36,898 nt of DNA, taken from contig JAKSHU010000002.1 of NCBI GenBank assembly GCA_024399175.1, positions 1 to 36,898 of the forward strand, written 5' to 3'. The first letter of the stretch is position 1, and every line of letters begins with the position of its first letter. The DNA is from an archaeon. Lineage in GTDB: Archaea; Thermoplasmatota; Thermoplasmata; Methanomassiliicoccales; Methanomethylophilaceae. Of this stretch, positions 1 through 36,898 are shown one piece after another. A model generated the notes under the pieces. That model worked only from the letters and a program-made list of their open reading frames with translations, had not been told where the DNA came from and did no database searches. The position numbers were made by a program, and so were the translations under genes.

Positions 1-535
1 TGGCGAGTCCGACTCCGTTGGAGCAGGTCCAGTCGAGGATGGAGGATCCGACTGCTCCGGACTGGGACATGATGGAGATGTTTCCTGCTGCGGGGACGAG
101 GTGGGAGAAGGTGTAGTTGACACCGTTGTTGACGTTCATTCCACCGAAGCAGTTGGGTCCGGCGATGCGGATTCCGAGTTCCTTCGCGGTTGCGACGATC
201 TCCTTCTCCATCTCTGCTCCCTGGGGGCTGTCCTCCTTGAATCCTGCGGTGAGGATGGACATGTACTTGATGCCTGCCGCTCCGCAGTCCTTGACTGCCT
301 GGAGCACGAAGACGTTCTTGACTGCGACGACTGCGAGGTCGATGGGTGCTCCGACCTCGGTGACGTTGGCGTATGCCTTGTGTCCCATGATCTCTCCGCC
401 CTTGGGGTTGATGGGGTAGAGTTTGCCTTTGAATCCGGCGTCGATCATGTTCTTTACAAGCATACCGCCGAGCTTGGTCTCATCGTTGGATGCGCCGATG
501 ATAGCCACGGACTTGGGGTTGAAGAATTCCTGCAT
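1..535 (-). CDS. Acetate/acyl-CoA ligase (ADP-forming), CoA-binding part, partial
   Basis: This is the N-terminal 178 residues of a protein that runs off the left edge. It opens MQEFFNPKSVAIIGASN, the Rossmann CoA-binding start of NDP-forming acyl-CoA synthetases, and continues with KGKLYPINPKGGEIMG, then IAGPNCFGGMN and SIMSQSGAVGSS, all typical of the CoA-ligase part. The enzyme family converts acyl-CoA, ADP and phosphate to the acid, CoA and ATP, so it makes ATP from acetyl-CoA in archaea. Whether it is a separate alpha subunit or a fused alpha-beta enzyme cannot be seen. The ATG at 535 follows a TATA element (about 558-568 on the plus strand), giving a nearly leaderless mRNA. PorB at the other end of the window would produce the acetyl-CoA such an enzyme uses, but the two are not in one operon. 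Confidence 0.9.
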   Translation of the reverse strand, partial: MQEFFNPKSVAIIGASNDETKLGGMLVKNMIDAGFKGKLYPINPKGGEIMGHKAYANVTEVGAPIDLAVVAVKNVFVLQAVKDCGAAGIKYMSILTAGFKEDSPQGAEMEKEIVATAKELGIRIAGPNCFGGMNVNNGVNYTFSHLVPAAGNISIMSQSGAVGSSILDWTCSNGVGLA

Positions 536-591
536 GATTTCGCAGTATATTCTTCCCCATTATAAAGCTAATCTCGGTTTTCGTTCGACAA

Positions 592-650
592 AATGTGAAA
601 TTCGTAAAAATGATGGTATCCGATACCCTGTTTTTTACGAAATTCGTAAA
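592..650 (-). promoter_or_regulatory. Duplicated palindromic operator upstream of the acyl-CoA ligase gene
   Basis: The 13-mer GAAATTCGTAAAA occurs at 597-609 and again at 639-651, exactly 42 bases apart, about four helical turns. The second copy lies in a perfect odd palindrome (634-650): TTTACGAA, one A, TTCGTAAA. The first copy has a degenerate left half. Both lie upstream of the TATA element (558-568) of the leftward gene, where an activator or looping regulator would bind. The binding protein is unknown. Confidence 0.5.
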
Positions 651-739
651 ATTTCTCCGAATAATCTATGAAATCCAGCAATTGACGATACGATTCGCAA
701 TTACCGAACATTAATTACGTCAATGGACGTATGGTATTT

Positions 740-1000
740 CTTATATAACATAGGGAACTTGGAGAACTCTGTACCGTTCTGACGAAGGGGCGCGATCAGT
801 GAACGCCATGTGTACGGAACGGCCGACAGCGGCCCTGATCCCAATATTTTGGGGCTCTTGCGGTAGCAGCGATGAGTCATCGTGCAGCAATGACCGGAAG
901 CCAACACAGGGTCCGACACACACCCCCGGCGTAAGTCAGTGCTTCGAGGCCTGCGTCATCGTTGGACAATGAAAAGGCGTGTTAGCGTTTGGGGGACAAC
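740..1000 (+). ncRNA. Candidate structured RNA after a strong TATA box
   Basis: No convincing protein gene lies between 536 and 1043. A TATA box (CTTATATAAC, 740-749) predicts a rightward transcript from about 770. Downstream, GATCAG (794-799) pairs with CTGATC (835-840) and encloses GGCCG/CGGCC (821-825/830-834). A second hairpin, CCCAA/TTGGG (840-844/849-853), follows directly, and a third, CGATG/CATCG, lies near 870-883. It does not show the conserved motifs I would expect of RNase P RNA or SRP RNA. Both ends are uncertain, and the right end may run into the 3' end of the convergent gene. It could also be unstructured intergenic DNA. Confidence 0.3.
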
Positions 1001-1043
1001 TTCTCAGGTGATCCCTCCGGGATGGAGGAATCTTGTTTTGACA

Positions 1044-1727
1044 TCAGGCGAACACGCATATCCTCCTGAGCCAGGTCTCGGCCTCCCTCTTCGAGGGGAA
1101 CTTATTCTCGAGAGCGTAGAAGTCCGCCTCGTGCGCGTCACCCATCGGGTCGAAACCCACGAGGATGTGGCACAATTCATGATACAGGCAGTAGTCGAGG
1201 ACGAAGTCTGGCACATCGTCGGTGTCGAGCGCGGACGAGATCGCCACCACCCTCATCAGGACCGAGCAGCTGCCCGCCCTACGGGTGTAGGGGTCCTTCG
1301 ACCAGGAGAAGGTGATGGTGGGGTCATATGGGACCAGTCCGGCGCCGATCAGACGGTCGTACGCCTCGTCGAGGCTCTTGCACCTGCCGGTGGTCGTCCT
1401 GGTGATGTTCCTGCACCTGTCGAGGTAGGTCTCCCTGTTCCTCTGGTGGAACTCCGGGAGGGTGACCCACTCCATGAGCTCGGGGGAGTACCTGTCCTCG
1501 ATGCCGAGGATCCTCCTGAAAAGTGATCTGGCGGTGCTGCGGAGGACCTCGTCGGGTGCGTCCCTGAGATAGTCGGAGACCCTGAAGTCCGCCCATCCGT
1601 AGGTCCTCTGCCAGCGGATCTTCATGTCCTTGAAGTCCAGGAACTCGGCCGACACGTTGTCGTATCCGTACTTCCTTCCCTCGTCCCTGAAACAGTTCCT
1701 AAGCCTTTCGTTGTTGTCAAATTCCAT
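1044..1727 (-). CDS. YgjP/SprT-like zinc metallopeptidase-fold protein
   Basis: The protein has 227 residues. Near the C-terminus it has HELCH (183-187), a valid HExxH zinc motif, then AHEADFYALENKFPSKREAE and WLRR. That spacing matches the YgjP/SprT (DUF45-like) pattern of HExxH, a downstream His (H199) in HxxxF, and a final P-x-WL helix. The first 150 residues are charged and match nothing I recognise. The ATG at 1727 was chosen over an upstream in-frame start because a GAGGAAT ribosome-binding site lies just before it. It is probably a soluble cytoplasmic hydrolase or protease of unknown substrate. It is transcribed divergently from the AhpD-like gene across a shared TATA region. Confidence 0.75.
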   Translation of the reverse strand: MEFDNNERLRNCFRDEGRKYGYDNVSAEFLDFKDMKIRWQRTYGWADFRVSDYLRDAPDEVLRSTARSLFRRILGIEDRYSPELMEWVTLPEFHQRNRETYLDRCRNITRTTTGRCKSLDEAYDRLIGAGLVPYDPTITFSWSKDPYTRRAGSCSVLMRVVAISSALDTDDVPDFVLDYCLYHELCHILVGFDPMGDAHEADFYALENKFPSKREAETWLRRICVFA

Positions 1728-1779
1728 TTTAATTCCTCTTCGGCCCGTTTCCTTGCCGTCGAGGCGATTTCGAAGACAG

Positions 1780-1792
1780 TGGATATAAAAAG
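1780..1792. promoter_or_regulatory. Back-to-back TATA region
   Basis: The stretch GGATATAAAA, followed by more A/T bases, reads as a TATA box on both strands. It sits about 60 bases before both the rightward start at 1844 and the leftward start at 1727. Both genes therefore have short leaders with ribosome-binding sites, unlike most genes here. Confidence 0.5.
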
Positions 1793-1843
1793 TCAAGACT
1801 GCAATTAGAAGAGTCAGTGCCCGAGAGGGCGAAGGTGAACAGA

Positions 1844-2227
1844 ATGGAACACGATCCAGAACTAGTGAAGGAGGCGGAGAGACGCATCGCCCAGGTACGC
1901 AAGGCCCTCGGCAAGGTGCCGGTGGTCAACCAGGTGCTCAGCGAGAGGCCCGACCTCTTCATAGCCAACTTCGACACCAGCTCGTCCATATTCGACGGGG
2001 AGAAGGTGCTGGACCACAAGACGAAGCATCTGCTCGCGCTCTCCGCGGCGGTGGCGTACGGAAGTCCCTACTGCATAAGGGCGCAGATGGAGGATGCCAT
2101 CATGTTCGGCGCCACCCGCGACGAGATCCTCGAGACTTTGCAGATAGCAGCATACATGGGCATCACCCGCGCGCAGTCCAACGCGTTCAGGGTGTTCGCC
2201 GATGTCTTCGACAAGAAACTGGAATGA
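1844..2227 (+). CDS. Carboxymuconolactone decarboxylase/AhpD-like family protein
   Basis: The protein has 127 residues and is all-helical, of CMD/AhpD type. The core HKTKHLLALSAAVAYGSPYC, then RAQMEDAIMFGATRDEILE and a final helix, matches the family in order. AhpD enzymes use a CxxC plus a His four residues on. Here the first Cys is Ser74, Cys77 is kept and the His is Gln81, so the usual disulfide reductase/peroxidase relay is incomplete. A GTG 27 bases upstream is in frame, but AAGGTGA lies just before the ATG at 1844 and decides the start. The MATE exporter begins 6 bases after the stop, so the two are probably one operon. The substrate is unknown. Confidence 0.85.
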   Translation: MEHDPELVKEAERRIAQVRKALGKVPVVNQVLSERPDLFIANFDTSSSIFDGEKVLDHKTKHLLALSAAVAYGSPYCIRAQMEDAIMFGATRDEILETLQIAAYMGITRAQSNAFRVFADVFDKKLE

Positions 2228-2233
2228 TCGACG

Positions 2234-3598
2234 ATGGGAGAAAGCGCCGACGCGAGGATGATGACGGAGGAGCCCCGCCGGGCCATACTGGTGATAGCGG
2301 CATCCCTCATCGTGGCCATCCTGATCTCCCACGCGCAGACGTTCATAGACATGGCCTGGTGCGCAGGCCTGGGGTCGGCCGCGCTGTCGGCGGTCAACCT
2401 CTCCGGACCCCTGTGCTGGATCGTGCTCGACGTGGGCATCGGCCTCGGGGTCGGAGCGTCCACCGCCGTGGCCCGGAGACTGGGGGCTGGAGAGAGGGAT
2501 CGTGCGGACAGCATGGCCGTGCAGTCCCTGCTGCTGGCGGTGACGGCGGCTGTCCTGACGATGGTCGTCCTCCTCCCGTCATGCGACATCCTCCTGCGCT
2601 ACCTCGCCGACGGAGGGGACATCGGCCTGTGCAGGGAATACGTGCTCCCCCAGATCCTCTTCTCCGTGCCCATCGTGATGCACGGGATGGTCATCGGACT
2701 GCTCCGCGCCGAGGGTGCGGGAAGGAGGGTCCTCCGCCTCTCGGTCGTGTCGGCGGCGCTCAACCTGGTCCTCGTCCTCATCCTGATCTACGTCCTCGGA
2801 CTGGGTCTGACGGGCGCGTCCCTCGCCACCTGCATCTCCTTCCTGGTCCCCGTCCTTGTCGCCCTGTGCTGGTACGCGGGAGGGAGGATGCACGTCAGGA
2901 TGTCCCTCCGCGGGGCCCGCGTGCGTCCGGACGAGATCAAAGAGGTCGCGTATGTCGGCGTCCCGCACATGCTGGAACTTCTGGCCATAGGCATCCTGAT
3001 GATCCCCCAGAACATGCTCGTGATGAGGACAGGAGGGGACATCGGGATGGTCCTCACTATGACCCCGTTCAAGTTCATCCTGCTGGCGGCCATCCCCGCG
3101 CAGGGACTGGCGGAGGCCATGATCCCCGTGACCAGCGCGACCCAGGGGGCAGGCAACATGGCCGGCACCCTGGACGGTTTCAGATACACGGTGCTAATGG
3201 CGTCCGTCGTCAGCCTGGCACTTTCCGCGGCACTGTTCATCCTCGCCGATCCGGTGTCCTGGGTCTACACCTATTCGGACGACATGGTCCCCTATCACGA
3301 CGAGTTCGTGAGGGTGCTGAGGATGTTCAGCATCATCGTGTTCCTGACCGCCATGACCACCGTGGCATCAAGCATAATGCAGTCCCTCCGCAGACCGGTC
3401 CTGGCGACGACTGCGATGTTCGTCAGGGAGTCCGTGTTCATCGGGATGTACGTCGTGGCCTCGGGGATCGGGATGGAGGCCATCTACCACAGCATGGTCG
3501 CGGGGATGCTTTTCGGGATGGTGCTGATGTGCACTCTCGCCTGGCTCTGCATCAGGAACACGGATTTCGGCACGAAGGGTCCGCAGAGGATCAGGTGA
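2234..3598 (+). CDS. MATE family multidrug/cation exporter
   Basis: The protein has 454 residues and about 12 hydrophobic segments in two similar halves, the MATE layout. The first helix has ISHAQTFIDMAWCAGLGSAA and the next GIGLGVGASTAVARRLGAGE, typical of the family's first helices (pore residues, then the G-x-G-x-S start of helix 2). The second half repeats this with AIPAQGLAEAMIPVTSATQGAG. MATE proteins export cationic drugs or metabolites in exchange for Na+ or H+; the substrate cannot be read from sequence. An alternative start is the second MMTEEP methionine, which follows GCGAGG. It is cotranscribed with the AhpD-like gene. Confidence 0.9.
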   Translation: MGESADARMMTEEPRRAILVIAASLIVAILISHAQTFIDMAWCAGLGSAALSAVNLSGPLCWIVLDVGIGLGVGASTAVARRLGAGERDRADSMAVQSLLLAVTAAVLTMVVLLPSCDILLRYLADGGDIGLCREYVLPQILFSVPIVMHGMVIGLLRAEGAGRRVLRLSVVSAALNLVLVLILIYVLGLGLTGASLATCISFLVPVLVALCWYAGGRMHVRMSLRGARVRPDEIKEVAYVGVPHMLELLAIGILMIPQNMLVMRTGGDIGMVLTMTPFKFILLAAIPAQGLAEAMIPVTSATQGAGNMAGTLDGFRYTVLMASVVSLALSAALFILADPVSWVYTYSDDMVPYHDEFVRVLRMFSIIVFLTAMTTVASSIMQSLRRPVLATTAMFVRESVFIGMYVVASGIGMEAIYHSMVAGMLFGMVLMCTLAWLCIRNTDFGTKGPQRIR

Positions 3599-3647
3599 CG
3601 GCGCGACACTGCCCCTCTTTTATATATCTTCGAGGATTCTCTCAACC

Positions 3648-3977
3648 ATGGTACAGATCACCGCAGACGCAGAGAAGTTCATCGACGAGCTTCTCGAGAA
3701 GAACAACAAGGTCGGTTGGGGAATCAAGGTCTACCTCTCCGGCTACTCCTGCTCCGGCCCCCAGTTCGGAATGTCCTTCCAGCAGGGCGCCAAGGAGAAC
3801 GAGAAGGTCGACAAGACCGCACAGAGCTTCGAGATGTACTACGACGAGGAGACCGAGAAGGCGCTCGTCGACTGTGTCATCGAGTTCGTCGACGACCCCA
3901 ACTTCGGAACCGGACTCTCCATCCGCAACCCCAACTTCAACGGCTGCGCCTCCTGTGGCGGCGGCTGCGGAAACTGA
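3648..3977 (+). CDS. A-type iron-sulfur cluster carrier (HesB/IscA-like)
   Basis: The protein has 109 residues. GYSCSGPQFGM (Cys35) is the first conserved A-type Cys block, and the Cys-rich tail NGCASCGGGCG (C100, C103, C107) replaces the usual CGCGxSF pair. A-type proteins bind an Fe-S cluster or iron and pass it to apo-enzymes. The tail has one more Cys and more Gly than the classical form, so the ligand set may differ. A TATA box (TTTTATATATC, about 3617-3627) lies one promoter distance before the ATG, so the mRNA is leaderless and the gene stands alone. Confidence 0.85.
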   Translation: MVQITADAEKFIDELLEKNNKVGWGIKVYLSGYSCSGPQFGMSFQQGAKENEKVDKTAQSFEMYYDEETEKALVDCVIEFVDDPNFGTGLSIRNPNFNGCASCGGGCGN

Positions 3978-4080
3978 TTGAACATTCTTCCCGGGGAGCG
4001 ATCCCCGAACATCCTTCTCCATTCTCACTTTCGGGGACCCCCCGCCTCGTTTTATATAGGAATCCACACATCGAATCACC

Positions 4081-5628
4081 ATGGAGTACATTTCCGCTCC
4101 CGGCATCGTCGCGGACAGGATCGAGAACCGCAGATACCAATCCTCGATAGCCCAGTGCTGCCTCAGGGAGAACACGCTCGTCATCCTCCCCACCGGACTG
4201 GGAAAGACCGCCGTCGCGCTCATCGTGGCGGCGAGGACGATGGAGAGCGGGAGGAAGGTGCTCATGCTCGCACCCACCAAGCCGCTGGTGGACCAGCACC
4301 ACGGGTTCTTCTCCGAGATGCTGGAGGGAAAGAGCATAGGCGTGATGAACGGACTGATGGCTCCCGCCAAGAGGTCCGGGATCATCGCCGACAACGACTT
4401 CATCGTCACCACGCCCCAGACCGTGTCCAACGACCTCGACAACGGGATCTACGACCTGAGGGACTTCGGACTGGTCATCTACGACGAGGCCCACAGGGCC
4501 ACCGGCAACTACGCGTACGTGAACGTCGCCAGGTACGTTCCCCTGAACACCAGGTCCATGGGGATGACCGCCTCGCCGGGATCCGACATCAAGAAGATCG
4601 CGGAGGTCTGCTCCAACCTCTCCATCGAGAGGGTCGAGATGCGGACCGAGGATGACCCGGATGTCTCCCCGTACGTCTTCGACACGTTCGTCAACCGCAT
4701 CGTCGTCAACATGCCGCAGGACCTGCTCGACATATCCCAGACACTCCGCGGACTGCTCGACCACTACTTCTCCGAGCTCACCGCGATGCACCTCACCAAC
4801 CCCAACTGGCCCCCGTCCACCAAGCACATGCTGTCGATCTCGAAGACGCTGCAGATGCGTCTCGCCAACGGGGAGAAGACCAACTACGTGTTCAGGGGAC
4901 TCACCGTGCAGTCGATCTGCATCAAGATCCTGCACGCCATCGACCTGGCGGAGACCCAGGGAATGTCCGTGCTCCGCTCGTACCTGCGCTCGGTCAACGA
5001 GGACGCCGAGGCGGAGAAGGGATCCAGGGCCAGCAGGGAGCTGGTGAAGCGCGAGGAATACCTCCGCGCTTGGGAGATCGCCCGTACGTCGAAGGTGGAG
5101 CATCCCAAGATATCCCGCATCCTGGGACTCGTCAGCCGCATCCTCGACGAGGACCCGGGAAGCAAGATAATCGTGTTCACCCAGTATAGGGAATCCTGCG
5201 ACCTCATCGCCGAGAAGATCTCCGTGGTTCCCTCCGCCAGGGTCTGCAAGCGCATCGGACAGGCCAACGGCGGTCTGAAGCAGAAGGAGCAGATCGGCAT
5301 CCTCGACCGGTTCCGCGCGGGGGAGTACAACGTGGTCGTCTCCACCTCCGTCGGGGAGGAGGGACTCGACATCACCAGCACCAACGCGGTCATCTTCTAC
5401 GAGCCCGTTCCCTCCGAGATCAGGACCATCCAGAGACGCGGAAGGACCGGCAGGAAGAACAACGGGGAGGTGTACCTCCTCGTGGCATCTGGCACAATGG
5501 ACGAGGCGATGGAGAGCTCCGCCGAGAGGAAGGAGCAGATGATGAAGGACCGGCTGGCGACCCTCAACAGGGACCTGAAGCTCAACAGGGGGGTCCCCCG
5601 CACGCAGACCAGCCTCACGCAATTCTAA
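4081..5628 (+). CDS. Hef/FANCM-like superfamily 2 DNA helicase without nuclease domain
   Basis: The protein has 515 residues. Walker A is LPTGLGKT (36-43), motif II is DEAH (135-138), motif III is GMTASPGS and motif VI is QRRGRTGRK (451-459). The region between the two RecA folds carries a helical insert typical of Hef, FANCM and MPH1. These helicases remodel stalled forks and branched DNA. Full euryarchaeal Hef has a C-terminal XPF/ERCC4 nuclease and is over 700 residues; here the protein stops soon after motif VI, so only the helicase is present. A TATA box (TTTTATATAGG, near 4051) makes it leaderless. DNA ligase follows 33 bases later, suggesting one repair operon. Confidence 0.92.
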   Translation: MEYISAPGIVADRIENRRYQSSIAQCCLRENTLVILPTGLGKTAVALIVAARTMESGRKVLMLAPTKPLVDQHHGFFSEMLEGKSIGVMNGLMAPAKRSGIIADNDFIVTTPQTVSNDLDNGIYDLRDFGLVIYDEAHRATGNYAYVNVARYVPLNTRSMGMTASPGSDIKKIAEVCSNLSIERVEMRTEDDPDVSPYVFDTFVNRIVVNMPQDLLDISQTLRGLLDHYFSELTAMHLTNPNWPPSTKHMLSISKTLQMRLANGEKTNYVFRGLTVQSICIKILHAIDLAETQGMSVLRSYLRSVNEDAEAEKGSRASRELVKREEYLRAWEIARTSKVEHPKISRILGLVSRILDEDPGSKIIVFTQYRESCDLIAEKISVVPSARVCKRIGQANGGLKQKEQIGILDRFRAGEYNVVVSTSVGEEGLDITSTNAVIFYEPVPSEIRTIQRRGRTGRKNNGEVYLLVASGTMDEAMESSAERKEQMMKDRLATLNRDLKLNRGVPRTQTSLTQF

Positions 5629-5661
5629 ACTAAATAGGACCGAGCCATACGAGGGGACATC

Positions 5662-7470
5662 ATGCAGTTCGAAAAGCTCGCCACCATGTTCGACAGGCTG
5701 GAGTCCACCAGCAGCCGTCTCGAGATGACAGACATCCTTGCGGAGTTCTTCAAGACAGTGGAACCGGGCGAGCTCAGACAGATCATCTATCTGTCGGTCG
5801 GAAGACTGCACCCCGAATTCTATCCCCAGGAGCTGGGGATGGCCGACAAGCTCGTGCTGAGGGCCATCTCCTCCGTGTCCGGAAGGAGCCAGAAGGATGT
5901 GGACGAGCTGTGGATCAAGCTCGGTGACCCAGGGGAGGTCGCGGAGCAGCTCGTCGTCAAGAAGAAGCAGATGACGCTCTTCTCCGAACCCCTCACGTTC
6001 AAGTCCGTGGTGGAGGGACTCACCAGCATCGAGACCTCCGTCGGAAAGGACTCCCAGGACAAGAAGATGAAGCTCCTGGCACGTATGATGCACGATGCCG
6101 GACCCGTGGAGGCCAGGTACATCTGCAGGATCGTCACCGGCAGGATGAGGGTCGGTGCCGGGGCCATGACCATCATGGATGCCCTGGCCATCGCCTTCGC
6201 CACCAAGGAGGAGCGTCCCGACATCGAGAGGGCGTTCAACATCACCTGCGACATGGGACTCGTGGCCGAGACCGTGGCATCGGGAGGAATGGCCGCCGTC
6301 AGGAAGATCGGAGTCACCGTCGGAAGCCCCGTCAAGGTCATGCTCGCCGAGCGTCTCCGCTCCCTGCCCGACATCATGGACAGGATGGAGGGCAAGTGCG
6401 CCTTCGAGTACAAGTACGACGGAATGCGCGTGCAGGCCCACATCAGGAAGGGCCCGGGAGGTTTCGTCAAGCTCTACTCCAGGAGGCTCGAGGACCTGAC
6501 CTCCAACTTCCCCGACATCGCCGAGGCGCTCAGCAGGCAGCTGAAGGGGAAGGAGGCCATCATCGAGGGAGAATGCGTGGCGTTCGACCCCGCCACCGGC
6601 AACCTGCTCCCCTTCCAGAACGTCACCCACAGGAGGAAGAAGCACGGCATGGCCCAGGCCGTGGCGGACGTCCCCGTGAAGATCTTCATGTTCGACCTGC
6701 TCTACCACGACGGAGTGGACTACACCCTCAGGCCCTACAGCATGAGGCGTGCCAAGCTCGAGATGTCCTTCGAGGAGCACAGGGGACTGGAGCCCGACAA
6801 GGTCGGATACACTACCCGCGCCATCATCTCCAGCGAGGAGGACGCGCAGACCTTCTTCGACCAGGCCGTCGCCGCCAAGTGCGAGGGGATCATGGCCAAG
6901 TCCCTCGAGGACGTCTCCGTCTACCGTGCGGGATCCAGGGGATTCCTGTGGATCAAGTACAAGAAGGACTACACGCAGGCCCTGGTCGACACCTTCGACC
7001 TGGCGGTCGTGGGAGCCTTCTACGGAATGGGAAAGAGGGCCGGAATGTACGGCGCCCTGCTGATGGCGGCGTATGACCCAGATACCGGAAAGTTCGGAAC
7101 CGCCTGCAAGCTCGGCACCGGATTCGACGATGCGTTCCTGGCGGCCCTGCCCGGAATGCTGGACAAATACAAATCAGAGAAGAAGCCCTCCTCCGTCGAG
7201 GCCGAGATGGTCCCCGACGTGTGGTTCGTCCCCGGGGTCGTCCTCGAGGTCACCGCCGCCGACATCAGCATCAGCCCGATCCACACCATCGCCTACGGCA
7301 CCGTCAAGGAGGACTCCGGACTCGGTCTCCGCTTCCCCAGGTTCACAGGCAGGGTGAGGGACGACAAGACCCCCGAGCAGGCCACCACCGCCGCGGAGGT
7401 CCTGGAGTTCTACCAGCTGCAGGAGGAGAGGGACGGGGAGTCCCCCTCCGAAGGCGGATCCGAAGAGTGA
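5662..7470 (+). CDS. lig: ATP-dependent DNA ligase
   Basis: The protein has 602 residues, the usual length for archaeal ligases. The order is an N-terminal DNA-binding domain (to about 215), the adenylation domain with motif I EYKYDGMR (Lys251 takes the AMP), motif III LYSRRLED, motif IIIa MFDLLY, motif IV CEGIMAK, motif V LWIKYKKDY, and a C-terminal OB fold ending in the LRFPRFTG block. It seals nicks in replication and repair, joining Okazaki fragments with the clamp PCNA. The start at 5662 follows GAGGGGAC. The gene lies 33 bases after the Hef-like helicase and is probably cotranscribed. All catalytic motifs look intact. Confidence 0.96.
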   Translation: MQFEKLATMFDRLESTSSRLEMTDILAEFFKTVEPGELRQIIYLSVGRLHPEFYPQELGMADKLVLRAISSVSGRSQKDVDELWIKLGDPGEVAEQLVVKKKQMTLFSEPLTFKSVVEGLTSIETSVGKDSQDKKMKLLARMMHDAGPVEARYICRIVTGRMRVGAGAMTIMDALAIAFATKEERPDIERAFNITCDMGLVAETVASGGMAAVRKIGVTVGSPVKVMLAERLRSLPDIMDRMEGKCAFEYKYDGMRVQAHIRKGPGGFVKLYSRRLEDLTSNFPDIAEALSRQLKGKEAIIEGECVAFDPATGNLLPFQNVTHRRKKHGMAQAVADVPVKIFMFDLLYHDGVDYTLRPYSMRRAKLEMSFEEHRGLEPDKVGYTTRAIISSEEDAQTFFDQAVAAKCEGIMAKSLEDVSVYRAGSRGFLWIKYKKDYTQALVDTFDLAVVGAFYGMGKRAGMYGALLMAAYDPDTGKFGTACKLGTGFDDAFLAALPGMLDKYKSEKKPSSVEAEMVPDVWFVPGVVLEVTAADISISPIHTIAYGTVKEDSGLGLRFPRFTGRVRDDKTPEQATTAAEVLEFYQLQEERDGESPSEGGSEE

Positions 7471-7482
7471 ATCCCGGCACGA

Positions 7483-7506
7483 CCCGGGAGTTCTTCCGTT
7501 CCCGGG
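7483..7506 (+). terminator. Hairpin after the ligase gene
   Basis: CCCGGGA (7483-7489) and TCCCGGG (7500-7506) form a perfect 7 bp stem with a 10-base loop, 13 bases past the ligase stop. There is no clear T-run after it, so termination is inferred from position only. Confidence 0.4.
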
Positions 7507-7528
7507 ACCCGCCCCCTCAAATGTAGAC

Positions 7529-7601
7529 TAGGTATTGACACTCATCCAATCGGTGGTCGGAACCGTTCGCGAGAACGGCCGTTTCTGAAAGATTCTACCT
7601 A
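7529..7601 (+). promoter_or_regulatory. Nested inverted repeats upstream of the secreted-protein promoter
   Basis: TAGGTA (7529-7534) is the inverted partner of TACCTA (7596-7601). Between them CCGTTC/GAACGG (7563-7568/7573-7578) closes a GCGA loop. The block ends shortly before a TATA-like TTAAATATC (near 7617-7625). It may be an operator or part of an upstream RNA. Confidence 0.35.
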
Positions 7602-7647
7602 TTGTCGGCACTTTCGTTAAATATCCCGAAAAACAAGGCATATCCGA

Positions 7648-7673
7648 TTCAGTTCCCGGGAAGAGGAACTGAG
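7648..7673 (+). promoter_or_regulatory. 5'-terminal leader hairpin with ribosome-binding site
   Basis: TCAGTTCC (7649-7656) pairs perfectly with GGAACTGA (7665-7672), giving 8 bp with an 8-base loop. The TATA near 7621 predicts a transcript start at about 7647, so this hairpin would form at the very 5' end of the mRNA. The ribosome-binding site AAAGGTG (7674-7680) follows at once. Confidence 0.45.
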
Positions 7674-7687
7674 AAAGGTGAATGGAT

Positions 7688-8830
7688 ATGAACGCAAGAT
7701 GGATCATGTGCGCACTCGCCCTCCTCGCGGTGGCGGTGTTCGCGGCTAACTCGGTGTCCCCCGGATACGCCTACTCCTCATCGGTGGAGACGTCCGGCGG
7801 CATCAGCGCCACGTGCAACAGCGTCATGATCTACGATGACGGAGAGGAATACTGCGGACCCGTCGTGAACCTGGAGACCAAGTGCAAGAAGGTTGGCAGT
7901 GACTACGAGTTCAATCCGGCCAAGGTGTCCGACGGATACAGTCTGAAGGTCATCGGAAACGGATACTATGCTCTGAACGTGGAAATATCCGAGGCCAGCA
8001 CCTTCCTCCCCAGCGTGACCCTGCAAATCCAGGGAATGGACTTCGTCGTGCCCCTGACCAACGGGGCAGGCAGCCTCACCGTGACCTCGACGAGCTTCCT
8101 CCACGACACCGCGTACGGATTCAAGCTCTTCACCCCCAAGTGCACCGGACCCTCCGACGAGCTCACCCTCGGAACCATCGTGTTCACGATGGTCCACCTC
8201 GAGTCCCAGGAGGTCCCTGCACAGCTCGTGATCAACGGAACGACCGTCGCATCCGGCGACAACGTGGTCCCCATCAAGGGAATCGTGGACAGCGAGACCG
8301 CCAAGGAGGCGATCGAAGAGGTCAACGGCGGAAGCGAGACCATTCCCGACTCGAAGAAGGAGGACTTCGGCTACCACATCGTGGAGACCGACATCGACGA
8401 TCCCCCGACAGTGTTGATCACCTATGACCCAGATGATACGAACATCACCGAGCCCAGCACGAGCTGGTACTCCAGCACGGAGGTGAACTTCACGCTGACC
8501 ATCCCGGCCAACACGGTCTTCTACCTCCACACGGTGGTGGACAGGACCATCGGACTGTTCGTGCAGAAGGAGAACCAGCTGGACTTCACCATCAACGGGG
8601 TGACCAAGTCCGCGACAGGAGACGTGCGCATCGAATCCAACGATAGGTACCTGTATCTTGACTCCAAAGGAAACCTGACCTGCGACCAGCACAAGCCAGG
8701 CGAATCGGGATGGATACACACCGAATCCACGCCTCTCTCCATACAGGTCGGAGGAGCGAGGTACACCGAGGACTACCAGCTGAAGCTCTACGTCATCATG
8801 ATGGACGACCCTGCCGTGGCAGTGAGTTGA
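7688..8830 (+). CDS. Secreted protein of unknown function, AYSS-type signal peptide
   Basis: The protein has about 380 residues. A signal peptide (MNARWIMCALALLAVAVFAANSV... by position 1-30) ends in GYAYSS, then come beta-rich segments with several Cys pairs. The mature start SVETSGGISATCNSVMIYDD resembles the starts of the two secreted proteins at 25593 and 26812: AYSS, then Thr/Gly, then an Asp- or Asn-containing strand. A low-complexity acidic stretch lies near the middle (DIDDPP...DPDDTNITEP). It has no clear C-terminal anchor. An ATG at 7682 is in frame, but AAAGGTG ends one base before it, so 7688, seven bases on, is the better start. It is probably a cell-surface or extracellular protein. 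Confidence 0.75.
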   Translation: MNARWIMCALALLAVAVFAANSVSPGYAYSSSVETSGGISATCNSVMIYDDGEEYCGPVVNLETKCKKVGSDYEFNPAKVSDGYSLKVIGNGYYALNVEISEASTFLPSVTLQIQGMDFVVPLTNGAGSLTVTSTSFLHDTAYGFKLFTPKCTGPSDELTLGTIVFTMVHLESQEVPAQLVINGTTVASGDNVVPIKGIVDSETAKEAIEEVNGGSETIPDSKKEDFGYHIVETDIDDPPTVLITYDPDDTNITEPSTSWYSSTEVNFTLTIPANTVFYLHTVVDRTIGLFVQKENQLDFTINGVTKSATGDVRIESNDRYLYLDSKGNLTCDQHKPGESGWIHTESTPLSIQVGGARYTEDYQLKLYVIMMDDPAVAVS

Positions 8831-8927
8831 GCCACGACGGAACGAAACCCCTCACGCCGCACGCGCACCCACATTCCATTGCGCGCGTGGCACAACCCTT
8901 ATTATATAGCGCGCGATGGGACACCCT

Positions 8928-9182
8928 ATGCAGATCAAGGTTGTAAACGAAACCGAGAACATCACCAGGTTCGCCCTCGTCGATGTGAACACCACCATCA
9001 TCGAGGCAGTCATCGACGGACTCAACAGGAACAAGAACGTCGATTACGCAAGGTACATCGTCGACCACCCCGACCTCACCGACCGCATGCTCGAGATCAA
9101 GGTCAACAACGGCACCGTCAAGGAGGCCCTCCAGGCAGCCGTCGGCGACTTCAAGGCATACTTCTCCGAGATCAACGAGTGA
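8928..9182 (+). CDS. rpo11: DNA-directed RNA polymerase subunit Rpo11 (L)
   Basis: The protein has 84 residues. MQIKVVNETENITRFALVDV, then TTIIEAVIDGLNRNKNVDYARY and DHPDLTDRMLEIKVNNGT follow the Rpo11/RPB11 fold, which pairs with Rpo3 in the polymerase assembly platform. An ATG at 8916 is in frame, but family proteins begin MQIKV or similar, and the TATA (ATTATATAG, 8901-8909) predicts a transcript start at about 8930. The mRNA is therefore leaderless from 8928. TruD starts 14 bases after the stop, so the two genes form an operon. Confidence 0.9.
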   Translation: MQIKVVNETENITRFALVDVNTTIIEAVIDGLNRNKNVDYARYIVDHPDLTDRMLEIKVNNGTVKEALQAAVGDFKAYFSEINE

Positions 9183-9196
9183 ATCGGCTGATCCCA

Positions 9197-10507
9197 ATGT
9201 CGTTCAGGAAATGCACCTCCGCGGAAGCGGACATCGGAATGCTGTACTACATCAGTGACAACGAGGGAACCGGCGGACGCCTCAAAGCCCAGCCCGAGGA
9301 CTTCGTCGTCGACGAGATCTCCTCGCATCCCGAACCCGCCGACGATGGCAGGTTCACCATCGCCAAAGTGACCGCGAGGAACTGGGAGACGAACCACATG
9401 ATCCGTCTCCTCTCCCGCCAGATGGGCATCTCCAGGGAACGCATCGGATTCGCAGGAACCAAGGACAAGAGGGCGGTAACCTCGCAGCTCATGTCCTTCG
9501 AGGGTCCCCCGTCCATCCTCGAGAAGGTGGACCTCCAGGACCTCACCATCACCGAGCCCTACAAGGCCCGCAGGAGGATCCAGATCGGAGACCTCATCGG
9601 CAACCGCTTCACCATCAGGGCGACCAACGTCGCCAGGCCCATGGCCGAGGTCAGGGACGTCTGCGAGGACGTCATCGCATCCGTGAAGGCCACCGGCGGA
9701 TTCCCCAACTACTTCGGAGTCCAGAGGTTCGGAGTCATGAGGCCCATCACCCACAAGGTCGGGGAATACATCGTAAGGGGCGACATCAGGGGAGCCGTCA
9801 GATGCTACGTCTGCGAGCCCGCCAACGAGGCCAGCCAGGACGTCGCCGCCGCGGAAGCCAGGAAGCGTCTCTCCGAGACCGACGACTGGGCATCCCTCTA
9901 CGACACCGTCCCGGACTCCATGAGCTTCGAGAAGAACCTCATCGCCTACCTCAGGGACCATCCCGAGGACTGGACCGGTGCCATCGCCTCGATGCCCACC
10001 AACCTCCAGATGATGTTCGTCCACGCCTACCAGTCATACCTCTTCAACCTGATGCTCAGCGAGAGGATCGCCAGGGGAATCCCCCTCAACAGGCCCATCG
10101 TGGGAGACGTCATCATCCCCCTCGACGCGGACGGCATCCCCCAGCACGAGAGCCCCGTCATCGCCACCGCCAGGAACATCGACCTGGTGGAGAGGCAGAT
10201 CAGGCTCAAGAGGGCGTTCGTCTCCATCCCCCTCTTTGGAAGCGAGAGCAAGTTCTCCGACGGAGAGATGGGCGAGATCGAGAGGATGATCCTCGAGAGG
10301 GAGAAGATCGACCTCGACGACTTCGTCGTGCCCGGACTCTCCCACTGCAGTTCGGAAGGAAGCTGGAGAGAGCTTCTCTGCCCCGTGAAGGACCTCGGCT
10401 ACAACCTCGAGGAGGAGTCATACCAGGTCTCCTTCAGCCTTCCCAAGGGCAACTACGCCACCTGCCTCATGAGAGAGTTCATGAAGTCGGAGATGACGGA
10501 CTACTGA
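9197..10507 (+). CDS. truD: tRNA pseudouridine(13) synthase TruD
   Basis: The protein has 436 residues, the usual length for archaeal/eukaryal TruD/Pus7. Diagnostic blocks are KAQPEDFVVDEI near residue 30, RLLSRQMGISRERIGFAGTK then DKRAVTSQ (catalytic Asp90), NYFGVQRFG, the inserted TRUD domain, and the C-terminal FSLPKGNYATCLMREFMK block. It converts uridine 13 of tRNAs to pseudouridine in the cytoplasm. The frame stays open far upstream across rpo11, but the ATG at 9197 begins the conserved sequence 14 bases after rpo11, so the two are cotranscribed. Confidence 0.95.
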   Translation: MSFRKCTSAEADIGMLYYISDNEGTGGRLKAQPEDFVVDEISSHPEPADDGRFTIAKVTARNWETNHMIRLLSRQMGISRERIGFAGTKDKRAVTSQLMSFEGPPSILEKVDLQDLTITEPYKARRRIQIGDLIGNRFTIRATNVARPMAEVRDVCEDVIASVKATGGFPNYFGVQRFGVMRPITHKVGEYIVRGDIRGAVRCYVCEPANEASQDVAAAEARKRLSETDDWASLYDTVPDSMSFEKNLIAYLRDHPEDWTGAIASMPTNLQMMFVHAYQSYLFNLMLSERIARGIPLNRPIVGDVIIPLDADGIPQHESPVIATARNIDLVERQIRLKRAFVSIPLFGSESKFSDGEMGEIERMILEREKIDLDDFVVPGLSHCSSEGSWRELLCPVKDLGYNLEEESYQVSFSLPKGNYATCLMREFMKSEMTDY

Positions 10508-10580
10508 ACGGGGATCCTAGTGGATTCCCGCCCCAAACAACTTCGATTATTTTTGACAAATCGATTTTGACATAATGTAT

Positions 10581-10598
10581 CCGGCCCCGGAGGGCCGG
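10581..10598 (-). terminator. GGCCC hairpin after the TPR gene
   Basis: CCGGCCC (10581-10587) and GGGCCGG (10592-10598) form a perfect 7 bp stem with a CGGA loop, 11 bases past the leftward TPR stop and also downstream of truD. A very similar hairpin follows arcS at 30002-30018. Confidence 0.5.
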
Positions 10599-10608
10599 AA
10601 AGTTGGTT

Positions 10609-13600
10609 TCACTCGTGGCTCTCCGCCACGGAAAGAATCATCCTGGCGGCGAAGATTCCGACCTCCTCGTCGAGCATCACCTGCTCGATGGACTTGTCCT
10701 TCGCCACGTGGGCCGCGGCCATCACATACTCCCCGGGAGTCTCGCGGGGGAGCTTGGAGACACGGGCGGCACGCAGGTAGGCCATCAGGCGCTTGGCCTC
10801 ATCCACGTCCTTGGCACCGCTTGCCACGTAGTCCTCCGCGATTCTGAGGGCCTCGAGATCCTTGGTCTTGGCACGGCTGATGGTCTGGAAGGAGAGGTTC
10901 TCCAGATGGTCGCACTCGTTGGTACCGTAGAGCACCTCCCCGTAGGAGGGGATGTCCCTGAGGTAGGAGACGGCGGCACCCGCCAGCTCCGCGTCGCTTC
11001 CGATGCTCTCCGCGATGATGGGGTCTGACACCTCCACGCCGAGCATGTACGCCCTGCGCATGATGCGCTCGGAGAGACGCTTGACCTCCACGGGCACGTC
11101 GACGGTCTCCTCGATCTCCTCGTCGAGCATTCCGGGACGGCTCTTGAGGAGCATCGCCTCGGTCCTCAGACCGACGCTGTTGAGGGCGGTGACGACGTTC
11201 CTGGTCCACTCCTCGCCGACGTTGTCGAACCTGAGGAATCCCTGGTAGGCGTCACGGACACCTGCCCTGTCCTTCTTCACCTGGTAGATCATGGCGAGGA
11301 TGGCATAGGCCTCCCCGCTGGGCTCCGAGGTGATGGAGGACTGGATGGAACGCAGTGCCGCATCGTAGTCCTTGGTCCTGTACTGGGTGTAGGCCAGGAA
11401 CCTGCTGGCATCCGCGTCGTGGGGATCCAGCATGAACGCGGTGGAGTAGCTCTTGACGGCCGCGGTGTAGGCACCCTTGGCCTCCTGGACGTTTCCGAGC
11501 TTGATGTAAATCTGGGGGTTGGTTATGCCCTTCTGGATGGCCTTGCTGTAGGCCTTGATGGCTCCGTCGATGTCGCCGTCCTCCGTCCTCATGTCACCGA
11601 TGGCCTCGTGCACGGAGCCGTTGGTGGGATTCCTGTCGAGATACTGGGACAGGAACATGTCGGCGACCCTCTTGTCCCCGGACTTGCGGTAGATGACCGC
11701 CCTGAAGAGGGAGTAGTCGAGGTTGTCGGGATCGGTCTCCAGCGCACGGTCGGTGAGCCTGGCGGCGGAGACGAGGTCCCCGGCCTCCAGCATGGACTTG
11801 GCGATGTTGAACAGTGCCACGGGGTCCTGGGTCTCCTCGGAGGGCTTCTCCTCCCCGGACTCGTTGCCGATGGAGTTGAAGATGAGGTTGGCCTCGTCGC
11901 TCTTTCCGACCTTCATCAGGGCGTCGGCGAGGGCCCTCTTGGTGGATCTGTCCATAGGCTCGAGACGGAGGATCTCGTGGCAGACGTCGATGGTCTCCTC
12001 GGTGTCTCCCATCTGGATCGTGAGGTCCCTGTAGGCGAACAGGAGCTCCAGGGAGTCGGGGTCGGAGGCGAGGGCCTTGTCGAGCACCTTCTTGGCGGAA
12101 GCCGTGTCCATCAGACCCATGTTGGCACGTGCGTAGGCGGCCACGATGGAGGCGTCGGGGTTCTTCTTCATCAGCTTCTTTCCGATGAAGGCGGCGTCGG
12201 TGTACCTGGCGGCCTTGATGCAGACCTTCATCTTCACGGCGAGGATGTCGGTGTTCTTGGAATCGGTGGCCTCGGCGAGCTCGAGGAAGTTGAGCGCCTC
12301 GGAGAACATTCCGTTGCCGGCGAAGATGGCCGCCTTCCTGACGAGGGCGTAGGAGGAGCGGGGGTCCAGCTCGATGGCGCGGTTGAAGGACTTGATGGCC
12401 GCGTCGAGGTCCCCCTTCTTCTCCTTGATGCATCCGTTGGAGATCCAGTACTGGGGGTTGTACATGTCCAGGAGGATCGCCTTGCCGAAGGCCTCCTCCG
12501 CGGAGTCAAGGTCTCCGAACTTCTCGTCGGCCAGTCCCTTGGAGTGCCAGATCTCGGAATCGTTCTTCATGAGGACGGCCGCGGAGGCGAAGGATGCGGA
12601 TGCCTTGAGGTACTCTCCGAGGGCGTACTCCGCGTTTCCCCTGAGCCTCCTGACCTCCTTCACGCCGCCGTACTTGTGGTCGTTGTCCCTGCAGAGCTTC
12701 TCGGCCTCGGTGTACTTTCCCTCGGAGATGAGGACGGAGATCAGCTTGACGAAGTCGTCCTCCCCCACGACGTGGGGCATGCTGTCGGAGGACTCGCTGC
12801 CGTTGAGGGCCTTGGCGAGCTCCAGGGTGGAGAGGATGTTGGCGATGCCGGTGTTGCCTGGGTCGATCTCGAGGATGGACCTGCAGGCCTCCACGGCGCG
12901 GTCGTTGTCTCCGGTCTCCTTGTAGACGTCGACGAGGGCCTCGAGGGCGGGGATGCAGTCGCGCTTGATGGAGACGGCCTTCTTGGCCACGGAGGCGGCC
13001 TTGCCGGTGCGTCTGATGGCGAGGTACACCCTGGCGAGCTGCGCCATGGACTCGGCGTTCTTCTTGTTGGCGTCCACGCCGTCCTTGGCGTAGGCCTCGG
13101 CGGCACGGTAGTCGCCGACCAGGAGGGCGACCTTGCTGAGGATGATGCAGGCGGTGGCGTCGTCGGGGTGGCTGAAGAGGATCTTCTTCGCCTCCATCGC
13201 GGCGTCGTCGTTGAATCCCATGTCCAGGAGGAACCTGGTGAGCTCGATGTAGTCGTCGTAGTCGGCGAACTCGGAGTCGAGGTAGTCCACGATGGCCTGC
13301 TGGGCCTCGTTCTTCTTATCGAGGGCCATGCAGGACCTGATCATTCCCTTGACGACACGGGGGTTGGCGATGTCGAAGGCCTCGGCGGACCTGAAGCTGG
13401 CGAGCGCGAGGTCGTTGCTTCCGCCGTTGAGGTAGGCGTCACCGAGCTCGCAGAGGATGGAGACATCGTTCTCCATCGCGGCGCTGGCCTCGGAGAGGAC
13501 CATCTGGCAGGAGTGCCAGTCCCGCTCGTCGCGGGACATCCTGGCGGAGAGGACGCAGTAGACGGGGACCCTGTCCTGGTATCCCTCGGAGCTGATGAGC

Positions 13601-14238
13601 ATGCGTCCGGCGGTCTCCCTGTTGCCCCTGTACCACTCGCGGTACAGGCGGTAAAGGGTGAGCTCGGGGGAACCGTCGTCCTCGGGCTCGTCGAAGGGCC
13701 TTCCGATGGCGAGGAGCTCGCAGGCCTCGAGGGCGGCCCAGTTGACGGTGGAGTCGATCTTCGAGAGGAGCATGTAGGCCTCGTGGTAGGTCTTGTCGCT
13801 CCACAGGGCCTTCATCAGGTGGTTCCTGGCGGAGTGCTGGTCGTTGCGGGCGATGTCGATCTCGGCGCTGACGTAGTGGTAGAACGCCTTGTCGGGGGCC
13901 TCCCCCAGCTCGCCGATGATGGCGTCGGCCTCGGTGACCAGTCCCTTGCGGGCGAAGCAGGATGCCGCGGTGAGCGCCGGACGGCAATCACGTGGCCTGC
14001 TCTTGGACACCAGGTCCCTCACGTCGTCGTCCCATCCCTGCGCCTCCTCGGCGGAGACGATCCTGATGAGACGGCACAGGATCTTGGAATCCAGGTTGGT
14101 CTCGTAGTCGAGCACCTTGTTGAGAACCGAGGACAGCGCCTTTATGCGGTTCTCGGGATTCCTGGTCCCGTCCGCCTTAAGGATGGCGGACCATAGGTCC
14201 ATCTCACCCTTGCTCCCGAAAATTTCCCCATCTGACAT
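10609..14238 (-). CDS. Large tetratricopeptide-repeat protein
   Basis: The protein has 1209 residues, almost all tandem TPR helices. Clear copies include SEIWHSKGLADEKFGDLDSA, PQYWISNGCIKEKKGDLDAA (each followed by an alpha helix with Ala and Pro at TPR positions), and others ending in DPDN or DPRSS. No signal peptide or membrane segment is visible, and there is no catalytic domain. TPR arrays hold protein partners together, so a cytoplasmic scaffold is likely; the partner is unknown. The last 170 residues are helical and not clearly TPR. The ATG at 14238 follows TTTTTAATA by about 24 bases, consistent with a leaderless mRNA. It is a single-gene unit after the cbi operon. Confidence 0.85.
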   Translation of the reverse strand: MSDGEIFGSKGEMDLWSAILKADGTRNPENRIKALSSVLNKVLDYETNLDSKILCRLIRIVSAEEAQGWDDDVRDLVSKSRPRDCRPALTAASCFARKGLVTEADAIIGELGEAPDKAFYHYVSAEIDIARNDQHSARNHLMKALWSDKTYHEAYMLLSKIDSTVNWAALEACELLAIGRPFDEPEDDGSPELTLYRLYREWYRGNRETAGRMLISSEGYQDRVPVYCVLSARMSRDERDWHSCQMVLSEASAAMENDVSILCELGDAYLNGGSNDLALASFRSAEAFDIANPRVVKGMIRSCMALDKKNEAQQAIVDYLDSEFADYDDYIELTRFLLDMGFNDDAAMEAKKILFSHPDDATACIILSKVALLVGDYRAAEAYAKDGVDANKKNAESMAQLARVYLAIRRTGKAASVAKKAVSIKRDCIPALEALVDVYKETGDNDRAVEACRSILEIDPGNTGIANILSTLELAKALNGSESSDSMPHVVGEDDFVKLISVLISEGKYTEAEKLCRDNDHKYGGVKEVRRLRGNAEYALGEYLKASASFASAAVLMKNDSEIWHSKGLADEKFGDLDSAEEAFGKAILLDMYNPQYWISNGCIKEKKGDLDAAIKSFNRAIELDPRSSYALVRKAAIFAGNGMFSEALNFLELAEATDSKNTDILAVKMKVCIKAARYTDAAFIGKKLMKKNPDASIVAAYARANMGLMDTASAKKVLDKALASDPDSLELLFAYRDLTIQMGDTEETIDVCHEILRLEPMDRSTKRALADALMKVGKSDEANLIFNSIGNESGEEKPSEETQDPVALFNIAKSMLEAGDLVSAARLTDRALETDPDNLDYSLFRAVIYRKSGDKRVADMFLSQYLDRNPTNGSVHEAIGDMRTEDGDIDGAIKAYSKAIQKGITNPQIYIKLGNVQEAKGAYTAAVKSYSTAFMLDPHDADASRFLAYTQYRTKDYDAALRSIQSSITSEPSGEAYAILAMIYQVKKDRAGVRDAYQGFLRFDNVGEEWTRNVVTALNSVGLRTEAMLLKSRPGMLDEEIEETVDVPVEVKRLSERIMRRAYMLGVEVSDPIIAESIGSDAELAGAAVSYLRDIPSYGEVLYGTNECDHLENLSFQTISRAKTKDLEALRIAEDYVASGAKDVDEAKRLMAYLRAARVSKLPRETPGEYVMAAAHVAKDKSIEQVMLDEEVGIFAARMILSVAESHE

Positions 14239-14346
14239 ATGTCCGGCCCATCGCGTTCCTCCTATTAAAAATCTTAAAAAAGAGAGGGTCGGACCGTCCC
14301 GGAGGCCCGTGAGAACGGGAACGGGACGTCTGGGTCATCGGGCCCG

Positions 14347-15495
14347 TCAGTTGAGGATCTCGACCCTTATGTCACCATATCCGGAGGCGTTTATGAAGTC
14401 CGCGGAGTTCCTGGCACTGTCGACCATCAGAGGGTCGCAGAGAAGGAGCGCGTCCCTTCCAGCCATGCAGTTCATGGTGCAGTTCTCGGGACCGTTGTAC
14501 ATGTAGTCGACCCTGGCGAGGGACCTGTCCTGGGCCCTCCTGGCGGAGAGGCCGTAGATTCCGGTGCGGATGTCGCCCAGCCCGTGCTCGCTGACCAGCT
14601 CGTTGAGGTCGGTGTCGGCATCCACCTTGTGGATGTACAGGGTTCCGAAGGAGCCTCCGGGATTGGCGGCGATCTTCGCAGACATCTGTGTCTGGGTCTT
14701 GGGGAAAGGCTCCCTGGTGGAGGCCCCGAGGCCGGACAGTGCGTCGTTCATCAGGAAGGTCTTCGGGGGGAGAAGTCCCGCCAGATAGACAGCGGCCTTG
14801 TCGGAGTAGAAGGGCTCCGGCGCTCCCGAGTAGACGCACCTTCCGTGCTGCATCACGTGGATCTCGTCGGCCCACGAGTAGGTCAGGTCGGTGTCGTGCG
14901 AGGACATGATGACGGTTACCCCGGTGCGGTGGAGCTGCTCGGCGATCTCCATGACCTCGTAGGCCATCTGGGGATCGAGACCGGCGGTGGGCTCGTCCAT
15001 GATGAGGACCTGGGGCTTCATCGCGAGGACCCCTGCCAGAGTGACCCTCTTCCTCTGACCGTAGGAGAGCTTCATCGTGGGGGACTTCCTGAACTCGCTC
15101 ATTCCGACGGCGAAGAGGGCGTCGTCGACGCGCCTCTCGACCTCGTCGCGGGGGAGCCTGAGGTTCTCGGGACCGTAGGCGACATCCTGCTCCACATAGG
15201 GCTTGAACAGCATGTCGTTGGGGTTCTGGAACAGGATGGAGACCTCGGAACGCATGCGGATGATGTCCCTGTGCTTGTAGGAGATCGGCTCGCCCTGGTA
15301 GAGGACCCTTCCCTCGTCGGGCTTCTTCAGCGCGTTGAGGACGCCGAAGAGGGTGGACTTTCCGGCGCCGTTGGCGCCGAGGATGGCGGTCTTGACGCCC
15401 TTGCCGATCCTGAGGTCCACGTCGTTGAGGACCTTCGGTCCCTTCCTGCTGTAGCTGAAGGACACGTGGTCCGCCTCGAGAACATGCTGGGTCAT
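14347..15495 (-). CDS. cbiO: Cobalt ECF transporter ATPase CbiO, second copy
   Basis: The protein has 382 residues. An ABC domain takes the first 250: Walker A GANGAGKST (40-48), signature LSYGQ (143-147), Walker B LIMDEP (D167, E168) and H-loop SSHD. The usual signature is LSGGQ, so Tyr replaces the first Gly. A C-terminal region of about 120 residues, unusual for CbiO, resembles the tail of the neighbouring copy (IYGLSARR..., then RDALLLCDPL). It couples ATP hydrolysis to cobalt uptake with the other CbiO, CbiQ and CbiM. The ATG overlaps the stop of the upstream cbiO by four bases, so translation is coupled. A T-run (minus strand, about 14277-14283) downstream may end the operon. Confidence 0.92.
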   Translation of the reverse strand: MTQHVLEADHVSFSYSRKGPKVLNDVDLRIGKGVKTAILGANGAGKSTLFGVLNALKKPDEGRVLYQGEPISYKHRDIIRMRSEVSILFQNPNDMLFKPYVEQDVAYGPENLRLPRDEVERRVDDALFAVGMSEFRKSPTMKLSYGQRKRVTLAGVLAMKPQVLIMDEPTAGLDPQMAYEVMEIAEQLHRTGVTVIMSSHDTDLTYSWADEIHVMQHGRCVYSGAPEPFYSDKAAVYLAGLLPPKTFLMNDALSGLGASTREPFPKTQTQMSAKIAANPGGSFGTLYIHKVDADTDLNELVSEHGLGDIRTGIYGLSARRAQDRSLARVDYMYNGPENCTMNCMAGRDALLLCDPLMVDSARNSADFINASGYGDIRVEILN

Positions 15496-16631
15496 TGCAC
15501 TACCTCCATGACGACATCGGAGCCGAACGCCTTCAGTGTCTCGGCCTGTTCCCTGATTGTGGAGCCGAAGATCTCGTCGTAGAACAGAACGGTGTCCCTG
15601 CCGAGGACGGCCTCGGTGAAGCAGGAGTCGATGCCGTCGAAGTAGAAGTCGACCTTCCTTCCGCCCAGCGCGAACCTGGCGTCGGAACCGTAGACGCCTA
15701 TCCTGGCACTGTCGCCGGCGTCCCTCGTGGCCTCCTCGTAGGCGGAGGAGATGTCCCCCTCCGAGTAGGGGACGCAGAACACCCTTCCGGGCCTGTGGGA
15801 GCCCTTGCCGAACTTGGCGAGGAAGGAGCACACGTTGCGGGGGCAGGGCTGCTCGGGGATGCCGCGCAGGCTGGAGATCTCGCGGTTCATGTTGAACGTG
15901 GACGGGGACAGGAGTCCGCAGAGGTGGACATCCTCGTTGTTCCCGTAGAACTCCTCGGAGGTTCCGCTGAAGACCTTCCTTCCGTTGCGGATGACGTTGA
16001 CGGTATCGGCCCAGCCGTATGCCAGGTCGACGTCGTGGGTGGAGATGAGCACGGTGACTCCGCGCAGATGCAACTTCTCGGCCAGCTCCATGACCTCCAT
16101 CGAGGCCTGGGGGTCGAGACCGGCGGTGGGCTCGTCCATTATGAGCACCTTGGGGTCGACGGCGAGGGCGCCGGCGATGGCGACCCTCTTCCTCTGTCCG
16201 CCGGACAGCTGCTGGAGGGGACGGGTCCTGAACTCCGACATCCTGACGTCGCGGAGGGCCTTGTCGATCCTGACCTCGATCTCGTCCCTGTCGATGCCGA
16301 GATTGAGGGGACCGAAGGCCACGTCCTCCTCCACGAGGGAGCAGAACATCTGCTCGTCGGGATTCTGGAGGACGACGGACACGTCGGAGCGGACCCTGGT
16401 GAGTCCCTCGCGGGTGTACTCCAGGGGCTCTCCCCTGAAGAGGACCTCGCCCTCGACGGGCTTGTACACGCCGGTGAGGGTGTAGAACATCGTGGTCTTT
16501 CCGGCACCGTTGGCGCCGAGGATGGCCGAACGGGAGCCCTCCTCGATCTCGAGGTCGAAGTGGTCGAGGACGGTTGGGGTTCCGGGATGGTGGCGGAAGC
16601 TCACATCCCTCATCTCGAATATGTTGCTCAT
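15492..16631 (-). CDS. cbiO: Cobalt ECF transporter ATPase CbiO, first copy
   Basis: The protein has 379 residues. Walker A is GANGAGKTT (39-47), the signature is canonical LSGGQ (142-146), Walker B is LIMDEP (D166, E167) and the H-loop is STHD (H199). The tail from about 255 on includes ARIGVYGSDARFALGGRKVD and RDTVLFYDEIFG, and is alike in order to that of the next gene. The tail sequence looks like a small alpha/beta domain, role unknown. Two different CbiO subunits in one operon suggest a heterodimeric ATPase, as in EcfA/EcfA'. It lies 3 bases after cbiQ and overlaps the next cbiO by four bases. Confidence 0.93.
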   Translation of the reverse strand: MSNIFEMRDVSFRHHPGTPTVLDHFDLEIEEGSRSAILGANGAGKTTMFYTLTGVYKPVEGEVLFRGEPLEYTREGLTRVRSDVSVVLQNPDEQMFCSLVEEDVAFGPLNLGIDRDEIEVRIDKALRDVRMSEFRTRPLQQLSGGQRKRVAIAGALAVDPKVLIMDEPTAGLDPQASMEVMELAEKLHLRGVTVLISTHDVDLAYGWADTVNVIRNGRKVFSGTSEEFYGNNEDVHLCGLLSPSTFNMNREISSLRGIPEQPCPRNVCSFLAKFGKGSHRPGRVFCVPYSEGDISSAYEEATRDAGDSARIGVYGSDARFALGGRKVDFYFDGIDSCFTEAVLGRDTVLFYDEIFGSTIREQAETLKAFGSDVVMEVVQ

Positions 16632-16634
16632 TGT

Positions 16635-17459
16635 TTACCACCCGAAGTAGGGAGCGAAGATGTGCTCCATGTCTATGAGGCCGACGGTCTCCCATCCGAT
16701 GTACAGGAGGACCGCGGCTAGTGCGAATGTGAAGACCACCCACTTCCAGGACATGCTCCTGGGCAGGCGGTAGATGGGGAGGTACCCCTGGTAGTTCCTG
16801 CATGCGAGCGACGCCTCGGACTTCTCGGCGAGCTCCATGGAGAAGATGAAGGTGCCGGCCATGGCACCTCCGTATGACTTTATGGCGGTCATGGGGCCGT
16901 TGTATCCCAGACGGCACTGGGCGGCGTCCAGCATCACGAGGAACCTCTCCAGGAGGAGGAACGCGTACCTGTAGATGAGGACGATCAGCTCCACCAGCTC
17001 CTTGGGGCACCTCAGGCTCCTGAGGGACTGTGCCAGGTGGGGAATGGGGGTGGAGCTCGCGAACGAGAGCATCAGGGTCACTCCGGCCACGGCCCTGAAG
17101 AAGATGAGCCAGGCCTTGTTGAAGCTGGTGACGGTCATGTGGACCTTGAACCACAGGAGCTGTCCGTCCCAGAGCGCGGGCTCGGACTCGTTTCCCATGA
17201 TGGAGATCATGCCGCTTCCGATGACCATGATGACGATGGCCTCGGCGATGCCGAGTGCCAGGATGGTCGGGATCCTCATGTTCGTGGAATACGCCATGAG
17301 GATTATTCCAATCGTGAATGTGATGAGGGGGACGACGATGCTGTCCGTGCAGAGGCCCACGATGAGGAGGGCCATCACGAGAAGAAGTTTACCCAGAGGG
17401 GCCCAGTCGAGCATCCTTGAGCTGTATGCGAGTTCATCCATCTCCAGCTGCTCTGACAT
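16635..17459 (-). CDS. cbiQ: Cobalt ECF transporter transmembrane subunit CbiQ
   Basis: The protein has 274 residues, with about six hydrophobic helices. The cytoplasmic coupling region has EcfT-type motifs: LDAAQCRLGYNGP, then SEASLACRNYQGYLPIYRLP, where the A-x-C-R-x-Y-x-G form contacts the ATPases. CbiQ is the T component joining CbiM and CbiN to CbiO in the membrane. It follows cbiN by 19 bases and ends 3 bases before cbiO, so it is mid-operon. Confidence 0.93.
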   Translation of the reverse strand: MSEQLEMDELAYSSRMLDWAPLGKLLLVMALLIVGLCTDSIVVPLITFTIGIILMAYSTNMRIPTILALGIAEAIVIMVIGSGMISIMGNESEPALWDGQLLWFKVHMTVTSFNKAWLIFFRAVAGVTLMLSFASSTPIPHLAQSLRSLRCPKELVELIVLIYRYAFLLLERFLVMLDAAQCRLGYNGPMTAIKSYGGAMAGTFIFSMELAEKSEASLACRNYQGYLPIYRLPRSMSWKWVVFTFALAAVLLYIGWETVGLIDMEHIFAPYFGW

Positions 17460-17478
17460 GGGCCTTCCTCCGGTTGTT

Positions 17479-17799
17479 TCACTCCTCGGCGGTCTCGCCC
17501 TTCTGGGCCTTGAGCCTGTTGGTGGCGGTGGTCACTCCGATGAAGTAACCGATGATGACCGCTCCGATGGCAGCCTGGAGGGCGAAGAGGAGGGACTCGG
17601 TCTCGCCGGGCATCTCGAATCCGATGGTGGCGAAGAGGTCCTCGGTCCACGGAGTGTATCCGTACTCCTCGACCACCTCTCCTCCGGCATCGTCGGAGCC
17701 CCCGAAGTCGCCGTTGACGGTGGCGAGGGTTCCGATGCAGAGGACGGCGATGATCGCGAAGCATCCGATGTAGATCTTCTGGTTCTTGGTCATGGACAT
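17479..17799 (-). CDS. cbiN: Cobalt transport protein CbiN
   Basis: The protein has 106 residues and two membrane helices (about 9-29 and 68-90). The extracellular loop FGGSDDAGGEVVEEYGYTPW and the block ETESLLFALQAAIGAVIIGY are CbiN signatures. CbiN is a small accessory subunit that inserts a loop into CbiM to help load Co2+. The ATG at 17799 follows GGAGGAGTG; a second in-frame ATG two codons on (17793) is possible. It lies directly after cbiM, with its ribosome-binding site overlapping the cbiM stop. Confidence 0.92.
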   Translation of the reverse strand: MSMTKNQKIYIGCFAIIAVLCIGTLATVNGDFGGSDDAGGEVVEEYGYTPWTEDLFATIGFEMPGETESLLFALQAAIGAVIIGYFIGVTTATNRLKAQKGETAEE

Positions 17800-17802
17800 T
17801 GC

Positions 17803-18489
17803 TCACTCCTCCTTGGCGAAGGGGTTGACAGGGTTGCTGTCGGCGATCTGGAACACGTCGGGCCTGGAGGTGTACAGGTACTGGGCGAACATTGCCAGCA
17901 CGAGACCCTCGATGATGGCGAGGGGCACCTGGGTGGCGGCGTAAACGGACATGAAGTCGACGAACGCGCTTCCGAAGTCGGCACCGTTGGTGGTGACGAC
18001 GTTGAGGGTCATCTGGATGGCGGTGACGACGTAGGTCATCAGGTCTGCGATGAACGCGGTGACCAGCATGGAGATGAAGACTCCGGCGTTGGTCTTCCTC
18101 ATGATCTTCCAGACGAGGAGACCGACGAGGGGACCGATGATTCCCATGGAGACGCAGTTGGCTCCGAGGGTGGTGAATCCTCCGTGTGCGATCAGGAGTG
18201 CCTGGAACACGAGAACGATGGTGGCAAGTACAGAGCAGACGCCGACTCCGTAGAAGACGACGGCGATTCCGGTACCGGTGGGGTGTGAACTGGATCCGGT
18301 GACGGATGGGAGCTTGAGGGAAGACAGCAGGAAGATGAAGGCACCAGAGAGGGCGACGATCATCTTCTGGTCAGGGTGCTCCCTGAGAATGAACAGTAAC
18401 TTCTTCAATCCGAATGCGAAGAACGGTATCATCACTATGAACCATATGATGCACCACATCGGATCGAGGTATCCTTCCATAATATGCAT
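17803..18489 (-). CDS. cbiM: Cobalt ECF transporter substrate-capture subunit CbiM
   Basis: The protein has 228 residues. The N-terminus MHIMEGYLDP is diagnostic: in this family the amino-terminal Met and His2 bind the metal with a later His, here in GSSSHPTGTG (His69). Seven hydrophobic segments follow, ending in EGLVLAMFAQYLYTSRPDVF. CbiM captures Co2+ (nickel in the NikM branch; the presence of CbiN here favours cobalt). It is first in the operon cbiM-cbiN-cbiQ-cbiO-cbiO. The start at 18489 follows AAGGAG. A 5' leader with a hairpin and upstream inverted repeats suggest regulation by metal or cobalamin status. Confidence 0.94.
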   Translation of the reverse strand: MHIMEGYLDPMWCIIWFIVMIPFFAFGLKKLLFILREHPDQKMIVALSGAFIFLLSSLKLPSVTGSSSHPTGTGIAVVFYGVGVCSVLATIVLVFQALLIAHGGFTTLGANCVSMGIIGPLVGLLVWKIMRKTNAGVFISMLVTAFIADLMTYVVTAIQMTLNVVTTNGADFGSAFVDFMSVYAATQVPLAIIEGLVLAMFAQYLYTSRPDVFQIADSNPVNPFAKEE

Positions 18490-18498
18490 TTAATTTAC

Positions 18499-18525
18499 TC
18501 CTTGTTGACTTTCCTGGAAGGAAAG
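18499..18525 (-). promoter_or_regulatory. cbiM leader hairpin and ribosome-binding site
   Basis: CTTTCCT (18509-18515) and AGGAAAG (18519-18525) form a perfect 7 bp stem with a 3-base loop, immediately before the AAGGAG ribosome-binding site (18499-18504 on the minus strand). The hairpin's own AGGA could hide or compete with the true site. It shows no cobalamin-riboswitch motif. Confidence 0.4.
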
Positions 18526-18535
18526 ACAGATGTCA

Positions 18536-18640
18536 CATAACCTATATCGAAACCATTATAATCCAATGGATATAAAACCATATGGGAAAATAATCCAACT
18601 GTAGGTTACATTTAGATACCTACCTCTTTTTAAAGAAAAA
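18536..18640 (-). promoter_or_regulatory. cbi operon promoters and GTAGGT/ACCTAC inverted repeat
   Basis: GTAGGT (18601-18606) and ACCTAC (18618-18623) form an inverted repeat with an 11-base spacer. A third half-site, TAGGTTATGT on the minus strand, lies near 18536-18545. Two leftward TATA-like boxes flank it: TTTTATATCC (about 18568-18577), predicting a start near 18547, and CTTTAAAAAG (about 18630-18640), predicting one near 18609 inside the repeat. The rest of the gap to the tRNA gene (18641-18818) is A/T-rich and shows only the tRNA TATA near 18786. Confidence 0.45.
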
Positions 18641-18818
18641 ACGAACGCACAATTGTTTTCTTTGTTGAACATCCACTCGTTTAGCGTCCATTTTCACGTG
18701 TTTTGACTAGACATATAATCCATCCAACAAAATGCATTCCCGAGCCATTGTAAAATTTCTGCATAGAGACGCATCCATCGAAATGGTTATATACCACCAG
18801 TAGATACTCTGTTCAACT

Positions 18819-18891
18819 GCACCTGTGGTCCAGCTGGTTATGACTCAAGCCTTCCAAGCTTGCTACTCGGGTTCGAATCCCGACGGGTGCA
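18819..18891 (+). tRNA. tRNA-Gly (anticodon UCC)
   Basis: The cloverleaf folds by eye. Acceptor stem GCACCTG pairs with CGGGTGC; the D arm has GTC/GAC; anticodon stem CAAGC/GCTTG closes loop CTTCCAA with anticodon TCC; the T arm is TCGGG/CCCGA with loop TTCGAAT; the discriminator is A at 18891. CCA is not encoded. It is intron-free. The upstream TATA (TTATATACC, about 18787-18795) places the start a few bases before the gene. Confidence 0.93.
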
Positions 18892-19107
18892 CTCATCTCT
18901 TCTTTTCCAGACTTTCTTTGAGCGCAACCTTATTGTTACGCCACCACCGAAAATCCTGATTCTGAGTGCTTTCCAGGTTTACGGCGATCAATCAGTCTGA
19001 CCATTCTATTCGGACATTTTCACGTTTGCCCAGATCGTTCGGGACATTACGTGCAACACCATAACCACACATGCTTTCAACAGGAGGCCCCTGCGAAATG
19101 GGGATGT

Positions 19108-19704
19108 TCATACCTCCCTGTCCAACAATTCTCCGACCAACATATGCACCCTGGTACTGGGATTGGTCCTGAAACAATCGATGTTGTCCCCGTCGTGCAG
19201 AAGCTTGTCCGCATTGGCAATCGCCATTTGGACCATCGGCATCTTGATCGGTATCCCCTCGGACTTCCTGTAGGGTTTCCCGAGATGGCTTTCCAACCTT
19301 TCCTCCAGTTCGTTCTGTTCATAAGGGGCTGTGACAGTTTCGAAATGCATCAGAAGCCATGTTTCGAAGGATATGTTTGACAGGAACAGTTCGAAACCCT
19401 CCTTCTCGCAGGCCTGCTGGAACGTCCTGATCATCCCCTCGTCATACCTGTGGTCCTCGTCGGTGATGATGACCAACCTGTCACCGTGTTTCAGATCGAC
19501 TTCCCTGTTGGACTTATGGCCTCTGCATTTCTTGAGGACGTTTTCCCAGCCGGACTTGCTCAGCTTGTTGGCCTTGATCCTGTGGTTCCTCAGCATCTGG
19601 TTTAGTTTTTCGAAGTACACCTTCTCCGAATCCCCATCCCCCATCACGAATATCAGTGGCTTCTCGCCACGGGTGTTCGAAGAACGGTATCTCGGATTAC
19701 CCAT
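19108..19704 (-). CDS. RloB-like protein, AbiLii-type partner of the AAA ATPase
   Basis: The protein has 198 residues. Motifs in order are FVMGDGDSEKVYFEKL (about 19-34, the TOPRIM-like Glu block), VIITDEDHRYDE (about 78-89, Asp-x-Asp), and SNISFETWLLMHF, all typical of RloB/AbiLii. These are predicted TOPRIM-fold nucleases that work with an AAA ATPase in phage abortive infection. The ATG at 19704 follows CGGGAGTG and overlaps the ATPase stop by eight bases, so translation is coupled. Base composition is less GC-rich than its neighbours, suggesting transfer. The 216 bases up to the tRNA hold no clear gene. Confidence 0.8.
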   Translation of the reverse strand: MGNPRYRSSNTRGEKPLIFVMGDGDSEKVYFEKLNQMLRNHRIKANKLSKSGWENVLKKCRGHKSNREVDLKHGDRLVIITDEDHRYDEGMIRTFQQACEKEGFELFLSNISFETWLLMHFETVTAPYEQNELEERLESHLGKPYRKSEGIPIKMPMVQMAIANADKLLHDGDNIDCFRTNPSTRVHMLVGELLDREV

Positions 19705-20956
19705 CGAGAACACTCCCGGACACGGTCAGGGGGATTGCGTCATAACGTCCGGAGAGATACGCCTTCAACACCAGGTCATCCTTGCGGATACCTTTGAAAT
19801 CGGATAGGCAGTACAGGGAGGAGGAACCGTCGAACTTGTCCTTGTTGGTGAAATAGAGCTGATCCCTCCTCACCAGTTCCTTGGTGTCGATGAGTCCGAT
19901 GTCATGGGTTATCGCCACCAGTTGGGAATTGTTAGGATTGTTGTCCTTCGAGAACTGTTCCACTATCCATCTCGTCAGGAGAGGATGGAGATGGGCTCCG
20001 AATTCATCGATGATCAGTGTCTTCCCGGTGCTCAGACTGTCGACGATCGGACCCATCAGACCGAACATGTACTGTGTTCCAATGGATTCCTCACTACCCA
20101 GATCAAAACGGACTTTGGCAGAGGATTCCGGCTGGATCCCATAATCGTGCTCGATGCTGACCTTGATTCCCTTCATGGAGGTGTGACTGCTGTTGATCAG
20201 GGCCTCATATTCCTCCAAAGGCAGGAACTTCCTGGCAGACTCCTTGTCGATCGGGAACTGGTCCACCCGATAATCCGTGATGGCGAAATCCGATTTCTGA
20301 AGACCTTTGATGAGAATGGACCTCTTTTCGGGATCCTTCTCGAAGTAGTCGATGGATGCCGGAACGATATCCCCTATCTGCTGGGACTCAAGCGTGACAA
20401 GGTTCATTATCATCCTGCGGACCTTGATGCACACCTCCTCGTTGTATTTCGCACCCAGGACGAGGTAGGATGTGGTCTTGGTGAGCAGTCCCAGCAACTT
20501 CCTGGATTTTCCCTTGAAGTCATCGATGCACTCATGTCTCTCGAAGACAAGTTTGGCACGTTTCATGGGATAGTGCTGCAACTTCTCGTGAACGATCCTG
20601 TCCCCGAGAAAGGATATCGAGTACTCGTAGAGGATGTCATCCTCAAGCAGTCTGATGTCGAATGAAACGGGTGATTTCATCGAGTCCTGATCGAGCTTGT
20701 AGGGCCTGTAGGGGAATTCCACGTCCTCCGTATAGGCATCGGTCACCATGAATTTAAGATCGTTGAATGCCTTGAATATGTAGGATTTGCCAGAAGCATT
20801 CGGTCCGAAGACCAATGCGGAGGTCAGCACCTTGCAGTTCATGGTGGGGCAGTCCACTATGTTGCCCGGATGTTCCTTGCGACTGGTGGCCTGCATGCTC
20901 AAGGTTGCTTTGTCTCTGAAAGGCCCGTAGTTCTCGACAGAAAAATCCACAAGCAT
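19697..20956 (-). CDS. AAA-15 family ATPase, AbiLi/RloA-like
   Basis: The protein has 419 residues. It opens MLVDFSVENYGPFRDKATLS, the usual start of SMC/OLD-like AAA ATPases, with Walker A FGPNASGKS (about 50-58), Walker B TLIIDEFGAHLHP (D317, E318) and a THD switch near 350. With RloB it makes a two-gene anti-phage module; the ATPase probably senses infection and controls the nuclease. An in-frame ATG 18 bases upstream (20974) exists, but the TATA near 20990-20998 predicts a transcript start between the two, so 20956 is preferred. GC content is visibly lower than in flanking genes. Confidence 0.82.
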   Translation of the reverse strand: MLVDFSVENYGPFRDKATLSMQATSRKEHPGNIVDCPTMNCKVLTSALVFGPNASGKSYIFKAFNDLKFMVTDAYTEDVEFPYRPYKLDQDSMKSPVSFDIRLLEDDILYEYSISFLGDRIVHEKLQHYPMKRAKLVFERHECIDDFKGKSRKLLGLLTKTTSYLVLGAKYNEEVCIKVRRMIMNLVTLESQQIGDIVPASIDYFEKDPEKRSILIKGLQKSDFAITDYRVDQFPIDKESARKFLPLEEYEALINSSHTSMKGIKVSIEHDYGIQPESSAKVRFDLGSEESIGTQYMFGLMGPIVDSLSTGKTLIIDEFGAHLHPLLTRWIVEQFSKDNNPNNSQLVAITHDIGLIDTKELVRRDQLYFTNKDKFDGSSSLYCLSDFKGIRKDDLVLKAYLSGRYDAIPLTVSGSVLDG

Positions 20957-20988
20957 GTTCTCACTGCTGCACATATTGCGATTGACAT

Positions 20989-21036
20989 AGATATAAGTAT
21001 TGATTTCAGAGCGATTTTTGTAAAAAATTTACAAAA
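20989..21036 (-). promoter_or_regulatory. Promoter and palindrome of the AbiL-like module
   Basis: A leftward TATA (ACTTATATCT, about 20989-20999) is preceded by a perfect inverted repeat: TTTTGTAAA (21016-21024), AAA, TTTACAAAA (21028-21036). The palindrome sits next to the TFB-recognition region, where a repressor could act. The 21037-21176 remainder shows nothing more. Confidence 0.4.
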
Positions 21037-21176
21037 TTCCATATGTAGTTATTAATTATCTGGGTTCAGGACCATCTTTTTACACCGGATGCTGCAAAAG
21101 GATTCGATCGATCGGGCAATCTGGTTTCAAGAAGATGGCCTTGAAATCCACGGGCTGTCGGTTGTCCGGGAACGGA

Positions 21177-22820
21177 TCACGTGAATTCCACGAGGGATAT
21201 GCCGTTCAGCAGCTCCGCAAGCTCCCGGATCTGTTCGGTCGACTGTTCGACCACCTCGTCCTTGTCCATGTCCATCAGACGGGCGAACGACATCATCAGA
21301 CCCATCATCGTCTCTGGATCCAGACCCACCATCTTGTCAAGGGTGGTGGCCATCCCCAGGGCGTTGATGGTGGATTCCGCATCCCTGTCCACGGCCGCCA
21401 CCAGCAGTCCTGCGATTGCCGCACGCATGACGGTGAAGGGACCGGCCTCCCTTCCCTCCCTGGCGATCTCGTACACATGCCTGATGTGAGACATGCCCTC
21501 ATCCTGTCTCCCTTCGGTGATCAGTGTCAGACCCAGACGAAGCCCGACGACCGCGGTGATGCCCCGGTACTCCGTCGCACCGCAGAACATTCCGCCATAG
21601 ATGTCCAGGAGTTCGCGCGAGATGGGCAGTCCGTCCGGCACGAGCTGCTCGAACAAGTCGCAGAAGAGGGATTTCAGACAGGTGTCGTGACAGTCGACAT
21701 CCGCGACCTCCTCCGCGTGTTCCAGGAACAGCTCCCTGAGACGTCCGTGGACGGCGTCAAGGACCTGTTCCTCCTTCCCGGGAGACATGCGGTAGTTCAG
21801 CAGGTAGTTGATCCTGAAGAAATAGCGATACCATGGGGCGCTTTCCTTCAGGGCCGTCTCCATCCTCCCCAGAACCTCCAGGGGATCGCCCGGGTACCCC
21901 ATAGCGTCCTCGACGGTGATCATATGCAGTGCGGCGAACTCCCCCTCGAGACCCTTCCCGGACAGATTCCTCAGCTCCGAGGGCCTGCTCGCGACCACAT
22001 TGCGCAAGTTGGCGAGACACAGGGCCTTCACGTAATCGGGATTGTCGGGGGACCTGTTCCTCCCCTTGAAACCCGAGACGATCTTCTTCAGACGTTTGTC
22101 CTTGTGGACGCGCATGTGGTAGTCCTCCAGCATCAGATCGAGCTCGTTGCCCAGGGACGGATCCCTCTGGAATCCCCCAGCGAGGATGTCGTGCCTCGCA
22201 TAGGTCCAGAACGGATGGGCGTCGCCGGCGTGGTGCAGACCGACCTCGTACCCGTCGTTGAGAAGTCTGAGGGGATATCTGGCATCGCAGGACGGACACA
22301 CCGCCAGGACGGCGTGCACCTTCCGGCCACCCACCTCCGAGAAGACTCCGTCGCGGTCCACGGAGGATGTGCACACTGTTCCGCATCTGCGGCAGGGGAT
22401 GTCGGGAATGTCGGGAATGTCGGGAACACTGGCGCCCTTCTCGACAAGAACGTTGACGACCGGATCGAGTCCGGAGGCCACGGCCCATTCCGCACCCACG
22501 TCCCTGAAGGAGGGGGAGATGAACTCCCTCCACTCCTTTCCCAGACCACACCTTCGCACCCGTTCCAGGAAATCGAAGAAGGAGTCGATGTCCACATCTC
22601 CTCGACGGTCCGGTCCGAACGCATCGGGGCCGGAGATACGGATGAACTCCTCCGCCTTCCTGAACAGGATGGAGTCCTCGACGATCCCCAGCAGATAGGT
22701 CTCGTCCCTGGCGGGAACGAAGCATCCCTTCTCGGGATCATACTGCAAGTCGTAGTCGAGCTCGGTGGCGATGATGCATCCTGCCCTGTTGACCTGGTCC
22801 ATCTCAATCCTGTCCTTCAT
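21177..22820 (-). CDS. Conserved-looking hypothetical protein with zinc ribbon
   Basis: The protein has 547 residues and I do not recognise its family. Residues 143-178 hold two Cys knuckles, CRRCGTVC and CPSC, spaced like a zinc ribbon. Just before is a PDIPDIPDIP stretch coded by three 9-base tandem copies (22401-22427). From about 200 on it is helical, with possible HEAT/TPR-like pairs. No signal peptide or membrane span is seen. The start at 22820 follows a TATA (TTATATC, near 22843) by about 20 bases; a second ATG six codons on is possible. It may be a repeat-rich adaptor like the Sel1 protein at 34806, but this is only a guess. Confidence 0.7.
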   Translation of the reverse strand: MKDRIEMDQVNRAGCIIATELDYDLQYDPEKGCFVPARDETYLLGIVEDSILFRKAEEFIRISGPDAFGPDRRGDVDIDSFFDFLERVRRCGLGKEWREFISPSFRDVGAEWAVASGLDPVVNVLVEKGASVPDIPDIPDIPCRRCGTVCTSSVDRDGVFSEVGGRKVHAVLAVCPSCDARYPLRLLNDGYEVGLHHAGDAHPFWTYARHDILAGGFQRDPSLGNELDLMLEDYHMRVHKDKRLKKIVSGFKGRNRSPDNPDYVKALCLANLRNVVASRPSELRNLSGKGLEGEFAALHMITVEDAMGYPGDPLEVLGRMETALKESAPWYRYFFRINYLLNYRMSPGKEEQVLDAVHGRLRELFLEHAEEVADVDCHDTCLKSLFCDLFEQLVPDGLPISRELLDIYGGMFCGATEYRGITAVVGLRLGLTLITEGRQDEGMSHIRHVYEIAREGREAGPFTVMRAAIAGLLVAAVDRDAESTINALGMATTLDKMVGLDPETMMGLMMSFARLMDMDKDEVVEQSTEQIRELAELLNGISLVEFT

Positions 22821-22904
22821 GAGTGTCCATCGGATTACAGATATAACAGCCTGATGACGGAATCCCCACCCAAACGATATAATCGGAGAGAATGATGACT
22901 CCTC

Positions 22905-23144
22905 ATGCGCACAAGGAGCGTCCTCATCGTACTGATCCTCTTCGTCGCCGCCATGATGATCGTGTCGGTGGAGTCCTACGTCTACTTCGACAGCGTCCTG
23001 GTGGTGCTCGGCCACGTGGTCGTCTGGATGATGATCCTCAGCATAGTTTTCGGGATCGTCCTCTACAGCTACGTCAAGATCACCTCGAGGTCGATCATCG
23101 ACCCCCTGGACCACGTCCTCGACGAGGAACAGGAAAAAGAGTGA
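22905..23144 (+). CDS. Small two-helix membrane protein
   Basis: The protein has 79 residues: a short basic start (MRTRS), two hydrophobic helices (about 6-24 and 31-55), and an acidic tail DEEQEKE. No family is recognised. A TATA (GATATAATC, near 22877-22885) makes the ATG at 22905 leaderless. It converges with the glycosyltransferase gene, ending 2 bases from its stop. It could be a small membrane partner of that enzyme, but their convergent orientation argues against cotranscription. Confidence 0.65.
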   Translation: MRTRSVLIVLILFVAAMMIVSVESYVYFDSVLVVLGHVVVWMMILSIVFGIVLYSYVKITSRSIIDPLDHVLDEEQEKE

Positions 23145-23146
23145 GC

Positions 23147-24346
23147 TCACACCTTCTTTATCGTCTCGAAGGTGTTGAAGTCCGGACGCTTCACCAGAGA
23201 GTACAGTATCGTGAACCCGTCGTAGAAGGCGACGGGGATCTGCAGCATGAACATCAGCAGCGAGATGCTGGGGCTGCGCATGTACAACGCGCCGAACTGG
23301 TAGTACGCGTAGAAGTTCACGAAGTTGATGATGCACATCAGGACGATGTACTCGCTCAGCGAGTCGGCGAACAGGAGCATATAGGGGAAGATGCCGAGGA
23401 GCAGCAGTCCCACGACCCCGTTGAAGTACATGTACATGTAGAAGAACCAGGTCCTGAAGCTGAGTCTCCTGACGACCCCGTCGTTGTGCAGGAGGGACCA
23501 GAACCATCTGCGGCGCTGCTTGTAGTAGTCGCGGGCGGTGGTGGGTGGGGCGATGAAGATGTTGCCCATAGGGATGTGTCCGAAGGTGTACTTCTCGGAA
23601 ATCCTGAGACCCATGATGAGGTCCTCCGCCCCGTAGGTGGCATAGTCCCATCCGATCTCGTGCTCCACGTCGGCCCTGATGACGATACCCTCGCCGTGGA
23701 CGAACTGAGGTTTACTTTTCAGATTGAAGTGCCTGCACCAGGCCTCGCAGTTGGCGATCCTTATGAGGTCGGACATGGAGGACAGGAGGTGCCTTCCGAA
23801 GGCCCTGAGCCTGATGCATCCCTGGGCACCCTCCTTGGTCAGGTAGTCCCTGACGTACTCGAGGTAGGGCCTGTCGACGATGCTGTCGTCGTCCAGATGG
23901 CAGATGTACGTCTCCCTTCCATAGCCCAGACGGTGGAGCTCCTCGATGCCGTACTGCATCGCGCGCATCTTGCATCTGGAACCCTTGGCGGTCTTGTAAT
24001 CGGAGGGGACGGTGATCATCCGGCATCCGTAGACGAAGGGGTCGCGCTCCTCCTTGACGACGAAGATCTCCGAGGCTATGTGGTAGCTCCTCACCTTGCG
24101 GATGATCTTTTCAACCACGTCGGTGGCCATCCCGTTGGTGGTGATCGCCACGATGACGTTGTTGGGGGTCTCCAGACGCCTCTCGTGCGACATCTCGTGC
24201 TCGTCGTCGGTGAAGAGGGCGACGGCCATCAGGTAGAGCTGGTACACCGCGAAGGGGGTGTACAGGAGCACCATGAGGAAGAACACCAGCTCCCAGGGGG
24301 AGGAGGTGTGGGTGGCGGAGAGGGTCGTGTCCAGGAGAGCTGCCAT
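23147..24346 (-). CDS. Membrane glycosyltransferase, family GT2 (egghead-like)
   Basis: The protein has 399 residues. An N-terminal helix (about 18-45) leads to a GT-A domain with DDDS (152-155, metal and nucleotide-sugar binding), GAED (239-242, catalytic acidic pair) and QRRRW (277-281, acceptor binding), as in processive GT2 enzymes. Three or four hydrophobic segments follow after residue 295. The arrangement and the long loop VHGEGIVIRADVEHEIGWDY resemble animal egghead-type beta-mannosyltransferases. It probably builds a surface glycan or glycolipid on the cytoplasmic face of the membrane; donor and acceptor are unknown. A TATA-like GGTATTATG near 24367-24378 makes it leaderless. Confidence 0.85.
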   Translation of the reverse strand: MAALLDTTLSATHTSSPWELVFFLMVLLYTPFAVYQLYLMAVALFTDDEHEMSHERRLETPNNVIVAITTNGMATDVVEKIIRKVRSYHIASEIFVVKEERDPFVYGCRMITVPSDYKTAKGSRCKMRAMQYGIEELHRLGYGRETYICHLDDDSIVDRPYLEYVRDYLTKEGAQGCIRLRAFGRHLLSSMSDLIRIANCEAWCRHFNLKSKPQFVHGEGIVIRADVEHEIGWDYATYGAEDLIMGLRISEKYTFGHIPMGNIFIAPPTTARDYYKQRRRWFWSLLHNDGVVRRLSFRTWFFYMYMYFNGVVGLLLLGIFPYMLLFADSLSEYIVLMCIINFVNFYAYYQFGALYMRSPSISLLMFMLQIPVAFYDGFTILYSLVKRPDFNTFETIKKV

Positions 24347-24434
24347 ATGGGAGGGTCATGGGGCTGTCGGCATAATACCTTGTTGGTCGGGATTCGTGTC
24401 TCCTCTCATATATGGCCCGGGAGATGCTGGAACC

Positions 24435-24791
24435 ATGCACGACTCCCTCACCCTCGGAAGGATCACGAGGATCTCCTTCGCCCTCAGACGCAGGCTCGTG
24501 GAGACCTGCGGGATCCCCGCCGACGCGATGACCTCCAACCAGAGGTTCAGAGTGGAGTTCGTGAGGAGGGCCGTCGGGGCGGGATGCACCCCCAAGGATG
24601 TGTTGGATGACATCCGCAGGGGAGTGTTCGGCAACACGGTGCTGATCGAGGTCGCCTTTCACGAGGGGAGGATCTCGGAGGAGCTCCGCGAGACATATCT
24701 GGAGATCCAGAGAGTCTGTGTTCAGAAACGGTGCACCTCGGAGGAGATCCCGCTGGACGAGTGGGAGAAACTACTTGGCATTGAGAAGTGA
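24435..24791 (+). CDS. Hypothetical protein, 118 residues
   Basis: I do not recognise a family. The protein is helical and highly charged (SFALRRRLVETCGIP..., VFGNTVLIEVAFHEGRIS, EIPLDEWEKLL). It has three Cys and no membrane span. The start at 24435 was chosen because a TATA (CATATATGG, about 24408-24416) lies at leaderless distance. The gene is divergent from the glycosyltransferase and convergent with the next gene. Confidence 0.6.
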   Translation: MHDSLTLGRITRISFALRRRLVETCGIPADAMTSNQRFRVEFVRRAVGAGCTPKDVLDDIRRGVFGNTVLIEVAFHEGRISEELRETYLEIQRVCVQKRCTSEEIPLDEWEKLLGIEK

Positions 24792-24820
24792 GAACCCCGA
24801 TGATCGGGGGAAGAAGGTTT

Positions 24821-25474
24821 TCAGAACTTCTTGAAGTCCATCGAGTAGAGGAGGTACTCCAGGGTGTAGGACTCGGTGTGTCCCTCGTCCTTGGAACCAG
24901 TCTCGAATGACTCGTTTATCTGGTAACAGACCTTGTCGTCCTTTCCGACGAATACAAACAATTGGAAGGTGATACCTTTGGAATGTACGGTCCAGTTGCT
25001 TCCGTCGAGAGGGTGGGGACCCCATCTGTCCATTATGTCGGGCTTGGGGGCCATCAGGTTGTTCACCCTGCTGACATCAGGATTGTCGATGATCTCCCCG
25101 GTCCTGCGGTCCACCACGTAGGTGGAAGTGCGGGTCGTCTCCTTTCCATCCTCTGTGAGACTGGTGGTGACCTTGTAGGTGTAGGTGCCCGCGTCGGCGG
25201 CGATGACCTCGACGGTCCTGGTGCCAGTGACGGAGAGCGTCCTGCTGTCCTGCTGCTGTCCGTCCGAGTAGGTGGCGAGGCGGTCCTCCCCTGTGGCGGT
25301 CATCACATACACGGTACCCACACCGACATCCCTGTCGAACTGCAGGCTGATGTCGCCGAGAGGATAGATGGTCTCGTGCGAGGGCGCGTGATGAGTCAGC
25401 GTGGCGACGGACAATCCTGCGACGGCGACGATGGTCACCGCGATGACTGCATATATGGTGACATTCTGATTCAT
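24821..25474 (-). CDS. Membrane-anchored extracellular protein, unknown function
   Basis: The protein has 217 residues. One N-terminal helix (TIYAVIAVTIVAVAGLSVAT, residues 6-25) works as a signal anchor or signal peptide; the rest is beta-rich and polar. A middle part reads TGTRTVEVIAADAGTYTYKV, then VVDRRTGEIIDNPD, like small bacterial and archaeal DUF-type extracellular domains. I cannot name it. A TATA (TTTTTATAAT, about 25499-25509) predicts a start just upstream of the ATG. A strong hairpin (25551-25581) separates it from the secreted gene upstream, so it has its own promoter. Confidence 0.7.
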   Translation of the reverse strand: MNQNVTIYAVIAVTIVAVAGLSVATLTHHAPSHETIYPLGDISLQFDRDVGVGTVYVMTATGEDRLATYSDGQQQDSRTLSVTGTRTVEVIAADAGTYTYKVTTSLTEDGKETTRTSTYVVDRRTGEIIDNPDVSRVNNLMAPKPDIMDRWGPHPLDGSNWTVHSKGITFQLFVFVGKDDKVCYQINESFETGSKDEGHTESYTLEYLLYSMDFKKF

Positions 25475-25550
25475 TTCAATCGCATTAGATTCTACATTGA
25501 ATTATAAAAATAAACTGAAGACAGAGTGAAGACACTCCGTATAGGGATGA

Positions 25551-25581
25551 GATGCATCCCCCACACTATGGGGAATGCACC
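25551..25581 (-). terminator. 13 bp hairpin after the secreted-protein gene
   Basis: GATGCATCCCCCA (25551-25563) and TGGGGAATGCACC (25569-25581) form a 13 bp stem, with two G-U pairs on the leftward transcript and a 5-base loop, 11 bases past the stop at 25593. There is no immediate T-run on the leftward strand. It is probably a terminator or 3'-end stabiliser. Confidence 0.6.
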
Positions 25582-25592
25582 TCAGTTAAAGT

Positions 25593-26204
25593 TTAAGAAG
25601 AAGAGACAATCTCTGCAGCCTTAAGAGTCAAGTTGAATGCAATAGAGGTTTCAAGAGACTCCTGGAAGGTCTGGAAATCAGCCGCAGAAATTTTCACCAT
25701 TGGCTGAGCAAAACCAGTAACCTTGAGAACTACTGCGTAGACAGATCCAATCTCAAGTTCTGCGGTTTTCTGACCAGTCATATCATTACCATCAATGGTA
25801 AGCTCATATGCATACTTGGTTGAAGCATCTCCGGTAAGGTTTGCACTGAAAGTCATAAGTCCACTGACTGCATCCTTACCAACAGAGGTTACTTTCACAT
25901 ATTTTGTGATAGTGCATTCTTCAGGAGCTACAGTGTAAGTGATGATTCCCTTGTCGTTGTAAGACTGAACATCATAAGTGATGTCAGCAGTAATTTCAGC
26001 CTCATCGAGAGTCTGCGCCTGTGCATCACTGTACATGTGGTACACGACTGCCTGATCTTTTTCAGAAAAAGCACCATTGCTAGTGTATTCCGAAGAGTAT
26101 GCAAATCCTGCACCAGTAAGTGAAACGGCACAAAGTAACAGAACCACGAGCGGAATCAAGTATTTCTTCTTGGATCCCGGCTGATCCATATACAAATCGG
26201 TCAT
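25593..26204 (-). CDS. Secreted TasA/camelysin-like protein (copy B)
   Basis: The protein has 203 residues. After MTDLYMDQPGSKKK comes the hydrophobic segment YLIPLVVLLLCAVSLTGAGF, then AYSSEYTSNGAFSEKDQAVV, and beta-strand-rich sequence to the end. The layout (short basic start, hydrophobic core, A-Y-S-S followed by a Thr/Asn-Gly strand) is that of TasA/camelysin-type surface fibre proteins, though the link is by pattern only. Its signal peptide is almost that of copy A at 26812, but the mature parts differ strongly. It is more A/T-rich than its neighbours. The ribosome-binding site is AAGGATGTGA, and promoter and leader are shared with copy A. Confidence 0.75.
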   Translation of the reverse strand: MTDLYMDQPGSKKKYLIPLVVLLLCAVSLTGAGFAYSSEYTSNGAFSEKDQAVVYHMYSDAQAQTLDEAEITADITYDVQSYNDKGIITYTVAPEECTITKYVKVTSVGKDAVSGLMTFSANLTGDASTKYAYELTIDGNDMTGQKTAELEIGSVYAVVLKVTGFAQPMVKISAADFQTFQESLETSIAFNLTLKAAEIVSSS

Positions 26205-26348
26205 TTATTTCACATCCTTTTTTGAGACATTATCAAACTACTCAAATCCAAAGATTTGTCTCCCGAGCAAGATATATGCCTTGAAGTCAGAAAGAGGAGG
26301 TATCAGACTCCACTTCTAACAAGTCTTCACATTCAAAGTATATAAAAG
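26205..26348 (-). promoter_or_regulatory. Promoter and conserved 5' leader of copy B
   Basis: TATA (TTTTATATACT on the minus strand, about 26338-26348) predicts a transcript start near 26316. The roughly 110-base leader aligns with the copy A leader at about 80% by eye. Hairpin 1 is GGAG/CTCC (plus-strand 26296-26299/26308-26311) with loop UCUGAUAC in the RNA. Hairpin 2 is CAAATC/GATTTG (26243-26248/26253-26258) with a UUUG loop. Further upstream, GTGTCGTCA is shared with copy A. Confidence 0.6.
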
Positions 26349-26349
26349 A

Positions 26350-26760
26350 AATGACGACACTTTGCAGACACACTTACTAATCTTGACTTGGACAGTTTGA
26401 TTTTGTGGATACTGTTCAGTTTCAGATGAAGTGTGTATGAATAGTACATTTTAGCAAATTTTTAGAAAACGCTGGATGTCCCCCAATGGACAGTTGGCCC
26501 ATTCCCATAGCCAACGGATCACAAGACCCAGAATATCAGATTGATAATGCCTGTTTCTGGTAAAAAAAAATTGCACTGAAATATTTCATACTGAAACGCA
26601 AGATGAGATACACCCTCTATGGAAAATCGAGGGAATCAATCACAAAGGAAATCAAATTCAAGACCCGAACACACAACATCCAGCTATTACTGGAGGAAAG
26701 TTTGTTAAGATTCTAGAATTACCTCAAAACCCTGTTCGTCAATCAATTCCATTGACAATA
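26350..26760. other. A/T-rich gap without a gene
   Basis: The block from 26391 to 26760 is clearly lower in GC than the rest of the window and I see no open frame or RNA that I can support. An A9 run lies near 26561-26569. It could be the decayed remains of a former gene or a mutation-prone spacer between the two related secreted-protein genes. Confidence 0.5.
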
Positions 26761-26765
26761 ATCTC

Positions 26766-26788
26766 AAAAAAGGGCCCCCAGAAGGGGG
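26766..26788 (-). terminator. Intrinsic terminator of copy A
   Basis: CCCCC (26775-26779) and GGGGG (26784-26788) form a stem with an AGAA loop. On the leftward strand this is followed by CCC and T6 (plus-strand A-run 26766-26771), the classic hairpin plus T-run, 24 bases past the stop. Confidence 0.75.
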
Positions 26789-26811
26789 TTAAAAAGTTTT
26801 GATTGACGAGA

Positions 26812-27417
26812 TTATGCGGTAATCTCGGTTGCAGTGAAAGCAACCTTGAAGCTGACTGCAGTACCGAGTCCTGTCTTCCAGGTAGCATATTCGTCAGCAG
26901 TCATCTCCTCGAGGGCTTCGGGATCGGTGACACTGACGGTAATGGTGATGGTGTTTGATCCGATGACGGCGTTAGCACCAGCATCGGAGGTGATTTCATT
27001 CTCACCGATCTTCATGGTGATGGTGTAGGGCCCATTGTCGGAGACAACTGCCTTGAGCTTAACAGGTCCGGCAAGAGTAGTGGTACCCACATTGGTGATG
27101 TTGACGTACTTAGTGATGGGTGCAACTTCTTCGAGTTTTGCAGTGTAGGTAGCATTGCCAGCCATATCAACGACATTGGAATCAACGTCATAGTTGACGG
27201 TGAATACAATAGTCGAAACGGCAGTTGCAGTCTCTTCGCTGTCATTGAAGTGAATAAGAATCGCATCATCACCCTGGTTGATGGTTCCAGTGGTATTCAG
27301 AGTCGAACTGTATGCGTATGCCGCTCCAGTGAGCGCGACACCGCAGAGCAGGAGAACGACGAGGGGAACCAGGTACTTCTTCCTGTTTCCGTTGTTGTTC
27401 ATGGTCATGTCGGTCAT
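26812..27417 (-). CDS. Secreted TasA/camelysin-like protein (copy A)
   Basis: The protein has 201 residues. MTDMTMNNNGNRKK is followed by YLVPLVVLLLCGVALTGAAY, then AYSSTLNTTGTINQGDDAIL and a beta-rich body (ITKYVNITNVGTTTLAG...). Strand-forming Thr, Val and Ile are very common and Cys is absent outside the signal peptide, as in fibre-forming surface proteins. The GTG nine bases upstream would also be in frame, but the ATG at 27417 follows AAAGGATGTGA with good spacing and matches copy B. It shares promoter, leader and signal peptide with copy B but little of the mature sequence. No sortase or archaeal cell-wall anchor is visible. Confidence 0.77.
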   Translation of the reverse strand: MTDMTMNNNGNRKKYLVPLVVLLLCGVALTGAAYAYSSTLNTTGTINQGDDAILIHFNDSEETATAVSTIVFTVNYDVDSNVVDMAGNATYTAKLEEVAPITKYVNITNVGTTTLAGPVKLKAVVSDNGPYTITMKIGENEITSDAGANAVIGSNTITITVSVTDPEALEEMTADEYATWKTGLGTAVSFKVAFTATEITA

Positions 27418-27595
27418 TTGTTTCACATCCTTTTGTGTGTGATGAGGATCATCATCGAACCGCTCAAACCCGAAGATTTGTCTCCCGGGCCCGACATATG
27501 TCCTGAAGTCAGGAAGAGGAGGTATCAGACTCCGCTTCTTGCTGATATGGTCCTTGCGTTCTAGATATTTAAAGAACGTGACGACACGTTGCAGA
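27418..27595 (-). promoter_or_regulatory. Promoter and conserved 5' leader of copy A
   Basis: TATA (CTTTAAATAT, about 27564-27574) predicts a start near 27543. The leader of about 125 bases opens with GAAG-C-GGAG paired with CTCC-T-CTTC around loop UCUGAUAC (plus 27518-27533 for the core). A second stem, CAAATC/GGTTTG, closes a UUCG loop (plus 27465-27480). In copy B the same stem is kept by CAAATC/GATTTG, a wobble changed to a Watson-Crick pair. Upstream, ACGTG-TCGT-CACGT (27577-27590 region) is an inverted repeat partly kept in copy B. Confidence 0.62.
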
Positions 27596-27667
27596 CAACG
27601 AGGAATCCGTTGAAAAACAGTGAAAAATCGTTTGGAAATCCTGCCGATTCCGGCAGGATATTCTTGT

Positions 27668-28027
27668 TCAATATACGAAAGCGTCCTCGTCCCCGAAGAT
27701 CGTCAGGGATCCCTTCCTCAGGTCCTCCTCGGATATCTCCTCGGGGGCTATGCCCGTAATCTCGATCAAATCTAGAAGATAGTCCCTCGCCACGTCGCTC
27801 GCGGCGCCGTCCATCTCCCTCATGGATCCGTATGCCATGTCGGCGATGATGCAGGCCTCCCCGGGATTCTCCCCGAACATCTCCATCACCTTTCCGAACA
27901 GCACGGCGGTGTCCCTGCGAATCAGGTACTCGTCCTCATCGGTCGCACACGGATACACGGTGTCGATGAACTCGTTGATGCATCCCTTGATCAGGACGAT
28001 CCTTTCCTCTGCCGAACGTTCGCTCAT
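27668..28027 (-). CDS. Hypothetical acidic protein, 119 residues
   Basis: I do not recognise a family. It is helical and acidic, with many Glu and Asp (for example EEISEEDLRKGSL near the C-terminus) and no membrane span. The ATG at 28027 lies about 24 bases after a TATA (GGTTATATCC), consistent with leaderless mRNA. It stands between the secreted-protein pair and the candidate small RNA. Confidence 0.6.
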   Translation of the reverse strand: MSERSAEERIVLIKGCINEFIDTVYPCATDEDEYLIRRDTAVLFGKVMEMFGENPGEACIIADMAYGSMREMDGAASDVARDYLLDLIEITGIAPEEISEEDLRKGSLTIFGDEDAFVY

Positions 28028-28239
28028 GCTTCCATATTACCTATAGAAAGGATATAACCGTTCTGCAGATGTGAGCCAGATGGATCGGTTCCGCATCCCA
28101 TCAATAAATCGATGATTCCGCGATTTAACGGCCATTTATTCAACTAATGTCTTCAAAATGTCTACTTTTCTTTATATACTATAAGTTACAAACAGTAAAC
28201 AAGACAGAACATTTATATCCTCAGAGAGACGATATGAAA

Positions 28240-28318
28240 TCCACAGGTCCCCTATCGGTCGGGGATCCACATCCGTCGCGGGTGGAGGAGTATCAGGTCT
28301 CCGCCCGCGGATTTTTCC
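28240..28318 (+). ncRNA. Candidate small RNA with two hairpins and T-run
   Basis: TATA (ATTTATATCC, 28211-28220) predicts a start near 28240. Hairpin 1 is GGTCCCC (28246-28252) with GGGGATC (28261-28267). Hairpin 2 is CGCGGGTGGAG (28277-28287) with CTCCGCCCGCG (28299-28309), 11 bp with one G-U, loop GAGTATCAGGT. TTTTT follows at 28312-28316, a terminator shape. The loop of hairpin 2 is complementary to the hairpin 1 loop of both secreted-protein leaders. A second TATA at about 28169-28177 could start a longer transcript. A 36-codon open frame from 28234 crosses the region but looks unlike protein. The rest of the 28028-28451 gap shows only promoters. Confidence 0.55.
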
Positions 28319-28451
28319 CACTCCTTCACCACTGCGCAGAGTAACTGCACTCCTTCTCTTTTATCCCCGTTCCCGTCAAGCACATCTCCATGGTGACGAC
28401 AACCCATACCAGAAGGAACGGCGAAAGAAGGAACATCAGGAGGTCCCAGCG

Positions 28452-28898
28452 ATGGGCGACCGCATCGTGATCGACGTCACGGACGGAAGGAGCCGCACAC
28501 CCTCGTTCTACGGGCACTGGTGCGGACTCAGGGCCGTGAAGGTGATGAACGACCTGGTAAGGGAGGGATGCGACAACGGCATCCACAGCCTGATGTGCAA
28601 CTTCATCACCGAGGTCATGCAGAACAGGAGACAGAGGTACTCCTACTACCTCTACAACCACGGCGAAACCGAGGGAGCCGCCGACTGGGACAACTTCACC
28701 TGGACCATGGACGTGAGGACCCAGACGTGGACGACCACCGACCCGGCGTTCTCGGGAAGGACCATCTCGATGGACGAGGCCGACCAATATGTGAAGAAGA
28801 TAAGACCCTGCCTCTACAGGGAGTGCAGGTGCGAGGAGTACGGATCCGCCGGATGCGCACTGAGGTTCTGCGAGCTGCAGGAGGAGGGCGGAAGCTGA
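28452..28898 (+). CDS. Hypothetical protein with Cys-rich C-terminus
   Basis: The protein has 148 residues. It begins MGDRIVIDVTDGRSRTPSFY then GHWCGLRAVKVMND, and ends with CLYRECRCEEYGSAGCALRF then C. The six C-terminal Cys could bind metal or form disulfides. No signal peptide or membrane span is visible, which favours metal binding in the cytoplasm. The start is set by a strong AGGAGGT seven bases upstream. The family is unknown to me. Confidence 0.65.
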   Translation: MGDRIVIDVTDGRSRTPSFYGHWCGLRAVKVMNDLVREGCDNGIHSLMCNFITEVMQNRRQRYSYYLYNHGETEGAADWDNFTWTMDVRTQTWTTTDPAFSGRTISMDEADQYVKKIRPCLYRECRCEEYGSAGCALRFCELQEEGGS

Positions 28899-28972
28899 AT
28901 CCGGACGGTCCGGGACCCGTTCCCGGGCCGCTCCGGAAAACACTTTTTAACATAATCACAATCAACGAGGCG

Positions 28973-29830
28973 ATGCAGTCCTTCTCCAGTTCAGTCAGAC
29001 ACGTCATCGTCGGAGCGGTCCTCGGAATCGCCTCGATGCTTCCGGGAATCAGCGGCGCCACGATGTCCGTCATCTTCGGAGTGTACGAGCGCCTCGTCAG
29101 GGACCTCGCCGACCTCAGGGTCTGGCTCAGGAAGGACTGGAGATTCATTCTGTTCCTCATCATCGGTGCCGCAATCGGAACGATCTTCTGCGCCAAGGTG
29201 CTGGACCACGCCCTCGAGGAGTATCCCGTCCCCGCGCTGATGTTCTTCATCGGACTCATCCTGGGACAGATCCCCATGCTCAAGAGGTCCGTCGACAACG
29301 AGGAAGGCACCGTGGATTCAAGGTGCTGGATCTCCTTCGCGATCGGCATCATCGTGATGCTCGTGATGATCGCGCTCGACATCATCGGCGGCGACAGGAA
29401 CATCGTAGTCAGCCACGACATCGAGGGATTCGTCATCATGGTGTTCATCGGAATGATCGTCGCGGTCTCCGCACTCCTTCCCGGACTCAGCCACTCCACG
29501 CTTCTACTTGTGCTGGGTCTGATGGGGACCTTCACCTCCGCCATCTCGGACCTCGACGTGTTCTACCTCGCACCGATGGTCGCCGGAATTATCGTCGCGG
29601 CCATCCTCTTCTCCAAGATCATCCACAGGGCCCTCGAGAGTTACCGCCTCGTCACCCTGATGTTCATCCTGGGTCTGACGCTCGGATCCGTCCTGGTCAT
29701 CGCGTTCACCGTGTCCAAGGACATCACCACCGTGACCGACGGCGCCATCGGAGCCGTCTGCCTGGTCATCGGACTCGTTGTCAGCCTCATCTCGATGAGG
29801 ATGGACAGGAAGACCGAATCCGAGAACTGA
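28973..29830 (+). CDS. DUF368 membrane protein (polyprenyl-phosphate transporter family)
   Basis: The protein has 285 residues and about eight hydrophobic segments in two repeats. Each repeat carries the family motif: SMLPGISGATMSVIFGVYE (P24) and SALLPGLSHSTLLLVLGL (P170). Bacterial DUF368 proteins have been shown to recycle undecaprenyl phosphate across the membrane. Archaea would have dolichyl-type carriers, so a lipid-carrier flippase for surface glycans is a reasonable inference. The ATG at 28973 follows a TATA-like TTTTTAACAT (about 28944-28953), so it is leaderless and separate from the upstream gene. Confidence 0.85.
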   Translation: MQSFSSSVRHVIVGAVLGIASMLPGISGATMSVIFGVYERLVRDLADLRVWLRKDWRFILFLIIGAAIGTIFCAKVLDHALEEYPVPALMFFIGLILGQIPMLKRSVDNEEGTVDSRCWISFAIGIIVMLVMIALDIIGGDRNIVVSHDIEGFVIMVFIGMIVAVSALLPGLSHSTLLLVLGLMGTFTSAISDLDVFYLAPMVAGIIVAAILFSKIIHRALESYRLVTLMFILGLTLGSVLVIAFTVSKDITTVTDGAIGAVCLVIGLVVSLISMRMDRKTESEN

Positions 29831-29950
29831 CTGAAAAGTTGGGAAGCCCGTACACGAGACTATGGATGGTTGGATGATGGGCACGGGCCAAGGTCAGGGA
29901 CACGATTGGGGATGCTCCCTGAGCCTCTGAATGTTCCATCCCTCTCTGAG

Positions 29951-30033
29951 TATATAACGCGAAGCAGGGGGGATGGCCGAAAGTGAGCGAAAGTGAGAAT
30001 TCGGCCCTCCGAGGGCCGGAAATGGGGTTTTTT
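29951..30033 (+). ncRNA. Candidate short transcript with tandem repeat and terminator
   Basis: TATA (TATATAACGC, 29951-29960) predicts a start near 29980. The tandem 10-mer CGAAAGTGAG occurs twice (29978-29997), then CGGCCCT/AGGGCCG (30002-30008/30012-30018), then TTTTTT at 30028-30033. The hairpin may equally serve as the terminator of leftward arcS. The rest of the 29831-29950 gap shows nothing. Confidence 0.3.
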
Positions 30034-31724
30034 CACTTGGAGTAGTGGCGCATCTTGGCCGCGATGCCCCTCTTCATCTGCTCCATCTCCTGTCCGCACA
30101 TCATGGCGACACCGACACCGCGGATCTCGCCGTTGCAGACGCAGACGATGTCGTCGCCGATGCGGATGCCGTGGTCGGCCTTGACCACTCCAACCGCGAA
30201 CAGGCTTCCCTTGAGCTCGAAGTCGAGGATCTCGACGATGTTCCTTCCCATCGCCTTCAGGACCTCGGCCCCGTCGGGGGTGAGGGAGAACATCGCCCTC
30301 TCCGCGGACATCATTCCTAACTGCACCTTCTTACCGTTCACGTTGCGGAAGATCTTCCAGTAGGGGTACTTTCCCATCGTGGTGGTGTTCTCGTCGATCA
30401 GCGCCTCGGCGACCTCGTTGCCGAACTGGAATGACAGGGCGGCCCTGACGGCCTCGCTCCTGTCGTTGTCCCACTTCTCGAACCTCATTCCCTTGGTGGC
30501 CTCCCTGAGGGCCTTGTCGAGATTGTCGAGGGATGCGGGGGAGACGGAGTCCCCGACGACGGTCTCGACCATGTCGGGACAGACATCCCTGACGAGCTCC
30601 GCATCCTCTCCGAGATGGCACACGACCTTCTCGTAGTGGTGCTTCTCAATCAGCTCGCGGAGCATCCTCTGGATGGTGGCGATCTCCTCGGGCTTCCACT
30701 CGCCGGTGACGGGTATGTCGTAGGAGTTGGCGGGATAGAACGCGTCCAGCTCCCTGGGGACGATCCCCAGCGGGGAGGTCACGATGACCTCGTGGACGAG
30801 GGTGTCGTGCTGGGCGGTGTGGATCGCCTGTGCGAAGAACTTGTGGGTCTTCGAGATGTGGTAGGGCTTCTTGGCGGAGCAGGGCAGGAGAAGGAGGACC
30901 TTCTTGTGCTTGGGAGGGACGTACCTCTCGGAGAGGGTCCTCTGGTACCTGGCGACGTCGGGCCTGCGGAGGGCCTGGATCGTGTTGCAGGAGAACCTTC
31001 CGCCGGCGATGGTGCAGGCCTCCTCCTGGTATGCGTATCCGTCGGCGTCGAAGAGCCTGAGGGCGGCCACCTCTCCCGCGGAGGAGAAGGACCTCTGGTC
31101 CACGAGCTCCCTGAGCCTTCCGGCACCGATGAAGGTGCGGATCTTTCCGACCTCGGTCTCCATGTCGGCGACGTTCTGCTCGGAGCAGTCCCCGTCGCAG
31201 GACATCGTTCCCTCGGGGATCAGACGGAATCCGTTGACACCGGCGGCCCTGGCGAATCCGTCGTCCACCACGTCGATACCCATGTAGGCGAGAAGTGCCA
31301 GGTTGGCGGGTTCCGCGATGCCAAGCATCACGACGAGCCTTCCGAACCCGGCCGCCTTCCTGACCTTTATGACCTGGTCGACCAGGGTCCTGAAGCTGGA
31401 CCTGAGCTCGAAGGCGTTGGGCACAACGACGACCTCGGAGTCATCGGGGATGATCTCGCTGCCGTTCACGGGCAGCCTGAGGACGGTCATCCCGTCCTTC
31501 GTGAGAGGCTGGGACATCACTCCGGAGGAGGCGGTGGTGAGGAGCTCCGGATCCACGGAGATCTCGGATCCGAGGATCCTCAGGATCCTTCCCTTCTCCC
31601 CGGGCACGACGCAGGAGTCACCCTCGTCCACGTTCCTCAGGACGGCGGGCGTCCTGAGACAGCCCTCCCCTCTCCTGTAATCGCAAATCCTTCCGCGCTG
31701 AGATCTGCTCACGACATCTAACAT
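30033..31724 (-). CDS. arcS: Archaeosine synthase ArcS
   Basis: The protein has 563 residues. The ArcS signature PC-x3-KPY-x2-S-x2-H is complete (281-294: PCSAKKPYHISKTH). The N-terminal part is a TGT-like fold without the normal guanine-exchange site, and a PUA domain closes the protein (about 485-563). ArcS adds Lys to the preQ0 base at position 15 of archaeal tRNAs, en route to archaeosine. Like TruD in this window it modifies tRNA. A TATA (CTTATATAAG, 31745-31754) makes the ATG at 31724 leaderless. The gene is divergent from pyrB. Confidence 0.94.
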   Translation of the reverse strand: MLDVVSRSQRGRICDYRRGEGCLRTPAVLRNVDEGDSCVVPGEKGRILRILGSEISVDPELLTTASSGVMSQPLTKDGMTVLRLPVNGSEIIPDDSEVVVVPNAFELRSSFRTLVDQVIKVRKAAGFGRLVVMLGIAEPANLALLAYMGIDVVDDGFARAAGVNGFRLIPEGTMSCDGDCSEQNVADMETEVGKIRTFIGAGRLRELVDQRSFSSAGEVAALRLFDADGYAYQEEACTIAGGRFSCNTIQALRRPDVARYQRTLSERYVPPKHKKVLLLLPCSAKKPYHISKTHKFFAQAIHTAQHDTLVHEVIVTSPLGIVPRELDAFYPANSYDIPVTGEWKPEEIATIQRMLRELIEKHHYEKVVCHLGEDAELVRDVCPDMVETVVGDSVSPASLDNLDKALREATKGMRFEKWDNDRSEAVRAALSFQFGNEVAEALIDENTTTMGKYPYWKIFRNVNGKKVQLGMMSAERAMFSLTPDGAEVLKAMGRNIVEILDFELKGSLFAVGVVKADHGIRIGDDIVCVCNGEIRGVGVAMMCGQEMEQMKRGIAAKMRHYSK

Positions 31725-31753
31725 AGGTGCTCCAATCTCTCCGCCTTATATAA

Positions 31754-31771
31754 GCGTGCACGGGTGCACGC
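31754..31771. promoter_or_regulatory. Perfect palindrome between the arcS and pyrB promoters
   Basis: GCGTGCAC (31754-31761), GG, GTGCACGC (31764-31771) is a perfect 8+8 inverted repeat, with one more CGCACGC copy just after. It lies between the arcS TATA (31745-31754) and the pyrB TATA (GTTTATACGG, 31788-31796). It is a good operator candidate for either gene. Confidence 0.55.
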
Positions 31772-31816
31772 GCACGCAAATGATATGTTTATACGGTACG
31801 GCGTGATTGTCACCCC

Positions 31817-32746
31817 ATGGATTTCACAAACAAGGACCTCGTATCCATCCGCGACCTCGACAGGTCTCAGATCGAATACATTCTTGACCTCTCTAAGGAA
31901 ATGGTCCCCTACGCCAGGGGCGAAAAGGTAAAACGCGCCCTTGACGGAAAGATCGTTGCAAGCCTCTTCTTCGAGCCCTCCACCCGCACCAAGCTCTCCT
32001 TCCAGAGCGCGGCGATGAGGCTGGGCTGCGACGTCATCGATGTCTCCGAGATGTCCATGACCTCCATCGCCAAGGGGGAGACCCTCGCCGACACCATCAG
32101 GATGGTCAACGCGTACAGCGACGCCATCGTCCTCAGGCACCCCTACGAGGGAGCCGCCAGGCTTGCCGCGGAAGTCTCCAACAAGCCTGTCATCAACGCA
32201 GGAGACGGGGCAGGATCCCACCCCACCCAGATGCTCCTCGACCTCTTCACAATGAAGGAGGCCAAGGGAACCCTCGACGGCCTCAACATCGCCCTCGTCG
32301 GCGACCTGAAGTACGGCAGGACCGTCCACACCCTGGCACAGGCCCTCACCATGTTCGGAGTCAAGCTCACCCTCGTCGCACCCGAGAGCCTCCAGATGCC
32401 CCAGGACATCGTGGACAGCCTGAAGTCCAAGGGATGCAATCCCATCAGGACCTCCAACCTGGAGGACGCCATCGACGAGGCCGACGTGCTCTACGTCACC
32501 AGGATCCAGAAGGAGAGGTTCCCCGACCCCACCGAGTACCAGAAGGTCGCCGGAACCTACAGGATTGACAACGCCATCCTCAAGGACGCCAAGGACGACC
32601 TCATCGTCATGCACCCCCTCCCCAGGGTCAACGAGATCGCCACCGAGGTCGACAGCACCCGCCACGCGAGATACTTCCAGCAGGCCTTCAACGGAGTCCC
32701 CGTCAGGATGGCCATCCTCTGCGCCATCATGGGAGGTGAGATGTGA
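31817..32746 (+). CDS. pyrB: Aspartate carbamoyltransferase catalytic subunit
   Basis: The protein has 309 residues, the full family length. Carbamoyl-phosphate binding block FFEPSTRTKLSF has STRT at 55-58; HPYEGAA, PTQMLLDLFT and HPLPRVNEI (about 266-274) follow in the standard order. It joins carbamoyl phosphate and aspartate in the second step of pyrimidine synthesis, with PyrI as allosteric partner. A TATA at 31788-31796 puts the transcript start at the ATG. It overlaps pyrI by one base. Confidence 0.97.
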   Translation: MDFTNKDLVSIRDLDRSQIEYILDLSKEMVPYARGEKVKRALDGKIVASLFFEPSTRTKLSFQSAAMRLGCDVIDVSEMSMTSIAKGETLADTIRMVNAYSDAIVLRHPYEGAARLAAEVSNKPVINAGDGAGSHPTQMLLDLFTMKEAKGTLDGLNIALVGDLKYGRTVHTLAQALTMFGVKLTLVAPESLQMPQDIVDSLKSKGCNPIRTSNLEDAIDEADVLYVTRIQKERFPDPTEYQKVAGTYRIDNAILKDAKDDLIVMHPLPRVNEIATEVDSTRHARYFQQAFNGVPVRMAILCAIMGGEM

Positions 32747-33228
32747 TGACCCAGGCACCCCAGGTGGAGGACATCAAGATCCCCCCGATCAGGAACGGAA
32801 CCGTCATCGACCACATCACCGACCGACAGGCGCGCAGCGTCCTCAAGATCCTCGGCGTCAACGAGAACAACGTCGACTCCACCATCAGCATCGGAATCCA
32901 CGTCTCCACCACCAAGGAGGGAATGAAGTGGAAGGACATCGTCAAGCTGGAGGACATGGAGCTCGACCACATCGCCGTCTCCAAGATCGCCCTCATCGCA
33001 CCCCTCGCCACCATCTCCATCATCAGGGACTACTACGTGGCCGAGAAGTTCGACGTCAAGCTCGCCGACACCGTCGTGGGACTCGTCAAGTGCAGCAACC
33101 CCAACTGCATCACCAACAAGGGCGAGCCCGTCACCCCCAAGTTCTTCGTCGAGGAACGCTGCCCCGCCAAGCTCAGGTGCGTCTACTGCGACCGCATCCT
33201 GATGAACATCTCCGACAACCTCATCTGA
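32746..33228 (+). CDS. pyrI: Aspartate carbamoyltransferase regulatory subunit
   Basis: The protein has 160 residues. The N-terminal allosteric domain (IPPIRNGTVIDHI, residues 12-24) is followed by the zinc domain with Cys116, Cys121, Cys145 and Cys148 (C-x4-C, C-x2-C). It binds nucleotides to tune PyrB. GGAGGTGA (32733-32740) sets the start at 32746, where TGATG joins the pyrB stop; a GTG one codon earlier is possible. Confidence 0.96.
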   Translation: MTQAPQVEDIKIPPIRNGTVIDHITDRQARSVLKILGVNENNVDSTISIGIHVSTTKEGMKWKDIVKLEDMELDHIAVSKIALIAPLATISIIRDYYVAEKFDVKLADTVVGLVKCSNPNCITNKGEPVTPKFFVEERCPAKLRCVYCDRILMNISDNLI

Positions 33229-33233
33229 TCACC

Positions 33234-33764
33234 ATGAGGCTCATCGTCACCGCCGGAATGCCCGGAGCGGGCAAGGAGGAGTTCCTCAACGCCTGCAGGA
33301 GCGAGGGGATCCCCTCCATCACCATGGGCGACGTCGTCAGGGAGTGCTACGCATCCTCCGGCGCGGAGTCCAGGGGACTCTCCGTCGGCCAGTACGCCAG
33401 CGGACAGAGGGAGGAGTTCGGCCCCGACGTGTGGGCCAGGAGGGTCATGGAGAGGGTGCAGGGAGACATCTGCATCATCGACGGCTGCAGGAGCATGGAC
33501 GAGGTCAACTCGTTCAGGAGGCTCGGCGGCGACGTGACCATCATCGCCATCCACGCCTCCCCCGCCGTCAGGTATGAGAGGCTCGTGAAGAGACAGAGGG
33601 CGGACGCCCCTGCCAACCCCGACGAGTTCAGGGAGAGGGACGAGAGGGAGCTCTCCTGGGGACTCGGGAACGTGCTGGCACTGTCGGACCACCTGGTCGA
33701 CAACATGTCCGGCATCGACGAGTTCCACGAGAAGTGCGCGGAACTCCTGAGGTCGCTGAGATGA
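33234..33764 (+). CDS. UPF0200 family nucleotide kinase-like protein
   Basis: The protein has 176 residues. It begins MRLIVTAGMPGAGKEEFLNA (P-loop GMPGAGKE, 8-15) then GIPSITMGDVVREC and RGLSVGQYA, the UPF0200/dephospho-CoA-kinase-like block of archaea. A short Arg-rich lid (YERLVKRQRADAPANP) fits a P-loop kinase. The substrate is not certain; archaeal homologues are listed as nucleoside or CoA-type kinases. It begins 6 bases after pyrI and shares its stop with the next start (ATGA), so it is part of the pyr unit. Confidence 0.85.
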   Translation: MRLIVTAGMPGAGKEEFLNACRSEGIPSITMGDVVRECYASSGAESRGLSVGQYASGQREEFGPDVWARRVMERVQGDICIIDGCRSMDEVNSFRRLGGDVTIIAIHASPAVRYERLVKRQRADAPANPDEFRERDERELSWGLGNVLALSDHLVDNMSGIDEFHEKCAELLRSLR

Positions 33765-34027
33765 GATTCACCACCGCCCGCCTCTGCGGCGGGAAGGCCC
33801 TCATGGCCATCTCCGCGGACATCCTCGACATCGACATCGAGCACGCCGCACAGATCCTCGAGGCGGAGGGATGCGTCATCAAGGAGAAGGACGAGATGAT
33901 CCTCGTCTTCGAGTGGGAGGGCAAGGAAGTCACCCTCTACCCCCAGGGAAAGGTCATGTACCTCCCCCAGCAGGACCGTGCCCAGTGCATCGCCGATGCC
34001 ACCAAGCTTCTGGAGAAGGTCCGCTGA
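33761..34027 (+). CDS. Small hypothetical protein coupled to the UPF0200 kinase
   Basis: The protein has 88 residues, compact and mixed alpha/beta (MRFTTARLCGGKALMAISAD, then IDIEHAAQILEAEGCVIK, EWEGKEVTLYPQGKVMYLPQ, and a C-terminal helix). I do not recognise it by name. The ATG overlaps the upstream stop in ATGA, so it is translationally coupled to the kinase and probably works with it. No membrane span or metal motif is visible. Confidence 0.75.
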   Translation: MRFTTARLCGGKALMAISADILDIDIEHAAQILEAEGCVIKEKDEMILVFEWEGKEVTLYPQGKVMYLPQQDRAQCIADATKLLEKVR

Positions 34028-34060
34028 CCATCTATCACAACTCACGGACGGTTTACTGAA

Positions 34061-34798
34061 ATGACCACGCTTGTCGAGACTGCGGCCATCATCATCCTTC
34101 CCATCCTTCTGTGCGTCTTCGCCTACAGGAAGAATCTGATGACTCAGGGCGGTGCCGTCACGGCGTTCGTCCTCGCCGAGGTCATAGGGTTCAGCACCGG
34201 CATCTGGTGGGAGATCCCGTTCTTCCTGTTCCCCATAATCGCGTTCGTGGCCACCAAGTGGAAGATAAAGGAGAAGGTCAGACTGGGATTACAGGAAGGG
34301 AGGAAGGGCGAACGCAGCACCCTGAACATCCTGGGTGTGGGCCTCATCCCCACGATCATCGCACTGGTTCAATTCCTCACCGGTTCCGAGGGCCCGTATC
34401 TGGCCGTCGCGTTCCTGTCCGCACTCGCCGTGTCCTGCTCGGACACCGTCGCCAGCGAGACGGGAATGTGGGCCAAGAAGACATACATGATCACCACTCT
34501 GAAACAGATAGAGCCGGGACCCAACGGAGGAGTGTCCGCCTACGGGTTCGCCACCTCGTTCCTCGGAGCCCTGGCCTTCGCCCTCGTCAGCTACCTGATC
34601 GTGTTCCACGACGACCCGCTGGGTCTTGGCACTCTGAGGTTCCTCGTCATCGCCGTCGCGGGAATGGTCGGCAACGTGATGGACAGTATCCTCGGCGCAC
34701 TGCTGGAGAACAGGGGTTATATCAGCAAGTACACCAACAACGCCTCGACATCGCTCATCGGTGCGATTGTCGGATTCATTCTCTTTCTGGCTTTCTGA
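34061..34798 (+). CDS. DUF92 family integral membrane protein
   Basis: The protein has 245 residues and six or seven hydrophobic helices. It shows the family blocks RKNLMTQGGAVTAF (start) and SCSDTVASETG (near residue 130), then GPNGGVSAYG and the GNVMDSILGALLE helix. Plant members (VTE6) phosphorylate phytyl phosphate, and archaeal ones are thought to act on prenyl lipids; the archaeal role is inference. It begins 33 bases after the small gene and may end the pyr operon. It converges with the Sel1-repeat gene, 7 bases away. Confidence 0.85.
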   Translation: MTTLVETAAIIILPILLCVFAYRKNLMTQGGAVTAFVLAEVIGFSTGIWWEIPFFLFPIIAFVATKWKIKEKVRLGLQEGRKGERSTLNILGVGLIPTIIALVQFLTGSEGPYLAVAFLSALAVSCSDTVASETGMWAKKTYMITTLKQIEPGPNGGVSAYGFATSFLGALAFALVSYLIVFHDDPLGLGTLRFLVIAVAGMVGNVMDSILGALLENRGYISKYTNNASTSLIGAIVGFILFLAF

Positions 34799-34805
34799 GA
34801 ACTGT

Positions 34806-36461
34806 TCACTCCTCGGGATCGCAGGAGGAGTCCTCGTCCTCGTGCCGACATCTCTCGCAGAACTCCTCCAGTGACCCGTCCCCGATCTGCTGCAGGACCC
34901 CCTTGATCACAAGGGCGTCGACGAACTCGCGCTTCAGTGCCTTCTCCAAATGTACGGGCAGTTCGGGGCCCCTGACGTCACCGTCATGCATCGACCTCCA
35001 CGCGACGATGAGGTTCGCCAGGGGATCGTCCTGTTGCAGGGCCATCTCCAGCCACTCATCGGAGGTTCCGAAGTCCCCCACGAGGTTGTCCGCCCACAGG
35101 GAGAGCATAACCTGCGCGATCACATCGCCCGATTCGGCATCCTCCCTCACGAGCTCGAAACTCCTCTCGAGATTCTCGGGATGACTGACCCATCCCCAGT
35201 CGCGGAAGTCGAGCGAGCACTGGACGTAATAGTACAGTGCCAGTGCCTTCGACCCAGGCTGTCCGCAGTCGTGGTAGAGGTTCGCGAGATACGCAGCCGC
35301 CCCGCGGTCCTCACGGATGGCGGCGAGGAAGAGTCCCTCCGCCTTTGCGATGTCCTTCTCCACGCCGTCCCCAAGAAGATGCATCATGCCGAGATCCAGC
35401 ATCGCATCCGTGCTGCCGAACTCGATGGCACGCCGATAGTACCCGGCCGCATTGCTCAGATGGTCCGGGACATCCGGTCTCAGCTGACAGAAGCACCCCA
35501 GCATGTACAGGGAGTCTCCTGTGAGCAGACACCTGTCCAGATGCTCCTCGGTGGGAAGGCCCTGGTCCTTGAGATAGTGGAAGTGCAATGCATCGGCATA
35601 GATGTCACCGGGGAACAGCTCGAAAAGCCTCTCCGACCACCTGTACCTTTCCGCACCGCCCGTGCGCTCGTAGTGGTACAGGGCCAGCTCCCTTAGGTCC
35701 TCCTGGCTGCGGGATTCCTCGTATCTCCTCAGGAGCTCCTCGGGGGACACGTCGTAATCACACGAGCACAGACGATAGAAACAGGTCATCTCGAAGTATC
35801 TCTCGACATATTCCAGCATCTCCACCTTGTTCCCATGGAACCATCCATTCCTGACGAGGTAGTAGTACAGGATGCAGTATTCGGGCTTCATCGAGTTCTT
35901 CACCAGGATGTACCAGGTGTAGTCGTCCCAGTCATCGTCCGCGAACCATCCATATTCCCTGCATACCAGAATCCTGTGGAGCATGTGGAATATCTCGAGG
36001 GCCCTGTCCACCCCTGCCTCATCCCCGGAGAGAAGGTCCCTCCACGCGAGATTGACAAGGAACGGGGGACATCCGACCAGCATCGCGTCCTGCACATCCT
36101 CCAGGGCCTCCAACGTGTCGTCGGAGAAGGGGAGATGGTCCCCTCTCACGGGAAAATCGGAATGTGCGCTGCACGACCCATCCACCTTGAACACGGGGTG
36201 ATCCCCCATTCCCAGCTGGCCGAGGACCGCATCCCTACTCGTGAAGGAAAGGTATTGGAGGGTCCGACCGGCATATTCCAGATCCGACTCACATTCCTGG
36301 AACTCGGCAGACATGTCGAAGTCGTGATGCAGTGCATCATCCCAGGTGTATGCACGGCCCCTTGCGACCTCCCTGCAGTGCTCCACGAGCCTCTCGCACC
36401 CGTCGGTCCTCGAGAGACTGAAAGTGGTTGCCACGGAATCGATGTCGAACCTCTGTTTCAT
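34806..36461 (-). CDS. Sel1-like repeat protein
   Basis: The protein has 551 residues. Sel1-type repeats are clear from about 350 on, for example AAGYYRRAIEFGSTDAMLDL then GMMHLLGDGVEKDIAKAEGL and AAIREDRGAAAYLANLYHDC. The first 300 residues are helical without a recognised domain. There is no signal peptide, so it is probably cytoplasmic. Sel1 repeats bind other proteins. The last residues are acidic with scattered Cys (CERCRHEDEDSSCDPEE). A TATA (TTTTATATGC, near 36483-36492) makes it leaderless. The role is unknown. Confidence 0.8.
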   Translation of the reverse strand: MKQRFDIDSVATTFSLSRTDGCERLVEHCREVARGRAYTWDDALHHDFDMSAEFQECESDLEYAGRTLQYLSFTSRDAVLGQLGMGDHPVFKVDGSCSAHSDFPVRGDHLPFSDDTLEALEDVQDAMLVGCPPFLVNLAWRDLLSGDEAGVDRALEIFHMLHRILVCREYGWFADDDWDDYTWYILVKNSMKPEYCILYYYLVRNGWFHGNKVEMLEYVERYFEMTCFYRLCSCDYDVSPEELLRRYEESRSQEDLRELALYHYERTGGAERYRWSERLFELFPGDIYADALHFHYLKDQGLPTEEHLDRCLLTGDSLYMLGCFCQLRPDVPDHLSNAAGYYRRAIEFGSTDAMLDLGMMHLLGDGVEKDIAKAEGLFLAAIREDRGAAAYLANLYHDCGQPGSKALALYYYVQCSLDFRDWGWVSHPENLERSFELVREDAESGDVIAQVMLSLWADNLVGDFGTSDEWLEMALQQDDPLANLIVAWRSMHDGDVRGPELPVHLEKALKREFVDALVIKGVLQQIGDGSLEEFCERCRHEDEDSSCDPEE

Positions 36462-36517
36462 CGACTCCGAATCACGGACATCGCATATAAAACGCGGGAA
36501 ATGAAATGAAGAAGGAT

Positions 36518-36539
36518 GCCACGGTTTGGGGCCCGTGGC
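36518..36539 (-). terminator. Hairpin after porB
   Basis: GCCACGG (36518-36524) and CCGTGGC (36533-36539) form a perfect 7 bp stem with an 8-base loop, 25 bases past the porB stop on the leftward strand. No T-run follows. Confidence 0.5.
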
Positions 36540-36563
36540 GGGCCCTGGTTAAGTTTTGGAGTT

Positions 36564-36898
36564 TCAGAGGTCGCAGAGCTTGATCAGCTTCTTCCACTTC
36601 TTGTCGATGTCGACCTGGATGTCCTCGACGACATCTGCCCACCTCTCGTCCTTGAGGTGCTTGAACCTTCCCTGGGAGTTGAACCAGTCGGTGATGGGCT
36701 TCTTCTCGACCTTTCCGTCGGCGATCCTCTGGGACTCGGGAGACAGGCTGTACTCGCCGTTGACGACCTCGAAGAGGGGCCAGACACAGGTCTCCACCGC
36801 GAGCTTGGAGATCGCGATGGTGTCGCTGGAGTCGAACCTCCATCCCCTGGGACAGGGGGAGATGGCGTTGATGAAGGAGGGACCTCCGCACTCGAACG
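36564..36898 (-). CDS. porB: Pyruvate:ferredoxin oxidoreductase beta subunit, partial
   Basis: The visible 110 C-terminal residues run off the right edge. They include FECGGPSFINAISPCPRGW, then LAVETCVWPLFEVVNGEY, and DWFNSQGRFKHL, all typical of PorB. The SPCPRGW block is part of the thiamine-diphosphate subunit and its Cys is a usual Fe-S ligand. The enzyme makes or uses acetyl-CoA and reduced ferredoxin. The other Por genes would lie beyond the right edge, as PorB is usually last in its operon, consistent with the hairpin after it. Confidence 0.88.
   Translation of the reverse strand, partial: FECGGPSFINAISPCPRGWRFDSSDTIAISKLAVETCVWPLFEVVNGEYSLSPESQRIADGKVEKKPITDWFNSQGRFKHLKDERWADVVEDIQVDIDKKWKKLIKLCDL

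Follow-up and report, generated by a model that had tools for sequence, protein, structure and literature searches.

A candidate small RNA sharing a tandem promoter element with two secreted-protein genes, and its possible loop-to-loop contact with their leaders, in a Methanomethylophilaceae archaeon

Bacterial antisense pairs such as ColE1 RNAI/RNAII meet through complementary apical loops of about 7-8 bases, and ColE1-type RNAs are encoded opposite their target, with which they share long complementarity. In Archaea, small RNAs with identified targets are few. The closest precedent for the locus described here is sRNA154 of Methanosarcina mazei, an intergenic RNA whose own promoter probably contains a regulon operator, a potential site for the nitrogen repressor NrpRI (PMC3177094); two of its loops have been proposed to act on target mRNAs by binding them (PMC5867862). 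The preliminary description of the present DNA took a trans-acting archaeal form of loop-based control to be new. For a trans-acting archaeal RNA which reaches its targets through loops, sRNA154 (PMC5867862) is already a precedent in part; of the kissing contact itself no archaeal case was found in the open-access literature searched, this being only part of the whole literature.

The window is the whole stretch analysed, 36,898 nucleotides of contig JAKSHU010000002.1. McrA was not found in the 82%-complete genome, for which reason we do not term the organism a methanogen; an archaeosine synthase-like domain set is present, and the promoter style is archaeal. Two paralogous secreted-type genes of the window are preceded by leaders of the same build, and a third secreted-type gene is almost without one:

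25503-25534 (minus strand): tandem TGTC element and TATA box of the third secreted-type gene (24821-25474, almost without leader)
25593-26204 (minus strand): secreted-type protein of unknown family, with a signal-peptide-like N-terminus and no Pfam family above the cut-off
26228-26288 (minus strand): structured core of leader 1, copy 1 (covariation; model match)
26291-26316 (minus strand): 5'-terminal hairpin of leader 1, with loop UCUGAUAC at 26300-26307 (fold and accessibility)
26339-26346 (minus strand): TATA box of leader 1, predicted start near 26317
26353-26370 (minus strand): tandem TGTC element of leader 1 (pattern matches)
26812-27417 (minus strand): secreted-type protein, paralogue of 25593-26204, with a signal-peptide-like N-terminus
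27450-27510 (minus strand): structured core of leader 2, copy 2 (covariation; model match)
27513-27538 (minus strand): 5'-terminal hairpin of leader 2, with loop UCUGAUAC at 27522-27529 (fold and accessibility)
27566-27573 (minus strand): TATA box of leader 2, predicted start near 27543
27580-27597 (minus strand): tandem TGTC element of leader 2 (pattern matches)

Folding agreed with the preliminary description that both leaders start, at the predicted mRNA 5' end, with a hairpin of loop UCUGAUAC. Between the two paralogous units this 30-nt hairpin block is the best conserved part (93% identical, with two differences, neither of them in the loop), while identity is 79% in the promoter element, 40% in the spacer from TATA box to start and 49% over most of the coding sequence. 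The excess of the hairpin block over spacer and coding sequence suggests that the loop is constrained or has been recently homogenised. The loop had been described as constant while stems and flanks drifted; its constancy and the drift of the flanks stand, and the stems hardly differ. Part of the similarity between the leaders may stem from recent duplication or gene conversion. A search with the leader DNA gave zero matches in other public genomes or viral contigs, the window's own genome possibly lying outside the searched set, and an AlphaFold model for the secreted protein was unusable (mean pLDDT 44).

Downstream of the 5' hairpin, both leaders contain a 61-nt core, of which a third copy occurs, once, in a related genome (G014). 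In a consensus fold of the three sequences, 93% of the pairs in its two helices are kept and six pairs are changed on both sides, a signal which is destroyed by sliding the partners as a control. For three sequences, this covariation is good but not final evidence of a conserved fold. A covariance model retrieved three credible core copies only among 147 genomes of the order (26228-26288 and 27450-27510 on the minus strand, and G014:C1:658683-658743, corresponding to L003 1501-1561), and in the leaders of G011 and of other homologues no credible match was found. An unpaired CGGGAGA is conserved within the core, which features compensatory changes and has no Rfam match. A widespread riboswitch was considered as the identity of the leaders and rejected on these same grounds, the missing Rfam match and the three copies in the order.

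A fourth promoter of this type lies on the opposite strand, upstream of the candidate small RNA:

28148-28165 (plus strand): tandem TGTC promoter element of the candidate small RNA, an exact TGTCTnCAnnnTGTCnnC match which also fits the half-site+TATA and tandem+TATA patterns
28171-28178 (plus strand): TATA box of the candidate small RNA, TTTATATA, at the element spacing of the leader promoters; predicted start near 28201
28201-28316 (plus strand): candidate small RNA, predicted extent, with the promoter upstream and a hairpin and T-run at its end
28276-28310 (plus strand): terminal hairpin of the candidate RNA, with a nine-base loop AGUAUCAGG at 28289-28297, then T5 at 28312-28316 (fold, hairpin list and sequence)
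28359-28366 (plus strand): separate TATA-like box of gene 28452-28898, found by eye, with a comparable box in several homologues

The RNA had initially been placed from 28240; since the TATA box carrying the shared element is that at 28171-28178, transcription probably starts near 28201 instead. Likewise, the fold gives the 28276-28310 hairpin a stem of 13 bp where 11 bp had been reported; the sequences and coordinates given at that stage were otherwise correct as read from the DNA. The genes flanking the locus both begin inside the interval and point outward, so the plus-strand hairpin and its T5 terminate neither of them and fit an internal transcript. A simple terminator scan, with a limit on loop length which this hairpin exceeds, did not list it. 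The element and TATA box (28148-28178) are predicted to form a promoter of its own, apart from the downstream gene, as is found for trans-encoded archaeal small RNAs. These features support 28201-28316 as a predicted separate plus-strand transcription unit, probably non-coding, which shares its promoter element with both leaders, and we infer from them that the locus is transcribed. No homologue of the small RNA or of its hairpin was found in the 101 other genomes of the family searched, which does not disqualify it from the small RNA class, because known examples are narrow in range. At the gathering score, Rfam returned only a tRNA elsewhere in the window, leaving the candidate locus and the leaders unmatched, and over the region 26190-28460, with E up to 5, it returned nothing credible.

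The shared element, TGTCnnC-n4-TGTC, places two TGTC cores, at a distance of 11 bp, immediately before the TATA box, and in all four window promoters the first TGTC lies 23-26 bp from that box, a spacing common to the leaders and the RNA locus. It is rare: in the 1.57-Mb assembly the TGTCTnCAnnnTGTCnnC form is matched exactly at five sites, of which the window holds four, and its reversed form, used as a control, at none. Four of the five promoters, those of both leaders included, precede proteins with a signal-peptide-like N-terminus, the background for which is about 20% of ORFs; the fifth precedes the candidate RNA, which makes the small-RNA locus the sole one of the five in the genome with no such protein following. 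The half-site+TATA form matches three times in this genome, once at each leader and once at the candidate RNA, and twice more in 13 other genomes of the genus, both times before homologous secreted-protein genes, while the looser tandem+TATA form finds five promoters in this genome. Since the window promoters supplied the patterns, matches within the window are no test of them, and it is the matches elsewhere which serve as one. Most of the genus matches inspected outside the window (those of G012 and G013 left out) precede genes with a signal-peptide-like N-terminus, examples being a long secreted-type protein of this genome (C175) and a Listeria-Bacteroides-repeat protein of G021; one match in G022 precedes a membrane protein. 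On these pattern and model searches, which underlie all the genome-wide statements, the element is a candidate mark of a surface-protein regulon across the genus, standing mostly before secreted or surface protein genes. The same tandem element at all three loci, two leaders and small RNA, corresponds to the mode of sRNA154, in which a regulator site is common to the RNA and its targets.

The tandem element was also seen upstream of a TATA box in L129, L131, L132, L137, L139, L140 and L144. A run of TGTCTAC repeats with an 11-bp period, at about 1830-1890 of L105 (G024) upstream of a 542-residue ORF, resembles the element and is not adjacent to a TATA box.

Eight loop bases can pair as originally proposed, seven by Watson-Crick pairs and one by G-U, in accessible apical loops; the eight pairs and the unpaired probabilities of the pairing stretches (0.77-0.97; singly 0.96, 0.97 and 0.77) are those of complementary loops capable of kissing, and the 8-bp helix amounts to -8.1 kcal/mol. 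The accompanying caution that seven to eight matching bases may arise by chance was well founded. Among 184 hairpins, taken from stretches counted as intergenic, some of which are probably coding sequence, 73 of about 16,000 hairpin pairs match over at least 7 loop bases, G-U included; the loop match alone is therefore not significant window-wide, and it gains weight only with a partner transcript picked by other evidence. An antisense match reaching into the stems was rejected as proof, gapped alignment scoring several unrelated places higher. Pairing was then compared over 118-nt tiles, in the choice of which loops played no part. The candidate's tile has the best accessible pairing with both leaders among the 616 window tiles (-7.9 kcal/mol), an energy reached in 0 of 300 shuffles and equalled or beaten by 3 of 1282 tiles from other contigs. 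The loop match thus beats about 99.7% of comparable tiles, with a tail probability of roughly 0.002-0.005 before allowing for the selection of the finding by this very match. No good pairing of the candidate RNA was found with the other co-regulated leaders tested.

We favour an explanation in which about 28201-28316 would be a free-standing small RNA gene, switched on jointly with the two secreted-protein genes via the tandem TGTC element upstream of their TATA boxes. Its terminal hairpin would present GUAUCAGG for pairing with UCUGAUAC in the hairpin found at the very 5' end of each leader. A contact at the 5' end would be separated from the ribosome site by more than 80 nt, and we infer, as to direction and mechanism, that mRNA stability or leader folding would be affected more readily than the ribosome would be blocked directly; co-induction would be compatible with stabilisation or with feed-forward tuning. 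We rate the action of a co-induced small RNA on the 5' ends of both mRNAs, loop to loop, at slightly less than an even prospect. The fuller account, in which the regulon with the tandem TGTC element has its own trans-acting small RNA kissing the 5' hairpins of two paralogous mRNAs, upstream of a new structured core, is offered more tentatively. The evidence is stronger for the co-regulated, probably non-coding unit than for the kissing contact.

The alternative which survives best accepts the co-regulation as real and the loop match as chance, with 5' hairpins which protect mRNA ends and a promoter at 28148 which drives an unrelated small transcript or has been left over from a lost secreted-protein gene; we hold this to be a serious possibility, though not a likely one. 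Matches of at least 7 loop bases are common, as counted above, and 5' hairpins are likewise present in the homologues of G014, G019 and G021, where both the stems and the loops differ. In G014 the leader core follows a related promoter and a 5' hairpin with a different loop, and is itself followed only by a short stretch resembling the C-terminal end of the secreted protein, an apparent remnant, so that a decayed locus retains leader and promoter. Chance accounts less well for a loop which is unchanged between paralogues with drifted spacers and coding parts, or for the coincidence of the best pairing tile with a co-regulated promoter, about 1 in 300 to 600; behind the 28148 promoter, moreover, no leader core or gene remnant was found.

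No relative with both partners, small RNA and leader loop, was found, which weighs against the favoured reading, as do the different 5' loops of the relatives. G014 was considered as a covariation partner and set aside, its gene being an apparent remnant and a scan of the surrounding 20 kb yielding no convincing partner for its 5' loop. Its orphan leader (L003, about 1420-1660), with promoter, 5' hairpin and core, is apparently what a deletion left behind.

It is unlikely that the shared sequence is instead a protein site, either a GGAG-N8-CTCC DNA palindrome near the starts or a protein-bound RNA hairpin. All three loci carry an exact GGAG-N8-CTCC, a gapped pattern built from the three finds nothing else in the genome, and in the leaders the palindrome lies just after the start, where archaeal repressor sites are commonly located. 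At the small-RNA locus, however, it lies about 85 nt downstream of the start, and relatives keep a 5' hairpin in which the stem sequences differ, which favours an RNA structure over a fixed DNA site. Such changed-stem hairpins are compatible both with a kissing partner and with a simple 5' stabiliser.

Least probable is that the 28148 promoter serves protein expression, from a 36-codon ORF (28234-28344) or, through a long 5' leader, from gene 28452. The short ORF is open and the gene lies downstream on the same strand, but the hairpin and T5 fall inside the former and upstream of the latter, and a signal-peptide-like N-terminus, which the other regulon members of this genome possess, is lacking in both products. 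Gene 28452 also has its own TATA-like box; several of its homologues, read by eye, feature a similar box together with a short ORF upstream, and in their near upstream region there is no tandem element.

Gene 28452-28898 (plus strand) encodes a 148-residue protein of unknown family, which is present in two copies in some relatives and adjoins an undecaprenyl-phosphate translocase-like gene here; the short upstream ORF overlaps or adjoins several of its homologues.

Should the proposed contact be real, the locus would amount to a small and testable pair, complete with a predicted regulon element, and would illustrate a way for an archaeon to tune its cell-surface proteins after transcription. 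Even with kissing by chance, the tandem promoter element and the covarying core are useful leads.

Compared with the ColE1 type, the candidate RNA is encoded elsewhere, at about 0.7-2 kb from the leaders and with no overlap, and would act on two mRNAs. It would resemble sRNA162 of Methanosarcina mazei as a trans-acting archaeal RNA with stem-loops; sRNA162 employs a single-stranded linker and masks the ribosome site (PMC3510493), whereas the candidate RNA would act loop to loop at the 5' end. With sRNA132 of Haloferax volcanii it would share a separate promoter, occurrence in one genus only and accumulation together with its targets, which for sRNA132 are phosphate-transport operons; the portions of that report available to us (PMC6560208) describe no loop pairing or shared promoter element. 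Finally, sRNA154 is highly conserved in Methanosarcina and concerns nitrogen genes, whereas the candidate RNA is without a homologue in the genomes searched and its function is predicted; in the available portions of PMC3177094 and PMC5867862 a loop-to-loop contact is not stated for sRNA154, and it is this contact which is proposed for the candidate RNA.
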